Assembly: GCF_020687695.1 (NCBI RefSeq)
Contig: NZ_JAJEWL010000010.1
Location: forward strand, 1-64,000
Length of the DNA stretch: 64,000 nt
Reading direction: 5' to 3'
Source of the DNA: Pusillimonas sp. MFBS29
GTDB taxonomy: Bacteria; Pseudomonadota; Gammaproteobacteria; Burkholderiales; Burkholderiaceae_B
Positions 1 through 64,000 of the stretch are shown here, in pieces; the stretch's first letter is position 1; each line of letters starts with the position of its first letter. The translations under genes and the position numbers were made by a program. The notes under the pieces are model-generated. The model was not told where the DNA came from. It saw only the letters and a list, made by a program, of their open reading frames with translations, and did not search any database.

Positions 1-55
1 GCCAAACCTCCGCCTTGCCTTCTGGTATAAGCCCAGGCCGTCCCATTTGTGCCAT
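1..55 (-). CDS. IS30-family transposase, N-terminal fragment (runs off window)
   Basis: Only the first 18 residues are visible (MAQMGRPGLIPEGKAEVW). The GRPGL...K.E.W opening resembles the N-terminus of IS30-family transposases, which starts a helix-turn-helix that binds the element's terminal repeats. The DDE catalytic domain would lie to the left of the window. The gene reads outward on the minus strand. The assignment rests on this short motif and on its position just inside an IS3 orfA, so it is moderately secure. Confidence 0.5.
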   Translation of the reverse strand, partial: MAQMGRPGLIPEGKAEVW

Positions 56-116
56 TGGTAAACCCTCCATCATTCAATATTAATAGGAAGGTGTTGCAAT
101 GACCCATTGAACCTAC
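1..116 (-). mobile_element. IS30-family element, end fragment
   Basis: This is the outer end of an insertion sequence that continues beyond the left edge of the window. The IS3-type orfA reading frame stops matching its family at about position 117. From there leftwards comes a non-coding stretch and then a new start codon. I take about 116 as the junction and the next 60 bases as the terminal repeat and leader of the inserted element. The other end and any target duplication lie outside the window, so the exact boundary is an estimate. Confidence 0.55.
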
Positions 117-377
117 CGCGGCTTTTTTTAAGATATCGCGCTCTTCGGTAACACGCCGCAACTCTGCCTTTAGCCGACGAACCTCGCCCGCCTGATCAGC
201 TTCCCGGCGCACTGCCGTGCAATCTGCTTGCCCATAGCGCTTACGCCACTGATACAGGCTGTGGGCACTCACTCCCAACCGCTCAGCAACATCGGCCACT
301 CTGTGCCCACGCTCAGTCACCTGGCGAACGGCTTCGATCTTGAATTCTTCGGTAAATCGCTTCGGTTGTGCGCTCAT
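117..377 (-). pseudogene. IS3-family transposase OrfA, truncated
   Basis: About 87 codons starting at an ATG at 377 (an in-frame ATG also lies at 383). It has the features of IS3-group OrfA: an N-terminal helix-turn-helix opening with QPKRFTEEFK, the motif GVSAHSLYQWRKRYG, and a C-terminal leucine-zipper-like helix ending in EERDILKKAA. In intact elements OrfA continues for a few more residues and OrfB (the DDE catalytic part) follows by frameshift. Here the sequence after KKAA is unrelated, because another element has inserted there, so the gene cannot make OrfAB unless OrfB continues beyond the insertion. Confidence 0.75.
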
Positions 378-420
378 GCTCATGACACCTCCAGATATCC
401 TCATTATGAGGCAAATGGGT

Positions 421-444
421 GTCTAGGGTAGCCGGGCCGATTCA
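421..444 (-). repeat. Terminal inverted repeat of the IS3-family element
   Basis: Read on the minus strand this begins TGAATCGGCCCGG. That resembles the TGA-CCGCCCCGG type of end seen in several IS3-family elements, and it sits about 40 bases upstream of the orfA start as expected. Base composition drops sharply to AT-rich immediately outside it, so 444 is probably the outer edge of the IS. Confidence 0.6.
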
Positions 445-850
445 TCCCAATTTTTTCAATAAAAATAAAGCAAAAAAATTAAGCATCAATAAAGAAACAT
501 AGGTTTTATTTTTTCAATTTAAATAGATTTATCAATAAGGCATTGTTATTTTGAAACACCAAAACAAGACCCATGCTCATTATATAAAATATAACATGGA
601 CACATATTAGATTACAATCAACCCCACCACTAATTAGTCTAAAAATTACATTTACGCCTCACCAATTCAATTTAAACAAGCAATTAAAATCCTCAATCGC
701 ACTAAACAACAATTATTAAAGAGATAGGCAATTAATAAAAAACAAACATTTATTATTTTATTTAAAAGCTAATATTAATAAAAAATCAAATTAACCTAAC
801 AACCTATCTGATCAAGAGAACCTAACGCTCCGCACACCAACATAGAAAAC

Positions 851-876
851 AAGCAAGCAAGCAAGCAAGCAAGCAA
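851..876. repeat. AAGC tetranucleotide tandem repeat
   Basis: Six consecutive AAGC units followed by AA, in non-coding AT-rich DNA. Such a tract is prone to slippage. There is no gene close enough for it to be an obvious phase-variation switch; the nearest start codon (tnsA) is over 350 bases away. Confidence 0.9.
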
Positions 877-963
877 TAGACACTAACAGCATAAATCCAA
901 TATCTCAAGAAATAATTAGCTAACAGCTAGGCATGTTTATTTTCTCAATAATATAAAAACAAG

Positions 964-993
964 CCAAATTGATCCAAATTGATCCAAATTGAT
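964..993. repeat. Three tandem copies of a 10-bp unit (CCAAATTGAT)
   Basis: Three perfect head-to-tail copies of CCAAATTGAT lie 240 bases upstream of tnsA. They could be protein-binding iterons or a slippage product. They do not match the repeats at the ssrA-side edge of the element, so I do not claim they are transposase-binding sites. Confidence 0.9.
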
Positions 994-1232
994 TTTAAGA
1001 CAATTTAAAAAATAATTGACTTGTGCATCGATTCTTCTTTGACATTACCCAATTCAATAACAATAATAATCGCAGATAAAACGAATTTCTTTTATGTTTC
1101 CCAAGAAAATCCAATTCAAGAGTTATGGTCTAGATCAAGTTGGCACGCCCCGCGCAGCTTCTTGCATCTACTGAAACCAGAGCATTACGACTTGCATTAA
1201 TTCCACGGAAACACCACCTAAGTTAGATTAAC

Positions 1233-2177
1233 TTGTTAACAGATGCGCAATTAGAGTCTTTGTTCGCGAATCTTGGTACGCCAGAATCAGGGAGCCGACT
1301 GATCATCGAAGCCAGACGGAACGCACCCGTGCGAGAAGTGAAATCCAATGGCTCGAACGTCATCACAATTCTCTCCAGCCGAAAAATGGGGCGGGAAATT
1401 GCCACTGAAAGCCGCAGGACTGAGTACGCGGCGGCGCTTGAGCTCGAAGTAAGCAAGGAGGTTCTGGAATACTACCCACAGCCTTGCACGCTGAAGCTCG
1501 AACTCATCGATCCCGAAACCGGTGAGGTCCATCCCATCGATCACACGCCTGACTTCCTCGTCATCCAGCCTACACAGATCCTGCTACAGGAGTGGAAGAC
1601 GGAAGAAAAACTCATGCATTTGGCCCGCCGCCAGCCCTGGCGCTACGAGAAGCGGGGCTCACATTGGCGTAGCCCTCAAATTGAAGCGCATCTGGCAAAG
1701 CTTGGGATTGTTTATGAAATACACAGCAGCGCCGAAATGCACCCGAACCGAACCAAAAACTGGGAAGTACTGGAAGACTATCTGCATGTCGGTGCCCCTG
1801 CGTCTTCACCCCTGACCGTGCAGCGGCTGCGAGTCGTGCTGGCCGAGCATGGTCGCTTGAGTCTGCGCGATCTACAAGGCCCAGGGTTCGGTTTTCTGGC
1901 CGATGAGCTGAACCAGGCCATCGTCGAAGGGCATCTCGCATGTAACCTCAGCTCAGCTTTGCTGAGCGCCCCAGACGATTTCATGGTGTATCGAGATACC
2001 GCGCTGATGGGCTTCTATGCGGCAGGTCACACAACCCTGCCCACCGTAACCAGTCCAGCATTCTCCTTGAATCTCGCGCTTGGGGTTCGCTTTCGCTATG
2101 ACGCCAGACCCTGGAGGTATCACTGCTGGGTGAGCACGATGTCGTCTGCCGAACCATCGAGAACGAAGGGACAGTGA
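1233..2177 (+). CDS. TnsA-like transposon endonuclease
   Basis: 314 residues. TnsA makes the 5'-strand cuts that, with TnsB, excise the element for cut-and-paste movement. Visible motifs are SRKMGR and the acidic stretch ESRRTEY (residues 59-65), then HTPDF with Asp107, then EWK with Glu120 and Lys122. This gives the E...D...(E/Q)xK pattern of the restriction-enzyme-like TnsA nuclease domain, followed by a C-terminal winged-helix-type region. An in-frame TAG at 1224 forces the start to be TTG at 1233 (or ATT at 1227), and no strong ribosome-binding site is seen. It overlaps the TnsB gene by 4 bases. Having a separate active TnsA argues for clean excision rather than cointegrate formation. Confidence 0.85.
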   Translation: MLTDAQLESLFANLGTPESGSRLIIEARRNAPVREVKSNGSNVITILSSRKMGREIATESRRTEYAAALELEVSKEVLEYYPQPCTLKLELIDPETGEVHPIDHTPDFLVIQPTQILLQEWKTEEKLMHLARRQPWRYEKRGSHWRSPQIEAHLAKLGIVYEIHSSAEMHPNRTKNWEVLEDYLHVGAPASSPLTVQRLRVVLAEHGRLSLRDLQGPGFGFLADELNQAIVEGHLACNLSSALLSAPDDFMVYRDTALMGFYAAGHTTLPTVTSPAFSLNLALGVRFRYDARPWRYHCWVSTMSSAEPSRTKGQ

Positions 2178-4021
2178 CACTGGCTAAGGAATGGTTGCTC
2201 AACGCCATTTCATCGGGCCAACTGGTTCAACTGCGTGGTATCCAGCAAGATGGCCTGGACCTGCACCCTCTGGTGCACTACCCTGGGCCGGCACTGGAGC
2301 TTGCACAACATCGCGCCCAGATTCTGGACATGCCATATGACCCCGCTACCACCCGACTGTCGCGGCGTACGTACTACCGGCTCCAATCCCAGCAGGCCAG
2401 CACTGTACTCAATGGTGGCCATCAAATTCTGGCCCTGGCCCCGCGCCACGTCGACAAGGGCAATCGCAGCCAGCGGCTATCGGCCGAGCAACTAGCCGCC
2501 ATGGAACACATTCGGCAGACCTTTTATGCAACTCCGCGCGCGCCTAACGGCAAAGCCGTATACCGAGAACTGCAGACCCACTGCAGCCAAGAATCCATCG
2601 TTTGTCCCAGCTACCCGACGTTTCTGCATCACCTGAAAAGCCACGAAGACGATGCCATGCGCAAAGTCCGCTATGGCAAGCGCATTGCCTACCAGAACCG
2701 ACAGTTTTACTACACCCTGGCCTATGACACCCCACGCCACGGGGTGCGGCCCTTCGAATGCGTGCATATCGACCACACGCTGCTGGATATCGAGCTGAAA
2801 TGCCGGCGCACAGGCCTGTCGCTCGGTCGACCATGGTTGTCAATGATGGTCGACGCGTTCTCCCGTCGCGTGATGGCCTTGCATCTCGGATTTCAGCCGC
2901 CTGACCGCTCGGCGGTCCTGATGGCCCTGCGCGCCTTCGTGAAACGCTGGAATCGGCTGCCACAGATGCTGATGACCGACAACGGCAAGGACCTCATCGC
3001 CCAAGACGTGAAGCATTTCCTGACAAGCATGAATGTCCACTTCCGGCTGCGCCCAGCCGGCCAGCCTCGTGTTGGCTCGGTTATGGAGCGGCTCTTCGGG
3101 ACGTTGAACACGCAACTGGTGCACAACCTCGATGGCAATACCGAGCTCACCAAGCAGGTTCGCATGCTCACGGGTTCGCACCTACCCAAACACCTGGCGA
3201 ACTGGAGTCTGGAGAACCTATATACAGTGCTGGAGCACTGGGCCTTTGAGTTCTATGACCAGAAGACGCATCCTGCACTTGATATATCGCCACGCGAAGC
3301 CTTCCAGCGGGCGTTGCGCGAAACCGGTGAGCGGCCACACCGGGCGATTGCCTTCAATCAGGATTTCCTGATTGCCACATGTCCGTCGGTGGACCGAGGT
3401 GGCGAGCGTACGGTTGACCGCCAGCGCGGCGTGAAGGTCCACAACTTCTACTACCAGTCGCCCCATTTTGACAGCGTGCTGCTAGCAAAGAAGAAGTTTC
3501 CGGTGCGCTATGACCCATATGACGTTTCCCGCGTCTTCGTTCAGTTGCCCAGCCGTCAATGGATTGAGGCACGCAGCATGCAGCTGCAGCACTTGCCGCG
3601 GGTTAACGTCCGGCAGCTCGAAGCCATCAGCGCTGAGTATCTGAAGGTGCATTCCGGCGGCGCCCTAAACCGGCACGACGCGATAGCCGGCACTCAGCTG
3701 CTGGAGTTTATCGCCACGATGTCGCCCGACGCGGAGGTGTTCCGCCAGGCGCAGATGCTGGGTGAGACCGAATTCCTGCACGAAAAACTAGGCCTATTGA
3801 ACGAAGACCAAGTAGGCTCCCGCCCCAAGGTCTTTGGGTTGGAACCCCTGAAGAGCTTCGCCTTGGCGCACTCCAGCGGACAGGGCCTTACTACCCATCG
3901 AGGCAGTCAATCTTCTCCGCCGGCTAGGCCGTCGAAGGTCAGGCAAGCCGATACTGAGTACGCCAGAGGTGCAGGCAATGAGGCCTCAGATGCTGGATTT
4001 GAATACGGAGATTTGGACTAA
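2174..4021 (+). CDS. TnsB/TniA-like DDE transposase
   Basis: 615 residues. It binds the transposon ends and joins the 3' strands to the target. The integrase core (rve fold) has catalytic residues D200 (in HIDHTLLDI), D269 (in MTDNGKDL) and E305 (in GSVMERLFGTLN), spaced D-x68-D-x35-E as expected. A Mu-type C-terminal beta-barrel region follows (about 410-480), then a variable tail that would contact TnsC. Translation starts at GTG 2174, overlapping the tnsA stop (GTGA). The stop TAA overlaps the next ATG at 4021. Length and order match TnsB of Tn7-like and TniA of Tn5053-like elements; the linked TnsA favours the former. Confidence 0.9.
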   Translation: MTLAKEWLLNAISSGQLVQLRGIQQDGLDLHPLVHYPGPALELAQHRAQILDMPYDPATTRLSRRTYYRLQSQQASTVLNGGHQILALAPRHVDKGNRSQRLSAEQLAAMEHIRQTFYATPRAPNGKAVYRELQTHCSQESIVCPSYPTFLHHLKSHEDDAMRKVRYGKRIAYQNRQFYYTLAYDTPRHGVRPFECVHIDHTLLDIELKCRRTGLSLGRPWLSMMVDAFSRRVMALHLGFQPPDRSAVLMALRAFVKRWNRLPQMLMTDNGKDLIAQDVKHFLTSMNVHFRLRPAGQPRVGSVMERLFGTLNTQLVHNLDGNTELTKQVRMLTGSHLPKHLANWSLENLYTVLEHWAFEFYDQKTHPALDISPREAFQRALRETGERPHRAIAFNQDFLIATCPSVDRGGERTVDRQRGVKVHNFYYQSPHFDSVLLAKKKFPVRYDPYDVSRVFVQLPSRQWIEARSMQLQHLPRVNVRQLEAISAEYLKVHSGGALNRHDAIAGTQLLEFIATMSPDAEVFRQAQMLGETEFLHEKLGLLNEDQVGSRPKVFGLEPLKSFALAHSSGQGLTTHRGSQSSPPARPSKVRQADTEYARGAGNEASDAGFEYGDLD

Positions 4022-5025
4022 TGAAAAAGACGACACAGCAAGAAGCGTCACTGACCACTGTGCACACGCTTCTGAATAAACGCATCAACCACCCTCGCAT
4101 TGGCGAAGTCATTGCCGAGGTCGAGGCGCTGGGAACCATGGGCCAAGGCCATATCCTGATGGTGACCGGCCCCACGGGCGTAGGCAAGACCACGCTTGCG
4201 CACACACTGTATGCCCGGATGCTCAAACGCTACCAATCGGAAATGGCGCAGCACCCAGGGCTCATTCCCGTCTTGCGCATAGAGGCAAGGGCCACATCGG
4301 AAACGGAGTTCAACTGGAAACTGTTTTATTCCGACATTCTGGAGCAGCTCGAAGGCCCTATGGGGACCCCTGCGGGGGTTGAGTACGGGGTGGACCCTAA
4401 GACGAACCGGGTCTACCGACCTCTGGGGCGCAGCAAGAACACGGCCGCAGGCCTGCGTAAAAAAGTCGAAGAGGCACTGCGCGCCCGAGGGGTGAAGGTC
4501 CTCATGATTGACGAAGGCGGGCATCTGACCAACGTGTCCGAGACCCGAATGAAGCGTCAGACCGATGCCTTGAAAAGCCTGTCCAACTGCGCAGGGTGTC
4601 AAATCATCCTGTTCGGTTCCTACGACATCCTGGGCGTGAGCCGCCTGTCGGGGCAACTGGCCCGTCGCATCAAGGAAATTCACTTTTCACGATACCGCAG
4701 CGACTGCCCCGACGATTGCATCGCCTTCGAGGGTTTTTTGCAACGACTGGAGCATGATGCGCTAGGCTATTTCGATGGCTTGCTGCTGGAAAACGCCCAG
4801 CTGCTGCAAATGAACACGCTCGGTTGCATCGGCACCCTGATGGACCTCATCAGAGGTTTTATCTCCAGAGCCCAGAATTATGATGGCGTTTCCCAGGCAT
4901 TGCTCGAGAAGAGCCTGCTCACTCAGGGTCAGCATGCTGCCATTCTGGAGGAAATCCGTCTGGGTGAGGAGCGCTTTGCAGGCGAACAATTCCGGCTGCC
5001 GAGTACCAAAAGGCGTGCAGCATGA
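4021..5025 (+). CDS. TnsC/TniB-like AAA+ ATPase
   Basis: 334 residues. This is the target-selection regulator that polymerises on DNA and links the TniQ/TnsD-marked site to the TnsAB transposase. The Walker A motif GPTGVGKTT is at residues 50-58, and the Walker B motif VLMIDEGGH has D164 and E165. A sensor-like LFGSYD follows near residue 200. The start ATG overlaps the tnsB stop (TAATG) and the end overlaps tniQ by 4 bases, so all four genes are translationally coupled. The short N-terminus and the length resemble TniB/TnsC of compact elements rather than the 555-residue Tn7 TnsC. Confidence 0.88.
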   Translation: MKKTTQQEASLTTVHTLLNKRINHPRIGEVIAEVEALGTMGQGHILMVTGPTGVGKTTLAHTLYARMLKRYQSEMAQHPGLIPVLRIEARATSETEFNWKLFYSDILEQLEGPMGTPAGVEYGVDPKTNRVYRPLGRSKNTAAGLRKKVEEALRARGVKVLMIDEGGHLTNVSETRMKRQTDALKSLSNCAGCQIILFGSYDILGVSRLSGQLARRIKEIHFSRYRSDCPDDCIAFEGFLQRLEHDALGYFDGLLLENAQLLQMNTLGCIGTLMDLIRGFISRAQNYDGVSQALLEKSLLTQGQHAAILEEIRLGEERFAGEQFRLPSTKRRAA

Positions 5026-6428
5026 GCAGCATCTCTGCCATATCAGCTGCGGCTACTCTGGGTCTAAGTGCATCCACACCCAGGTCCACATTGCATGCTT
5101 TACCGCCTATAGGACTCGGAACCTCTGAGGTAGAAAGCCTGACAAGCTATTTTTGCCGCCTCGCGAACAGCCACGCCTGCACGACTAACGACTTGGCCAA
5201 GTTCATCATCGAGCGTATCGAACCGGGCCGTTGGGAAACGCACCAGGGTACGCCCGGAAAGAGTCGCTTTGTCTGGTATCAACGCTCAATTTCTGGCGTT
5301 GGCGACAGCGCCCTGAACTGGGCAGGCATGCTGAGCGCACTGACGGGTGTGGCCACGCTACAGCAACTGACCTTGCTACCGCTGCAGGGCTGCGTCGCTG
5401 CCAAGGGCCTCATGGCGACGCGGGCTCGTTGGTGTCCATATTGCCTTGCCGACGACCAGAGGGAAGGTCAGCAACCATACTTTCGATTGGCCTGGGATAT
5501 CGGTCTGAACAAGGTTTGTGTCCGACATCTCACCGCGCTGATCGCTCGCTGCCCGCACTGCAACGCATCCAACGTCCGGCATACCGCCAACGTCGTGGTG
5601 CCAGGGTGGTGCACTGCTTGTGGATGCTTTCTGGGGAGCGCAATCCCGTTGGATCCGACGATTCCTCCAGCCACAGAGCAGAAACTGGAAATTGAACAGG
5701 CACGCTGCATCACCGACCTCTTGGCTGCGATGTCAACATCCCCCGAGACCGGGCCAGCCTTTACGCCCGACATCGAATCTTTTCATCAGGGCGTTGAGCG
5801 GCTTATTGGCGACATGGATGGCGGCTTGGCTGCGCACTTCGCCAGACGACTGGGAGTCAGAAAATCAACAGTCCATTATTGGCGGACCGTTCGCACACCG
5901 CTCACCCTGGAGGCGCTTGTCCGTATAGCTATGCATTGTGGTGTTTCACTGGCAAACCTGCTACAAGGCACGCTGGCGGATTGGTGCCCACCTCCAACAA
6001 CCCAGCAGTTGGCACTGCAACTGGGCTATCCTTTACCCAATCAGCATCGGCCAAAACGCCAGCACGACTGGGGCGCCATTCGCCAGCGGCTTCGGGATGA
6101 GCTGAAGCAAACCGAACCACGCAGCGTCACCGAGGTCGCCAAAGCTCTGGATATCGATGTGCGGCACTTATATATCCAGGCCACGACAGAAGCCCGAACT
6201 CTGGGGGCATGCTACGTCCAACATCTGCACCAGCGGGCCTTACAGGCCCAGACGGCCATTTACGCAGAGCTGCTGCAGGCTTGCGAAATACTGCGTGAAA
6301 ATGGCGAGAGCATCACGGTGGAACAAGTGGCGCAGTTGGTCGAACCCAGGACACTGAACTCGACTCGCCACCTTTATACGGTGCTCTCCAGCCTGGCCGG
6401 GCAGGCTGCCAACGACGCTGCCATGTAG
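5022..6428 (+). CDS. TniQ/TnsD-like target-site selector
   Basis: 468 residues. The N-terminal TniQ domain contains ESLTSYFCRLA and a zinc-finger cluster: CPYC near residue 138, then CVRHLTALIARCPHC and WCTACG. The C-terminal half has helix-turn-helix-like segments, for example ARRLGVRKSTVHYW near residue 280, of the kind that let TnsD read a fixed chromosomal site. A TniQ of this length (Tn7 TnsD is 508 residues) implies sequence-specific targeting by the protein itself. The element lies beside ssrA, so I infer this protein recognises the ssrA 3' region. That is untested. No second targeting gene (TnsE, Cas) is visible. Confidence 0.85.
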   Translation: MSSISAISAAATLGLSASTPRSTLHALPPIGLGTSEVESLTSYFCRLANSHACTTNDLAKFIIERIEPGRWETHQGTPGKSRFVWYQRSISGVGDSALNWAGMLSALTGVATLQQLTLLPLQGCVAAKGLMATRARWCPYCLADDQREGQQPYFRLAWDIGLNKVCVRHLTALIARCPHCNASNVRHTANVVVPGWCTACGCFLGSAIPLDPTIPPATEQKLEIEQARCITDLLAAMSTSPETGPAFTPDIESFHQGVERLIGDMDGGLAAHFARRLGVRKSTVHYWRTVRTPLTLEALVRIAMHCGVSLANLLQGTLADWCPPPTTQQLALQLGYPLPNQHRPKRQHDWGAIRQRLRDELKQTEPRSVTEVAKALDIDVRHLYIQATTEARTLGACYVQHLHQRALQAQTAIYAELLQACEILRENGESITVEQVAQLVEPRTLNSTRHLYTVLSSLAGQAANDAAM

Positions 6429-6473
6429 ATATCGCAGGCCATCCGACTGAAGGCTGACCGCGCTAACGTCCAC

Positions 6474-6513
6474 GCAAAAAAAGGGATGCTTCCAATTGGA
6501 GGCACCCCTTTTG
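6474..6513. terminator. Bidirectional terminator after tniQ
   Basis: An imperfect palindrome (AGGGATGCTTCC / GGAGGCACCCCT around AATT) has an A tract on its left and TTTT on its right. It can end the tnsABC-tniQ transcript on the plus strand and also transcripts entering from the ssrA side. Confidence 0.75.
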
Positions 6514-6543
6514 CATGGGCAAAACCTTGATCAATACCACATT

Positions 6544-6620
6544 TTCGCGATAAAGCATAATGTGGCACTTCGTGAAATAAAGCATAAGATGGCAATAGTG
6601 CCAACTTATGCTTTACTCCA
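6544..6620. repeat. Repeated TAAAGCATAA boxes at the transposon edge
   Basis: Two direct plus-strand copies (cores TAAAGCATAATGTGGCA at 6551-6567 and TAAAGCATAAGATGGCA at 6578-6594, 27 bp apart) are followed by one inverted copy (6598-6614). The last two form an inverted repeat with 17-bp arms, one mismatch and a 4-base loop. Positioned within 80 bp of the element's edge, they are the best candidates for TnsB-binding sites. The outermost box points opposite to the inner two, unlike the all-parallel sites of Tn7, so another role is possible. Confidence 0.6.
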
Positions 6621-6622
6621 CA

Positions 6623-6640
6623 CCAACCGAGAACGGTTGG
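6623..6640 (-). terminator. ssrA terminator hairpin, apparently cut by the transposon
   Basis: Downstream of the tmRNA CCA end the minus strand reads AAACCCCAACCG, a TTCT loop, then CGGTTGG, where it meets the transposon's TGTGG. Seven base pairs remain. The 5' arm has five more bases (AAACC side) whose partners and the usual U tract are missing. The transposon therefore seems to have landed inside the 3' arm of the original ssrA terminator. CCAAC at 6623-6627 would then be the 5-bp target duplication. Confidence 0.6.
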
Positions 6641-6651
6641 GGTTTCATTAT

Positions 6652-7017
6652 TGGTGGAGTCGGGGGGAATTGAACCCCCGTCCGCAAGCCCTCTGCAGGC
6701 AGTTCTACATGTTTATTCGGTTCACTTTAAGTTTTAACCTTGGATCATGCCAACCGACAGGCCCTTCCTTGGCGATTCACATTAATTTAAGAACATGCTG
6801 AGTGACCCAACATATTCCGATTCTTTGTAAGTGACGCTGCTGTAGGTTTTACCCTACCTAACCCAAAGACAAATTAGTGCAGCGGCTTACCGCATTAAGC
6901 GGCTAAAGCGAAACGCTCGTCGTTGGCGTTTATAGTTTTCCAGTGGATTTACGAGCTTACTGGTGCTCGACATGCCCTGCTCTGTTTCGCGACCCACGTC
7001 GAAGCCGGATCGACCCC
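6652..7017 (-). ncRNA. ssrA: Transfer-messenger RNA (tmRNA)
   Basis: 366 nt. tmRNA rescues ribosomes stalled on broken mRNAs and tags the product for degradation. The 5' end GGGGTCG pairs with CGACTCC next to the encoded CCA (3' end at 6652). The T-arm (GGGGGTTCAATTCCCCC) and the tag reading frame at 6927-6895 are clear. The -10 box TATAAT is 10 bases upstream of the 5' end. The gene is transcribed toward the Tn7-like element, whose edge is 30 bases past the CCA. Confidence 0.96.
6895..6927 (-). CDS. ssrA: tmRNA proteolysis tag (ANDERFALAA)
   Basis: Ten sense codons from GCC at 6927 down to the TAA at 6895 encode ANDERFALAA. The final LAA is the degradation signal read by ClpXP-type proteases. 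The tag is of the kind found in Bordetella and relatives and supports placing the organism in Alcaligenaceae. Confidence 0.95.
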   Translation of the reverse strand, partial: ANDERFALAA

Positions 7018-7026
7018 AGATCAGCC

Positions 7027-7032
7027 ATTATA
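7027..7032 (-). promoter_or_regulatory. ssrA -10 element
   Basis: A perfect TATAAT on the minus strand, 10 bases upstream of the predicted tmRNA 5' end (7017). The matching -35 region is weak (around 7050-7055). Confidence 0.75.
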
Positions 7033-7227
7033 GCCTATCGGGCTTTTTTTTACTGTTTTTAAGGTGGTAGAATTAGCCCCGGCTGCAATTGTAGTCTTTT
7101 TGTAACAATAATAAGTCACATGGCTTGCAGACACTGCCTGCCAAATGTGCGGCGCTCACGAGGCGCATTCTGTGGTGGAGCTCATTTTTCTTTTAAAGGC
7201 CGGCAGGCCTAGCTTTGGAGTTCCCTC

Positions 7228-8481
7228 ATGCCTCGTGCATCAAACAATCAAAATCCGCTGTTGCAGTTCGTCAGCAATGGCAGTCTTGTCACGCAGATCC
7301 TGATCGGCCTGGTCGCCGGCGTTATTCTGGCCCTGGTAGCGCCGCAAGCGGCCGGCGCAGTGGCACTACTGGGCAATCTGTTTGTCAGCGCGCTCAAAGC
7401 AGTCGCTCCCGTGCTGGTTTTTGTGCTGGTGGCTGCTGCCATCGCCAACCACAAGCATGGTCAGCAGATCAGTATGGGCCCGATCCTGGTCCTGTATTTG
7501 CTGGGAACTTTCGCCGCTGCCCTGGTGGCCGTTGCAGCCAGCTTCATGTTCCCCCTGACCATACAGCTGAAAGTCGACGCCCAAACGCTCAGTGCACCCG
7601 GCGGCATTATCGAAGTGCTGACCACACTACTCATGAATGTGGTCGACAACCCTGTTAACGCGCTGCTCAATGCCAATTACATTGGCATTCTGGCATGGGC
7701 CATCGCAACCGGCATCGCCATGCGCCACGCGCACGGCGCCACCAAGAATGTGATGGCGGACCTGTCCATGGTTCTGTCCTTCATCGTCAAGGTGGTGATC
7801 CGCTTTGCGCCTCTTGGTATTTTTGGATTGGTTGCCGCGACGATCGCCGAAGCCGGCCTGAATGCCTTGCTGGACTACGCGCGTCTGTTGGCGGTATTGC
7901 TTGGCTGCATGTTTTTGGTGGCACTGGTGGTCAATCCCATCATCGTTTTTGCCAAGATCCGTCGCAACCCCTACCCGCTGGTCTTTACCTGCCTGCGTGA
8001 AAGCGGCATTACCGCCTTTTTCACACGCAGTTCGGCTGCCAACATCCCGGTAAATTTGGAGTTGTGCAAGCGTCTGGGTCTGCCTGCAGAGACTTACTCC
8101 GTTTCGATCCCGTTGGGCGCCACCATCAATATGGCGGGTGCTGCGGTGACCATCACCGTCCTGACGCTGGCTGCCGTGAATACACTGGGCATACAGGTTG
8201 ACATCTTTACCGCGCTGTTACTGAGCGTGGTCGCCGCCATTTGTGCTTGCGGGGCATCGGGCGTTGCCGGTGGCTCTTTGCTGCTGATTCCGCTGGCTTG
8301 CAGCCTGTTTGGCATTTCCAATGATATTGCCATGCAGGTAGTTGGTGTCGGCTTCATTATCGGCGTCTTGCAGGACTCTACCGAAACCGCCCTGAATTCC
8401 TCGACCGATGTGCTGTTCACTGCTGCAGGTACTTACGACCAAATAGCCAGGGAAGCAGCTACCGGTTCAACGAAAGCTTAA
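7228..8481 (+). CDS. sstT: Serine/threonine:Na+ symporter
   Basis: 417 residues, the usual SstT length. SstT imports serine and threonine with sodium across the inner membrane and belongs to the dicarboxylate/amino acid:cation symporter (DAACS) family. The N-terminus ([19 protein letters not shown]) and the family's transport core are recognisable: a serine-rich loop ([13 protein letters not shown], about residue 265) and a conserved stretch around [12 protein letters not shown] (near 295). About eight or nine hydrophobic segments are present. A strong intrinsic terminator follows at 8523, so it is probably a single-gene unit. It is divergent from ssrA. Confidence 0.92.
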
Positions 8482-8522
8482 GCAGTTCGTACCCTGCCCC
8501 GGTTTGCGGGTCGGTACGATTG

Positions 8523-8562
8523 AAAAAAAGCAGGGCCTGCATAATGCAGGCCCTGCTTTTTT
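8523..8562 (+). terminator. Intrinsic terminator after sstT
   Basis: A perfect GC-rich inverted repeat (AGCAGGGCCTGC / GCAGGCCCTGCT around ATAAT) is flanked by A and T runs. It can work for sstT and for the convergent nitrite reductase gene. Confidence 0.92.
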
Positions 8563-8632
8563 GTGTATCACCGGCAGGTTGCCGGTGATACAAGGCGGCT
8601 GACTTCACCGCCGGTTGATGACATCGTAAGGC

Positions 8633-10039
8633 TTAGTGATGTCCTGCCTTGGGAGCCGCTGCTGCCGGAGCAGGATCGTGCGCGTGGAAGACCTTGTTGT
8701 CTTCCGGACCGGTTACGGTAAGGACACCAGCCAGGCCTTTTTCAACACGCGACAGGGCGTGGTCGACCAGGATGTAGTGACCGGGATAGTCGGTCTTGAA
8801 CTCAACCATGGCAGCACCGCCCGGAGGAACCGAGGTGGTTTGCACGTCAGTCAGCGGTGGGCTGGTCAGGGAGGCGTGTGTGTATACGCGATCAAAAACT
8901 TCACCGATAACGTGGAAACTGGACGTCAGGTTGGGGCCACCTACACCAAAGAAGATGCGGACGGTTTCACCGACTTTGGATTCCATTTTGTACTGCTCGC
9001 TCAGGGCGCCCATTGCACCGTTGAACATCAGGTGCTCGGGGTTCTCGTCCAGCAGTTTTTCAAGCGAGAACTCCTGGTGCCCCTGTGCCCCGTGTTTTTC
9101 TGCGGTATAGAGTTCACCTTGCATGACGTAGAACTCGCGATCGACTTCAGCCAGGCCGCCTTCGGGTTCGACCAGGATCATGCCGTACATACCGTTGGTG
9201 ATGTGCTGCGCCACCATAGGCGTTGCGCAGTGATACACGAACAGTCCGGGATGCTTGGCCGTGAAGGTAAAGCTCTTGGCCTGACCGGGAGCTGCTTGCG
9301 TGACATCGGCACCGCCGCCCGGGCCGGTTACAGCGTGCAGGTCGATGGAGTGGATGTGCGAAGCATCGGAGGCATTGGAAAGGTTGATGGTAACCGTATC
9401 ACCGACACGTACACGAATGAACGGACCAGGTACCGTGTTGTTGAAGGTCCAGTATTTGTAGGTGCTGCCGTTTGCCAGCTTGCCAACGACTTCGGTGGTT
9501 TCCAGATCGACAGTAACATGCTCGGGGCCGCGCTTGCCGACGGGAACACCGACTTCAGTGGGATCCTTGGCAATATTAAGCGCCGTGCTCTCGGCTTGTT
9601 CCTGAGGCTCGCCCACAATCAGCTTGCCGAACATGCCGGCGGCCTTGTGGCCGGGCAGTGTGCACAGATATTCGAATGTACCGTTTCTGTCGGCACGGAA
9701 CACGATGGACGTGGCCGCTCCCTTGCCGGTAATGTGGTCGGACTTGGCGCCGAACTGGGGTACAGCAATGTCGTGTATGGCACCGTCGCCATTGATGACG
9801 TTGATCTGCACGACGGCATTTTCAGGTACTTTCAAGTCGGGATTGATTTGCCCGCTGATGGCACCGGCGTCACCCACAAACACCAGCTTGCCGTCTGCGA
9901 TGTTGGTACGCAGAGTAAAGGTGATGTCAGGTGTGTAGGTGACAGTGCCATGCGGCGCATCGCCATCGTGGGCCGCAAAAGATGGGGCGACAAACCCCAG
10001 CGATGCCATAACGGCCATTAACACAAGCAAAATTCGCAT
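8633..10039 (-). CDS. nirK: Copper-containing nitrite reductase with extra N-terminal cupredoxin domain
   Basis: 468 residues from the ATG at 10039, which follows a GGGGAAC ribosome-binding site and begins a Sec signal peptide ending near residue 23. It reduces nitrite to nitric oxide in the periplasm. Residues about 28-143 form an extra cupredoxin with a full type 1 copper site (H89, C126, H131, M136). The catalytic two-domain NirK follows: H230, C271, H279 and M284 for type 1 copper; H235, H270 and H427 for type 2 copper; D233 and H376 as proton-relay residues. Classic NirK has about 360-380 residues and no such fusion; Hyphomicrobium-type NirK has one. It probably carries its own electron-entry domain. 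An FNR/NNR-type box lies upstream. No other denitrification gene is in the window. Confidence 0.93.
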   Translation of the reverse strand: MRILLVLMAVMASLGFVAPSFAAHDGDAPHGTVTYTPDITFTLRTNIADGKLVFVGDAGAISGQINPDLKVPENAVVQINVINGDGAIHDIAVPQFGAKSDHITGKGAATSIVFRADRNGTFEYLCTLPGHKAAGMFGKLIVGEPQEQAESTALNIAKDPTEVGVPVGKRGPEHVTVDLETTEVVGKLANGSTYKYWTFNNTVPGPFIRVRVGDTVTINLSNASDASHIHSIDLHAVTGPGGGADVTQAAPGQAKSFTFTAKHPGLFVYHCATPMVAQHITNGMYGMILVEPEGGLAEVDREFYVMQGELYTAEKHGAQGHQEFSLEKLLDENPEHLMFNGAMGALSEQYKMESKVGETVRIFFGVGGPNLTSSFHVIGEVFDRVYTHASLTSPPLTDVQTTSVPPGGAAMVEFKTDYPGHYILVDHALSRVEKGLAGVLTVTGPEDNKVFHAHDPAPAAAAPKAGHH

Positions 10040-10111
10040 TATTGTTCCCCTATAAATTTGCGATTTAATGCACTCCAGTCTGCACTGTGCCTTGTCCACC
10101 ACATACCTTCT

Positions 10112-10125
10112 TTGATGTAGGTCAA
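10112..10125. promoter_or_regulatory. FNR/NNR(DNR)-type box upstream of nirK
   Basis: TTGATGTAGGTCAA, nearly the TTGAT-N4-ATCAA consensus. Its centre is about 79 bases upstream of the nirK start. An activator bound near -41.5 would place transcription start around 10077 and leave a leader of roughly 38 bases. This predicts induction under low oxygen and/or nitric oxide. Confidence 0.75.
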
Positions 10126-10276
10126 GGTAAGCATATGCTAGCACCACAGACCCTCTTATTACCAACAAAAATGGAACAGTAATTCGCAAACCGCATGGGT
10201 TATCAAACAATAAGGGCTAATCCATAATGGACACATCAATATTTTTGCCATTAGCAATCAGACCTTCGGAGAACTC

Positions 10277-10927
10277 ATGAAACTGCTGCGCGTAGACTCG
10301 AGCATTAACGGTGCCAATTCCATTTCCCGCAAACTCACCCAGGACATCGTGGACCAATGGGTAGCGGCCGTTCCCGGCACACAAGTCGAAACCCTGGACC
10401 TGGCCGTGGATACACCGGCTCATTTTTCCCAAGACGCCATGGGTTTTCGGCTGCCTCCTTCGGATACCGAACTGACCGAAGCACAGCGTCGCGAAAACGC
10501 CTTGTCTGAAGCCCTGGTTTCCCAGTTTCTGGCTACCGACGTCATTGTGGTGGGCGCCCCCCTGTATAACTTCTCCGTGCCTTCACAACTGAAAGCCTGG
10601 ATAGATCGACTTGCACAAGCCGGCCGCACTTTCAAGTACACGGAATCGGGCGTGGTTGGCCTGGCGACGGGCAAGACTGTCATCGCAGCCCTCAGCCGCG
10701 GCGGTATCTACTCGAACAGCGAAGCCGGTCGCGCCATGGAGCATCAGGAAACCTACCTGAAGACCATCTTCGGCTTCTTCGGCATCACCGACATCCGTAT
10801 CGTGCGCGCTGAAGGCACCGATATGGGTGGCGACAGTCGCGCCAAGGCACTGGAAACGGCCGACCGCTGCATCAAGACCATCGCCACCACCAGCTTCGAC
10901 GCGCAAACCGACGAAGCCGCAGCCTGA
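10277..10927 (+). CDS. azoR: FMN-dependent NADH:quinone oxidoreductase / azoreductase
   Basis: 216 residues of the flavodoxin-like AzoR family, which reduces quinones and azo compounds with NADH. The start [20 protein letters not shown] is the phosphate-binding region. [17 protein letters not shown] (about 96-112) is the conserved FMN-binding segment, and ALSRGGIYS (about 139) lines the flavin pocket. It is divergent from nirK across a 237-base spacer. A GGAG ribosome-binding site lies 8 bases before the ATG. No adjacent regulator of the usual LysR or MarR type is present. Confidence 0.9.
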
Positions 10928-11010
10928 TTCACGACAGGCTACAATCAGGCCTGTTCTGGTGCCTGCCCAATCCCGGGCCGGCACCATTAGAACCTCAATG
11001 TGCCTGAACA

Positions 11011-12402
11011 GTGACCTCCCCTCTTCCTTTCTCCAGCCTGCCGCTTTCCCAAGCCATACTCGATAACCTGGGAACCCTGGACTACCAGGCCATGACACCC
11101 ATACAGGAACAGAGCCTGCCGCTCATACTGGAAGGTCGCGACCTGATCGCACAAGCCAAGACCGGTAGCGGAAAAACCGCGGCGTTCGGATTGGGCATAG
11201 TTCACAAGCTGAACGCATCGGCCTATCACATCCAGGCGCTGGTACTGTGCCCTACCCGCGAACTAAGCGAACAGGTAGCCAGTGAACTGCGCCGCCTGGC
11301 CCGTGCCATCGGCAACATCAAGGTACTGACCTTGTGTGGCGGTACGCCAATACGGCCGCAGACCGAATCCCTGAAGTTCGGTGCCCACGTCATTGTCGGC
11401 ACACCCGGGCGCCTGATGGATCACATTGAACGGGAAAGCGTGGATTTTTCAAGGCTGCACACCCTGGTGCTGGACGAGGCCGACCGCATGCTCGACATGG
11501 GCTTTTACGACGACGTAACCAGAATCGTGAAAGCCTGCGCCACCCGGCGCCAGACATTGCTGTTTTCAGCCACCTATGCCGACGACATCCGCAAGGCAAG
11601 CGCACGGTTTCTGCGCGCTCCCGCCGAGGTCAAAGTCGAGTCTGTGCACGATGCGGGCCAGATCGAGCAGCGTTTTTACGAAATCGATGCCGACCGGCGC
11701 CACAGTGCGGTGGCCCAGCTGCTGGAACATTTCCGTCCTGAATCGACGCTCGCTTTTTGCAATACCAAAGCACAGTGCCGGGAGCTGGCCCAATACCTTG
11801 AGTCGCGCGGCTTCAGCGCGCTGGCGCTGCATGGAGATCTGGAACAACGCGAACGTGAAGATGTGCTGATTCAATTTGCCAATCGCAGTTGCTCGGTACT
11901 GGTTGCCACCGACGTCGCTGCACGTGGTCTGGACATCGACTCACTCGACGCAGTCATCAACGTCGAGATCACACCCGATCCCGAAGTTCATATACATCGT
12001 ATCGGCCGTACCGGCCGCGGCCAGGCCAAAGGGCTGGCTTTGAGCTTGTGCGCACCCTTTGAAATGCGCTGGGCCAACCAGATCGAACAATACCAAGGTC
12101 AGTCCATCAGCTGGGCCAACCTGAAGTCGCTCAAGCCCGCCCCGGGCGGGCGTTTGCGCGCACCCATGGTGACGCTATGCATACAAGGCGGCAAGAAGGA
12201 CAAGCTGCGCCCTGGCGACTTGCTGGGTGCGCTGACCAAAGACGCGGGCTTTGCCGGCGCCCAGATAGGCAAGATCAATATTCTGGAATTCGTCAGCTTC
12301 GTCGCACTCGAGCGCGGCATAGCAAAACAGGCCTACGGCAAACTGAGCACCGGCAATATCAAGGGCCGGCGCTTCAAGATGCGCTTCATGGCCGAAGTCT
12401 GA
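11011..12402 (+). CDS. dbpA: ATP-dependent RNA helicase DbpA
   Basis: 463 residues. DbpA is a DEAD-box helicase that remodels 23S rRNA during large-subunit assembly. Motifs in order: Q motif (MTPIQEQ), AKTGSGKT (motif I), PTRELSEQ (Ia), TPGRLMDH, VLDEADRML (DEAD, II), FSATYADD (III), ARGLDID (V) and HRIGRTGR (VI). The C-terminal 75 residues match the DbpA RNA-binding domain (LCIQGGKKDKLRPGDLLGAL), which binds hairpin 92 of 23S rRNA. It starts with GTG. The ATG at 10998 is out of frame. It converges on ribA with only 30 bases between. Confidence 0.93.
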   Translation: MTSPLPFSSLPLSQAILDNLGTLDYQAMTPIQEQSLPLILEGRDLIAQAKTGSGKTAAFGLGIVHKLNASAYHIQALVLCPTRELSEQVASELRRLARAIGNIKVLTLCGGTPIRPQTESLKFGAHVIVGTPGRLMDHIERESVDFSRLHTLVLDEADRMLDMGFYDDVTRIVKACATRRQTLLFSATYADDIRKASARFLRAPAEVKVESVHDAGQIEQRFYEIDADRRHSAVAQLLEHFRPESTLAFCNTKAQCRELAQYLESRGFSALALHGDLEQREREDVLIQFANRSCSVLVATDVAARGLDIDSLDAVINVEITPDPEVHIHRIGRTGRGQAKGLALSLCAPFEMRWANQIEQYQGQSISWANLKSLKPAPGGRLRAPMVTLCIQGGKKDKLRPGDLLGALTKDAGFAGAQIGKINILEFVSFVALERGIAKQAYGKLSTGNIKGRRFKMRFMAEV

Positions 12403-12432
12403 TTCCAACGCAGCCTGTACGGGTAACGGCCG

Positions 12433-13101
12433 TTACAGGCGCTCCTTGAGCCAATGACCCAGCTTGGCCGCCTTGGTGCTCAGGTAGTTTTCGTTAAACG
12501 GATTGCGATTCACCTGTATGGGCAAACGTTCCTCTACACGTACGCCTATCTTTTCCATGGCCCTGACCTTGCGCGGGTTGTTGGTCATGAGCCGCAAGGA
12601 CTTGATGCCGAACTTGTCGAGCATGGGCTTGCATAAATCGTAGCGCCGCATGTCGGCCGGGAAGCCCAGCTGTTCATTGGCTTCGACCGTATCCGCCCCG
12701 GCATCCTGCAGCTGATAGGCACGGATTTTATTGACCAGGCCAATGCCCCGCCCTTCCTGACGCAAATACAGCAAGGCACCACGACCCTCGGTCGCAATTG
12801 CCTGCAGCGCAGTTTCCAGCTGCGCGCCGCAATCACAACGCTGACTGAACAAGGCGTCTCCGGTCAGGCATTCGGAATGCACCCTGGCCAGAACGGGTCG
12901 GCCGTCGGATACGTCGCCAAGGGTGAGGATAAGATGTTCTTTGCTGGTAGCAGGATCCAGGAAAATATGGATAAGAAATTCCGCCCAGGGCGTAGGCAAC
13001 TTGCTGGATGCGACAAAATCCAGCTGATAATTTACCAATCTGGCGCCATCAACGTTTGTTTCGTCTTGTGCAACCGGATCAGCACCTGGCTTGTACTGCA
13101 T
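12433..13101 (-). CDS. ribA: GTP cyclohydrolase II
   Basis: 222 residues from the ATG at 13101. The open frame continues upstream, but family alignment starts here. It catalyses the first committed step of riboflavin synthesis, opening GTP to the diaminopyrimidine product with release of formate and pyrophosphate. The zinc site C...CDCG is in [16 protein letters not shown] (about residue 76), and the GTP-binding [14 protein letters not shown] follows. The C-terminal LMTNNPRKV is typical. It stands alone without a fused RibB domain, and I see no FMN riboswitch upstream. Confidence 0.93.
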
Positions 13102-13206
13102 GATAAAAAAACCTCGAGGAATCTGGCGAAGCCTGACACGCGTCAGTCCCTGCATACGCACCAGCGCTGCCTGCCTACAGGCAATATGATACTGCGGCAA
13201 GCAATG

Positions 13207-13231
13207 AAAAGGGCAGCCGCTAAGGCTGCCC
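13207..13231 (-). terminator. Intrinsic terminator after the liv operon
   Basis: On the minus strand GGGGCAGCC TTAGC GGCTGCCC is followed by TTTTC, about 27 bases after the livF stop. It ends the ABC transporter operon before ribA. Confidence 0.8.
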
Positions 13232-13257
13232 CGGTCAGCAAACCAAGAAATGGCCTG

Positions 13258-13962
13258 CTATACCTTAACTCCAAGGTATTTTTGAATCACAGAATTATCT
13301 TGCTGCAATTCATCAGGAGTGCCGTCGAATACCATATGGCCATTGTTGATCAGGTAACAGCGATCGGCCAGCGAAAGTGCCGCCCTTACGTTCTGCTCCA
13401 CAATAATAATGGTATTGCCGGCTTCAGCCAGACGGCGGCACACCTCGATAAGATCGCGCACGATCAGTGGGGCCAGCCCCTCGAAGGGCTCGTCCAGCAT
13501 GATGATGTTGGCGTTGCGTATCATCGCCCGTGCAATGGCCAGCATCTGCTGCTCGCCACCCGACAACTGCTTGCCCCGATTGCGCCGGCGTTCGGCCAGA
13601 CGGGGAAAGGTTTCGTAGATTTCATCGAGCGAGCGTGCCTGGTCTGCCGACATCGCCGCAAGCTGCAGGTTCTCCTGCACAGTAATGGACCCGAATACGC
13701 GCCGCTCTTCGGGGACTAGTTGTATGCCACGCCTGGCCAACTGATACGGAGGAAGCTGCTGCACTTCTGTCCCGTTATGGCGGATGATGCCGCTTTTGGC
13801 CTGCACCATGCCCATCAGGGTCTTCAGCGTAGTGCTTTTGCCGGCGCCGTTACGGCCCAGCAAAGCCACCACTTCATTTTCTTCCACGCGCATCGACACG
13901 TCGAACAGGATATGGGAATCCCCATAGTAGCTATTGATTTTATCGACCTCAAGCAGACTCAT
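13258..13962 (-). CDS. livF: Branched-chain amino acid-type ABC transporter ATPase (LivF)
   Basis: 234 residues. One of two ATP-hydrolysing subunits that power the importer at the cytoplasmic face. Walker A GRNGAGKST (about 36-44), signature LSGGEQQMLAIARAM (about 134), Walker B IIMLDEP followed by FEGLAPL, and an H-loop region (IIIVEQNV) are all intact. The start overlaps the end of the upstream fusion gene by 14 bases. The FEGLAP element is characteristic of LivF. The substrate class is inferred from family only; urea, amide and aromatic-acid importers use the same ATPase type. Confidence 0.9.
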   Translation of the reverse strand: MSLLEVDKINSYYGDSHILFDVSMRVEENEVVALLGRNGAGKSTTLKTLMGMVQAKSGIIRHNGTEVQQLPPYQLARRGIQLVPEERRVFGSITVQENLQLAAMSADQARSLDEIYETFPRLAERRRNRGKQLSGGEQQMLAIARAMIRNANIIMLDEPFEGLAPLIVRDLIEVCRRLAEAGNTIIIVEQNVRAALSLADRCYLINNGHMVFDGTPDELQQDNSVIQKYLGVKV

Positions 13963-15787
13963 GCTCGTCCATCCCTCCGAGATATGCTGCCTGGACTGCC
14001 GGACTCATCCGGATTTCGTCCGGAGTGCCTTCCGCCAGTTTGCGGCCTTCATAAAGTACGGTAATACGCTCAGCCAGCTCAAACATGGCATCCATGTCGT
14101 GCTCGACGATGACCATGCTGCGGCCCTTGCGTATTGATTTAAGCAGTGCAACAACGAGCACGCGCTCTTCAGGCCCCAACCCTGCCAGGGGCTCGTCGAA
14201 CAACAGCACATTGGCACCCGTGGCCAGTGCCAGGCCGATCTCGAGGCGTCGCTTCTCGCCATAAGACAGCTCTGACACCAGGGTATCACCCTGACGCTTG
14301 AGCCCCACCAGATCGATGGCTGCATTCACCTGCTCATCCAGACCTTCGGAGTTATGCAGACCACGCAGCATATCGGTGCGGAACTTGCCACGGCTGCGTG
14401 CCAGCACAGGAATCGCGGCATTCTGCCGGACAGTCAACCCCTCGAACAACTGATTGATCTGGTAGCTCTTGCTCATGCCCAACTGACATACCGCGGTGAC
14501 GCCGATGCCGGTGATTTCCTGGCCGCGGAAGAACACCTGCCCTTTGGTCGTGGCCAGCTCGCCAGCAAGCATGGCAAAGAAGGTTGACTTGCCTGCGCCG
14601 TTCGGCCCGATAACGCCATGCATCGCGCCTTCAGCCAGGGAAAAGTCCACATCACTCACAGCGGTAAGCCCGCCATACTGCTTGGTGATGCCACGTGCCT
14701 CGAGTACGGGCGCACCCGGTCTGTTGGCGATGGGCGGCACAATAGCCAGTTCTGCACTGCTCTCGGTATCGGCTTCGTCATCGACGTTGGCAGCGCCTTT
14801 GCGGCGACGCTTCATGAAGTCGATCACACCACCTGCGACCCCATGACGGAACACCGTCACCAGCACCACGAACACGATGCCCAGTATCAGCTTCCAGTAG
14901 GCACCGATGTCGGATACCTGTTGCAAGCCTTCATACAGATACAGCCAGATGGTGGCACCCAGCAAGGGTCCCAGCAGCGTACCGGCGCCGCCCATCACAG
15001 TCTGTATAACCAGCTGTGCCGAAGTATCGAGTGAAAAGGCATCGGGTGGCATGTAAGACTGGAACACACCCAGCAGCCCACCTGCCAGACCACCATAGGC
15101 GGCGGCAATCACGAACACCGTCAGCTTATAGTTTTGTATGGCATGACCCAGCGCCATGGCCCGCTTGGGATTACCGCGGATGGCCTTGAGTACGGCACCA
15201 AAGGGAGAGCGAACGATGCGGCGTGCGACCAGATAGCCGATGAAGAAAAATGCCGCGACAAACCAGTACATGGGCCAGCCACTGGAAATATTGATGGTTG
15301 TGAAGCCCAGTGATATTTCGGGTGGCGGCACACCGGCAATGCCGTTTTCCCCTCCGGTGTACTCCTTGAACAGCGAGTTCTCCAGAAAGTAGAACATCTC
15401 GCCAAAGGCCAGCGTGCTCATGGCAAAGTAGATGCCTGTACGACGCAAGGTCAGGTAGCCGATGGCCAGTCCTGCCAGGGCTGCAATGACCACGCCACAC
15501 AGCAAAGCCAGCAGCATGTTCGGCACTATGCCCGAAGTCAGCAGATACGCTGCTACAAAACCACCCGTACCATAGAACGCCGACTGACCGAAAGACAGCA
15601 GGCCGGTGTAGCCAAACAGCAGGTCGAATCCCAGACCGAACAGACCCCAGATAAGAATACGGGTCAGCAAGTCTGCGCTCATGCCCAGATACGGCAAGAC
15701 GAACGGAGCGGCAAGCAGGCACACGCCCACGATTATTTCGGGAAGGCGATGGCGCAAGTATTTGCCGGAGTGTTGATGCGTGCTCAT
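13949..15787 (-). CDS. Fused ABC permease-ATPase (LivM-LivG)
   Basis: 612 residues. The first 330 or so are a LivM-type permease with about nine membrane segments and the LivM loop AIRGNPKRAMALGH. A linker rich in charged residues follows (KRRRKGAANVDDEADTESS region). Residues about 355-610 form a LivG-type ATPase with GPNGAGKST, LSYGEKRRLEIG and VLLFDEPLAGLGP. In E. coli these are two proteins; the fusion recurs in some proteobacterial Liv-type operons. The frame is continuous with no sign of a frameshift artefact. It is translationally coupled to livH (4-base ATGA overlap). Confidence 0.9.
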   Translation of the reverse strand: MSTHQHSGKYLRHRLPEIIVGVCLLAAPFVLPYLGMSADLLTRILIWGLFGLGFDLLFGYTGLLSFGQSAFYGTGGFVAAYLLTSGIVPNMLLALLCGVVIAALAGLAIGYLTLRRTGIYFAMSTLAFGEMFYFLENSLFKEYTGGENGIAGVPPPEISLGFTTINISSGWPMYWFVAAFFFIGYLVARRIVRSPFGAVLKAIRGNPKRAMALGHAIQNYKLTVFVIAAAYGGLAGGLLGVFQSYMPPDAFSLDTSAQLVIQTVMGGAGTLLGPLLGATIWLYLYEGLQQVSDIGAYWKLILGIVFVVLVTVFRHGVAGGVIDFMKRRRKGAANVDDEADTESSAELAIVPPIANRPGAPVLEARGITKQYGGLTAVSDVDFSLAEGAMHGVIGPNGAGKSTFFAMLAGELATTKGQVFFRGQEITGIGVTAVCQLGMSKSYQINQLFEGLTVRQNAAIPVLARSRGKFRTDMLRGLHNSEGLDEQVNAAIDLVGLKRQGDTLVSELSYGEKRRLEIGLALATGANVLLFDEPLAGLGPEERVLVVALLKSIRKGRSMVIVEHDMDAMFELAERITVLYEGRKLAEGTPDEIRMSPAVQAAYLGGMDEHESA

Positions 15788-16659
15788 TCGCGGCCCTCCT
15801 GTCCCATCAGACCTTGTGGCCGGAAGATAAGAATCAATGCCATCACAACAAACAGCATCACATGAGAGTATGCAGGATTAAACATAGAGGTAAGACTGAG
15901 TATGACGCCCGCGATAATGCCGCCGATAATTGCTCCGGGAAACGACCCCACGCCACCGATGACCACCACCACGAAGGAGTCGACCAGTATTCGGTGTCCC
16001 ATGTCGGGCGACAGGGTAACAATGGGTGAATCGATCACCCCCGCATAGCCAGCCGCCATGGCGCCAAGGCCGAACACCAGCAAAAAGGTACGCTTGACGT
16101 TGATGCCCAGGGCGTTGACCATCTGTGCATCTTCAATGCCTGCGCGCACGATCAGGCCCAGACTGGTGCGGTACAGCACGTAATACAGCACGGCCAGGGT
16201 GGCCGCCGCAATGCCCAGCGCCTCGAGACGATAAAGCGGGTAGATCAGTGTGCCGATCTTGGCAATGCCCTGCCCCCACTCGGGTGTGGGCACCGACAGG
16301 CTGATGCCGCCGTAAATCGACCTGACCAATTCCACCAGGATGATGCCTATGCCGAACGTGACCAGAATCTGGTCCTCGTGCGGACGGCTATAGTATTGAC
16401 GCATGAGGCCACGCTCGATGATGAGCCCGACCACCAGGGCCACCAGCGAGCCCGCGACGATGGCGACGACAAAAGAGCCCGTCATCTCGTACGCGGTGTA
16501 ACCGGCGTATGAGCCAACCACAAACAAGGCGCCATGCGCAAAGTTGATAACCCCGAGAGTGCCGTAGATAATCGTCAAACCGGTACTGATAAGCGCCAGC
16601 AACAGACCAGTGGCCAGTCCGTTGAATAGCTGTGATAAGAACAACGACATGCTCGGCAT
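15784..16659 (-). CDS. livH: Branched-chain amino acid-type ABC transporter permease (LivH)
   Basis: 291 residues with eight or so hydrophobic segments, typical of LivH. It forms the membrane channel with the LivM half of the downstream fusion. GLTIIYGTLGVINFAHGALF (about 27-46) is the conserved LivH signature. The start at 16659 is supported by AGGAGGAAC a few bases upstream; a second ATG lies at 16650. It follows the substrate-binding protein gene across a spacer containing a strong hairpin. Confidence 0.9.
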   Translation of the reverse strand: MPSMSLFLSQLFNGLATGLLLALISTGLTIIYGTLGVINFAHGALFVVGSYAGYTAYEMTGSFVVAIVAGSLVALVVGLIIERGLMRQYYSRPHEDQILVTFGIGIILVELVRSIYGGISLSVPTPEWGQGIAKIGTLIYPLYRLEALGIAAATLAVLYYVLYRTSLGLIVRAGIEDAQMVNALGINVKRTFLLVFGLGAMAAGYAGVIDSPIVTLSPDMGHRILVDSFVVVVIGGVGSFPGAIIGGIIAGVILSLTSMFNPAYSHVMLFVVMALILIFRPQGLMGQEGRE

Positions 16660-16697
16660 TCAAGTTCCTCCTTTACATGTAGCGCACCCGGAATGAT

Positions 16698-16737
16698 CCG
16701 GACGGGCGGCCCTGCCCCGTGCAGGGCTCCCGTCCGG
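16698..16737 (-). terminator. Strong hairpin between substrate-binding protein and permease genes
   Basis: A GC-rich stem (CCGGACGGG / CCCGTCCGG plus an inner GCCCTGC / GCAGGGC) lies in the 104-base gap, with no U tract. In transporter operons such hairpins often trim or stabilise the mRNA so that the binding protein is made in excess over the membrane parts. That role is inferred. Confidence 0.7.
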
Positions 16738-16763
16738 CCATTCTTTGTTGTCGTTATTTTTTA

Positions 16764-18110
16764 TTAAACGTATGGGCCCAGCTTGCAGCCCAGCACACCC
16801 AGTTCGGGCAACGCGTCGCGGCCATTGACCACTTCCACAACCTCGAAATAATCGTCGGGGTTTTTCATGTCCTCTTTCTTCTTGCCCTTGACGATCGGGA
16901 AGTTGATGATGCCCTGGTGATCTTCAGCGCGGAAGCTGACTTCACCCACCGGACCCTGACGGATCTCGCCCGCCTCGTAGGCCTTGATGACATCAGGCGG
17001 ATAGAAGCTGCCGGCCCGCTCGCAAGCGTCTGCCCACATGACGGTGGTCAGGTATGCGATATATGCCGAGTCACGCGGTTTGGCCTTGAATTTTTTCTCG
17101 AAGGCCGTGACAAAATCTTTGGCGATCGGATACTGATCCTGCAAAGTCCACCAGAAGCCGGTTGCGCCATAAACGCCACCCATGATTTCGGCACCGATTT
17201 CCTTTTCAAGGAAGGCCGACATATAAGGCACCACGATGTTCATCTTGTCGAGCAGACCAAACTGCTTGGCTTGCTTGATGGAGTTCGCTGCGTCGGCACC
17301 GTAGGCAATCACGACCAGTGTGTCGGCATCGCTGTTGGCGATATTGATCAGGAAGGAGCTGTAGTCTTTCGCGCCCAGGGGGTGCACTTGCGAGCCTACG
17401 GTTTTCCAGCCTTGCTTCTCGGTGAACTCGACCATGGAGTCATAGGTGGTATGACCGTAGGTGTAGTCAGGCACCAGGTACATGGCCTTGCGATCCTTGC
17501 CCAGCGACTTGGCCAGCACGGGAGCGATGGCCTTGCAGGCGGTGTAAGCAAAATAGCAAAGACGGAAACCGTAGCGCTGGCAGTCAACGCCGGTGGTTTC
17601 GTTCGAGCCGCTGATGGCCGGCAGGTAGATCGTGCGTTCGCGGTCGCAAACCTTTTGCAGGGCGATGGCAACGGCACTACTGGTGCTGCCCGAGATCATC
17701 ATGGCCTTGTTGTCATGAATGAAACGGCTTGCTGCCTGAACCGCCGTATTGGGCTTGGTTTCGGCATCGGCCACACCAAACTTGACGGTCTTGCCCAGCA
17801 CACCTTTTTTGGTCAGGGGAGAAATTTTCTTGACCTCTTCCGCCCCTGCATTGAGCTGCTCAACCGCCAGCTCATAGCCCTTCTGCTGGTCGGCGCCCTG
17901 AGCCGAGTATGGGCCCGTGATATCGAGTGTCAGGCCAATGAAAACCGAATCGCCCTCGACACCTGCGGGATAATTGCCAATAGGCTTTTTTTCCTCGGCG
18001 GCCAATGCCATCTTGGGTGCGCCAGCCAGCAATGCGCTGCCTGCGGCACCCATTTTCAGCATCGAGCGCCGATCTACGCCACCGGCTTTTGCGTGTTTTT
18101 TGTCATCCAT
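16764..18110 (-). CDS. ABC transporter substrate-binding protein (Liv family)
   Basis: 448 residues, long for LivK (about 370). The N-terminus has a twin-arginine-like signal (DRRSMLKMGAAGSALLAG, then ALA), so it is probably exported to the periplasm by Tat. The body is a type 1 periplasmic binding fold: ITGPYSAQGADQQKGYELAV near residue 70, then GSTSSAVAIAL and VPDYTYGHTTYD. It is first in the operon livK-like, livH, livM-G, livF. AAGGAG lies 7 bases before the ATG. Sequence alone does not tell whether the ligand is a branched-chain amino acid, an amide or another small solute. Confidence 0.88.
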   Translation of the reverse strand: MDDKKHAKAGGVDRRSMLKMGAAGSALLAGAPKMALAAEEKKPIGNYPAGVEGDSVFIGLTLDITGPYSAQGADQQKGYELAVEQLNAGAEEVKKISPLTKKGVLGKTVKFGVADAETKPNTAVQAASRFIHDNKAMMISGSTSSAVAIALQKVCDRERTIYLPAISGSNETTGVDCQRYGFRLCYFAYTACKAIAPVLAKSLGKDRKAMYLVPDYTYGHTTYDSMVEFTEKQGWKTVGSQVHPLGAKDYSSFLINIANSDADTLVVIAYGADAANSIKQAKQFGLLDKMNIVVPYMSAFLEKEIGAEIMGGVYGATGFWWTLQDQYPIAKDFVTAFEKKFKAKPRDSAYIAYLTTVMWADACERAGSFYPPDVIKAYEAGEIRQGPVGEVSFRAEDHQGIINFPIVKGKKKEDMKNPDDYFEVVEVVNGRDALPELGVLGCKLGPYV

Positions 18111-18304
18111 CCTGTAACTCCTTTTAGTAAGTCAAATGGGGTTGTCACTCAGTGCCGGATTGCGCTGGCACCAGGTCTACAAAGGCACAGCTTTGTTATC
18201 TGTTTTGCCCTGAGTATTAGAAATACAATTTGAAACTTACGTAAAACTTACACAAGAAAGCCCTATGGCCGCCCTCGCCCTGACTTTGTCGCTAAAATGC
18301 GACC

Positions 18305-18505
18305 ATGAAAGTGTGGATAATCTTGCTCAGCATGCTGGCTGCCGGCCTTACATGGTGGTGGAATACGCGCGACACCAACCGTAGCGTTCGCCAACCCCTG
18401 AAACGGCGAATAAAAGTCATAACTACAAGCCTGGCTGCGGGTGTGGCGGTTTACTTCTTCCTTATGGCAATCGCATTTATTTATCTATTAATTGCAAATA
18501 GATGA
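18305..18505 (+). CDS. Small membrane protein, unknown function
   Basis: 66 residues with two hydrophobic helices (about 3-19 and 41-63) separated by a basic loop (KRRIKV). It is not a family I recognise. The ribosome-binding site is weak. The divergent liv operon starts about 195 bases away, and 153 AT-rich bases follow. The coding assignment rests on the plausible topology and start, so it is moderately secure. Confidence 0.5.
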   Translation: MKVWIILLSMLAAGLTWWWNTRDTNRSVRQPLKRRIKVITTSLAAGVAVYFFLMAIAFIYLLIANR

Positions 18506-18658
18506 TATCTTTTTATATATTTGCCAAAAAAATTGTAACTTAACACCACATAAGAAAAAAAAGAAATTCATTTACGTTTACAATAGTCACAAATCATCTG
18601 CTTTTAGTTACGTCTAGCACCAGACTTTCAAATTCAGATTTGTAAACAGGGTCTCACC

Positions 18659-19156
18659 ATGACCGTGAATTTCACCAAACTCGCAATGGGAACCGCCTTA
18701 ATGGCAGCCAGTACGCTTGCCATGGCGGCAAGCCCTGCAACATGGCCCGTCAGTCCGTCGCGTCTGCATCTGTCAACACCGTTTGGCACGCTGAACGTTG
18801 CACCCAGCGAATATGTCTACGAGTCACGACTTCGGGTCGACGCCGTCGACGTCGAGCCTGCCATCAAAGGCATGCTCAATATCACTTATGCCTTTCGTAC
18901 GCCCAAGGCCCAGATTGCCCTGGTTTCCATCAACGACGGCAATAATACCTGCCCCATCAGCTATCGCTGGGTCGTGCTGCATGCCTCTGGCTACGACCTC
19001 TCATCCGAATTCGGCTCATGCTCCGACCAGATCCAGGTAGCGGCAAAGGGCCCTCTGCTCACCCTGAGCACACCCAGCAACGAGGTTCCGGGTAAAATCG
19101 ATGTTTATACCTACGATGGCAAAACCATCAAACGTCGAGTCACCCAGAAACCTTGA
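18659..19156 (+). CDS. Putative secreted protein, unknown function
   Basis: 165 residues. A Sec signal peptide (about 1-24, ending LAMAAS) precedes a beta-rich, charged domain with two cysteines (NTCPIS and GSCSDQ, about 100 and 121) that could form a disulfide. I do not recognise the family. The preceding 150 bases are AT-rich and probably hold its promoter. It is followed after 9 bases by a small gene that may share the transcript. Confidence 0.7.
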   Translation: MTVNFTKLAMGTALMAASTLAMAASPATWPVSPSRLHLSTPFGTLNVAPSEYVYESRLRVDAVDVEPAIKGMLNITYAFRTPKAQIALVSINDGNNTCPISYRWVVLHASGYDLSSEFGSCSDQIQVAAKGPLLTLSTPSNEVPGKIDVYTYDGKTIKRRVTQKP

Positions 19157-19165
19157 AGACGAAAT

Positions 19166-19528
19166 TTGAACACATCCAATAACGAAACCTGGGGCTTCCT
19201 GCACCCCGAATGCCATGGCCAGCAAGCGCTCATGTTTTTTAGCTGGGATCTGGCAAAGACCATTGAGCAACAATTCAAGCTGCATGCCAATTCCAGCCTT
19301 GATACGCAGGTTCACGAAGCACAGAAAGCCGTAGACCGCCTGCTGAACCAGTACGTGCAGATCCAGGCCAACCCCGCAGCCTTTGAAGGACAAAGCATCA
19401 AGCTCACGCTTGAAGTGGATGAAGCCGATCCACAGGCATCCGTAGTTGCACTTCAAACGTCGCCGCACCTTGAAGCCCTGATACTTCAGGCACAAGAACA
19501 GCACCAGGGCTCCAGCAGCATCAATTAG
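19166..19528 (+). CDS. Small conserved-type protein, first of a tandem pair
   Basis: 120 residues starting at TTG 19166. I do not recognise a family. It begins with a WGFLHPECHGQQAL segment and continues with an amphipathic helical region (TIEQQFKLHAN...AQKAVDRLLNQY). The next gene has the same plan (WGYERAEC, then AQAAANKLLQAY), so the two are paralogues by duplication, roughly 25-30% identical by eye over the first 65 residues. No signal peptide or membrane helix is present, so it is probably cytoplasmic. Confidence 0.6.
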   Translation: MNTSNNETWGFLHPECHGQQALMFFSWDLAKTIEQQFKLHANSSLDTQVHEAQKAVDRLLNQYVQIQANPAAFEGQSIKLTLEVDEADPQASVVALQTSPHLEALILQAQEQHQGSSSIN

Positions 19529-19573
19529 GCCATGCGGGAAACTTCCCGCAAGCAGTACTCATCCGAGGTCACT

Positions 19574-19915
19574 ATGACAACACGCCAGTGGGGCTACGAG
19601 CGTGCCGAATGCACCGGCGATCACGCCCTGAATCTGTTTCTTGACGATCTGGAACACCTGGTCGACCATTACGCGGCCGTGAACGGCCAACAGCCCGAAA
19701 CGCGGGTGTTCCAGGCCCAGGCGGCCGCCAACAAACTGTTGCAGGCCTACCAGAAGAACGCAAGAAATACCGATGCCTTTACGCATCAGTTCATAGAAAT
19801 CAAATCAATAGTGGATGCGCAGGACCAGCTTCAGCTGGTACCAATTTTTTCCAGCGGACTCAAGCAGCATTTATTGAGGCTATTGAAGAAATCGAACGCG
19901 CGAACGCAGCATTAG
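19574..19915 (+). CDS. Small conserved-type protein, second of a tandem pair
   Basis: 113 residues from the ATG at 19574, chosen over the longer frame start at 19532 because GAGG lies 8 bases before it and because the paralogue begins at the same point of the shared WG...EC motif. The single cysteine is shared with the upstream copy. The C-terminus ends in a basic helix (LLRLLKKSNARTQH). The function is unknown. Confidence 0.6.
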   Translation: MTTRQWGYERAECTGDHALNLFLDDLEHLVDHYAAVNGQQPETRVFQAQAAANKLLQAYQKNARNTDAFTHQFIEIKSIVDAQDQLQLVPIFSSGLKQHLLRLLKKSNARTQH

Positions 19916-19945
19916 CCAGCCACGGGTGGCTGGCTGTGCATCGCA

Positions 19946-20146
19946 TCAGGGATGACCGACGTTCGAGCCGCCACGCCCGAAGCAATCGAACGATACCCGG
20001 CAGAACAAACGACGCAACGCGGCTTTCCAGGCACGGCGTTGCGCCGGCTCGGTACCTGCTGCCATCAAGAGCAGCAGCAGAAAAAGCACCCCTGCGCCAA
20101 GGGTGGCCAAGGTAACAACCAACAGAGGTACAAGCAACTGATTCAT
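19946..20146 (-). CDS. Small single-pass membrane protein, unknown
   Basis: 66 residues from the ATG at 20146, preceded by a near-ideal AGGAGG 7 bases upstream. The first 28 residues are one hydrophobic helix (LVPLLVVTLATLGAGVLFLL), followed by a basic, arginine-rich tail (RRAWKAALRRLF). I do not recognise the family. It lies 55 bases downstream of the DUF2306-like gene on the same strand, and the two may be co-transcribed. Confidence 0.55.
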   Translation of the reverse strand: MNQLLVPLLVVTLATLGAGVLFLLLLLMAAGTEPAQRRAWKAALRRLFCRVSFDCFGRGGSNVGHP

Positions 20147-20201
20147 TTCGCGCCTCCTAGTAATTACCCCTAGTGTACGCTTAACCTCAGTGACTTGACT
20201 A

Positions 20202-20741
20202 CTATTCGCCCTGGCCCTCTGGCAGCCCGGTGTGGCGCTTCCTGATGATGGCCGATGCCAGGTGACGCCCACCCAATACCACCGCCACGCCAACGACTAT
20301 CCATACCCACAATGGGATGGCTGAATCGGTACTGCCGGCAGCAGATGGTCCGAAAACCACATCGTGCATGATACGGCCAGGCAGGAAGGTAAAAAAGGTA
20401 GCCAACAGCAAAGCGTTATAGAACGCCACCTTCATGAGTTCGGCATGCTGCATGACCTTGCGCTGCCGTATCGCAAAATAAGCACGCAACAGCAGAACCA
20501 ATGTAATCAGGGAAAGTATATGGATGGGGCTCCAGGGCCCCCAGGTTTGAAGTTCGTGGATGTAGAACGAAGAGATGACCGTAACCAGCATGACCACCAG
20601 CCAGAAACGACCCACCCAGCGATGGGTAACAGTGCCTTTTCGGCGCAGCATCATGAACACCGCAAGACCCAGTGCGATGATGGCTGTCCAGGCGTGCAAC
20701 TGTATGACAGCCGAAGCGGAAGTCAGGGGAGCGAGGCTCAT
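20202..20741 (-). CDS. DUF2306-type membrane protein
   Basis: 179 residues with four to five membrane helices. Features of the DUF2306 family are an early histidine in a membrane segment (IQLHAWTAIIALGL), HRWVGRFWLVVML and SFYIHELQTWGPWSPIHILSL. The family's biochemical role is not established. The conserved histidines suggest haem or metal binding, which is inference. It may be co-transcribed with the small gene at 19946. Confidence 0.75.
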   Translation of the reverse strand: MSLAPLTSASAVIQLHAWTAIIALGLAVFMMLRRKGTVTHRWVGRFWLVVMLVTVISSFYIHELQTWGPWSPIHILSLITLVLLLRAYFAIRQRKVMQHAELMKVAFYNALLLATFFTFLPGRIMHDVVFGPSAAGSTDSAIPLWVWIVVGVAVVLGGRHLASAIIRKRHTGLPEGQGE

Positions 20742-20863
20742 ATCGCTACATTAACACCGGATAACAGCACGCGGATATAAGTAATCTCCCTTTTCTGCCA
20801 TCATGGCGGGATTTCGATCCTACAGCCGGAGCCGATCTGAAGAAAGACGTATAGTCCCGTCCA

Positions 20864-21178
20864 TCATTTTTCGTCGGTACGCCTGTCGTTGCTATCCTTA
20901 TCGGGACGATCCCTGGTCTCGGGCGCACCCCTCACCTGCTCCACCTGCTCGCGATCGTTCTCATGATCACGAGAAAGCTCATGCGCCTTCGGGCCCTTCA
21001 CACCCGGATAACTCTGGGTCTGGCCCTGGCCGGGCTCACCTTTATCGTGTTGCCCGGCTTCGTCTTTGCGCAAATGCCGCGGCGTATTGTGAGCCGGATT
21101 GGCTTGCCCCGGGTTGGATGAATCATGTTGTTCACGGTTGCGCTCCGTGGGACTGGACGGGTTCTGATGGCTGGGCAT
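20864..21178 (-). CDS. Hydrophilic low-complexity protein, unknown
   Basis: 104 residues from the ATG at 21178, where GGAGGAAC lies just upstream. It is almost entirely polar (D, E, R, N, Q, H, P), with PSHQNPSSPTERNREQ at the start and an acidic/basic C-terminus. There is no hydrophobic core, so it is likely disordered, resembling small stress-associated hydrophilic proteins. Such composition gives no family assignment. The good ribosome-binding site supports it being a real gene. Confidence 0.5.
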   Translation of the reverse strand: MPSHQNPSSPTERNREQHDSSNPGQANPAHNTPRHLRKDEAGQHDKGEPGQGQTQSYPGVKGPKAHELSRDHENDREQVEQVRGAPETRDRPDKDSNDRRTDEK

Positions 21179-21334
21179 ATTGTTCCTCCGCAAATGCAGT
21201 CCGGTATTCCCGCAGAATACCTTCAGATGGCTGATGCAGACTCAAAGCAAATCCCGTGCCTGACATATTCCAGCTGCCGGGAACGGCAATTGCTGGCAAA
21301 GGGCCACACATCAAGCGTCCAAAAAGGAGCGTTC

Positions 21335-21499
21335 ATGAACGACCACGTAGTACCACCACCCGAGCCCCATATCCCCAATCCAGGGCCCGATGAAATTCCC
21401 CAGCCCGAGCAGGACGACGTAGAGCTACCGCCTTCCGAAGAGCCCATACCGGCCAGGGATGATCCGGATATGGATCCCCTGCCCGAACGCGCAGAATGA
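21335..21499 (+). CDS. Short acidic proline-rich protein, unknown
   Basis: 54 residues from the ATG at 21335, with AAGGAG 7 bases upstream. About a third of the residues are proline and another third Asp or Glu (PPPEPHIPNPGPDEIPQPEQ), so it is disordered and very acidic. I do not recognise a family. It is convergent with nagB 12 bases away, and divergent from another hydrophilic small gene. Confidence 0.5.
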   Translation: MNDHVVPPPEPHIPNPGPDEIPQPEQDDVELPPSEEPIPARDDPDMDPLPERAE

Positions 21500-21511
21500 A
21501 ACGATAAACGC

Positions 21512-22273
21512 CTAGCCGTTCGCCACCAGACGCTGCTGAGTCGCCTCTTCGGGCAGCAGGCTCGCAGCGGCTGCGTCAACAATAATGGTTGCTGCCGGAT
21601 GCCGTTTCAGCACCGTAAAAGGAATTGCTTCGGTGATTCCACCCTGGTACCACTCTGCCACGATCCTGGCCTTGGCTTCGCCAGTCGCCACCAGCACGAT
21701 CTCTCGCGCCTGCATAATCTCTGCCATCCCCATGGTGATGGCAGACACCGGCACAATTTTGCCTTCGGCAAAAAACCGGCTGTTGTCGATGCGAGTCTGT
21801 TCGGCCAGTTCCACAACATGACACGGGCAATCAAAAGCCGTCCCCGGCTCGTTAAACCCGATGTGCCCGTTCCCACCCACACCCAATAGCTGCAGGTCAA
21901 TGCCGCCCGCAGACTGCAGCTTGCCGGAGTATGACCGGCAGTGTGCGTTCAGGTCTTGCGCCAGACCGTCAGGCAGGTGCAGCCGTGCAGCATCAAACGC
22001 AAGGTGCCGGAACAAATGCTCTTGCATGTACGCCGCATAGCTCTTGGGATGATCAGCACTTAAGCCTATGTACTCATCCAGGTTGAATGACGTCAGTCGC
22101 GAAACGTCCAGCTCTGTATGCCTTGCGGCGGCAACAAACTTTGCATAAATCGGCTCCATGGTGCCGCCTGTGGCCAGCCCAAGCACGGCATCTGGCTTGG
22201 CCTGAATCTTTGCAACAAGCATGGCGCTGACATAGTCCGCAATGGAGGACGAATCCGGGAAGATTTTTAGCAT
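21512..22273 (-). CDS. nagB: Glucosamine-6-phosphate deaminase
   Basis: 253 residues from the ATG at 22273, where family similarity begins (MLKIFPDSSS). It converts glucosamine-6-phosphate to fructose-6-phosphate and ammonia, linking amino-sugar breakdown to glycolysis. Motifs are LGLATGGTMEPIY (phosphate loop, about 32), FNLDEYIGL with the catalytic Asp, and LLGVGGNGHIGFNEPG with the catalytic His. It is slightly shorter than the E. coli enzyme (266), lacking the allosteric C-terminal tail. No nagA or nagE lies nearby. Confidence 0.92.
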   Translation of the reverse strand: MLKIFPDSSSIADYVSAMLVAKIQAKPDAVLGLATGGTMEPIYAKFVAAARHTELDVSRLTSFNLDEYIGLSADHPKSYAAYMQEHLFRHLAFDAARLHLPDGLAQDLNAHCRSYSGKLQSAGGIDLQLLGVGGNGHIGFNEPGTAFDCPCHVVELAEQTRIDNSRFFAEGKIVPVSAITMGMAEIMQAREIVLVATGEAKARIVAEWYQGGITEAIPFTVLKRHPAATIIVDAAAASLLPEEATQQRLVANG

Positions 22274-22416
22274 GAGTGACCGATGGCTCTCGCTGAATGA
22301 TTGGGCACGAACCTGAGTGCGTACCAGACAAAATTCAGCGATCGTATCACGGGGGTCGGCTGCTAATTGTGGGAATTTGTTAAGGGAAACCTGCCCCTGA
22401 TTTAATGACAAATTAT

Positions 22417-22433
22417 ATTTTGAATGTCAAAAT
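22417..22433. promoter_or_regulatory. Palindrome in the nagB / lipoprotein divergent spacer
   Basis: ATTTTGA-ATG-TCAAAAT is a perfect 7-bp inverted repeat in an AT-rich segment between two divergent genes. It lies 144 bases before nagB and 87 before the lipoprotein gene. It could be an operator for a dimeric regulator. No regulator gene is adjacent. Confidence 0.4.
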
Positions 22434-22519
22434 GTAATTAATTTCGCGTCGCCGTACGTGTTTTGTGGCACAGAAGATTCCGCTACCCGTAACTACATTG
22501 AACGACTGGGGGCAACATC

Positions 22520-24628
22520 ATGACACTGAAACACTCTCTGATGGCGATGGTTTCGCTATTCCTTTGCCTGATACTGGCCGCATGCGGCAGCAGCAACGGC
22601 AGCGACACCACCGATATCACTGCAGATAGCAGCAGCCAGTACTCCACCCGCATCCATATGCTCATGGCCGAATCAGGAAGCCTGACGCGAGTGCCGGCCA
22701 GCAACGAAACAGGCTCCTGGACGCTAACACTAAACAATATCGAGCCAGCAGCCTTGTGGTACACAGACCGGCCCGGCCGCGAGTCCGGATCCACTCCAGT
22801 CAAAGAGTACGCAAGCTCCACCTGGGATAGCGCCTACGGCAACATCAACCCCAACGCCACACTGCAATTCAGGCCAACGGGTGCCGTCGATCTGGAAGGC
22901 GTATACATAACGCTGTCCAATCCCCTATACGACGAAAAACTCAATACACTGACCTTCCACGCAAAACTCCTGAATGACACTCTGGACCAGCCAGTACCCG
23001 ACTCCGTGGCTTTCACCTCCGTCACACTCAATGTGCTGAACAATGCCGCCGACGACCAGGAAGTGTCCTCTTACATTCAATACGCCAGCCAGGCGGTCTT
23101 GCTTCCCGCTGCCACCCCCAATCAGTATCAGGTCGTGTTAAGCAATGCCGGACCGGATATGTTCTGGGTTGATAACGCGCCGGGAACATATTCCGACAGC
23201 CGTCCCATGTCGTACTTTTTCCCGCAGTGGGCAAACGTCTTTGGCGACAATCCGCCCAATGCTGCGCTGTTCGGCACAACCGTCACCGGCGAGCTGAAAC
23301 TGTACTTTCTAACCCTGACCGAGCCAAAGTACGACGCGGCCTCAGACCAGGTGAGCTATACGGGAACGCTTTTACGGCCAGAGCACGGGGCCATGGAAGC
23401 ACTTGATCAAGTCGTCCTGAGCATCGATTCAGGCCAATTCAGCCGCTTTCCCTTGCCTGGAAAAGGGGTCGCCTACCAGGCTTTTGGAGAAGGTTATAAC
23501 CCCTCATCGGCCAACAGCTCCTGGATCTACTTCGGCAGCGACATTGCGCGCAAGCAAACCGGTGCACTGTGGGGACCAAGCTCTAACCTCTTGACAAGCT
23601 GCAACCTGGGCACGAGCTTCGGGTCATCTTGCCGCAACGACCTGCAAACCATGAAAAACATGGGCATTAACCTGATCCGGCTCTACGACTGGGATACACG
23701 AAACGACCACAGTCAGTTCCTGAACCACGCCCACAGCCTTGGGCTTAAAGTCGTGGTGCCCATCAGCAACTGGTTACCCCAGAACCCTGCTAAATGGACT
23801 GCACAGGTGCCCGACTATTTCAACGAACTTAACTATGGCTTTAAGGGCCAAGGCGGCAAAATAGACTGGCATCCCGCCATAGCAGGCGTCATCATCTCGA
23901 ACGAGCTTGATCACGGCGCCGGCAGTCAGTACGATAATCTGGCCATGTACGAGAACGCAATTGGTCTGGTGGCAGCCTTCCTGAAGAAAGCCGATGAGCT
24001 CGGATTCAGCAAGAGCGTGCCGGTCGGCGTACCCGTAACCTTTGTTCCCAAAGGTGCCCCCAACGGGCCGAAAAACCAAACCACCGGAGCAGTAACAAGC
24101 ATGCCAAGCTGGGATCAGTTCGAGCGCTTGCTGTCCGATAGCCGCACCGCACCGTACAAAGACAGGCTGATGCTGTGCCCCAATACATACAACAGCCAGG
24201 ACTACCTATTCAATAATGCCGAAAATACGGGCAAAGGCTGGGTGCAACTGACTTACGAGCGCTTTAATCGCCCTATTCTGTTCACCGAAATCGGCCTGAG
24301 CCGGGCAGAGAGCTACTACACCCCGCAATTCGTCAGGGATCAGCTACAAGGCGTTATCAGCTATCAACAGGCCAATCCTGCGCATGTGCTCGGCGCCTTG
24401 CATTTCCAGTTTTCGAACAAGGTCTGGAAACAAACACCTGGCGATACCGACACAGAAGGAGCATTCGGATCATTCCGTCACGCCGCCGTCTTGCAGTCGA
24501 TATTAACGGTGAAGGAAGACTATACCTACTGGCCAGGTGAGCCCTCCGGTGATAACCACGGCACGCTTACGATCAACGCGCTCGAGCCAACATCCACTTA
24601 TGATGCTGTGGTTGAAGCATATAAATAA
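22520..24628 (+). CDS. Lipoprotein with Spondin_N-like repeats and a glycosidase-like domain
   Basis: 702 residues. A lipobox (LILAAC, Cys about 22) marks it as a lipoprotein. Two related segments follow (about 40-175 and 180-315), each with LTLNNIEPAALWYTDRPGR or VVLSNAGPDMFWVDNAPG, of the Spondin_N type. Residues about 320-670 look like a TIM-barrel beta-glucanase/glucanosyltransferase (GH17/GH72-like): LQTMKNMGINLIRLYDWDT, then ISNELDHG with Glu462 as likely acid/base and LFTEIGLS with Glu590 as likely nucleophile. The combination suggests a cell-surface enzyme acting on beta-glucan. The exact glycosidase family is uncertain. Confidence 0.7.
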   Translation: MTLKHSLMAMVSLFLCLILAACGSSNGSDTTDITADSSSQYSTRIHMLMAESGSLTRVPASNETGSWTLTLNNIEPAALWYTDRPGRESGSTPVKEYASSTWDSAYGNINPNATLQFRPTGAVDLEGVYITLSNPLYDEKLNTLTFHAKLLNDTLDQPVPDSVAFTSVTLNVLNNAADDQEVSSYIQYASQAVLLPAATPNQYQVVLSNAGPDMFWVDNAPGTYSDSRPMSYFFPQWANVFGDNPPNAALFGTTVTGELKLYFLTLTEPKYDAASDQVSYTGTLLRPEHGAMEALDQVVLSIDSGQFSRFPLPGKGVAYQAFGEGYNPSSANSSWIYFGSDIARKQTGALWGPSSNLLTSCNLGTSFGSSCRNDLQTMKNMGINLIRLYDWDTRNDHSQFLNHAHSLGLKVVVPISNWLPQNPAKWTAQVPDYFNELNYGFKGQGGKIDWHPAIAGVIISNELDHGAGSQYDNLAMYENAIGLVAAFLKKADELGFSKSVPVGVPVTFVPKGAPNGPKNQTTGAVTSMPSWDQFERLLSDSRTAPYKDRLMLCPNTYNSQDYLFNNAENTGKGWVQLTYERFNRPILFTEIGLSRAESYYTPQFVRDQLQGVISYQQANPAHVLGALHFQFSNKVWKQTPGDTDTEGAFGSFRHAAVLQSILTVKEDYTYWPGEPSGDNHGTLTINALEPTSTYDAVVEAYK

Positions 24629-24682
24629 GTGCGTTTCACCTTCCTCTTGTGCCCGCTAACGATCCAAGGGCATGGGAAACAG

Positions 24683-24703
24683 GCCCGGCCCAATAAGCCG
24701 GGC
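24683..24703. terminator. Hairpin between convergent lipoprotein and lipocalin genes
   Basis: A GCCCGGC / GCCGGGC stem with a 7-base loop, without a clear U tract on either side. It may act as a weak or Rho-assisted terminator between the converging genes. Confidence 0.45.
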
Positions 24704-24716
24704 GATAAGCGTGCAA

Positions 24717-25256
24717 TTACTGCGCTGTCTTCTTGACCTCATCTACCGGAAATCCGAGAGTTTCGGCGTATTCCAACAAAGCGTCAACCGTCGTTTGATC
24801 CGCCTGCTTATCCCGCGACAGCACCCATAGATACTTGCGATCTGGCGTACCTACGAGGGAATACCGGTAGTCACCTTCAAGCCTAAGTATCCAGTAATCG
24901 CCCCAAACCATGGGCAACCAAGATGTCCACTTGGGTGCGAACCTTACTTGCAGTATTGCAGGGTCACGCGGATCAACCGAGTTCGACAGCCTGCCCGCCC
25001 CCTCCGCTACCTCGGTGCCGCCGCCCTGAGTTTGGCATCGATTAGTGACGCTGATCGTGTTATCGGTATTTAACTTGTAGTCGGCCTGAACATCACTGGC
25101 ACAATCTTTTTGGAAGCGATTCGGCAAACGCGCCTGCTCGTACCATGTTCCTACGTATTTACCCAGATCGACGCCCGCCTGCGTCGGCAAGTTTGTATTT
25201 GATGTGGCGCACCCAGCGAATATTGCAACGAGCGGTATAGCAAAGATTTTCTTCAT
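24717..25256 (-). CDS. blc: Outer-membrane lipocalin (Blc type)
   Basis: 179 residues from the ATG at 25256 (CCGGAG upstream; the frame extends further without support). A lipobox (AIFAGC) makes it a lipoprotein. The lipocalin signature VGTWYEQARLPNRFQKDC (about 39-56) and a second conserved block, YWILRLEGDYRYSLVGTPDRK, place it with bacterial lipocalins. These bind fatty acids or lysophospholipids and are tied to envelope stress. It is a stand-alone gene. Confidence 0.9.
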   Translation of the reverse strand: MKKIFAIPLVAIFAGCATSNTNLPTQAGVDLGKYVGTWYEQARLPNRFQKDCASDVQADYKLNTDNTISVTNRCQTQGGGTEVAEGAGRLSNSVDPRDPAILQVRFAPKWTSWLPMVWGDYWILRLEGDYRYSLVGTPDRKYLWVLSRDKQADQTTVDALLEYAETLGFPVDEVKKTAQ

Positions 25257-25385
25257 TTTTTCTCCGGTAGGACCACCTGAAGAATAACCGCCAGCGCTCC
25301 CGCGCGGTACGCCCACCTCGCCCCCAGCCACATAGCCAGTCACGCAAAAACGGTCACGTTTTGGTCACAGCAGGAGGCGGAAAAG

Positions 25386-25412
25386 GAAAAGGCCGCTTGA
25401 CGGAGCGGCCTT
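25386..25412 (-). terminator. Original tRNA-Lys terminator, now displaced
   Basis: On the minus strand AAGGCCGC...GCGGCCTT is followed by TTCCTTTTCC. It sits 26 bases beyond the 46-bp tRNA copy, the place expected for the tRNA gene's terminator before the island inserted. Confidence 0.65.
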
Positions 25413-25437
25413 AACTTACTGATTTAACTAGGTAATT

Positions 25438-25483
25438 CTGGTGGGCTGTGACAGGCTCGAACTGTCGACCTACGGATTAAGAG
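25438..25483 (-). repeat. 46-bp copy of the tRNA-Lys 3' end (attachment-site repeat)
   Basis: Identical to 26904-26949, covering the tRNA-Lys gene from the anticodon loop through CCA. Beyond it the sequence is unrelated, so it is not a tRNA gene. Such anticodon-to-3'-end duplicates are the standard footprint of tyrosine-integrase insertion at a tRNA. The other copy lies inside the intact gene. Confidence 0.85.
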
Positions 25484-25739
25484 GCAAACCAAGCAAGGGG
25501 TAGTTTACCCCTAATCACTTGATTTTAGTAGGTATTTTCATCACCCCAGATCACTGAAAATGACCTGTTTTTAGAGGGGGATTCCGGCAAATTTCCGGCA
25601 GGAATCAGGTGCTTACTGTAGATCCAGCGTCAGATATCGGCCAGTAGCTGTATTTCAAGCACCGTGTTTGAATGACTTCTTATAGGAACGCCAACACATT
25701 TGACATCATCAATAACAGACCCGGCACCAGCGTCAGGGG

Positions 25740-26165
25740 CTATGCGCCTGCAGCGTCAGCGTACTGCGCCGCAAATTCCTTGCTTGGGGCAATCGGCATG
25801 ATGACGTCAATCATGACGCCGTTGGGGTCTTCGGTAATGAAGTGGCGTTGGCCCCATTTTTCGCTGCGCAATGGCAACAGCATAGGCAGCCCCTCCGGGA
25901 GTAGCTGGGCATGCACTGCATCGACATCGTCCACTTCAAAATTCAGTAATACTCCGCTTGCTTGTTGGCCCCGGTTTTTTTCGGGAACACTTTCGTGACT
26001 GCCATCGAGAACCGCCACATTGACGTTGGTATCCTGCGATGACTGCAGATGCACATACCAATCGCTTTCGAACAGGGCCACCATCTCGAAGTGGCGCATG
26101 TAGAACGCTGCAGTTTGTGCCACTTTTGAAGTCATGATGACCGGGTAGAACTGAGAAGTTTTCAT
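25740..26165 (-). CDS. VOC-family (glyoxalase/bleomycin-resistance-like) protein
   Basis: 141 residues with the paired beta-alpha-beta-beta-beta plan of the vicinal oxygen chelate fold. [21 protein letters not shown] is the opening module and [15 protein letters not shown] the second; the C-terminal [11 protein letters not shown] is typical. It may bind or modify a small toxic compound. The substrate is unknown, and the metal ligands of true glyoxalase I are not all clear. AGGAGG lies just before the ATG. It is divergent from a TetR gene, which probably regulates it. Confidence 0.8.
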
Positions 26166-26180
26166 GTTTTCCTCCTAAAG

Positions 26181-26228
26181 CATACAATGTGTATGTAAAT
26201 TCATTAAAACATACAGGCTGCATGTATG
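26181..26228. promoter_or_regulatory. Twin CATAC/GTATG operators between the VOC and tetR genes
   Basis: Two inverted repeats with identical half-sites: CATAC-N5-GTATG (26181-26195) and CATAC-N9-GTATG (26210-26228). The second covers the TetR start codon. They are good candidates for the regulator's own binding sites and imply autorepression and control of the divergent VOC gene. Confidence 0.65.
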
Positions 26229-26840
26229 CAAGAGAAAAGGACATCCCGTAGCAATCAAGAGCGCACCGAGTCCACACGGTCGGCGCTGATTGCTGCTGCG
26301 CGACGGCTGTTTGTGGAGCGGGGTTATGCGGCGACTGGCACGCCCGACATCGTGAGAGCGGCCGCTGTGACCCGGGGAGCGCTTTATCACCACTTCGAAG
26401 ACAAAGCAGCTCTTTTTTTTGCAGTCTCCCAGCAAATGGCGCAGGAGGTGGCGAGCGCCATAGAGGCTGGTAGCAGCCAATCAGGATCACCGCTAGATGC
26501 GCTGATGGACGGCTCGCATGCGTACTTTCAATCGATGGCCGAATGCGGGCGAGCGCAGCTGCTGCTGCAGGACGCCCCTGCGGTGCTAAACGCGCAACAG
26601 TTGGCCCAGCTTAGTGACATGGCTGGTGCGTATGAGTTGGAACAGGGGCTTGGTGCACTGTTGATGGGAAATGATGTTAGCGCCTCCATTGCACCCGAAG
26701 AGCTTCATGCGCTCACGCAATTGGTATCCGCTGCCTTCGACCGGACGGCGCAAGCGCTTGCTCAGAAGCAAAGCATTGCTTGTCATCAGGCGGCTCTGCA
26801 CAAGCTCTTGCAGGGCCTGTGCAAGGTGTATGCGAAGTAA
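26226..26840 (+). CDS. TetR-family transcriptional regulator
   Basis: 204 residues. The N-terminal TetR helix-turn-helix is clear: TRSALIAAARRLFVERGYAATGTPDIVRAA, then VTRGALYHHFEDKAALFFAV (about 17-66). The C-terminal ligand-binding part is variable and alanine-rich. No ribosome-binding site precedes the ATG at 26226, and the start lies inside a palindrome, so translation may be leaderless or start slightly differently. It sits in the tRNA-Lys mini-island with its likely target. Confidence 0.88.
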   Translation: MQEKRTSRSNQERTESTRSALIAAARRLFVERGYAATGTPDIVRAAAVTRGALYHHFEDKAALFFAVSQQMAQEVASAIEAGSSQSGSPLDALMDGSHAYFQSMAECGRAQLLLQDAPAVLNAQQLAQLSDMAGAYELEQGLGALLMGNDVSASIAPEELHALTQLVSAAFDRTAQALAQKQSIACHQAALHKLLQGLCKVYAK

Positions 26841-26859
26841 AGTGCCGCAACTGAGAAAA

Positions 26860-26888
26860 CAAAAAGGCCAACCCGAAAAGATTGGCCT
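26860..26888 (-). terminator. Terminator downstream of tRNA-Lys
   Basis: The minus strand reads AGGCCAA, a 10-base loop, TTGGCCT, then a T-rich tract, 17 bases after the tRNA 3' end. It also faces the end of the tetR gene. It lies inside the mini-island, so it replaced the tRNA's original terminator. Confidence 0.75.
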
Positions 26889-26904
26889 AAGTGCTTGATA
26901 TGAC

Positions 26905-26980
26905 TGGTGGGCTGTGACAGGCTCGAACTGTCGACCTACGGATTAAGAGTCCGCTGCTCTACCAACTGAGCTAACAGCCC
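26905..26980 (-). tRNA. tRNA-Lys (anticodon CTT)
   Basis: 76 nt with an encoded CCA. Acceptor GGGCTGT pairs with ACAGCCC. D-arm AGCTCAGTTGGTAGAGC; anticodon stem CGGA/TCCG with loop CTCTTAA, giving anticodon CUU. T-arm GACAG-TTCGAGC-CTGTC. Its 3' half is duplicated at 25438, marking it as an integration site. The gene remains intact after the insertion. Confidence 0.96.
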
Positions 26981-27063
26981 ATCGCTGCAAAGACCAAGAT
27001 TCTAGCGCAAAAATCAGGCCCTAAACAAGAAAATCACAAAAATTTCAGGAAAAAATCACAAAA

Positions 27064-28446
<1,383 letters not shown>

Positions 28447-28691
28447 TCACAGGTAGAAAAATCACCCGGAATTCTACCACCCGGGGTATTGGCCAACCGC
28501 CCTGTTCCCGCCTTGTCAAGCAGCCCCATAACCCAAGCCGCCCAAAAAGTCACAAGCTTTTGTTGTAAATAAGCATATAAACGACACATTATGCGCTTAG
28601 GGGGCCAAGAAGCGGCTTTGTCCGGCTTCTGCGGGTCTCTCAAGACGCTATCCTGCTATACTTTTTTTGCCCGCAACTTCCTGTCTTTGCT

Positions 28692-29309
28692 ATGAAACTC
28701 ATTGGTTCCCTCACTAGTCCTTATGTTCGCAAAGTACGCATCGTAATGGCTGAAAAGAAACTCGATTACGAGTTCGTCCTCGAGGATGTGTGGGCTGAAG
28801 ACAGCAGCATTCAATCGCATAACCCGCTGGGCAAGGTTCCCTGTCTGCTTATGGACGACAACGGCAGCCTGTTTGATTCGCGGGTCATTGTTGAATATCT
28901 CGATACGCTTTCCCCTGTTGGCCGGCTGATTCCTCAGCCGGGGCGCGACCGCGCCGCCACCAAATGCTGGGAAGCCATTGCCGACGGCACGCTCGATGCC
29001 GCCGTGGCCATCAATATTGAAATCAACCGCCGTGACCCGGCATTGCGCAGTCAGGCCTGGATCGACCGCCAGTACAAGAAAATCAACGCTGCGCTCGACT
29101 CGATGAATACCAGCCTTGACGATCAACCCTTCTGCATGGGTGTCAATTTCAGTCTGGCCGATATTGCCGTCGGTTGTGCCCTGGGCTATCTTGACCTGCG
29201 CTGCCCTGAGCTCAACTGGCGCGCCCAATACGGTAATTTACGGCGGCTCGACGAAAAACTTCAGGCCCGTCCTTCGTTCGTCAGCACCCAGCCACCCGTC
29301 CAGAAGTAG
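28692..29309 (+). CDS. Glutathione S-transferase family protein
   Basis: 205 residues. The N-terminal thioredoxin-like domain (1-80) has LIGSLTSPYVRKVRIVMAEK with a Ser likely to activate glutathione, and NPLGKVPCLLMDD with the cis-proline. The C-terminal helical domain carries FSLADIAVGCALGYLDLR. The closest recognisable type is the beta/omega-like YibF group. The substrate is unknown. A TATACT-like -10 box at 28657 may serve it. A small gap separates it from the TauE/SafE gene. Confidence 0.88.
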   Translation: MKLIGSLTSPYVRKVRIVMAEKKLDYEFVLEDVWAEDSSIQSHNPLGKVPCLLMDDNGSLFDSRVIVEYLDTLSPVGRLIPQPGRDRAATKCWEAIADGTLDAAVAINIEINRRDPALRSQAWIDRQYKKINAALDSMNTSLDDQPFCMGVNFSLADIAVGCALGYLDLRCPELNWRAQYGNLRRLDEKLQARPSFVSTQPPVQK

Positions 29310-29406
29310 TTTGCCAAAGTCCGAGCCTGCTTCCAGTATTTGTCCCGCCCGGGTAGCACTACCCGGCTGGCAGGCACTCGCCTGCACACGTTAACCTTGT
29401 ATTCCC

Positions 29407-30216
29407 ATGAGTTATTTCTTTATCGTTGAATTGATCCTGCTTGGCATCGGCAGCGGCTTTCTGGCCGGCTTGCTGGGCATAGGCGGAGGCATGGTCCTCG
29501 TGCCTTTCCTGACTTATCTGATTTCTGCACAAGGGGTAGACGGCGAGCTCGCCGTCAAGATGGCCATCGCCACCTCGATGGCCGTCATCATCTTCACTTC
29601 AGTTTCCAGTGTGCGGGCCCACCACAAGCGTGGTGCCGTACGCTGGGATATCGTGCGCAAGCTGGCGCCGGGCATCGTCCTGGGCAGCATGATAGGCAGC
29701 ATAGGCGTGTTTTCGGTGCTCAAGGGCGCCTACCTGGCCATCGTTTTCGGTGTTTTCGTGGCATTCTCGGCCACACAAATGTTTCTCGACAAGAAGCCGC
29801 CACCGACACGCCAGATGCCGGGCACCGGCGGCCAGTTGCTGGCCGGCGGCTGCATAGGCTTTCTGTCTGGTCTGGTCGGTGCAGGCGGGGGCTTCATCAG
29901 CGTACCCTTCATGACATGGTGCAATATTGCCATTCATTCTGCCGTGGCAACCAGCGCCGCGCTGGGCTTTCCCATTGCGTTGGCCAACGTGGCCGGCTAT
30001 ATCGTGTCGGGCATGGCCATGACCGATCTGCCACCGGGCTCGTTCGGCTATATCTACCTGCCTGCCCTCGGCCTGATCGCGGCGGCCAGCGTCTGCACCG
30101 CCCCGCTGGGTGCGCGCGCTGCGCACAGCCTGCCTGTGAGGCGGCTCAAGCGCATCTTCGCGCTTATGCTCTACATGCTGGCAATTTATATGCTCATGAA
30201 GGGCATAAGCGCCTGA
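29407..30216 (+). CDS. TauE/SafE-family membrane permease
   Basis: 269 residues with about eight membrane helices in two homologous halves. Each half carries a glycine-rich signature: GSGFLAGLLGIGGGMVLVPF near the start and GFLSGLVGAGGGFISVPFM near residue 155. Members export sulfite, sulfoacetate or other anions, but the family is functionally diverse, so the substrate is not assigned. It converges on the autotransporter gene with only 5 bases between the stops. Confidence 0.88.
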   Translation: MSYFFIVELILLGIGSGFLAGLLGIGGGMVLVPFLTYLISAQGVDGELAVKMAIATSMAVIIFTSVSSVRAHHKRGAVRWDIVRKLAPGIVLGSMIGSIGVFSVLKGAYLAIVFGVFVAFSATQMFLDKKPPPTRQMPGTGGQLLAGGCIGFLSGLVGAGGGFISVPFMTWCNIAIHSAVATSAALGFPIALANVAGYIVSGMAMTDLPPGSFGYIYLPALGLIAAASVCTAPLGARAAHSLPVRRLKRIFALMLYMLAIYMLMKGISA

Positions 30217-30221
30217 GGCAA

Positions 30222-33200
30222 CTAGAACGGCATCATCACCTTCAGCATGCCGCGATGGCTGCGTACATGCTCTGAAAATTCGCCTTCATATTCCAGGCGG
30301 AAATCGATGCCGCTCACATTGCTGATTTGCAGACCCGCGCCGACCCGGCCAATGACATCATCCATAGGAATCGTGGTTTCAAACTTGCCGGCACCTTCAG
30401 GCGCGCTCTGGAACCGGGCTTCAACGCTATATTCGTTTTCTGACAGAAAGGTCACTCCGCCATACAGGTAGGGGCGCAACACGGCGCCGTTATCCAGCTC
30501 TACCCTGCCTCCGAACTCGATCATGGGCGACACTCCCATGACGAACTGGTTGTTGCTCTCCACTTCCAGGTGCGAGGCGTTGCGCGACTCGGTATACGCG
30601 GGGGTGTGCGTGTAAAACGCATCCAGATCCAGATAGGGTTTTACATAGATGGCTGGGCCGGCAAATGTACGCGCCATCCGCAGCTTCAGCCCCGCACCAT
30701 AGATATCAAGATCTGCCTTGGCGCGACTTTCCAGGCCGGGCAGGCGAATACGGCGCTCAAGGTCAAAGTTGCCATAGCCGGCCGACAACGCTCCCGAAAA
30801 AGTCCATGGGCCGACTTCACGCTTGACCACCACACCTGCATAACCACGGTCGCCCTCTCCGGTGACACGGCCAAAATCGCTGCTCATATGCGTATTTTCA
30901 TAGGCGGCCGATCCACCCACGAACCAACCCGGACTGACCTGCTTCTGACCGCCGAACTGATAGGTCAGCGTATCGTAAGAAAAGCCAGTCAAGCCGCGTG
31001 CGCCGTCCTGATTGGTCGTGCGTCCCGAGAACTGCCCCCATACGCAATCCTGTTCCCTGGCCAGGCTGCCTTCTTGCTGGAAGGCCGGACACGACATCAT
31101 GGCGCCTGTGAAGCGTGACATACCCGCCAGCGCACGCGCTCCCGGGGCAAGACCCACACCGACAGACAAGTCCTGAAGCCGCTCGGAATATTCACCCGCT
31201 CCCATTCGCGAGGTCATATCCAGCGCCGCAAACAATGGGGCCATCTCTGAGTTTCCACCGAGGCCCCAGCCGCGCTGCACATGCTGCGCCACGGAGTCTT
31301 CGCTGATGGCCAGCTTCATGGCCGGTGTCGCAAAATCTGCCGCGGCAGGCCTGACCCGCAGTGCACTGTCATGAATACGGGCTTCGTAATCAACGACCGG
31401 ACTATCCTTGGCCCGTATCGGGCTGTCCGAGTCGTGTCCACCTTCGAATTTGACGATGGTCACCTCGCGATCGGGCAACAGGGCAGTCGGCTGTACATTG
31501 ACCTGACCGGCCAGCTTCGCATGGCCCTGCACCACCATGTGTCCGGCACGCAGCCGGTCAAAGTCCACATCGGACTGCAGTGTGCCTGCAGCGATCTGAT
31601 CCATATTTCCGGTCACGATCAGCTTGTCATAGGCAGCAGGCCGGCCTATGACAAGCGTGCCGGCATTAAGCAGGTCAGCCTGATAAAGCGTGGCATTGGA
31701 GAGCAAGCCGCCGGCCTGGTTTTCAATATGGCAGGACGAGCCATCCAGTCCGTTGCCGCAACTGACATTCCCGCTGATCCGGCCGGCGTTCCTGATGGCA
31801 AACATCGAAGCTTCGACCTTTTCCCCGGAATCATTAGTTTGCACGATGCTGCCGTCCTGACGAACCGCCTGCCCTTCGGGGCCGGCCACGACCGCCCCTT
31901 CGCTACTCACATTAAGCGTATTTTCGCCGCTGCCTGCAAACCAGACAGCGCTGGCATTGCTCCCGGAGCCGCCGGTCACCGTGCCATTGACGTTAACGGT
32001 GATGTTGCCGCTGCCTTCGGGACCTGTGCTTTGTGCAAAAATGCCGGTCGAGTTTTGCCCGCTGACGTGGATGTCTCCGGCCTGCGTCACGGTAACGTCC
32101 TGCCCGCGACCGGTGTTGTCGAACGCTGCCGTGCTGCCGGCAAAACCGCCATCAGTGCGACCGCCCAGGCCGCCACCGCCACCGATGGACTGCGCGATCA
32201 GACCGTAGGCATGGTCGCCGGTGGTCTGTATAGTGCCGTCCAGGTTGACTGCCACGGCGCCGCCGCTGCCATTGCCGCCGGTCAGGCTGCCGCTCAGGGT
32301 TCCTGCCGCCCAGTATTGCGATCCCAGTTGTATGCCTATTGTGGTGTCACCGGCAATACCGCCGCCACCGCCAACCGATTGGGCAATAATGCCATGAGCG
32401 CCAGCGCCGGAAGTCGTGATGCTGGTGCCTGACAGCAGGTCCAGCGTAACTGCGCCGCCGTCACCGGCGGCACCGCCACGGCCGCCCAACGCCAGACCCT
32501 GCAGCCGGCCCGTCCGGCCGACACCGCCTATCCCGCCACCGCCGCCCACTGACTGGGCCACGATGCCATGCGAGCGCTCGCCCTCGGTCTTAAGTTCGGT
32601 GCCCAACTTCATGTTGACCTCACCGCCATTGCCCGCGACCCCGCCGTGCCCACCCACCGACAAGGTGATGGAGTGGCTGTCTTCCTGCAGCAAGGCCGCC
32701 TGGCTGCTGCCCATGCCGCCGATACCGCCGCCACCGCCGACCGATTGGGCCACCACGCCCATGGCATCAGAGCCCATGGTTTTCAGGGTCAGCCATGAAG
32801 TCTTTTCATCGAGGTCAATGATCTGCACCGTGCCGCCATTGCCTGCCGTGCCGCCGTCGCCGCCTGAAGTGCCCCCTATCGACATGGTGCCGCGCGAGCG
32901 GTCGGAACCATCACCACCCTGGCCTCCACCGCCTCCCACGGATTGCAGCACCACACCATAAGCGCCGTAGCCGGCAGTCTGGATAACATTCTGGTGGCTG
33001 CCGTCGAACTTCGCCGTGACGGTGCCTCCGTCGCCACCCACGCCACCGGTGCCGCCCACACCTACCAGCACGTTGGCCGCAATCTTGCTGCCGGTGGCCG
33101 TGGCGGAGCCGCCGGCCCCGCCGCCACCGCCTATGGACTGGGCCACGATGCCGTCAGCCCAATCACCGGACGTAGCGATCTTGCCTGCGTAATCCAGGTC

Positions 33201-36200
33201 GACGCTGCCGCCATGGCCACCACTGCCGCCACGCCCGCCGACCGTAACATTGAGGCTGTATGCCGAACCTGCGTCGGTCAGCCGGGTGGTGTTGTCGCGA
33301 TAGATGCCCACGCGGGTCAGTATGGGATGGGACGATGCGTCGCCCCCCATGGAGCCGCCCAGGCCACCACCACCGCCTATGGACTGCAGCAGGACGCCAT
33401 CGGCATCGCCGCCGGCCGTGCGTATTGCGCCATCGATATTGGCGGTCACGCCACTGCCGTCGCCGCCCGACCCGCCTTCCATGCCCACACTGATGCCGAC
33501 TCTGGCCGATTTGCTCTTGCCCGGCGTGCCATCCGGCTTGGGGGTGCCTGCCTTGCCCAGCGACAGATACACCGTGCCGCCCTGCGAGGCGCCGCCACCG
33601 CCGCCTATGGACTGCGCCACGATGCCGCGTGAACCCGAGCTCAGGGTGTTGATCGTGAAATTGGGATTCAGGGCGACATCGACATTGCCTGCCGCACCAC
33701 CGTAGCCGCCGGTTCCGCCCAGACCTATGGTCAGCTTGATCGTATCCATGCCGCGTCCGGTGGCATAGGCGTTGCTGCTGCCCACACCGCCGTTGCCGCC
33801 ACCGCCGCCTATAGCCTGGGCCAGCAGGCCATCTGCATAATTGCCATAGGTGACGATACTCGAGGCAGGCACCGCTACCGTTTCAAGCGGCAGCTGTATG
33901 GGCGACGGCAAGGCTGCATACTCCGCTTCAGCGTCGCCCAGGGTCACCTGTACATTGCCGCCATCACCGCCGCTGTCGCCGCTGCCTCCCAAGGCAACAC
34001 CAGCCGTAAGCGTCAGCGCATTCTTATAGCCTATGGTTCCGCTCAATACTGAGGCATCACCGCCATTACCGCCGCCACCGCCCAGCGACTGGGCCACAAC
34101 GGCATGCGAACCATCGCCCAGTGTTGCAACAGCCGAACCGTCAGTCAGGCTGACGCGTGTGATGCAATTCGAATCGCCGTCGGGGCAGGCGTCTCCGCCC
34201 GCGCCGCCGCTTCCGCCTATGGCAGCCGTCATATTGATGGCCAGCGGCTTGCCCAGGCTGGTGGGTATGGCCACGACGATATCGCGGGCGCTCACACTGC
34301 CGCCATTGCCACCGCCACCGCCTATGGTTTGGGCCACCACGCCGAAGGACTCGTTGGGCGCATAGTGCATGGGGTCGGGATTGTCCAGGTCCATGCCTGT
34401 AGTAATGCGCGTGTCTTGCAAATCGACCTCGGCCTTCTGGCCCACGCCGCCCGTGCCACCGCTGCCGCCCAGCGCCACCGACGCACTGAAACCGGCCGAG
34501 ACGTTGAAGTAGTTCGAATCGCCGCCATTGCCGCCACCACCGCCGACCGACTGCGCCAGCACACCGATGGCATGGGCGCCTTCCGTCTGTACATCCAGGC
34601 CTTTGTAGCTGACCCGGGTCTGGCCGGCATTGCCGCCTGCGCCGCCGGTTCCACCTATGCGCAAAGCGGCAAACGAGGCCACGCTGACGTTGTCAACGCT
34701 GCCGCCGTTGCCGCCGCCACCGCCCACGCTTTGAGCAACCACGCCCATGGAGTAGTCGCCGTGAGTCTTGACCTGGCTGGCCTGGTCAGAGGTCCAGCCA
34801 TCGCAGCCGCCGCCATTGCCCATGCAGACCAGGCCGCCGTCGCCCCCGCCGTCTGCGCTCCCGCCCACGGCCAGCGTCACGCCGGCCGACGCGGTAAAGG
34901 TATCGCCGCCATTACCGCCGCCACCGCCTATGGACTGGGCCAGCGCGCCCAGGGCAAAGTTGCCCGACGTTTGAATAGTGCCAAGGTCGCGTACGGTCAC
35001 GGTACCGCCGTTGCCGCCGGCCGCTCCGTCTCCGCCCACGCCCACCACCCCCACGCTGTCGCCGCCGCTGCCTCCGCCGCCGCCGATGGATTGCACGATC
35101 ATGCCCATGGCGGCATTGCCCTGGGTAGTGATGGCCCCTGCATTGTTAACCAGCACATCGCCCCCCTGGGAGCCTGACGAACCCGCCGCGCTGCCGCCGA
35201 TGCTGAGCAGCCCTATCGAACTGCCCGAGGCACCGCCGCCGCCGCCGATGGACTGCGCCAAAATGCCGTGCGAACTGTAGCCCGCGGTGCTGAGGTCGCC
35301 CGCATTGCTGATATCGACCGAGCTTGCCTGGCCGCCACCGGCACCGTCGCCGCCCAGCGATACCAGCGACGACACATTCACGCCGCCCGCGCCGCCGCTG
35401 CCCGCAATGGATTGCCCCAGGATGCCGTAGGCATGCTCGCCCTGGGTGGTGATGTTGCCGGCGGCACTGATATCCACCGTGCTGGCATCACCGCCATTGC
35501 CGCCATTGCCGCCTTGCCCACCCAGCACCGAAACAAACTCACTGCCTGTTCCGCCGCCACCGCCGATGGAATGCGCAGCAATACCGGTGGCGAAGTTTCC
35601 ACTGGTGGCAATCAGCGAACCGGCGGCCGTCTCGACGCTGACCGGGCTCGCATTGCCACCAAAACCACCGCCGCCACCTTCGCCGGCCAGCGCCGCCGCA
35701 TCGCCGCCGTCGCCACCCTGCCCGCCCAGGCTCAGGGCGCGAATGCCGACCAGATTATTGCCATGCGTCGTAATACGAGCACTGCTTTCGGGAATGCTGA
35801 CGGTAACGGCACTACCCATGCCCCCGTTGCCCGCAGGGTTGTCTTTTCCAGGACCGGTGCCTCCCTTGCTGCCGATGCTGCGGGCGGCGATGGCGGCACC
35901 GGTGCCTTCAAAAGTACCGTCGACATCCAATAGCACGCTGCCGCCGGCGACCACATTCACCATGCCGCCATTGCCGCCCAGCCCGCCGTCATCGCTATCG
36001 TCGAAAGACTGCATCCCCAACCCGCCTATGCTGCGTGCGTTGATGCCGTAGACATTGCCGTCTCCCTGGCCGGTCCAGTAGCTGTTGATCTGGCCCGAGT
36101 GATCGACGGTGACCGTATCGCCGTTGCCGGCATTGCCGTTATCGGGCCCGCCGGCGCCGCCGCCGGAATCCGCATAGATTGCCGCACCCTCGATATAGTC

Positions 36201-36971
36201 GCCATAGGCCTGCATCCGGCTATCGTCACTGCCAAGATTGATGACCCCGGAATTGGATACGGTGACCGCGCCGGCATAACCGCCGTCGCCGCCATACTGA
36301 TTGTCGACCACGCTATCGTTCTGTTCGCCGCCGGTGCCACCGCCGCTGACGGCAATAATGCCGTACATGCCCGAATCGATGGCTTGCACCGAGCCGCTCA
36401 TGGTAATGTCGCCGCTGTTGCTGACCTGAACGCTCTGCCCCCAGCCGCCACGGCCGCCATCTGAATCGTTGTTCTGATTGTCGGTGTCGCCGTTACCCCC
36501 CAGCGAAAATGCGGAAATCAGGCTGCCAAAGTAGCCTGAGTTGGAGGTGCCATCCAGCAGAATCGACGCGCTGTTGTCCAGAGTAACGCTACCGCCCGAT
36601 CCGGCATCTCCTTCCTCGGCGCCATTGCCGCCCCGGGATTGCCCCATGATCACTCCTCCGGTGCCGACCTTGGAAACGTCCGGATATTCGCCGGCATCGA
36701 TGGCATAAGCACCCGAGGTACTAATCTCTATGCTGTCGCCCTCCCCGCCCGTCCGGGCGTCGTCGTCATCATCAATACCAGAGCTGCCGTTGCAAACCTG
36801 GTAGTAATAGGAAAATTCACCTTCCGGACTAGAGGAACAACTGGCCTGTGCTTCGCCTGTGGCAACACCGCCGACACCGAGGCCGGACAAGATCAATACC
36901 CGCAACAGTGTTGGCGTGAAAATACGGTTTATGCGGCGGGATCCACGGACGGATTTGCGGTCGTAACGCAT
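30222..36971 (-). CDS. Giant glycine-rich autotransporter
   Basis: 2249 residues. The N-terminus has a long basic signal peptide (about 1-44, ending GEAQA). The passenger (about 45-1930) is built from imperfect units of roughly 40-100 residues, each ending in a motif like AQSIGGGGGNGGD; I count 17-18 such motifs. It is predicted to form an extended beta-helix. The last 290 or so residues form an autotransporter beta-barrel ending in MMPF, the terminal Phe typical of BamA substrates. It is probably a type Va surface adhesin or biofilm factor, by family. It is preceded by GGAG before the ATG. The antisense strand is open over long stretches only because of GC-rich repeats. Confidence 0.88.
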   Translation of the reverse strand: MRYDRKSVRGSRRINRIFTPTLLRVLILSGLGVGGVATGEAQASCSSSPEGEFSYYYQVCNGSSGIDDDDDARTGGEGDSIEISTSGAYAIDAGEYPDVSKVGTGGVIMGQSRGGNGAEEGDAGSGGSVTLDNSASILLDGTSNSGYFGSLISAFSLGGNGDTDNQNNDSDGGRGGWGQSVQVSNSGDITMSGSVQAIDSGMYGIIAVSGGGTGGEQNDSVVDNQYGGDGGYAGAVTVSNSGVINLGSDDSRMQAYGDYIEGAAIYADSGGGAGGPDNGNAGNGDTVTVDHSGQINSYWTGQGDGNVYGINARSIGGLGMQSFDDSDDGGLGGNGGMVNVVAGGSVLLDVDGTFEGTGAAIAARSIGSKGGTGPGKDNPAGNGGMGSAVTVSIPESSARITTHGNNLVGIRALSLGGQGGDGGDAAALAGEGGGGGFGGNASPVSVETAAGSLIATSGNFATGIAAHSIGGGGGTGSEFVSVLGGQGGNGGNGGDASTVDISAAGNITTQGEHAYGILGQSIAGSGGAGGVNVSSLVSLGGDGAGGGQASSVDISNAGDLSTAGYSSHGILAQSIGGGGGASGSSIGLLSIGGSAAGSSGSQGGDVLVNNAGAITTQGNAAMGMIVQSIGGGGGSGGDSVGVVGVGGDGAAGGNGGTVTVRDLGTIQTSGNFALGALAQSIGGGGGNGGDTFTASAGVTLAVGGSADGGGDGGLVCMGNGGGCDGWTSDQASQVKTHGDYSMGVVAQSVGGGGGNGGSVDNVSVASFAALRIGGTGGAGGNAGQTRVSYKGLDVQTEGAHAIGVLAQSVGGGGGNGGDSNYFNVSAGFSASVALGGSGGTGGVGQKAEVDLQDTRITTGMDLDNPDPMHYAPNESFGVVAQTIGGGGGNGGSVSARDIVVAIPTSLGKPLAINMTAAIGGSGGAGGDACPDGDSNCITRVSLTDGSAVATLGDGSHAVVAQSLGGGGGNGGDASVLSGTIGYKNALTLTAGVALGGSGDSGGDGGNVQVTLGDAEAEYAALPSPIQLPLETVAVPASSIVTYGNYADGLLAQAIGGGGGNGGVGSSNAYATGRGMDTIKLTIGLGGTGGYGGAAGNVDVALNPNFTINTLSSGSRGIVAQSIGGGGGASQGGTVYLSLGKAGTPKPDGTPGKSKSARVGISVGMEGGSGGDGSGVTANIDGAIRTAGGDADGVLLQSIGGGGGLGGSMGGDASSHPILTRVGIYRDNTTRLTDAGSAYSLNVTVGGRGGSGGHGGSVDLDYAGKIATSGDWADGIVAQSIGGGGGAGGSATATGSKIAANVLVGVGGTGGVGGDGGTVTAKFDGSHQNVIQTAGYGAYGVVLQSVGGGGGQGGDGSDRSRGTMSIGGTSGGDGGTAGNGGTVQIIDLDEKTSWLTLKTMGSDAMGVVAQSVGGGGGIGGMGSSQAALLQEDSHSITLSVGGHGGVAGNGGEVNMKLGTELKTEGERSHGIVAQSVGGGGGIGGVGRTGRLQGLALGGRGGAAGDGGAVTLDLLSGTSITTSGAGAHGIIAQSVGGGGGIAGDTTIGIQLGSQYWAAGTLSGSLTGGNGSGGAVAVNLDGTIQTTGDHAYGLIAQSIGGGGGLGGRTDGGFAGSTAAFDNTGRGQDVTVTQAGDIHVSGQNSTGIFAQSTGPEGSGNITVNVNGTVTGGSGSNASAVWFAGSGENTLNVSSEGAVVAGPEGQAVRQDGSIVQTNDSGEKVEASMFAIRNAGRISGNVSCGNGLDGSSCHIENQAGGLLSNATLYQADLLNAGTLVIGRPAAYDKLIVTGNMDQIAAGTLQSDVDFDRLRAGHMVVQGHAKLAGQVNVQPTALLPDREVTIVKFEGGHDSDSPIRAKDSPVVDYEARIHDSALRVRPAAADFATPAMKLAISEDSVAQHVQRGWGLGGNSEMAPLFAALDMTSRMGAGEYSERLQDLSVGVGLAPGARALAGMSRFTGAMMSCPAFQQEGSLAREQDCVWGQFSGRTTNQDGARGLTGFSYDTLTYQFGGQKQVSPGWFVGGSAAYENTHMSSDFGRVTGEGDRGYAGVVVKREVGPWTFSGALSAGYGNFDLERRIRLPGLESRAKADLDIYGAGLKLRMARTFAGPAIYVKPYLDLDAFYTHTPAYTESRNASHLEVESNNQFVMGVSPMIEFGGRVELDNGAVLRPYLYGGVTFLSENEYSVEARFQSAPEGAGKFETTIPMDDVIGRVGAGLQISNVSGIDFRLEYEGEFSEHVRSHRGMLKVMMPF

Positions 36972-37143
36972 TGCGCTCCTTTGGTATGCAAGGCTGCGAC
37001 AATAACGACGGTTCTGGTGTATAGGTTACGCAGCGCTATGGTTCATGACACACCAAGTGTTTCATAAGCGCTGCATCCGTAACAAGGCTTTTTCGACGAA
37101 ACAGCTATTTACGTCGTCGAACAGACATTTATCTGCTGAAAAA

Positions 37144-38259
37144 TCAGAAAATAATGCCGCCGCCCAGGCACACATCGCCCTGGTACAGCACGGCAGACTG
37201 CCCGGGCGTGACGGCCCACTGCGGGTCGCCGAAAGACAAGGAAAACCCGTCATCGGCAACACGGGCCAGCGTGCACGGCGCGTCGGCCTGCCGGTAGCGC
37301 GTCTTGGCGGCGTAGGGCCCGGGCTCGGGCGCATGGCCGGCGATCCAGCTGACGTCCTGGGCGTTCAGCTCTGAAGCCAGTAGCCAGGGGTGATCATGTC
37401 CCTGGACAACATACAGGGTGTTGCTGGCCAGGTCTTTACGGGCGGTGTACCAGGCATCGGCGGTGCCGTTGTCGCGCTGGCGGCCTTTCACGCCGCCTAT
37501 GCCCAGGCCCTTGCGCTGGCCCAGCGTATAGAACGACAGCCCCTGATGCCGGCCTACGGTCACGCCTTCCGGGGTCTTGATGGGGCCGGGCTGGGTCGGC
37601 AAATAACGGTTCAGGAACTCACGAAAAGGCCTTTCACCAATAAAGCAGATGCCGGTGGAATCTTTCTTCGCGGCGTTGGGCAGCTGCAGTTCGTGCGCCA
37701 GGCGCCGCACTTCGGTCTTGGGTATTTCGCCCAAGGGGAAAAGCGTACGTGCCAACTGAGCCTGATTGAGCCTGTGCAGGAAATAGCTTTGATCCTTGCT
37801 GAGGTCGAGCGCCTTGAGCAGTTGATGCTGCACGCCTGCCTGCGTCTCGATGCTGCGCACGCGTGCGTAGTGCCCGGTGGCGATGTAATCGGCACCGAGT
37901 GTCATGGCATGATCAAGAAAGGCCTTGAACTTGATTTCGGCGTTGCACAGAACATCGGGGTTGGGCGTTCGACCTGCCGAATATTCGCGCAGAAAGTCGG
38001 CAAAGACCCGGTCTTTGTATTCTGCGGCAAAGTTGACGGCTTCGATATCAACACCCACCAGATCGGCCACGCTGGCGGCGTCGAGCCAGTCCTGCCGTGT
38101 GGAACAGTATTCGCTGTCGTCATCGTCTTCCCAGTTTTTCATGAAAAGACCCAATACTTCGTAGCCCTGCTCTTTGAGCAGCCACGCGGCTACGGAGGAG
38201 TCAACGCCCCCCGACATACCAATAACGACACGCCCTTTTTTTGCTGATGATTTACTCAT
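37144..38259 (-). CDS. mnmA: tRNA-specific 2-thiouridylase MnmA
   Basis: 371 residues. It thiolates U34 of tRNAs for Lys, Glu and Gln. The PP-loop [15 protein letters not shown] (about 13-27) binds ATP. The catalytic cysteines are in [12 protein letters not shown] (about 102) and [10 protein letters not shown] (about 200). The C-terminal beta-barrel domain is present. The gene lies 19 bases downstream of glcF on the same strand and may be read through from that operon. The autotransporter gene begins after a 172-base gap. Confidence 0.95.
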
Positions 38260-38278
38260 GGGCGGTATTTTATGCCGT

Positions 38279-39517
38279 TTAGCGTGACGCCGCCGTCAAA
38301 GCCTCATCGACAACCTCTATCCAGTGCCGCACCGGCGTATCGGTGCCACTTTGCAGATGTGTGATGCAGCCGATATTGGATGAGACGATGGTATTGGGTT
38401 CGGCCGCGTGCAAGGCATCAAGCTTGCGGTCACGCAACGTTTTGGATAGTTCGGGCTGAGTCACCGAATAGGTGCCTGCGGAACCGCAGCACAGGTGGGA
38501 ATCGGCAAACGGCTGCAGGTTGAATCCCAGCTCGGTCAGCAATTGCTCGCTGACACCGCGCAGGCCCTGCCAGTGCTGCAGGGTACATGGCGGGTGAAAG
38601 GCCGTTTTCTCGGGCAGGTTCGCCAGCCTGGACTTGAGCTCGGCGCCGTGTGGAGCAACGATTTCTGCGATATCGCGCACCTTGTCGACCACACGCATGG
38701 CTTTGGCGACGTATTCGGGATCGTGGCGCAGGTGATGGGCGTATTCCTTGACCATGCCGCCGCAGCCCGATGCATTCATGATAATGGCCTCGGCCTTGCC
38801 GCTATCAAGCAGGGGCAGCCACGCATCGATATTGGCCCTCATTTGTTCAAGCGCCGCTTCCTGTGCATCAAGGTGGAAATTGATCGCACCACAGCAGCCG
38901 GCGCCCGGCACCACGCGGGTTCCTATGCCCAGGACATCAAGCACGCGTATCGTGGCGGCATCGATACTGGGCATCATGGCCGGCTGCACACAGCCCGCCA
39001 GCATAATGACCTGGCGGGGATGACGCGCGCCATCGGCAGGCGTCCGGCCGGCAGGCCGGGCTTGCGGGACTTTGTTGCGCAACACTTCCGGCAGCACCGG
39101 CCGCATTAAGCGGCCCAGCTTCATGGCCGGCCCGAACAGCGAAGAATTCAGCGCGTGGCGCAACACGCTGCGGGTCAGGCGCTGCCCCAACGGGCGTTCG
39201 ACTTTCTGATCGACCAGATTGCGTCCGATGTCGACCAGCGCACCATACTGCACCCCCGACGGACAGGTGGTTTCGCAGTTGCGGCAGGTCAGGCAGCGAT
39301 CAAGGTGCTGCTGGGTTCTTTCGGTAGGCTCGGCGCCCTCAAGCACCTGCTTGATCAAATAGATGCGGCCGCGCGGACTGTCGCGTTCATCCCCCAGTAT
39401 CTGATAGGTTGGACAGGTGGCCAGGCAAAAACCGCAATGCACACAGCGACGCAGTATCTCGTCGGCATCATTGCCCAGATTGGTGTCGCGCACCCAGGAA
39501 GCTAGATTTGTTTGCAT
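38279..39517 (-). CDS. glcF: Glycolate oxidase iron-sulfur subunit
   Basis: 412 residues. It passes electrons from the GlcDE flavoproteins toward the quinone pool when glycolate is oxidised to glyoxylate. Two 4Fe-4S motifs are intact: [12 protein letters not shown] (about 25-36) and [12 protein letters not shown] (about 75-86). Two CCG-type cysteine-rich blocks follow ([14 protein letters not shown] and [13 protein letters not shown]). It is the last of three glc genes, 8 bases after glcE. Confidence 0.95.
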
Positions 39518-39525
39518 CGTTGGCC

Positions 39526-40617
39526 TTAGAAATCCGGGAACAGGCGTTTGGGGTTGAAAATACCGGTGGGATCGAGCTCTTGCTTGAGCCTCCGGCTGAT
39601 GTTCTTCAGGCCCGCCTCAAGGGGATGAAACACGGGCAGATCGGCCGCCTTGCTGTCATAGCGGTATAGCGTTGCATGGCCGCCCAGGCGCGCAATGCGG
39701 TCACGCAAATTGGCGGCCGATGGCACATTCGATACCCAGCGCAATCCGCCATTCCACTCGATCAGGGTGGGCCCGAAATCCAGCGCAGGCGTCTGGGGCG
39801 GAACGGCCAGCCTCCAGATCGGCCGCTGCTGGAAAAATTCATGGGTCTGGTCACGCAGGCTGGACCAGAATGCCTGCTCATCGGGCAGGACTTCGCCCCC
39901 CACTCTTTGGGCGGCACTGCTTACGGCCGGTTCACTGCCCGACACGCGCACATGCAACCGGCCGACCTGGCCAGGCTCGCCGGTCCAGGCCGTGGCGGTA
40001 ATAGGTATGGGCAGGCCCCGCCACGCGCCGAACAGTTTCAGCGCCTGCGCCTCGGTGACATCCAGCACAAAGCTGGCTTCCTGGAAAGGCTTGGGGACGA
40101 CCTTGACGGAGACTTCGATCAAGGCGCCAAATATGCCCATAGAGCCGGCCAGCAAGCGCGAAATGTCGTAGCCCGCCACGTTCTTCATGACTTCGCCGCC
40201 AAAGTTCAGCACTTCGCCGGAGGAATCCAGCAGCTTGGCGCCCAGCACGAAATCGCGCACACTGCCCGCAGCCATGCGCCGTGGCCCCGACAGGCCGCTG
40301 GCAATACAACCGCCTATGGTCGAAGCGGGGCCAAAGCGCGGCGGCTCAAAGGCCAGCATCTGATTCTGTTCATCGAGCGCGGCTTCGACATCGGCCAGCA
40401 GCGTGCCGGCCCGAAGCGTCATGACCAGTTCCGAAGGCTGATAGTTGACGATGCCGGTATAGCCCGACATGTCGAGAATGGCGGTTGCCGGCAACGGGTC
40501 GGGGTCGAGCCCGGCGCCATAGAAACGCTTGGTGCCGCCACCCTGAATGTATACGGGACGCTCAGCCCCTCGGGCTGCCAGCACCTGCTGACAGAGATCA
40601 GAAAGTACGAATTCCAT
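39526..40617 (-). CDS. glcE: Glycolate oxidase FAD-binding subunit GlcE
   Basis: 363 residues. A PCMH-type FAD-binding domain: PARRKR-like start, IQGGGTKRFYG (about 24), then GPASTIGGCIASGLSGPRRMAAGSVRDFVLGAK, characteristic of GlcE. It forms the enzyme with GlcD and GlcF. It sits 9 bases after glcD and 8 bases before glcF, so the three are co-transcribed. Confidence 0.93.
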   Translation of the reverse strand: MEFVLSDLCQQVLAARGAERPVYIQGGGTKRFYGAGLDPDPLPATAILDMSGYTGIVNYQPSELVMTLRAGTLLADVEAALDEQNQMLAFEPPRFGPASTIGGCIASGLSGPRRMAAGSVRDFVLGAKLLDSSGEVLNFGGEVMKNVAGYDISRLLAGSMGIFGALIEVSVKVVPKPFQEASFVLDVTEAQALKLFGAWRGLPIPITATAWTGEPGQVGRLHVRVSGSEPAVSSAAQRVGGEVLPDEQAFWSSLRDQTHEFFQQRPIWRLAVPPQTPALDFGPTLIEWNGGLRWVSNVPSAANLRDRIARLGGHATLYRYDSKAADLPVFHPLEAGLKNISRRLKQELDPTGIFNPKRLFPDF

Positions 40618-40626
40618 ACAACGCTC

Positions 40627-42120
40627 TTAAAAACGGGGTAACTCGGGAAAGCGGATCGCCCCGCCATGCACATGCATCTTCCCGTATTCAGCACAACGCA
40701 CCAGCGTAGGAATGACCTTGTCTGGATTGAGCAAATCATAGGGATCGAACGCACGCTTGAAGGCACAGAAAAAATCGAGTTCCTCGCGCGTGAACTGCAC
40801 GCACATCTGGTTGATTTTCTCGATACCGACACCGTGTTCGCCGGTAACCGTGCCGCCGACCTGCACACACAGCTCGAGAATGGCGGCACCGAATTTTTCT
40901 GCGCGCTCGACCTCGTTGGGCTGGTTCGAATCGAACATGATCAAGGGATGCAGATTGCCGTCGCCCGCGTGGAACACATTGGCGCAGCGCAGACCGAATT
41001 CGTCTTCCATTTCTTCGATGGCGCGCAGCACCCGGCCCAGATGCCGGCGCGGTATGGTGCCGTCCATGCAGTAATAGTCGGGCGACACACGACCGGCTGC
41101 CGGAAACGCATTCTTGCGACCGGCCCAGAACACCAGCCGTTCCTGTTCGGACGAGGACACCTGCAACCGCGTGGCGCCAGCCTGCTCGAACACAGCCAGC
41201 ATGCGCTGGATTTCGTCTTCAACCTCGGCTTCGGTGCCATCGGATTCACACAGCAAAATGGCTTCCGCCTCGAGGTCGTAGCCCGCCTTGACGAAGGGTT
41301 CAACCATATGCACCGCGCGCTTGTCCATCATTTCCAGGCCTGCCGGGATGATGCCGGTGGCAATGATGTTGGTGACCGCCTGCCCGGCCGTTTCGACACT
41401 GGCAAAACTGGCCATGATTACGCGGGCGCTGGCCGGCTTGGGAATCAGCTTGACCGTAACCTCGGTGACCAGACCCAGCATGCCTTCCGAACCTATGAAC
41501 GAGGCTAGAAGGTCTAGCCCCGGGCTGTCGGGAGCCTCGGAGCCCAGCTCGATGACATCGCCATCTATGGTGACCACACGCACCTTCAGGACGTTGTGTA
41601 CGGTCAGGCCATACTTCAGGCAGTGAACCCCACCCGAGTTCTCGGCGATGTTCCCGCCTATGGAACAGGCAATCTGGCTGGAAGGATCAGGCGCGTAATA
41701 CAAGCCATAAGCCGCTGCCGCCTCGGAGATCGCAAGGTTGCGCACCCCTGGCTGCACAACGGCGGTTGCGGTCTCGGGATCGATTTTCTGTATGCGATTA
41801 AGCTTGGCCAGACCCAGCACAATGCCTTGTGCATGAGGCATGGCGCCACCCGACAGGCCGGTACCGGCGCCGCGGGCAACGATGGGAATATTGAACGCCT
41901 TGCACGCCTTGAGCACTGCAATGATCTGCGCTTCGTTTTCAGGCAGGATGACCACAGGCGGCAAGGTCCGGTACAAAGACAGGCCGTCGCACTCATAGGC
42001 GCGGGTGTCTTCGACCTTGGACAAAATGCAATGCCTGGGAACGTCATCGCCCAGCCGCGCAATCAAGCCGGCAAAATCTGGTACTTGCGTGGCCAACCCA
42101 TTCATGGCTGTCTGGTTCAT
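40627..42120 (-). CDS. glcD: Glycolate oxidase subunit GlcD
   Basis: 497 residues, full length. It is the main FAD subunit that oxidises glycolate (and D-lactate). The PCMH FAD domain has ARGAGTGLSGGAMPH (about 81), IGGNIAENSGGVHCLKYG (about 150) and GSEGMLGLVTEVTVK. The C-terminal domain has HAGDGNLHPLI and TGEHGVGIEKI, with histidines shared by FAD-linked 2-hydroxyacid oxidases. It is located between a second FAD oxidase gene (40 bases upstream) and glcE. Confidence 0.94.
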   Translation of the reverse strand: MNQTAMNGLATQVPDFAGLIARLGDDVPRHCILSKVEDTRAYECDGLSLYRTLPPVVILPENEAQIIAVLKACKAFNIPIVARGAGTGLSGGAMPHAQGIVLGLAKLNRIQKIDPETATAVVQPGVRNLAISEAAAAYGLYYAPDPSSQIACSIGGNIAENSGGVHCLKYGLTVHNVLKVRVVTIDGDVIELGSEAPDSPGLDLLASFIGSEGMLGLVTEVTVKLIPKPASARVIMASFASVETAGQAVTNIIATGIIPAGLEMMDKRAVHMVEPFVKAGYDLEAEAILLCESDGTEAEVEDEIQRMLAVFEQAGATRLQVSSSEQERLVFWAGRKNAFPAAGRVSPDYYCMDGTIPRRHLGRVLRAIEEMEDEFGLRCANVFHAGDGNLHPLIMFDSNQPNEVERAEKFGAAILELCVQVGGTVTGEHGVGIEKINQMCVQFTREELDFFCAFKRAFDPYDLLNPDKVIPTLVRCAEYGKMHVHGGAIRFPELPRF

Positions 42121-42160
42121 TGAGTCTCTTTGTTGTTATGTGTTGTGCAGCTAGCCAGTT

Positions 42161-43573
42161 TCATGCTTGTGGAATGATCTTCCCTGGATTCAATATATTG
42201 TGAGGATCAAAGGCTTGCTTGAGGCTGGACATGAGATCCAGGGCGTCTTGGCCGTGCTCTGCCCGCATGAACTCCATTTTATGCAGGCCCACGCCGTGCT
42301 CGCCGGTGCAGGTTCCCTGCATGGCAATGGCACGCTCGACCAGGCGGCGATTCAACTGTTCGGATTCTGACCACTCTTCGGGATTGTCGGGGTCGAGCAG
42401 CATCAGCACATGAAAATTGCCGTCGCCCACATGGCCGACGATGGTGTACGGAAAGCTGGCCTGATCAAGCTCGGCGGCCGTTTCGGATACACACTCGGCC
42501 AGACGCGAAATAGGTACGCAGACGTCGGTGGTGCTGGACCGGCAGCCGGGCCGCAGCTGCAGACCGGCGAAATACGCATTGTGGCGAGCAGTCCAGAGAC
42601 GGCTGCGGTCTTCGGGCTGTTCGGCCCACTCAAAATCCATGCCGCCGTTATCGCGGGTAATGGCCTGAACCACTTCGGCCTGCTCTTTCACGCCCGCCGG
42701 GCTGCCGTGAAACTCAAACAGCAGCAAAGGCGATTCTTTCAGACTGAGCTTGCTGTAGGCATTGGTAGCCTTGACGGCCCAGGCGTCCATAAATTCGACG
42801 CGCGCAACCGGCACCCCCATCTGTATGACCTCGATGACGCTTTGGACGGCGTCTTGCAGCGTAGGGAAGTTGCAGATGGCGGCCGAGATGGCTTCGGGCT
42901 GCGGATACAGCCGTATGGTGACTTCGGTAATGATGCCCAGCGTGCCCTCGCTGCCCACGAATATGCGGGTCAGGTCGTAACCGGCCGACGACTTGCGAGC
43001 CCGGTTCGCGGTTTCGATGATGCGCCCGTCGGCGGTAACCACCTTGAGCGACATAACGTTTTCGCGCATGGTGCCATAGCGCACGGCATTGGTGCCCGAG
43101 GCGCGCGTGGCGGCCATGCCGCCCAGGCTGGCGTCAGCCCCCGGATCGATAGGAAAAAACAGCCCGGTATTGCGGATTTCCTCGTTGAGCTGCTTGCGTG
43201 TCACACCTGCCTGCACGGTTGCGGTGAAGTCTTCAGGGTTAACGGCAACCAGCTGATTCATGCCGGACAGGTCGAGGGTGATACCCCCCTGCACTGCCAG
43301 CAAATGACCCTCGAGCGATGACCCGACCCCGTACGGAATCAGTGGCACCTTGTGCGCATGACAATGACGCGCCACCCAGGCGACGTCGTCGGTGCTGTTT
43401 GCGAACACCACCCCATCGGGCAACATGGGCGGGTACGGCGATTCGTCTCGCCCATGGTGTTCGCGCACTGCATGCGCGGTTGAAAAGCGATCGCCAAACT
43501 GCGCCGCCAACGCTTCTAAAAAGCCTTCGGGCACAGGACGGCGAATCGCCTGTGAAAACTCGGGGGCATTCAT
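42161..43573 (-). CDS. FAD-linked 2-hydroxyacid oxidase (D-lactate dehydrogenase-like)
   Basis: 470 residues of the same family as GlcD but a distinct branch. PYGVGSSLEGHLLAV (about 100), ASLGGMAATRASGTNAVRYG and GSEGTLGIITEVTIRLYP form the FAD domain. VGHVGDGNFHVLML and TGEHGVGLHKMEF are at the C-terminus. The GTNAVRYGTM region resembles cytochrome-type D-lactate dehydrogenase (Dld/LDHD). It leads the glcDEF cluster, so the group may handle both D-lactate and glycolate. D-2-hydroxyglutarate is another possible substrate. Confidence 0.85.
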   Translation of the reverse strand: MNAPEFSQAIRRPVPEGFLEALAAQFGDRFSTAHAVREHHGRDESPYPPMLPDGVVFANSTDDVAWVARHCHAHKVPLIPYGVGSSLEGHLLAVQGGITLDLSGMNQLVAVNPEDFTATVQAGVTRKQLNEEIRNTGLFFPIDPGADASLGGMAATRASGTNAVRYGTMRENVMSLKVVTADGRIIETANRARKSSAGYDLTRIFVGSEGTLGIITEVTIRLYPQPEAISAAICNFPTLQDAVQSVIEVIQMGVPVARVEFMDAWAVKATNAYSKLSLKESPLLLFEFHGSPAGVKEQAEVVQAITRDNGGMDFEWAEQPEDRSRLWTARHNAYFAGLQLRPGCRSSTTDVCVPISRLAECVSETAAELDQASFPYTIVGHVGDGNFHVLMLLDPDNPEEWSESEQLNRRLVERAIAMQGTCTGEHGVGLHKMEFMRAEHGQDALDLMSSLKQAFDPHNILNPGKIIPQA

Positions 43574-43624
43574 GCCATTACTCCTGAAAACACTGATGCT
43601 AGCCTAGACTCAATACTACGAGGT

Positions 43625-44719
43625 TTATACCTTGCTGCCGATCAGGGCATTTGCTGATTGCGTGACACTCTGACGGCGCTTCGTGACCGCCTGCGCCAGG
43701 CGCCCGAGCACCTGCTCTGAGGTTTCCCAGTCTATGCAGCCATCGGTAATGCTCTGACCATAAGTCAGGGCTTGCCCGGGGACCAGATCCTGACGGCCGC
43801 CGACCAGATTGCTTTCTATCATGACGCCGAAGATACGCTCGTCGCCCGCTTCCATCTGTTTGGCAACATCTTCAAGTACCAGCGGCTGGTTCTTGTAGTC
43901 TTTGTTGCTGTTGGCATGACTGGAGTCGATCATGATACGTGGACGCTGCCCGGCCTTGATCAGTGCCTGGCACGACGCCTCGACGCTGGCCGCATCGTAA
44001 TTGGGTGCCTTGCCGCCACGCAGGATAAGGTGGCAGTCTTCGTTGCCGGCGGTCGACACAATCGCCGAATGGCCGCCTTTGGTAACCGACAGGAAGTGAT
44101 GGGACTGCGATGCCGCCATAATGGCATCAATGGCAATCTTGGTGTCGCCGCCGGTGCCGTTCTTGAAGCCTACCGGGCAAGACAAACCCGACGACAGTTC
44201 GCGGTGGACCTGGCTTTCTGTGGTGCGCGCGCCGATGGCACCCCAGGAAACCAGGTCAGCAATGTATTGCGGAGTGATCATATCGAGGAATTCACAGCCG
44301 GCGGGCAAGCCCAATGCGTTGACGTCGATCAGCAATTCGCGTGCCGTACGCAAGCCCTGATTGATATTGAAGCTGCCATCCAGGCCGGGGTCGTTGATCA
44401 AGCCCTTCCAGCCTACGGTGGTGCGGGGTTTCTCGAAATACACGCGCATGATGATTTCAAGCTCGCCCTTGAAGCGTTCGCGCTGCTCCACCAGGCGCTT
44501 GGCGTATTCAATGGCGGCAACCGGGTTATGAATGGAACATGGCCCGATCACAACGACCAGACGGTCGTCGGAACCATGCAAAACATTGTGTACGGCGCGG
44601 CGGGCGTCATGGACCGTAGACGAGATCCCGGTAGTGCAGGGAAACTCGCGCATGATATGCGCAGGTGGGCTCAGTTCCTTGATTTCTCGGATACGTAAAT
44701 CATCAGTGTTGTACGTCAC
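43625..44719 (-). CDS. aroG: 3-deoxy-7-phosphoheptulonate (DAHP) synthase, AroG type
   Basis: 364 residues. It condenses phosphoenolpyruvate and erythrose-4-phosphate, the first step of the aromatic (shikimate) pathway. Class I motifs are VVIGPCSIHNP (about 57), YFEKPRTTVGWKGL, GARTTESQVHRE, GFKNGTGG and IDSSHANSNKD. The length and N-terminal extension match the feedback-regulated AroF/G/H type. It starts at GTG 44719, with GGAG 8 bases upstream. It is preceded by a Phe-rich leader peptide and an intrinsic terminator, so expression is probably set by phenylalanine through attenuation. Confidence 0.94.
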   Translation of the reverse strand: MTYNTDDLRIREIKELSPPAHIMREFPCTTGISSTVHDARRAVHNVLHGSDDRLVVVIGPCSIHNPVAAIEYAKRLVEQRERFKGELEIIMRVYFEKPRTTVGWKGLINDPGLDGSFNINQGLRTARELLIDVNALGLPAGCEFLDMITPQYIADLVSWGAIGARTTESQVHRELSSGLSCPVGFKNGTGGDTKIAIDAIMAASQSHHFLSVTKGGHSAIVSTAGNEDCHLILRGGKAPNYDAASVEASCQALIKAGQRPRIMIDSSHANSNKDYKNQPLVLEDVAKQMEAGDERIFGVMIESNLVGGRQDLVPGQALTYGQSITDGCIDWETSEQVLGRLAQAVTKRRQSVTQSANALIGSKV

Positions 44720-44757
44720 GATGGACTCCAGATTATTTGCCTGCTTGCCGGCGGATA

Positions 44758-44793
44758 CAAAAAAAGCCGCCTAGCTTTGCTGGCGGCTTTTTG
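44758..44793 (-). terminator. Attenuator terminator in the aroG leader
   Basis: The minus strand reads AAAAAGCCGCC, a short loop, GGCGGCTTTTTTT: a textbook intrinsic terminator placed before, not after, a gene (39 bases upstream of the aroG start, 17 after the leader peptide stop). The arm CCGCCAGC (44786-44779) can alternatively pair with GCTGGTGG (44843-44836) in the leader coding region, with one G-U pair, forming an antiterminator. Confidence 0.85.
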
Positions 44794-44809
44794 GGAATTT
44801 GATTCTTTT

Positions 44810-44896
44810 TTACTGCGTACAGCGTTTCCCTTCCTCCACCAGCGGTTTTGGAAAAGCAAAAAAATAAAAAAAGAAAAACGGGATTGCGCGGTACAT
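44810..44896 (-). CDS. Phe-rich leader peptide of aroG (attenuation)
   Basis: 28 codons from the ATG at 44896 to TAA at 44810. The core is PFFFFYFFAFP: seven Phe and one Tyr codons within eleven, followed by a charged tail. By analogy with the pheL and pheM leaders of enterobacteria, slow translation of the Phe run when Phe-tRNA is short would free the downstream GCTGGTGG segment to prevent terminator formation. No ribosome-binding site is visible. A promoter with TTGGCA (-35) and TAGAGT (extended -10) would start transcription about 2 bases before the ATG, so the leader may be translated leaderless. Confidence 0.75.
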   Translation of the reverse strand: MYRAIPFFFFYFFAFPKPLVEEGKRCTQ

Positions 44897-44904
44897 GGTA
44901 GGTA

Positions 44905-44933
44905 ACTCTAGCACAGAGTTTTCCTCCTGCCAA
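44905..44933 (-). promoter_or_regulatory. Candidate aroG promoter
   Basis: TTGGCA (44933-44928) and TAGAGT (44910-44905) are separated by 17 bases, and TGC precedes the -10 (extended -10 type). Predicted transcription start is near 44898, just before the leader peptide ATG. Confidence 0.5.
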
Positions 44934-45018
44934 TAAAAACTCGGGCTGCCGAGCCTATCGATTACCCTTGCATCCCCCGGCATAAAGGCAAGCCGTCCAT
45001 ATCATTACACTAATATTA

Positions 45019-45032
45019 ATTTGAGTACAAAT
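45019..45032. promoter_or_regulatory. Candidate EctR operator in the ehuB promoter
   Basis: A perfect palindrome ATTTG-AGTA-CAAAT overlaps the -35 hexamer (TTGAGT 45021-45026) of a promoter whose -10 is TATGAT (45045-45050, 18-base spacer). Nearly the same palindrome occurs in the ectR promoter at 52456-52469, so the regulator EctR may control both. Confidence 0.6.
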
Positions 45033-45158
45033 AATTTAATGATGTATGATTTCTCTGATGATCATTTCTGAGCTAACGGAGAAATGGGCACAACAGGCCA
45101 GTCCAGCACGGCCGGCCGGGAATGTCTTGTTCTCCAGCACAAAGACAAGGACAACGCT

Positions 45159-46016
45159 ATGAACACGATAAAAAAACTTGCCATTTGCACTCTTGCCGCC
45201 GGTTTGACGAGCGGATTGGCAAGCCAAGCCAGCGCGGCCAGTCTCCAGGAAATCAAGGATCGCGGCACCGTGCGCATTGCGGTTGCCAATGAGATCCCCT
45301 ACGGCTACATGGACATGAGCGGCGAAGCCAAAGGCATAGGCCCTGAAACCGCCCAGCATGTCATGGAGCAACTGGGCATCAAGAAAATAGAATGGGTTAC
45401 CACCAATTTTGGTTCGCTGATTCCTGGCCTGCAGGCCAACCGCTTCGATATGGTGTCGGCCGAGATGGCCATATTGCCGGCGCGCTGCAAAGAAGTGCTG
45501 TTTTCCGAGCCCAATAGTTCTTACGGTGAAGGCCTGCTGGTTGCGAAAGACAACCCCAACGACATCCACACCTACGAAGACTTTGCCAAGTCCGACAAGA
45601 AAGTGGCCATTATGGCGGGTGCCGACCAGCTGGAAATGCTGCAGGCCCTGGGTGTACCGGGTGAGCGCATGGTCACTATTGCGAACAACGCCGACGCCAT
45701 TTCCACCGTATCGACAGGCCGCGCTGCAGCCTATGCCGCCACCAGCCTGACAGTAAGCGAGCTGGCCAAAAAGAGCGACAAGGTCGAGGCCGCCAAAGAC
45801 TTTACCGACCCGGTGATCGATGGCACGCCCGCACGTAGCTGGGGCGGCTTCACCTTCAGTCAGGACTCCAAGGATTTCCGTGACGCCGTCAACGCCGAAC
45901 TGGCCAAATTCAAGAAGACCGAAGCATGGGGCAAAATCATGGCCCAGTACGGATTCAGCGAAGCCGATGCCAAGGAATCATTCAATAAAACCACCGAGCA
46001 ACTTTGCGCTGAGTAA
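45159..46016 (+). CDS. ehuB: Ectoine/hydroxyectoine ABC transporter, substrate-binding protein EhuB
   Basis: 285 residues from the ATG at 45159 (the frame is open further upstream). A Sec signal peptide ends ASAAS near residue 27. The rest is a family 3 periplasmic binding protein: GTVRIAVANEIPYGYMD near the start, then FDMVSAEMAILPARC, which is characteristic of EhuB, where aromatic residues hold the compatible solute. It leads the operon ehuBCDA, 15 bases before ehuC. It converges with the ectoine synthesis genes. Confidence 0.88.
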   Translation: MNTIKKLAICTLAAGLTSGLASQASAASLQEIKDRGTVRIAVANEIPYGYMDMSGEAKGIGPETAQHVMEQLGIKKIEWVTTNFGSLIPGLQANRFDMVSAEMAILPARCKEVLFSEPNSSYGEGLLVAKDNPNDIHTYEDFAKSDKKVAIMAGADQLEMLQALGVPGERMVTIANNADAISTVSTGRAAAYAATSLTVSELAKKSDKVEAAKDFTDPVIDGTPARSWGGFTFSQDSKDFRDAVNAELAKFKKTEAWGKIMAQYGFSEADAKESFNKTTEQLCAE

Positions 46017-46030
46017 AGCGTAGATTACTG

Positions 46031-46702
46031 ATGGAATGGCTCAGCTACAGCACACCGCTGCTGCAAGGCGCCTGGGTAACGATACAACTTACCGTTTACT
46101 CGACCATACTGGGCGCCTTTTTCGCCTTTGCCTTTGGCATAGGCAAACTCTCTTCCAACTGGATCGCCAAAAGCGTTTCGATATTCTTTATCGAGATATT
46201 CAGGGGCACATCGTTGCTGGTGCAGCTGTTCTGGCTGTACTTTGCCCTGCCCCTGCTTGGCCAGGCCATAGGCATTGATCTACGCCTGCCGTCCGTTGTG
46301 GCCGGCACGCTGGCCCTTAGCCTGAATATCGGCGCTTACGGGGCTGAAGTGGTGCGCGGCGCCATCCAGGCCGTGCCTTCCACCCAGCATGAAGCCGCCA
46401 AGGCACTGGACTTTACGCCCAGGCAGGTGCTCTGGCGGATATCGCTGCCGCAAGCCATACCCGAAATGATGCCCAGCTTCGGCAACCTGGCCGTCCAGAA
46501 TCTGAAGGACACCGCGCTGGTGTCACTGATCAGCCTGGGTGACCTGGCCTTTCGCGCCGAACAGATCCGCAACTTCACACAAGACAGCGTAACGGTGTAT
46601 ACGCTGCTGCTGTTCATGTATTTCGGCATGGCGCTGGTGCTGACCGCCATCATGAAGCTGCTGGAGCGTTCGGTCGGGCGCTGGCGCGCGGGGAGGACCT
46701 GA
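46031..46702 (+). CDS. ehuC: Ectoine/hydroxyectoine ABC transporter permease EhuC
   Basis: 223 residues with about five membrane helices. It belongs to the polar amino acid (HisM/GlnP) permease family, with the conserved EAA loop EAAKALDFTPRQVLWRISLPQAI (about 118-140), where the ATPase docks. EhuC and EhuD form the channel. Genes are tightly packed: ehuD begins 2 bases after the stop. Assignment as ectoine-specific rests on the operon pattern and on the ect genes nearby. Confidence 0.85.
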   Translation: MEWLSYSTPLLQGAWVTIQLTVYSTILGAFFAFAFGIGKLSSNWIAKSVSIFFIEIFRGTSLLVQLFWLYFALPLLGQAIGIDLRLPSVVAGTLALSLNIGAYGAEVVRGAIQAVPSTQHEAAKALDFTPRQVLWRISLPQAIPEMMPSFGNLAVQNLKDTALVSLISLGDLAFRAEQIRNFTQDSVTVYTLLLFMYFGMALVLTAIMKLLERSVGRWRAGRT

Positions 46703-46703
46703 C

Positions 46704-47396
46704 ATGCTGTTTGGCATAGAGTGGGATACCTCCACCAACTGGGCGTTCGCGGTTTCCATATTGCCCATATTGCTCAAGGGCCTGATCGTGACCATACAGG
46801 CCACCGTGGTGGGCTTTGGCGTGGCGGCGGTGCTGGGCCTGGTGCTGGCGGCGCTGAAGTCGTCCAGGCTGCGCATTATTTCGTGGCCGGCACGCTTCAT
46901 TACCGAGTTCATCCGCGACACACCCCTGCTGGTGCAGCTGTTCTTCCTGTATTACGTGCTGCCCGAATACGGCATCGTGCTGCCCGCCTTCCTGACCGGC
47001 GCGCTGGCCCTGGGCATACAGTACAGCGCCTATACCTCTGAAGTGTACCGGGCCGGCATCGAGTCGATCACTCACGGTCAGACTGAAGCCGCCAGGGCGC
47101 TGGACCTGTCTCCGTTGCGCACGTTCAGCATTGTCATCGTGCCGCAGGCCATTCCGCGCATCATACCGGCGCTGGGCAACTACCTGGTGTCCATCATGAA
47201 GGATGTGCCCGTGCTGTCGGTGGTATCGGTGCTTGAGATGCTTAACGTGGCCAAAATCATTGGCGACCGCACCTTCAATTACCTGATCCCGCTGTCGATG
47301 GTCGGCGGCTTGTACCTTATTCTTACCTTAGTGGCTTCCGCAGGCGTGCGCCATCTGGACCAGCGCCTGCCCAAGCGAGGGATACCCCTGAAATGA
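46704..47396 (+). CDS. ehuD: Ectoine/hydroxyectoine ABC transporter permease EhuD
   Basis: 230 residues, second permease of the pair. The EAA loop is [25 protein letters not shown] (about 132 onward), and the C-terminus has several hydrophobic helices. The stop overlaps the ehuA start by 4 bases (ATGA), showing translational coupling. Confidence 0.85.
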
Positions 47397-48229
47397 ATGA
47401 CACAGACACCATGACAGCAACGCCGGAGGCGCAAACCGCGGCCACGCCGGATGCAAACACCATTATACAGTTCGACAAGGTAGTGAAACGCTTTGGCGAC
47501 GTAACCGTGCTGGACAGCCTGGACTTCAATGTACAGAAAGGCGAGAAAGTCACGATTATCGGGCCGTCTGGATCGGGCAAATCCACGGTGCTGCGCATAC
47601 TCATGACCCTGGAAACCATTAATGAAGGGGTCATACATGTTGCGGGCAAGCCCTTGTGGCACGAACTGCACAACGGCGAGCTGGCAGCGGCCAGTGAAGA
47701 ACACCTGCGCAATATGCGCAAGGAAATGGGTATGGTCTTCCAGCAGTTCAATCTGTTCCCCCACATGACGGTCAGGCGCAATATTACCGAGGCGCCTGTG
47801 CATGTACTGGGATTATCGAAGGAAAAGGCCAATCAGCGTGCCGAAGAATACCTGGAACTGGTTGGCCTGTCGGATCAGGCCGACAAATTTCCCAGCCAGC
47901 TATCCGGCGGCCAGCAGCAACGGGTGGCCATTGCGCGCGCCCTGGCCATGAAACCGAACATCATGCTGTTTGATGAGCCTACCTCGGCGCTGGACCCCGA
48001 GCTGGTCGGCGAAGTGCTCAATGTGATTCAGCGCCTGTCTGAAGAAGAAGACCTGACCATGCTGCTGGTGACACACGAAATGCAGTTCGCAAAACAAATA
48101 TCCGACCGTGTCTGTTTCTTTGACAAGGGCCGGATGGTGGAAGAAGGAACTCCTGAAGAGCTGTTCAGCTCGCCTCGCGAGCCGCGCACCCAGGAGTTCC
48201 TGAAGGGGTTTTTAAACCCCGAAGGCTGA
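47393..48229 (+). CDS. ehuA: Ectoine/hydroxyectoine ABC transporter ATPase EhuA
   Basis: 278 residues. An N-terminal extension of about 20 residues rich in Thr and Ala precedes the ATPase core. Walker A is GPSGSGKST (about 59), the signature [15 protein letters not shown] (about 167), Walker [15 protein letters not shown], and the H-loop LLVTHEM. Polar amino acid ATPases often have this plan. It ends the uptake operon; the next gene begins on the opposite strand with no gap between the stops. Confidence 0.88.
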
Positions 48230-48499
48230 TTAGTGGTGGCTGTGCGAGCTGGAAGAGCCGCTGTCGGACGATTGAGCCACTGCAGCAATAACCCCAGCCG
48301 CAGCAATGGCACCAACCGCAATTGCGGCTGCAGGTACCGTTACACCGGCAACACTAACGCCACCAGCGGCTGCACCCGGCGCTCCTGCCGGAGCGGGTGT
48401 TGTTGCGGGTGGATTGGCGCCGCTGGTTTGCGCATAAGCGCCCAGCGAGAACAAAGCCAGCGTTGCAGCCCCCACAGACTTGATGATGAACTTTGCCAC
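48230..48499 (-). CDS. Small exported Ala/Gly/Pro-rich protein with a His tail
   Basis: 89 residues. A Sec signal (1-23, ending AYA) is followed by a low-complexity stretch (PPATTPAPAGAPGAAAGG), a hydrophobic alanine/valine helix (about 52-75) and a Ser-His tail ending HSHH. It is not a family I recognise; small proteins with this layout recur in Burkholderiales. It could be membrane-anchored in the periplasm. Expression is plausible because a ribosome-binding site (AAGGAATT) precedes the ATG. Confidence 0.55.
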   Translation of the reverse strand: MAKFIIKSVGAATLALFSLGAYAQTSGANPPATTPAPAGAPGAAAGGVSVAGVTVPAAAIAVGAIAAAGVIAAVAQSSDSGSSSSHSHH

Positions 48500-48588
48500 G
48501 GCAATTCCTTTAACGTTAATTATTTACAAACTACTTCAATTATTATGCCAAAGCATGACGGCAATAGCAAAAGAAACTTTTAAGACAA

Positions 48589-49509
48589 TCAGGCCGTTAC
48601 TTCGTCTTCCAGAGGAACCAGCGGCGTAAACTGCTTGCGCGTGGCAATGTGCTCGGGCCTGGGCGTCAGCCCGTATCGAGGCGCTTCCAGCGTGTTTTCC
48701 ATGCTGTTATACACCATGAACACATTGGCGCGCGGCCAGGGCGATATATTGCCGTTCGAGCCATGCATGGTGTTGCATTCAAAGAACACTACCGAACCGG
48801 CCTTGGCCGTCATGGCCTGTATGCCACCCTGCTCGGCCAGCAAGCGCAGGCTTACGGGGTCGGGCACGCCGTATTCCTGCTTCTTGAGCGACTTCTTGTA
48901 GTGCTCATCGGGCGTAACACCCTGGCAGGAAATGAACTGCTGGTGCGACCCGGGTACCAGCATCAGCGGGCCATTGCAGGCGTTGTTGTCAGTCAGCAAG
49001 ACCGAGCAACTGAGCGCTCGCATGCCGGGCATGCCGTCTTCCACGTGCCAGGTTTCAAAGTCGGAATGCCAGTAGAACTCCTTGCCCTTGAAGCCGGGCT
49101 TCATGTTGGCACGCGACTGGTGCATATACACCTCGGACCCCAGCAGTTGCCGGGCAACGTGTATCAGGCGCGGGTCGCAGGCCAGCCGGCCCAGCATCTG
49201 GCTAAGCTCATGCACCCGGAAGATAGACCTGACCTCATCGCTGCCAGGCTCGGTAATGGCCTCTTCCATACTGGTAATGGCCGGGTCGGCGCTCATGCGC
49301 CTCACCTCGTCCAGCAGCTCCTGAACCTCATCGCTGTTGAACACATTCTCGAGCATCAGGAAACCATCGCGCTCGTAAGCCGCTACCTGATCCGACTCGA
49401 GCGCGCTGGCATAGGTGCCGCCCCCGTAAACCACGGGGTCTCTGCGCGCAATGATGGCCGAAGTGCGATCAGTTCGCGAGGAATAAAGATCGTTGATAGC
49501 TAAATTCAT
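48589..49509 (-). CDS. ectD: Ectoine hydroxylase
   Basis: 306 residues from the ATG at 49509, preceded by AAGGAG. The frame extends upstream over the ectC end but without family similarity. EctD uses iron and 2-oxoglutarate to turn ectoine into 5-hydroxyectoine. The hallmark FYWHSDFETWHVEDGMP (about 143-160) contains the His and Asp iron ligands; the second His is in FFECNTMHGSNGNIS (about 245). It is the final gene of ectRABCD. Confidence 0.95.
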   Translation of the reverse strand: MNLAINDLYSSRTDRTSAIIARRDPVVYGGGTYASALESDQVAAYERDGFLMLENVFNSDEVQELLDEVRRMSADPAITSMEEAITEPGSDEVRSIFRVHELSQMLGRLACDPRLIHVARQLLGSEVYMHQSRANMKPGFKGKEFYWHSDFETWHVEDGMPGMRALSCSVLLTDNNACNGPLMLVPGSHQQFISCQGVTPDEHYKKSLKKQEYGVPDPVSLRLLAEQGGIQAMTAKAGSVVFFECNTMHGSNGNISPWPRANVFMVYNSMENTLEAPRYGLTPRPEHIATRKQFTPLVPLEDEVTA

Positions 49510-49529
49510 GTATAGACTCCTTCGCGCCT

Positions 49530-49925
49530 TCAAGCGGCGTCGGTAACCAGCGGGTACACGCCCTTCTCGTCGTGCACCTCGAAGCCGGTCAGCGGCGGAT
49601 TGAATACGCAGATCACGCGCAGCGGCTCTTTGCCGCCACGCAACCAATGTTCATCGTTCTGGTCCAGGGCGTAAACCACGCCCGGGCCCAAGGCATATTT
49701 CTTGCCATCGGCGATGGTTTCCACTTCGCCGTCGCCTTCTATGCACCACACGGCTTCCAGATGATTCTGATAGTGGATATGCGTTTCCGTACCCGGAAAA
49801 ATAACGGTCTCGTGGAAAGAAAACCCCATGCCGTCTTTTTTCAGCAGCACGCGACGGCTTAGCCAAGTCTCGGTTTTCACCTCGTTCTCGGTACCAATCA
49901 CGTCCTTCACATTCTTGACTATCAT
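49530..49925 (-). CDS. ectC: Ectoine synthase
   Basis: 131 residues, typical length. A cupin-fold enzyme that closes N-gamma-acetyl-diaminobutyrate to ectoine. The start [40 protein letters not shown] and [22 protein letters not shown]-like segment (here [18 protein letters not shown]) are conserved. It overlaps ectB by 4 bases (ATGA). Confidence 0.95.
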
Positions 49926-51232
49926 CCTGCTTTTCCTCCGAACTTCAATACACGGGCGCTCACGCCCTTTTCCGACAATGCCTCGGCCAGGCTGCGTTCA
50001 ATCACTTCCAGCCCGCGCGTCAGCAGTTCATCTTCTATGGTCAGCGCCGGCAAGATCTTCAGGACCTCGTCATTGGCGCCCGAGGTTTCGATCACGACGC
50101 CGCGCTCGAATGCCTTCCTGGAAATCAGACTGGCCAGATCGTCATCGGCCGGTGTGACCAGACCCTGGATCAGGCCGCGACCCCGTACGCTCAGGCCTGC
50201 GCCCGGATAGCTGTGAACCAGGTTCTCCAGCCAGTCACGCACTATGCGCTCTTTGCGCTGGGTGTCCTGCGCAAAACGGTCGTCACGCCAGTAGCTGTCC
50301 AGCGCCTGTGCCGCCGTAACAAAAGCCATGTTGTTGCCCCGGAACGTACCGGTGTGGGCACTGGGTTTCCAGACATCAAGCTCGGGCTTCATAAGCACCA
50401 GCGACATCGGCATGCCAAAGCCCGACAGCGATTTGGACAAGGTAATGATGTCGGGTTCGATACCGGCCGCTTCGAAACTGAAGAAATTCCCGGTTCGGCC
50501 GCAACCCACCTGGATGTCATCGACGATCAGCAACATGTCATGCTGACGGCAAACACGCTGCAGCTCTTTGAGCCAACGCTTGGAGGCCACGTTGACACCA
50601 CCCTCGCCCTGCACGGTTTCAACGATCACGGCAGCAGGATGATCCAGCCCGCTGCTGTTGTCGTTCAACAGGCGCTCGAAATATGCAATGGTGTTGACAT
50701 CGGGGCCCATGTAGCCGTCGAATGGCATGAAAGAAGTATTGCCCAGAGCTACGCCGGCAGCTTCACGAAATTTGGAATTGGCCGTAACCGCCAGCGAACC
50801 GCCACTGACACCATGAAAGCCATGGGTGAACGACACAATATTGGGCCGACCCTTGATCTGGCGTGCCAGTTTCAATGCTGCCTCGACAGCGTTGGTGCCG
50901 GTGGGGCCGGTAAACTGCAAGGTGTACTGCCAGTTCCTGGGTCGGAGCAGCACTTGCTCAACGGTTTCCAGGAAATACTTCTTGGCGCTGGTAGCCATAT
51001 CCAGTCCGTGCACGAGGCCGTCGGAATCCAGATACTCGATCAGCTTCCGCTTCAAGACGGGATTATTGTGACCATAGTTCAGCGTTCCGGCACCGCTGAA
51101 GAAATCAATATATTCCTTATTGTCTTCATCTATCAGTACGGAGCCGCGAGCTTGTTTGAATATGACTGGAAAGGACCGAACGTAGCCCCGTACCTCCGAC
51201 TCCATTCGGTCAAATATTTTTAAGTCCATCAT
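49922..51232 (-). CDS. ectB: Diaminobutyrate-2-oxoglutarate transaminase (ectoine pathway)
   Basis: 436 residues from the ATG at 51232 (GGAG 9 bases upstream; ATG also at 51229). It converts aspartate semialdehyde to 2,4-diaminobutyrate with glutamate as donor. It is a PLP-dependent class III aminotransferase: [43 protein letters not shown] and the PLP lysine in [13 protein letters not shown]. An upstream in-frame start at 51283 lacks support. The gap to ectA is 90 bases. Confidence 0.95.
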
Positions 51233-51322
51233 GCTGTGTTCTCCTTTTGTAGTGAGGCACCCAGCGCAAGCCGGTCTGAGCACCTGGTCTTGCGGTGCCT
51301 CGACGGTGAAACGAATCGACTT

Positions 51323-51892
51323 CTAGGGAAGCGATGTACTGGTGAAAGGGCCTATGCGCAGCAACGGCTCATCTTCATGAGCATGCTCGCCAAACATATG
51401 CCGCTCGAATAAAGGCTGCTCGTTGACAGGAGCAAGCAATTTACGGGCCAGCCCCCCGAACATCGCGCGCGATGCGCGGTTATCGGGGCCGACCGTGGTT
51501 TCAAGATACTGAATATGGGCCAAAGCGGGACGCTGCAGCAGGCTTTGCAGCATGCGCCGTCCCAGGCTTTGTCCGCGTGCCCGCTCATGCACCGCCACCT
51601 GCCAGACAAACAGGGTATCGGGCCGCTCTGGCGGCACATAACCCGACACAAAGCCCAGCAATGTGTCGTTATCGCCGGCCAGCACACAAGTGGCCCCGAA
51701 GTATTCGCTTAGCAGCAGGTAGGTGTAAACAGAATTGAGGTCGAGTGGCGGACACTCGGAAATCAGGCGGTGGATGTCGGCTGCGTCGGCTTTGTGCGGC
51801 TGCCGCATCCACTGGGTTGGTTCGCTATAGCGGGTATCGCCGGCGGATTCTGAAGATTTGATTGAAGAGTTGGTAGTTTCGCAGTCAGTCAC
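51323..51892 (-). CDS. ectA: L-2,4-diaminobutyrate acetyltransferase
   Basis: 189 residues. A GNAT-fold enzyme that acetylates diaminobutyrate. PPLDLNSVYTYLLLSEYFGATCVLA is the EctA hallmark, and QSLGRRMLQSLL is the acetyl-CoA loop. It starts at GTG 51892, overlapping the ectR stop by 4 bases, so the regulator and the biosynthesis genes are translationally coupled. Confidence 0.93.
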   Translation of the reverse strand: MTDCETTNSSIKSSESAGDTRYSEPTQWMRQPHKADAADIHRLISECPPLDLNSVYTYLLLSEYFGATCVLAGDNDTLLGFVSGYVPPERPDTLFVWQVAVHERARGQSLGRRMLQSLLQRPALAHIQYLETTVGPDNRASRAMFGGLARKLLAPVNEQPLFERHMFGEHAHEDEPLLRIGPFTSTSLP

Positions 51893-52437
51893 ACGACCAG
51901 TCCCGATTCGGGAAGCGCGCCGCCAACCGGCACATCAAGTATGGGCGAGGCAAGCTCGCCGGGCGCTTCCTGCGGCGCAACACCATCGGATTCCATCAGG
52001 TCGACGATACGCTCGAGCGACATGGTAATGGAGGCCTGCTCTTGTTCGGGCAAGGCGTTCAGGGCATCAGCCAGTTTCTTTTGCAGGGGAGACGGGGTGT
52101 CGTGGGCAAGCTTGATGCCGGCTTGCGTAGCCGTTACGAAAACGATACGACGATCTTCGCGACCCCGCTCACGGTTGATCAGGCCTTTGTCTTCCAGGCG
52201 GTCGAGAATACCCACCACGGTGCTGGCACTGAGGTGAATTTCGCGACTGATGGCAGTCGCGGTAAGCGGCCCGTGCTCGATCACGGCACGCAGACAGATA
52301 AGCTGCGGCGCCGTGATATTGCTGTACGCCGCCAACTGCCGCGAGTGCAGCGCAACAGAGCGCGTAATGCGGCGCAAGGCACGCAAAATACGCAGGTCGT
52401 ACTGCTGGGTGGTTGAAGAAGTATTCGGCATGATCAA
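51889..52437 (-). CDS. ectR: MarR-family regulator of ectoine genes (EctR)
   Basis: 182 residues. The winged helix-turn-helix is clear: LTATAISREIHLSASTVVGILDRLEDKGLINR (about 57-88), then a wing with EDRRIVFVTAT. Related EctR1 proteins repress the ect operon at low salt. It is first in its own operon. The promoter upstream (TTGACT 52496-52491, N18, TATGAT 52472-52467) has a palindrome right after the -10, consistent with autorepression. No dedicated aspartokinase (ask_ect) follows, unlike in several gamma-proteobacterial clusters. Confidence 0.9.
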   Translation of the reverse strand: MIMPNTSSTTQQYDLRILRALRRITRSVALHSRQLAAYSNITAPQLICLRAVIEHGPLTATAISREIHLSASTVVGILDRLEDKGLINRERGREDRRIVFVTATQAGIKLAHDTPSPLQKKLADALNALPEQEQASITMSLERIVDLMESDGVAPQEAPGELASPILDVPVGGALPESGLVV

Positions 52438-52455
52438 ATGAGTTCAATCCAATTA

Positions 52456-52469
52456 ATTTCTACTCAAAT
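52456..52469. promoter_or_regulatory. Candidate EctR operator in the ectR promoter
   Basis: The minus strand reads ATTTG-AGTA-GAAAT, one mismatch from the perfect palindrome at 45019-45032 before ehuB. It covers the end of the -10 and the predicted transcription start, a good position for a repressor. Confidence 0.6.
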
Positions 52470-52496
52470 CATAAGCCCGCCAATGAAATAAGTCAA
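52467..52496 (-). promoter_or_regulatory. ectRABCD promoter
   Basis: TTGACT (52496-52491) and TATGAT (52472-52467) with an 18-base spacer, 30 bases before the ectR start. The hexamers match sigma-70 consensus at five and five of six positions. Confidence 0.6.
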
Positions 52497-52519
52497 CCTG
52501 CGAAACCTGCGCAGACGGC

Positions 52520-52559
52520 AAAAGAGGGCGGGATGACTGGAATCATTCCGCCCTCTTTT
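52520..52559 (-). terminator. Intrinsic terminator after ... tldD side of the ect promoter
   Basis: A nearly perfect palindrome, AAAAGAGGGCGG...CCGCCCTCTTTT, with flanking A and T runs. It lies between the tldD stop (52617) and the ectR promoter, so it ends the tldD transcript and shields ectR from read-through. Confidence 0.9.
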
Positions 52560-52616
52560 GCCGGCCCCGAAAACGGGCGCCGGACTTGGCTTAAGGTGCT
52601 GTTAAAACCGGCGTTT

Positions 52617-54074
52617 TCAGGCCGTGCCGCCCACCGTCAGGCCTTCCATGCGCACGGTTGGCATGCCTACGCCCACCGGCACGCTCTGCCCTTCCTTGCC
52701 GCAGGTACCCACACCGGAATCGAGCTGCAGGTCGTTGCCGATCAGGCTGACCTGATTCATGGCTTCGGGCCCGCTGCCGATCAGGGTGGCGCCTTTCACC
52801 GGGCAGGTAACCTTGCCATTTTCGATCAGATAGGCCTCGGAGGTAGAGAAAACGAATTTGCCGCTGGTGATGTCGACCTGGCCGCCGCCAAAATTCACGG
52901 CGTATAAACCCTTCTTGACCGAAGCAATGATCTCTTCGGGCGGCGTTTGACCGGCCATCATGTAGGTATTGGTCATGCGCGGCATGGGCAGATGCGCGTA
53001 GGATTCGCGCCGGCCATTGCCGGTTACAGGCATCTTCATCAGGCGGGCATTCATGGAATCCTGCATATATCCCTTCAGAATGCCGTCTTCGATCAGGACA
53101 TTGCGCTGCGTAGTATTGCCTTCGTCGTCGATGTTCAGGGAACCCCGGCGATCGGCAATGGTGCCGTCATCAATGACAGTTACGCCCCTGGACGCCACAC
53201 GCTCGCCGATGCGCCCGGAAAACACGCTGGAACCCTTGCGGTTGAAGTCACCTTCAAGGCCATGGCCCACGGCCTCGTGCAGCAGGATGCCGGGCCAGCC
53301 CGAACCCAGCACGACAGTCATCTCGCCTGCCGGCGCAGGCTTGGCCTCGAGGTTGGTCAGGGCCTCGTGGGTGGCACGCTGCACATAGGAACGCAGCACG
53401 TCGTCGGTGAAATACGCCAGGCCGCTGCGGCCACCGCCGCCGCCGTGCCCCATTTCGCGGCGTCCGTTGCGCTCGGCAATGACCGTGAGCGAAAGGCGCA
53501 CCAGCGGGCGTACGTCGGCCGCCAGCCGGCCATCGCTGCCGGCCACCAGCACCACGTCGTACTCGGCGCCCAAACCGGCCATAACCTGGATGATGTGCGG
53601 ATCAGCCGCACGGGCCATGGCCTCGATGCGTTCAAGCAAGGCAACTTTTTCGGGTGACGACAGAGAGTTGACCGGATCAATGGCGGGATAAAGATCATGG
53701 CCACGCGGCGGGTGGCCGCTAAAGACCTTCTGACGCCCCGCGCCACGACGCGCAATGCTGCGCACCGCATGGGCGGACGACAGCAAGGCATCGGCCGACA
53801 GGCTGTCGGAATAAGCGAAAGCGGTTTTTTCTCCGGTGATGGCGCGCACCCCTACACCCTGCTCTATAGAGAAGCTGCCGGTCTTGACTATGCCCTCTTC
53901 GAGGCTCCAGCCTTCGCTGCGCGTGTACTGAAAGTACAGGTCGGCATAGTCGACCTTGTGGGTAAAGATTTCACCCAGGGCCCGCGCCATATCGGCTTCG
54001 TCGAGACCCCAGGGGTCGAGCAAAACCGACTTGGCGGTAGCCAGGGCATTAATGGCGGAATCCGCAGGTTTCAT
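52617..54074 (-). CDS. tldD: Metalloprotease TldD
   Basis: 485 residues from the ATG at 54074. TldD works with TldE (PmbA) to process peptides, including antitoxin CcdA and modified microcin precursors. The zinc-binding [11 protein letters not shown] (HExxxH, about 276) is intact. The N-terminal domain (about 25-230) and [19 protein letters not shown] near 380 match the family. It lies 19 bases after a nitrilase-like gene on the same strand. tldE is not in the window. Confidence 0.93.
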
Positions 54075-54093
54075 ATATATGGCAAATCCTGTA

Positions 54094-54915
54094 TTACATA
54101 GTACGGTGCTTGAGCGCCGGCAAAGAGGCGCGTACATCGGCAATTCGGTCAAGGCTTATCGTGCCTGTGGCAACGCCCGGTTCATTATCAACCTGGGCCA
54201 GCACTTCGCCCCACGGATCAATTAGAACAGAATGCCCCCATGTGCGCCTGCCGTTCTCGTGCTTGCCGCCCTGCGCTGGCGCCAGCACATAGCACTGGTT
54301 CTCGATCGCACGGGCGCGCAGCAATATGTCCCAGTGCGCCGAACCCGTGGTGGAGGTAAACGCAGCCGGCAGCACAATAAGGTTGACCTCGCCCATGGCC
54401 CGGAAAAATTCGGGGAATCTCAAGTCGTAACAAATTGATAGCCCGACCCGACCCAGCGGGGTATCAAGCGTTTGCGGCGGATTATCTCCCGGCCGGATGG
54501 CAATGGATTCGTCGTAGGACTCTTTTCCTTTGGTGAATCCGAACAAATGGACTTTATCGTAGCGGGCCACCTGCTGCCCGTCGGGGCCATAAACCAGACA
54601 CGCATTAAAGATCCGGTTGGGATCGTCGTTATCAAGTGGCAAGGTTCCGCCCACCAGCCATATACCGTGCTGACGGGCTTGCCCGGCAAGAAATTCCTGT
54701 ATGGGCCCGTTACCGGGCTCTTCCTTGATGGCCAGCTTATCGGCGTCTTGGTGCCCCATAAAGCAAAAATATTCGGGCAAGGCGATCAGCCGGGCACCAG
54801 CCCCGGCAGCCTGGGCGATAAGATCGGCCGCCTGACGCAGATTATCGTCCACGCGTGTGGAACTGACCATTTGAATGGCGGCAACCTTGAAGGCATTTTC
54901 AGTATTATTCATCAA
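54094..54915 (-). CDS. Carbon-nitrogen hydrolase (Nit1-like amidase)
   Basis: 273 residues with the nitrilase catalytic triad: Glu in ALPEYFCF (about 47), Lys in RYDKVHLFG (about 117) and Cys in [12 protein letters not shown] (about 160). The pattern resembles Nit1, the deaminated-glutathione amidase that repairs a toxic by-product of transamination. This function is inferred. It is coupled to tldD (19 bases), an arrangement seen in many beta- and gamma-proteobacteria. Two consecutive Met codons begin it. Confidence 0.88.
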
Positions 54916-55073
54916 ATTTCTTTCCGTATTAACTAACGACGACCGGGCATTAATAAGTCAGTCAGCCATATTGCAGCATATATATATTTTATCGACGACA
55001 ATCGCTATATAATCAGATATTCGCAGCGGTTAAGTAATAACGGCATAACAACCATTTACCCCAGGAACCCTGA

Positions 55074-55451
55074 ATGACACGCGACAACTACTCGGCACTT
55101 AAACAAAAAATAGAAAAAGAAATAGTCAAGCTGCAAAAGCAGGCCCAGGCACTGCAAGCCAAACAACGTGGCCCGGTTATTACATCTATTATTCGCTCCA
55201 TGCGCGAATACGATATCACCCCCGAAGACATCGCTGCCGCCTATAAACAAAAAACCACTCCGCGCACCAGCACTGCCACACGCACCACGAAAGCGGCAGC
55301 AGGCCCGGCGGTAAAACGCACGGTTCCGGCCAAATATCGCCACCCGGAAACCAACGAAACCTGGACGGGTCGCGGCAAGGCCCCGCGCTGGATCACCAAC
55401 GCCGAGGCCGAAGGCAAGAGCCGCGACCAATTCCTGATCGCCAATTCCTGA
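55074..55451 (+). CDS. H-NS-family nucleoid protein
   Basis: 125 residues. A coiled-coil N-terminus (about 5-40, KQKIEKEIVKLQKQAQALQAK) for oligomerisation, a Thr/Ala-rich linker (about 60-82), and the C-terminal DNA-binding block YRHPETNETWTGRGKAPRWI (about 88-107). This layout matches the short H-NS-like proteins of Bordetella and Burkholderia (BpH3 type), which bind AT-rich DNA and silence foreign genes. It is preceded by about 150 AT-rich bases. The AT-rich region beside the Tn7-like element would be a natural target. Confidence 0.9.
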   Translation: MTRDNYSALKQKIEKEIVKLQKQAQALQAKQRGPVITSIIRSMREYDITPEDIAAAYKQKTTPRTSTATRTTKAAAGPAVKRTVPAKYRHPETNETWTGRGKAPRWITNAEAEGKSRDQFLIANS

Positions 55452-55455
55452 TCAC

Positions 55456-56100
55456 TCAGCGCGGCCTGTCGTACTGCACCTCGCGTACCTGCCCGTTATT
55501 GCCCGGGAAACGGTCGAATACCGCCTGGGCTAAATAAGGCATGACCTGTAACAGATTATTGTTCGAGCTAAGGTTTACGGCGCTTGAACGATAAACTTCA
55601 GCATTATTGGCCTGATTATCGTTAATAACGATGGTCAAGGTATTGTTATATATCTCGACCGGGAAATTCTGCACCGTAGGGGCCATATAAATACCACCCC
55701 AGCCCCAGCCATGAAAGCCGCCGTAATATCCGCCAAAGGCCGGACCCATCCAGCCATCGTTCAGATACGGATCGTTATAGCGCTGAACCCAGGTTTTGGT
55801 AACCGGGTTTTCATAAGTAATATGCAAATCGAAACGCGCCTGGCCTGACTGAGACTCGACCAGGCCTGTGGGGCCGATATTGGCCCTGACCATATCTGCC
55901 ACAGCCTGGAATTCCAGGTTGTTCTTCTGTGCCTGGGCGGGCACGATGCGATACGAATCACCCTGGGCGTTGCCCGGCCACTGCTGAAAGCTGGTAACGC
56001 GAGCCGACAGCGTTGATGCGCATCCGGCTATCAAAAAAACGCTGCCGAGCACCAAGCATCGCAGCATGGCTGTCTGGTAACGACAAAATTTGTGCCACAT
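55456..56100 (-). CDS. DUF4136-type lipoprotein
   Basis: 214 residues. A lipobox (VFLIAGC) marks it as a lipoprotein. The rest has SARVTSFQQWP near the start and a glycine/tyrosine-rich segment (GPAFGGYYGGFHGWGWGG, about 120) seen in DUF4136 proteins. The family is widespread in the outer membrane and has no known reaction. The start is either ATG 56100 (AGGA 7 bases upstream) or ATG 56067 closer to the signal. It converges on the H-NS gene with a 4-base gap. Confidence 0.75.
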   Translation of the reverse strand: MWHKFCRYQTAMLRCLVLGSVFLIAGCASTLSARVTSFQQWPGNAQGDSYRIVPAQAQKNNLEFQAVADMVRANIGPTGLVESQSGQARFDLHITYENPVTKTWVQRYNDPYLNDGWMGPAFGGYYGGFHGWGWGGIYMAPTVQNFPVEIYNNTLTIVINDNQANNAEVYRSSAVNLSSNNNLLQVMPYLAQAVFDRFPGNNGQVREVQYDRPR

Positions 56101-56268
56101 AAGCTATTCCTAGACTAACTAACGACATACAAGCCGGCGTACAAGCATCTTGTACCACCTGGTTTCCATCAGACCGCATATGTTCGGCAAAGGTTGCATA
56201 ATTGATGTAAAAACCGCAACACCAAGCAAACACTACAATAGGCTACTTCGCCTGTTATTGGTCCAGTC

Positions 56269-58962
56269 ATGCGCACAGATACCGCTCCAACCATTCTACG
56301 TCACGATTATCAGCCCTACCCCTACCGCCTTACCCAGGTGCAGCTTGATTTCGAGCTTGATCCGGCCCAAACGCGGGTGCACTCGCAGCTGCACTTCGAA
56401 CAGGCCGGCGCCAGTCTGCAGCCACTGGTCCTGAACGGGCAAGAGCTGCAGCTGGAAGCCGTTTTGCTGAACGACAAGCCACTGACAGCGCAAGACTATC
56501 AGCTGCAGGACGACACCCTGACGATACTGCCCCAGACCTCAAGCTTTGTGCTGAAAATCACCAGCCTGTGCCAGCCCGAGCAAAACTCGAGCCTGATGGG
56601 CTTGTATGTGTCGGGCGGAAAGCTGTTCACCCAATGCGAAGCGGAAGGCTTCAGGCGCATCACCTGGTTCCCTGACCGGCCCGACGTCATGGCGCCGTAT
56701 CGTGTGCGCATGCAGGCCAGCAAGCAGCACTACCCCCTGCTGCTGTCCAACGGCAACCTGATCGAGCAGCGCGAACTGCCCGACGGCCGTCACGAAGCAA
56801 CATGGGAAGATCCGCATCCCAAGCCCAGCTATCTGTTTGCCCTGGTTGCCGGCAAGTTCGACTGCCGCGAACTCAACATACAAACCGGCAGCGGCCGCAA
56901 AGCCTTGCTGCAGGTTCTCAGCGACCCGGGCACGCTGAATAAAACCGAGTGGGCCATGGATTGCCTGGACCGCTCGGTCAAGTGGGACGAAAGCCGCTTC
57001 GGACTGGAACTGGACCTTGACCGGTTCATGATCGTGGCCGCCCACGACTTCAATATGGGCGCCATGGAAAACAAAGGCCTGAACGTATTCAACGCCGCCT
57101 ACGTTCTGGCCGATTCCGACACAGCCACCGACGCCGCCTACCGCGCCATCGAAGCCGTCATAGGTCATGAATATTTCCACAACTGGACCGGCAACCGGGT
57201 TACCTGCCGCGACTGGTTCCAGCTGTCGTTGAAAGAAGGCCTTACGGTATTCCGCGACCAGGAGTTCTCGGCCGACATGCTGGCCCAAGGCCTGGAAGGC
57301 GCCGAAGCACAAAGCGCACGCGCCGTGAAACGCATAGACGACGTCAGCACGCTGCGCCTGGCTCAGTTTCCCGAAGACGCCGGCCCCATGGCACACCCCA
57401 TACGGCCGGAAAGCTACCAGGAAATCGGCAACTTCTACACCGCCACGGTTTATGAAAAAGGCGCCGAGGTCATACGCATGCAGCACACCCTGCTGGGCGA
57501 GGCCGGCTTTCAGGCCGGGATGGCCGAGTACTTCAGGCGCCACGATGGCCAGGCAGTCACGTGCGATGATTTCGTCAGTGCCATGGAATCAGTCTACACA
57601 CAGCAGAACCCCGGCAAGAATTTCGATATCTTTCGCCGCTGGTACGCCCAGGCCGGCACGCCCCGTGTGCACGTCAGCCTGAGCTACCAGGCTCAAGACC
57701 AGACCTGCACGGTCACCCTAAGGCAGCACAACGCACCGGTGGGCATCGAAAAACTCGTCAACCCGCCCCAGCCCAAGCTGCCCCTGCATATTCCGTTTGC
57801 CATGGGCTTGCTCGGACAAGACGGCCGCGCATTAAGCATCAACCATCAGGGGCAGTCGCAAGACACCATTGTGCTTGAACTGAGCCAGGAAGAACAAAGC
57901 TGGACCTTCACCGGCGTTCCCGAGCAGCCCGTGCCGTCGTTGCTGCGCAATTTTTCCGCGCCAGTCATGGTTGATTTCGAACGCAGCGATGCCGACCTGG
58001 CGCTTTTGGCCAGGCACGACACCGACCCCTTTGCCCGCTGGGAAGCCTGCCAGACCCTGGCCACCCGCCAGCTGCTGGCATTGATCCGGGCATTTTCAGA
58101 CAACGACACCCCCGCGATCGACCCCGCTTTCCTGGACACCTGGCGCAGCCTGCTGAACGATGCCTCGCTAACCACGGCGTACAAGGCCAGGGTCTTGAGC
58201 CTGCCCAGCCAGCGCGAGCTACTGGAGAAAACCGCACCTATGGATCCGCTGGGCGTGATCCGGGCCAGCCGCTACCTGCGCACCCAACTGGGCCAGGCCT
58301 TGCAGACACAATGGCTGGAGACCTACCACGACAACGTCGATACCGATACCGCCTATCAGCCCGACCCGCTGTCTTCCGGCCGGCGCGCCCTGAAGAACCT
58401 GGCGCTAAGCCATCTGCTGGCCGCCGGACACCCCGAAGGCGAAACCCTGGCCCTAGCACAGTACTACGACGCGCGCAACATGACCGATCGCATGGGCGCG
58501 CTGTCGGCGCTAAGCCATTATTCCAGCTCTACCGAGTGCGCCCAGGCCCTGGACCACTTCTACGAGCAATGGCAGCACGATCCCCTGGTCATAGACAAGT
58601 GGTTCACACTGCAGGCCGTTGCACCCTCTACCACGTTGGACAAAGCACGGGCACTGATGGTGCATCCGGCGTTTTCCATGCGCAATCCCAATCGTGCGCG
58701 CGCACTGATCTTCCAGTTTTGCCTGAACAACCTGCAAGGCGTGCATAGCCCAGAAGGCTATGCCTTCTGGGCCGAACAAGTGCTGGCCCTGGACCAGATC
58801 AATCCCGAGATTGCCGCCAGGCTGGCCCGTGCGTTCGATAACTGGGCCCGCTTTGGCGAACCCCACCGTACGGCGCTGCGCAAGGCCCTGGAACATATCC
58901 GCCAGCAGCCAAAACTCTCGCCCAACGTCGCCGAAATCATTTCCAAAGCCTTGAATATCTAG
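56269..58962 (+). CDS. pepN: Aminopeptidase N
   Basis: 897 residues, the length of proteobacterial PepN. It removes N-terminal residues from peptides in the cytoplasm. The GAMEN exopeptidase motif is NMGAMENKG (about 262). The zinc site VIGHEYFHNWTGNR and the following Glu in LKEGLTVFRD (HExxH-x18-E, about 297-325) are intact. The C-terminal superhelical domain is complete. The gene stands 18 bases upstream of fbp, so both may be co-transcribed. Confidence 0.95.
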   Translation: MRTDTAPTILRHDYQPYPYRLTQVQLDFELDPAQTRVHSQLHFEQAGASLQPLVLNGQELQLEAVLLNDKPLTAQDYQLQDDTLTILPQTSSFVLKITSLCQPEQNSSLMGLYVSGGKLFTQCEAEGFRRITWFPDRPDVMAPYRVRMQASKQHYPLLLSNGNLIEQRELPDGRHEATWEDPHPKPSYLFALVAGKFDCRELNIQTGSGRKALLQVLSDPGTLNKTEWAMDCLDRSVKWDESRFGLELDLDRFMIVAAHDFNMGAMENKGLNVFNAAYVLADSDTATDAAYRAIEAVIGHEYFHNWTGNRVTCRDWFQLSLKEGLTVFRDQEFSADMLAQGLEGAEAQSARAVKRIDDVSTLRLAQFPEDAGPMAHPIRPESYQEIGNFYTATVYEKGAEVIRMQHTLLGEAGFQAGMAEYFRRHDGQAVTCDDFVSAMESVYTQQNPGKNFDIFRRWYAQAGTPRVHVSLSYQAQDQTCTVTLRQHNAPVGIEKLVNPPQPKLPLHIPFAMGLLGQDGRALSINHQGQSQDTIVLELSQEEQSWTFTGVPEQPVPSLLRNFSAPVMVDFERSDADLALLARHDTDPFARWEACQTLATRQLLALIRAFSDNDTPAIDPAFLDTWRSLLNDASLTTAYKARVLSLPSQRELLEKTAPMDPLGVIRASRYLRTQLGQALQTQWLETYHDNVDTDTAYQPDPLSSGRRALKNLALSHLLAAGHPEGETLALAQYYDARNMTDRMGALSALSHYSSSTECAQALDHFYEQWQHDPLVIDKWFTLQAVAPSTTLDKARALMVHPAFSMRNPNRARALIFQFCLNNLQGVHSPEGYAFWAEQVLALDQINPEIAARLARAFDNWARFGEPHRTALRKALEHIRQQPKLSPNVAEIISKALNI

Positions 58963-58980
58963 CCTCCGGAGCATTCATTC

Positions 58981-59991
58981 ATGACACGCAAGACACTGAC
59001 CCAGTATCTGGTTGAACAACAAAGACAAGAGAAAGCCGTTTCGGCTGAAGTACGCCTGCTGATAGAAACCGTTGCGCGGGCCTGCAAAACCATCAATCAT
59101 GCCGTCAGCAAAGGCGCCCTGGGCGGCGTGCTGGGCAGCCTGGAAACCGAGAACGTTCAGGGTGAAGTGCAGAAAAAACTCGATGTAATGTCGAACGAAG
59201 TGCTGCTTGAAGCCAATGAATGGGGCGGACACCTGGCCGCCATGGCTTCCGAGGAAATGGAAACCATACACCGCATTCCCAACCGCTATCCCAAGGGCGA
59301 ATACCTGCTGCTGTTCGATCCCCTGGACGGATCATCGAACATCGACGTGAACGTATCCATAGGCACCATATTCTCGGTGCTGCATGCGCCGCACGACGCC
59401 TCGGGCCGCGACGTGGAAGAGCAAGACTTCCTGCAGCCCGGTTCGCAGCAGGTGGCCGCAGGCTACGCCGTTTACGGGCCGCAGGCCATGCTGGTTCTTA
59501 CCGTGGGCACCGGTGTGGTCAGCTTCACACTGGATCGCGAAATGGGTTCGTGGGTACTCACCAATGAATCCATCCGGATTCCCGAACAAACGGCTGAATT
59601 CGCCATCAACATGTCGAACATGCGACACTGGGAAGCACCGGTGAAACGCTATATCGACGACTGCCTGGCGGGCAAAACCGGCCCCCTGGAAAAAGACTAC
59701 AACATGCGCTGGATTGCCTCGATGGTGGCCGACGTGCATCGCATCCTGACCCGTGGCGGTATCTTCATGTACCCGCGCGATCAGCGGCCTTCAGGCAAGG
59801 CCGGCAAGCTGCGACTGATGTATGAAGCCAATCCCATGAGCTTTATTGTGGAACAGGCCGGCGGCATGGCCATAGACGGCAACCAGCGCATCCTGGACGT
59901 ACAGCCCACCGCCCTGCACCAGCGCATAGGCGTGGTGCTGGGCTCCAAACAAGAAGTCGAACGCGTACTGAAATATCACGAGCAGGCGTAA
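58981..59991 (+). CDS. fbp: Fructose-1,6-bisphosphatase class I
   Basis: 336 residues. It removes the 1-phosphate from fructose-1,6-bisphosphate in gluconeogenesis. [16 protein letters not shown] (about 115-130) is the metal-binding signature. [44 protein letters not shown] and [10 protein letters not shown] are conserved. It starts 18 bases after pepN; GGAG lies upstream. A small ABC-type gene follows 10 bases later. Confidence 0.95.
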
Positions 59992-60001
59992 GGTTCGGCG
60001 C

Positions 60002-60625
60002 ATGCTACGTATCGACAATATCAGCAAGCGCTACGGCGACCATCTGGTGTTCCAGGGCCTGACGCACAGCTTCAGGCCCGGATGCACGGCTTTGTGCGAA
60101 GAAGACAACACCGGCAAGTCCACCCTGCTCGCGCTCATCGCGGGCACCCTGGCACCCGATACCGGAGACGTCTGGGTCGATGGGCACTCCATCGCTCGGG
60201 CGCCACAGCAGGCCAGGGCCCGCCTGGCCTATGTGCCCGACAATTGCATGGTGTTTCCAGAGCAAACGGGGCGCGGCCTGCTGGAACACGTTGCCACTGA
60301 AAAGCACACACAGGTGGATGATGCCGTACTAGAACTGGCCTACCGGCTGGGGCTGGAGTCACACCTGGACAAGCGCTTCGAGCAGATGTCCACAGGCACA
60401 CGCCGCAAGGTTTACCTGGCCGCTGCTGCCCTGGGTGATCCGGCCGTCATCATTGCCGACGGCCCCAGCAGCGGACTGGACAAGCAAGCCATCGCGGTGC
60501 TGGCCGAACAGTTCAAGGCCTGGGCAAAAAGCAAGGTCGTGCTGTTCGCCAGCCACGATCCGCAACTGGTAAGTGCCTGCAAAGCACAGGCACTTACTGT
60601 TGCGAGCTTGCAAGCGTATGCTTAA
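60002..60625 (+). CDS. Small ABC-type ATPase with degenerate motifs
   Basis: 207 residues of the ABC ATPase fold: RIDNISKRYGDHLVFQG at the start, D-loop SGLD, H-loop FASHDPQ. Three key motifs are altered. Walker A reads EEDNTGKST instead of GxxGxGKST. The signature is MSTGTRRKV instead of LSGGQ. Walker B is followed by Gly (IIADGPSSGLD) where the catalytic Glu should stand. Hydrolysis is therefore likely weak or absent. No permease gene is adjacent. It follows fbp by 10 bases, and may be a regulatory or decaying subunit. Confidence 0.8.
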   Translation: MLRIDNISKRYGDHLVFQGLTHSFRPGCTALCEEDNTGKSTLLALIAGTLAPDTGDVWVDGHSIARAPQQARARLAYVPDNCMVFPEQTGRGLLEHVATEKHTQVDDAVLELAYRLGLESHLDKRFEQMSTGTRRKVYLAAAALGDPAVIIADGPSSGLDKQAIAVLAEQFKAWAKSKVVLFASHDPQLVSACKAQALTVASLQAYA

Positions 60626-60634
60626 AGCATCCCT

Positions 60635-61522
60635 CTACAAGACTAGTCGCTGCCTTCCCGCACGGAGCAAACAATCCCTGAACGCCGATGTAAGCCTCAG
60701 CTTAGCGCTGTCTTTAGGCTCAGCCAGCACTACAGACCGGGTCAACCCCGGCTCACCGAATGGGACCGCTTTAAGCTTGTGCAGGCGCAGAAAACTACGT
60801 GAGCTCAAGGGAATGATGGATACACCAAGTCCATAGCGAACCATCTGGCCAATGGCTTCCAATGAATCCAATTCCATGATCGGGTTAGTCAAGAGCTTTC
60901 TTCGCTGCAAATCTTCCTCAATGATACGGTTCACCCAGAAATGACGATTAAAACGAATATATGGGTGGGCGCGCAACAATGCTTGATCACTCTGCTCGCT
61001 CGTTCCTGTAGCTCGAGCGATCACCACAATAGGTTCTTCGGTAAACGCTGTCCACTGTAGATCTGGTATGGGTCCCTGGGGTTCACTGATAATTGCGGCG
61101 TCCAATTCCCTGTGCCTGAGACGCTCGGCTAAAGACGGCGACAGCCCGTGCTCCAACCTAATTTGAGCTCGGGGATGAGCCTTTCGAAAGGCGATTAGTG
61201 CCCTGGGTATCACACCGGTAAGTGCTGTCGGTATCGCTGCAATATTCAACACGCCTGTTAGGTCTTCAGAGGAAGAAACAGCCTCGTACAGCTGCGAATA
61301 ACGAGCTATTACCTCTTTGGCCTGAACCACCAACGCCAGGCCCTGGGGCGTCAATTGTGCGGGTTTGCGCGCTCGATTCAATAAAGAGGTCTTGAACTCA
61401 CTTTCCAGCTTGGCGACCTGCGCCGCAGCGGCTGGCACACTTAGGAATACACGCTCTGCAGCCGCTGAAATGCTGCCATATTCCGCTACCGCAACCAAAG
61501 TTTTAAGCTCTCGTATAGACAC
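60635..61522 (-). CDS. LysR-family transcriptional regulator
   Basis: 295 residues. The N-terminal winged helix-turn-helix (IRELKTLVAVAEYGSISAAAERVFLSVPAAAAQVAKLE) is standard for LysR, with a linker and a periplasmic-binding-like effector domain (about 90-290). It is divergent from the SDR, Bug and racemase-like genes, the typical arrangement for a regulator of its neighbours. It ends 10 bases from the convergent ABC-like gene. Confidence 0.9.
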   Translation of the reverse strand: MSIRELKTLVAVAEYGSISAAAERVFLSVPAAAAQVAKLESEFKTSLLNRARKPAQLTPQGLALVVQAKEVIARYSQLYEAVSSSEDLTGVLNIAAIPTALTGVIPRALIAFRKAHPRAQIRLEHGLSPSLAERLRHRELDAAIISEPQGPIPDLQWTAFTEEPIVVIARATGTSEQSDQALLRAHPYIRFNRHFWVNRIIEEDLQRRKLLTNPIMELDSLEAIGQMVRYGLGVSIIPLSSRSFLRLHKLKAVPFGEPGLTRSVVLAEPKDSAKLRLTSAFRDCLLRAGRQRLVL

Positions 61523-61571
61523 AAGCGCCTCCTCTTTCAGGCATCACATTCGCTCTGCTTAATTTTTGTTT

Positions 61572-61594
61572 TTATTAACTAAAAGAACTAATAA
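61572..61594. promoter_or_regulatory. LysR-type operator between the regulator and SDR genes
   Basis: A perfect inverted repeat TTATTA-N11-TAATAA, including the T-N11-A pattern of LysR binding sites. It lies 50 bases from the LysR start and 66 from the SDR start, the normal location for divergent control. Confidence 0.65.
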
Positions 61595-61659
61595 TACAGA
61601 AAAACAAAACACTCTGAGTTGCTAGACTGTCCCCATATTCGATCAACCCAGGAGAAGAA

Positions 61660-62451
61660 ATGAGCAGCACAGCAGGCACAGGAAGATTTACAGAACGCGT
61701 GGCCGTAGTCACGGGTGGAGCCAGCGGTGCTGGCTCATCGATATGCCGCGAGTTTGCTGCACAGGGAGCTACTGTTGTAGTCGCCGATCTGAATATCAGT
61801 GCTGCTACGGCACTGGCAAAAGAACTGGGCACAAACCACGTCCATGCCATCGCCGTTGATATTACAGACTCTTCCAGCGTGTCGGCCTTGGCAGCACAAG
61901 TAACGCAACAATGCGGAAGGTCCGCAGACATACTTATCAACAACGCGGGGGTCCGCATAGTCAAATCATTACTTGACCATACTGACGACGACTGGGAGAA
62001 GATGATCAACATCAATCTCACCGGACATTTCTATTGCACCCGTGCTTTCGCACCTGCCATGATCGAACGCGGCTGGGGTCGAATAATTAACATTGCTTCC
62101 ATCGCAAGCTTTGTCGGAAGACCGGATCGAGTTGCGTACTGCGCCGCAAAAGCTGGCACATTAGGCCTCACGCGAGCAGCAGCAATAGATCTACGCCACA
62201 GCGGCATCACCGTAAACGCCATAGCACCGGGGTCTATCGCTACTCCACTAAATGCTCAAGCAAAAAACGATAACAACGTCGATTGGGGTGGAGAAACGCT
62301 GGTTGGCCGTTGGGGACAAGGGAATGATATCGCCAAGGCTGCCGCGTACTTAGCCTCGGACGACGCATCCTACGTTAATGGAACCACGCTAACGGTTGAC
62401 GGAGGATGGGTATCTGCAAAGGCTCGAGACGGAGAAATAGGCTCAAGCTGA
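61660..62451 (+). CDS. Short-chain dehydrogenase/reductase
   Basis: 263 residues of the classical SDR family. The cofactor-binding TGGASGAGSSICREF (about 15-29), structural NNAG (about 94) and catalytic YCAAK (Tyr about 160) with an upstream Ser are present. The C-terminal GNDIAKAAAYLASDDASYVNGTTLTVDGGW is typical of 3-oxoacyl-reductase-like SDRs. The substrate is unknown. It has a good ribosome-binding site (AGGAGA) and is followed after 67 bases by the Bug receptor gene. Confidence 0.9.
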   Translation: MSSTAGTGRFTERVAVVTGGASGAGSSICREFAAQGATVVVADLNISAATALAKELGTNHVHAIAVDITDSSSVSALAAQVTQQCGRSADILINNAGVRIVKSLLDHTDDDWEKMININLTGHFYCTRAFAPAMIERGWGRIINIASIASFVGRPDRVAYCAAKAGTLGLTRAAAIDLRHSGITVNAIAPGSIATPLNAQAKNDNNVDWGGETLVGRWGQGNDIAKAAAYLASDDASYVNGTTLTVDGGWVSAKARDGEIGSS

Positions 62452-62518
62452 ACCCAATACTCACACAGCGCATCACGGCAAACCAGTCCGGAAGACATAT
62501 AAATAATTGGAGGATGAC

Positions 62519-63508
62519 ATGAAAAAAACACATAGCACTCGCCTGCGCCTTACCATCGCAGCCACCCTTTTTGCCACCAGCACCTGCTTACCTTTATTGG
62601 CAACAGCGCAGAGCTATCCAACGAAAACGGTCAAAATCATTGTGCCGTTTCCTGCGGGCGGCGTGACCGACTTGATTGCGCGACTGATAAGCGACAAGCT
62701 CAGCCCGATATGGGGTCAGACCGTTATCGTAGACAACCGAGCTGGCGCCAGCGGCATGATAGGTGCCGATGCGGTAGCCAAATCAGAGCCGGACGGCCAC
62801 ACTTTATTGCTTTCATCTACAGCGGAAGTCGCCATCAATCAAAATCTTTACAAGTCTATGGCTTACGATCCTGCCAAAGATCTACTGCCCATCACTTTGA
62901 CCGCCACCACACCATTGATATGGGTGGCTCACCCATCAACAGGCATAAAAGATATTGAAAGCGCAAAGACTGTATCGAAACAGGCCCCGGTCACTTATGC
63001 CTCAGCTGGAAGTGGCGGTGTCCAACATATGGCCGGCGCATTGCTGGAAACCAAGACGAGACTGGGTTTATCACATATTCCCTATCGCGGAGGCTCTCCC
63101 GCCGTCGCTGACGTACTTGCCGGCCATGTCCAAACTTCCATATCCTCCGCTCCGCTCGTTGTGCCCCATATCAACGATAAAAAGCTTACAGCTCTGGCCG
63201 TTACTTCCAGTAAGCGTATGGCTTCACTTCCCGATGTACCCACCGTCAATGAGGCGCTTTCCATCGATGATTTCGAGATTCTGAACTGGTACGGGCTGTA
63301 TGCACCCAAGGGAACTTCTGAAGAGATACTCGATAAGATTAATAAAGATGTAGTAGCCGTGCTGAAAATACCTGACATTGAGAAACGCATCACAGATGCC
63401 GGCGCCGACCCGATTGGCAGCTCGCGGGTTGATTTCAAAGAGTTTTGGCACAGGGAAATGGACAAGTACGCCCAAATCATCAAGGAGTCAGGCGCCAAGG
63501 TCGACTAG
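62519..63508 (+). CDS. Bug-type extracytoplasmic solute receptor (TctC family)
   Basis: 329 residues from the ATG at 62519 (GGAGG 8 bases upstream). A Sec signal peptide ends TAQS near 28. The mature protein begins YPTKTVKIIVPFPAGGVTDLIARL, the hallmark of Bug receptors, which capture carboxylates and other organic acids in the periplasm. They are greatly expanded in Bordetella and relatives and often occur without the TctAB membrane genes, as here. Its ligand may be the substrate or product of the adjacent catabolic enzymes. Confidence 0.92.
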   Translation: MKKTHSTRLRLTIAATLFATSTCLPLLATAQSYPTKTVKIIVPFPAGGVTDLIARLISDKLSPIWGQTVIVDNRAGASGMIGADAVAKSEPDGHTLLLSSTAEVAINQNLYKSMAYDPAKDLLPITLTATTPLIWVAHPSTGIKDIESAKTVSKQAPVTYASAGSGGVQHMAGALLETKTRLGLSHIPYRGGSPAVADVLAGHVQTSISSAPLVVPHINDKKLTALAVTSSKRMASLPDVPTVNEALSIDDFEILNWYGLYAPKGTSEEILDKINKDVVAVLKIPDIEKRITDAGADPIGSSRVDFKEFWHREMDKYAQIIKESGAKVD

Positions 63509-63540
63509 GATGCCATGGGCATAATTTGGATATTCTATTG

Positions 63541-64000
63541 ATGACATTACCCATCACCACCGTTGAGATATTCCGCATCGCCGTCCCTTTGCTCGGCGAT
63601 GGCTTTCGCAACGCTTACGCCACCAACACCACCCAGCACAGTATTATCGTGCGACTCAGGTCCGGCACCCACATCGGCTTGGGTAATGTCGACCCTCTAC
63701 CCGGCTACTCAACAGAAGCCATAGAACAATCCATCAACAGCCTGCGAAGCACATTGGCACCAGCACTAATAGGCTTTGACGTCAGTAACCTTCAGCGGAT
63801 TTCTGATTTGATGGATACCGTTCTGCTTGGTTATATGGAAGCCAAAGCGGCTATAGAGATGGCCTGCTGCGACCTTTTGGGTCGTGCATTAGCCATACCA
63901 GTACATCAATTGCTCGGGGGTGCGGTAAACCAGTGCCTACACTTCAATGCCTGGATAGGCATTGTGCCGCCTGACCAGGCAGCGCGCGAGGCCCAACAAT
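63541..64000 (+). CDS. Mandelate racemase / muconate lactonizing enzyme-like protein (runs off window)
   Basis: About 153 residues are visible. The N-terminal enolase-superfamily capping domain shows TVEIFRIAVPLLG, then GLGNVDPLPGYSTEA and GYMEAKAAIEMACCDLLGRALAIPVHQLLGG, the barrel entry. The catalytic Lys and metal ligands lie beyond the window edge. It starts at ATG 63541 with only a weak ribosome-binding site, 32 bases after the Bug gene. The reaction (racemisation, cycloisomerisation or dehydration) cannot be decided from this part. Confidence 0.85.
   Translation, partial: MTLPITTVEIFRIAVPLLGDGFRNAYATNTTQHSIIVRLRSGTHIGLGNVDPLPGYSTEAIEQSINSLRSTLAPALIGFDVSNLQRISDLMDTVLLGYMEAKAAIEMACCDLLGRALAIPVHQLLGGAVNQCLHFNAWIGIVPPDQAAREAQQ

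Follow-up and report, generated by a model that had tools for sequence, protein, structure and literature searches.

A predicted phenylalanine-codon attenuator upstream of aroG in Pusillimonas and related Proteobacteria

The window is a stretch of 64,000 nucleotides from Pusillimonas sp. MFBS29, and its minus strand carries aroG, which encodes a type I DAHP synthase (Table 1). The Phe-regulated DAHP synthase of E. coli is among the closest solved structures to the aroG product, which has a serine at the position aligned to Ser211 of E. coli AroG. A search of plasmids for aroG gave no matches. A short leader ORF ends 90 nt upstream of the aroG start codon (GTG), and between the two is an intrinsic terminator, whose stem (44761-44792) begins 17 nt past the leader’s stop codon. 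A sequence-only reading of this DNA had placed the leader, this terminator, and an antiterminator pairing upstream of aroG, and we found all of them where it had put them when we re-read the minus strand. It had also described seven Phe codons and one Tyr codon in the stretch PFFFFYFFAFP of a 28-codon frame. The leader does contain these, along with a further Tyr at codon 2, outside that stretch. aroG thus follows a short ORF whose codon run specifies an amino acid that is made by the gene’s own pathway and is predicted to regulate it. Elsewhere in the window, we noted a tmRNA gene (6652-7017, minus strand) with the tag ANDERFALAA.

Table 1. Features of the aroG leader region, with positions in the window.
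Feature	Position	Strand	Basis
Promoter: -35 TTGGCA (44928-44933), 17-nt spacer, extended -10 TGcTAGAGT (hexamer 44905-44910)	44905..44933	-	Pattern match
Leader ORF, MYRAIPFFFFYFFAFPKPLVEEGKRCTQ, 28 codons, from ATG at 44896 to a stop ending at 44810	44810..44896	-	Sequence; aromatic run conserved
Aromatic codon run, FFFFYFFAF	44852..44878	-	Sequence; codon make-up of 91 distinct family leaders
Segment 2, GCTGGTGG, putative antiterminator 5' strand within the leader ORF	44836..44843	-	Sequence; pairing in relatives
GGGAA, 5' strand of predicted second antiterminator helix	44826..44830	-	Fold of the window leader only
TTCCC, 3' strand of predicted second antiterminator helix	44793..44797	-	Fold; TCCC is common there in alignment A1
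Segment 3, CCGCCAGC, 5' arm common to antiterminator and terminator	44779..44786	-	Sequence; pairing in relatives
Intrinsic terminator (segments 3:4) and U tract	44759..44792	-	Fold, -20.0 kcal/mol; pairing in relatives
aroG, type I DAHP synthase, 364 amino acids, GTG start	43625..44719	-	Alignment and comparison with solved structures

Segment 2 can pair with segment 3 along its whole length, including one G-U pair, as the sequence-only reading had proposed. The stretch that forms the antiterminator, with its GGGAA:TTCCC helix, has a predicted folding energy of -21.9 kcal/mol, versus -20.0 kcal/mol for the terminator. If the window leader is folded alone, segment 2 is predicted to fold back onto the Phe-codon stretch (also -20.0 kcal/mol). 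In these predicted folds, the 1:2, 2:3, and 3:4 pairings have the classical layout of an attenuator. A generic scan for promoter and terminator patterns did not list the minus-strand terminator ahead of aroG, presumably because of a bulged A.

To search for such devices, we used a detector for an aromatic-rich short ORF that ends shortly before a terminator. The first version was positive for just one of the 62 window ORFs of at least 200 amino acids, namely aroG; among 945 upstream regions with shuffled dinucleotides, it gave 3 positives. The aroG protein had a match in 117 of 121 genomes of the host family (its own genome included); 110 of these 117 were used for the upstream analysis, and 109 had at least 300 nt of upstream sequence. 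We detected a leader and terminator upstream of 96 of these 109 genes with the second version, which accepts any start and 12 to 60 codons. The first version, which was used for the chance controls, excluded open frames of more than 75 codons and so gave 90 of 109. The device was missing at the other 13 genes. For 12 of the 13 (G014, G022, G026, G060, G084, G105, G107, G048, G101, G007, G078, and G120), no terminator was detected either; five of these (G007, G048, G078, G101, and G120) are genomes of 0.8 Mb.

Beyond the family, we examined named aroG loci (the best 80 of 587 relatives, a set that overlaps with the family set) and found the device in 64 of the 80. These include Dyella, Rhodanobacter, and Pseudoxanthomonas, as well as the Alphaproteobacteria Devosia, Kaistia, and Bradyrhizobium. 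We also built a covariance model (R1) from 79 family leaders. It matches 99 of the 121 family genomes, with the training leaders matching by construction, and 97 of its 101 matches are found 15-154 nt before aroG. The remainder comprise a second copy in G004, a copy at a contig end in G027, a match in G072 that is on a different contig, and, in G111, a terminator alone. (The second copy in G004, at L356:523-665, is a full leader and terminator ahead of a frame that, by eye, resembles part of MnmA.) In its own genome, the leader is the one strong match (E = 4.6e-27), and the runner-up (E = 0.24) corresponds to its terminator read on the opposite strand.

In a sample of the phylum, R1 matches 42 of 398 genomes (41 besides the host’s own). 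Among the 20 matches outside the family for which we had aroG coordinates, 19 lie directly upstream of aroG, as judged by eye; the one in G241 does not. Full-length matches include G210 (6.4e-16, Xanthomonadaceae) and G728 (7.6e-8, Rhizobiales), with the taxa assigned by similarity to named loci. Judged by sequence, then, homologous leaders extend to Xanthomonadales and Rhizobiales. The device thins with distance: it is present at 22 of the 30 best order-level loci (some of which are from the host family), at 6 of 20 more distant order-level genes, and, by eye, at 10 of 40 genes from across the phylum, with none among the other families of Gammaproteobacteria in that 40-gene sample. None of 19 second copies of DAHP synthase in family genomes (50-61% identity; 19 of the 26 listed, L331-L349) has such a leader. 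In the stretch around aroG of a Xanthomonadaceae-like genome, we also saw tandem glycine riboswitch aptamers (L308:393-586).

The sequence-only reading had suggested comparing the leaders of relatives, and both the run of aromatic codons and the alternative pairing turned out to be conserved, with compensatory changes. Across 91 distinct family leaders, 85.5% of the codons in the run have T at position 1 and 95% have T or C at position 3, a bias that is partly built in because the frame was selected for its aromatic codons. The swapping of Phe, Tyr, and Trp codons between species is stronger evidence. The last aromatic codon is 10 nt from segment 2 in 69 of 80 leaders. Searches of NCBIfam and Pfam with six of the leader peptides identified no family.

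For the pairing, we aligned 79 of 89 distinct leaders (alignment A1; duplicates and any leaders of over 190 nt had already been removed). Left out were L030, L116, L118, and L156, which are close relatives of rows that were kept, and six divergent leaders with a poor segment 2 or none (L153, L180, L181, L186, L191, and L192), which are absent from the pair counts as well. Segment 2 (GCUGGYGG) pairs with segment 3 in 97.0% of cells, and pairing falls to 13-61% if the partner is slid. Three pairs of the antiterminator have changed on both sides (5 cells), and none of 500 shuffles was as good, with no correction for ancestry. Among the compensatory changes observed, CACTGGCGG occurs with CCGCCAGTG in L166 and L171, and CCTGGCGG occurs with CCGCCAGG in L065, L069, L094, and L098. 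The terminator is paired in 97.6% of cells, and its two-sided changes do not go beyond those of shuffles (42 of 500 were as good).

We also anchored the segments independently of the alignment, which was possible for 141 of the 160 detected leaders; the other 19 lack the GGYGG anchor, and many of them have a shorter GGCG match. Among 98 distinct triplets, three positions next to the anchor pair in 76, 78, and 65 cases, as compared to shuffle means of 69.5, 73.2, and 48.7 (0, 8, and 0 of 2000 shuffles were as high, again uncorrected for ancestry). Two of the five flanking positions gave no covariation signal. Overall, an antiterminator that is mutually exclusive with the terminator is backed by covariation that is uncorrected for ancestry.

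A simpler idea is that the terminator just stops stray transcription from upstream, or yields a small RNA, and that the U-rich tract does not represent codons. The long U tract would fit with this, as would the terminator being stronger than the antiterminator at equilibrium (see below). But Phe codons have given way to Tyr and Trp codons in relatives, the bases at positions 1 and 3 of the run are biased in the way expected of aromatic codons (even if this is partly built in), and the antiterminator covaries. We consider this explanation to be very improbable.

How the leader is expressed can be considered from the promoter. The promoter-like sequence TTGGCA-17-TAGAGT ends 8 nt before the leader’s ATG. 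Of the 96 family leaders, 93 have a TAnnnT hexamer whose end is 5-9 nt from the downstream ATG, and in 90 the hexamer is preceded by TG; in shuffles of the same 70 nt, these rates are 16.5% and 1.3%. Of the 93, 84 also have a -35 element with at least three of six matches. Shine-Dalgarno sequences of the kind that we searched for precede the ATG in none of the 96. So, the -10 element is near enough for transcription to start at the ATG, and there is no Shine-Dalgarno site. Because transcription would begin at or beside the ATG, the leader is probably translated from a leaderless message, and an aside in the sequence-only reading to this effect gains support. Among the named leaders (family members included), 31 of 64 fit the leaderless pattern and 2 have a site like a Shine-Dalgarno sequence. 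In at least seven Massilia/Telluria-like leaders (L062, L068, L072, L074, L077, L078, and L083), the best promoter match is farther away, ending 24-25 nt before the ATG. We also noticed a small terminator-like hairpin (CTCGGCAGCCCGAG then TTTTTATT, at 44932-44953 on the minus strand) that overlaps the -35 region; by eye, it was not seen in the genus relatives L004-L006.

Alternatively, in this species the leader could be an ordinary ORF of 34 codons that is translated from a Shine-Dalgarno sequence and a GTG start, with a promoter farther upstream; attenuation would work unchanged. An AGGAGG (44923-44928) does lie 8 nt upstream of a GTG that is in frame (44912-44914), but this AGGAGG overlaps the -35 element, and the GTG belongs to the motif TGTGnTA. 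Across relatives, this GTG can be in any of the three frames with respect to the ATG (29, 25, and 24 of 78, with the first being in frame), which implies that the -10 element is kept as promoter DNA. Similarly, up to 40 of the 96 family leaders have a bare AGGA before the ATG, but it is supplied by the TAGGAT variant of the -10 element, and none of the 96 has a longer Shine-Dalgarno sequence there. The hexamer takes forms such as TAGAGT, TAGCAT, and TAACAT, of the type TAnnnT; this is the variation expected of a -10 element and not of a Shine-Dalgarno sequence. We think that translation of this kind is unlikely, and we prefer the leaderless start.

Given the leader, the terminator, the alternative pairing, their conservation, and the position of the promoter, we infer the start site, translation, stalling, and Phe response as follows. 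Transcription would begin at or beside the leader’s ATG, giving a leaderless message. If charged tRNA-Phe is scarce, a ribosome would stall in the Phe run and leave segment 2 free to pair with segment 3 as it emerges, and RNA polymerase would continue into aroG. If phenylalanine is abundant, the ribosome would move on, and segment 2 would be either masked or paired back onto the leader; the terminator would form from segments 3 and 4, and transcription would end near 44758. The leader would very probably let the cell shut off aroG when phenylalanine is abundant. We are highly confident that a ribosome-mediated transcription attenuator controls aroG, and we predict that it responds to phenylalanine. 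The sequence-only reading saw here the full logic of translational attenuation; the conserved run and the covarying pairing bear out the logic of attenuation, while “translational” should give way to ribosome-mediated control of transcription.

Folding predictions for the relatives bear on the order of these steps. If a ribosome is placed at the beginning of the run and the RNA stops short of segment 4, the predicted fold contains the antiterminator in 95 of 96 family leaders and 61 of the 64 named ones. After segment 4 has been added, the terminator is predicted to win at equilibrium despite the stalled ribosome (95 of 96 family leaders and 62 of 64 named leaders), so the switch would have to be kinetic. 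Ribosome-free folding covered 80 of the 91 distinct leaders. In 78 of these 80, the leader by itself is predicted to sequester segment 2 in an upstream (1:2) protector fold, yet adding segment 3 gives a predicted antiterminator in 58 of the 80. The protector fold is therefore not clearly dominant in these predictions, and no other step of the model is as weak.

The attenuator could be real and its released RNA or peptide could additionally act in trans. Passages of PMC7298713 describe such roles for the trp leader of Sinorhizobium meliloti (rnTrpL/peTrpL), which is likewise leaderless, and the C terminus of our leader peptides is often conserved as PLxEEG. This conservation is accounted for by base pairing, as the codons for the C terminus take part in it, and the peptide differs where the pairing motif occupies another reading frame. 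An added role in trans seems quite unlikely to us.

Leader codons also tend to match the amino acid that probably inhibits the enzyme, as judged from the residue at the position of E. coli Ser211. This residue is Ser in AroG, which is Phe-sensitive, and Gly in E. coli AroF, which is annotated as Tyr-sensitive. The rule that Ser or Gly sets the feedback specificity rests on these two E. coli enzymes and on studies of the yeast and Neisseria enzymes, which reportedly back it. A term search of portions of PMC6435475 and PMC4735112 found no mention of the rule. Per 12 codons, the 108 distinct leaders of Ser-type enzymes average 5.0 Phe, 1.9 Tyr, and 0.2 Trp codons, versus 2.4 Phe, 2.7 Tyr, and 1.0 Trp codons for the 25 distinct leaders of Ala-type enzymes. 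All 25 of the latter have one Trp codon among the Tyr and Phe codons. Gly-type enzymes have two distinct leaders, each with 2 Phe and 5 Tyr codons, which probably represent one event. (Three leaders for which the enzyme’s residue was unread are omitted. Entries without a detected leader comprise 20 Ser-type, 2 Ala-type, 2 Gly-type, which are one genome counted twice, and 21 unread, of which 19 are second copies.) There are counter-cases: 20 of the 108 Ser-type leaders contain Trp codons, and in 7 the Tyr codons equal or outnumber the Phe codons. Also, the Ser-type Xanthomonadaceae-like loci L309 and L311-L313 retain mixed leaders, so lineage explains part of the match.

Both of these enzyme types, Gly and Ser, occur together in five genomes that belong to the Mesosutterella genus group (a name based on identity to L106). 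The two copies are separated by about 330 nt in G553, G530, and G540 and by more in G516 and G548. The Ser-type copy has a Phe-run leader in all five, and the Gly-type copy has a Tyr-rich leader (AYYYYGFF; DFYYYGYYLY) in four of the five, with none found in G540. At the loci with two DAHP synthase genes (L106, L327, L328, L325, L326, and L324 with L329), a Tyr-run leader precedes the first gene (not found in L325) and a Phe-run leader precedes the second. In this group, a duplication may have split the enzyme type and the leader together. The broader proposal, that leader codons and allosteric site are matched and co-evolving so that the same amino acid attenuates the gene and inhibits the enzyme, strikes us as evenly balanced. 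Natural variation can test whether attenuation and enzyme inhibition of one gene share one amino acid.

The aroG attenuator is new and widespread, although attenuation of DAHP synthases is already known. It would place the entry to the shikimate pathway under an RNA switch in much of the host family, with homologous sites in Xanthomonadales and Rhizobiales, and it offers a conserved, putatively leaderless leader peptide. In E. coli, pheL, a Phe-run leader with a terminator, precedes pheA. The window leader resembles it and the Rfam family RF01859 (Phe_leader) in having such a run and a terminator, but their target is pheA and not a DAHP synthase gene. The window’s score against RF01859 is weak (30.1 bits, below the gathering score of 55), and none of 20 relatives’ loci reaches the gathering score. 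More broadly, the switch is absent from Rfam: at the gathering thresholds, no attenuator family was found in the whole window or those 20 loci.

In the open-access literature, to which our search was largely confined (most subscription journals lay outside it), we found no recognised description of an aroG leader in these Proteobacteria. The portions of PMC3766115 and PMC5343134 that we consulted do not describe such an attenuator, and a term search of the main text of Naville and Gautheret (PMC2965389), as far as it was available, found no aroG, aroF, or DAHP. The sequence-only reading had known of no attenuation of a DAHP synthase in this lineage; for the lineage, the search described above turned up none either, but the kind of regulation has precedents in the AroR leader of Corynebacterium glutamicum and uORFC-13-1 of Acholeplasma.

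AroR, upstream of aroF, is said to have been described originally by Neshat and colleagues in 2014. According to passages in PMC11802643 and PMC4046766, it is a Phe-Tyr-Phe leader that attenuates this gene in response to the availability of Phe and not Tyr. As compared by these published descriptions, AroR is like the window leader in being a leader peptide with Phe and Tyr codons that attenuates a DAHP synthase gene, but its host is an actinobacterium and three aromatic codons are named. For uORFC-13-1, upstream of aroF, attenuation was proposed (PMC8632094, in part). It shares with the window an upstream ORF with Phe codon(s), an adjoining terminator, and a DAHP synthase gene, but as described there it has a ribosome binding site and at least one Phe codon, and it is from Acholeplasma and environmental sequences only. 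Within Proteobacteria, attenuators were predicted ahead of the Vibrio operon aroAI-alpha_Y > tyrA (Merino database, as cited in a passage of PMC1173090). These also concern a DAHP synthase gene, but in another operon and lineage, and that passage names no leader peptide. Finally, the trpL attenuator of S. meliloti has a leaderless leader mRNA that starts at the AUG (passages of PMC7298713 and PMC10117765). It thus resembles the window leader in its probable mode of translation, but it has Trp codons and its target is trpE(G).
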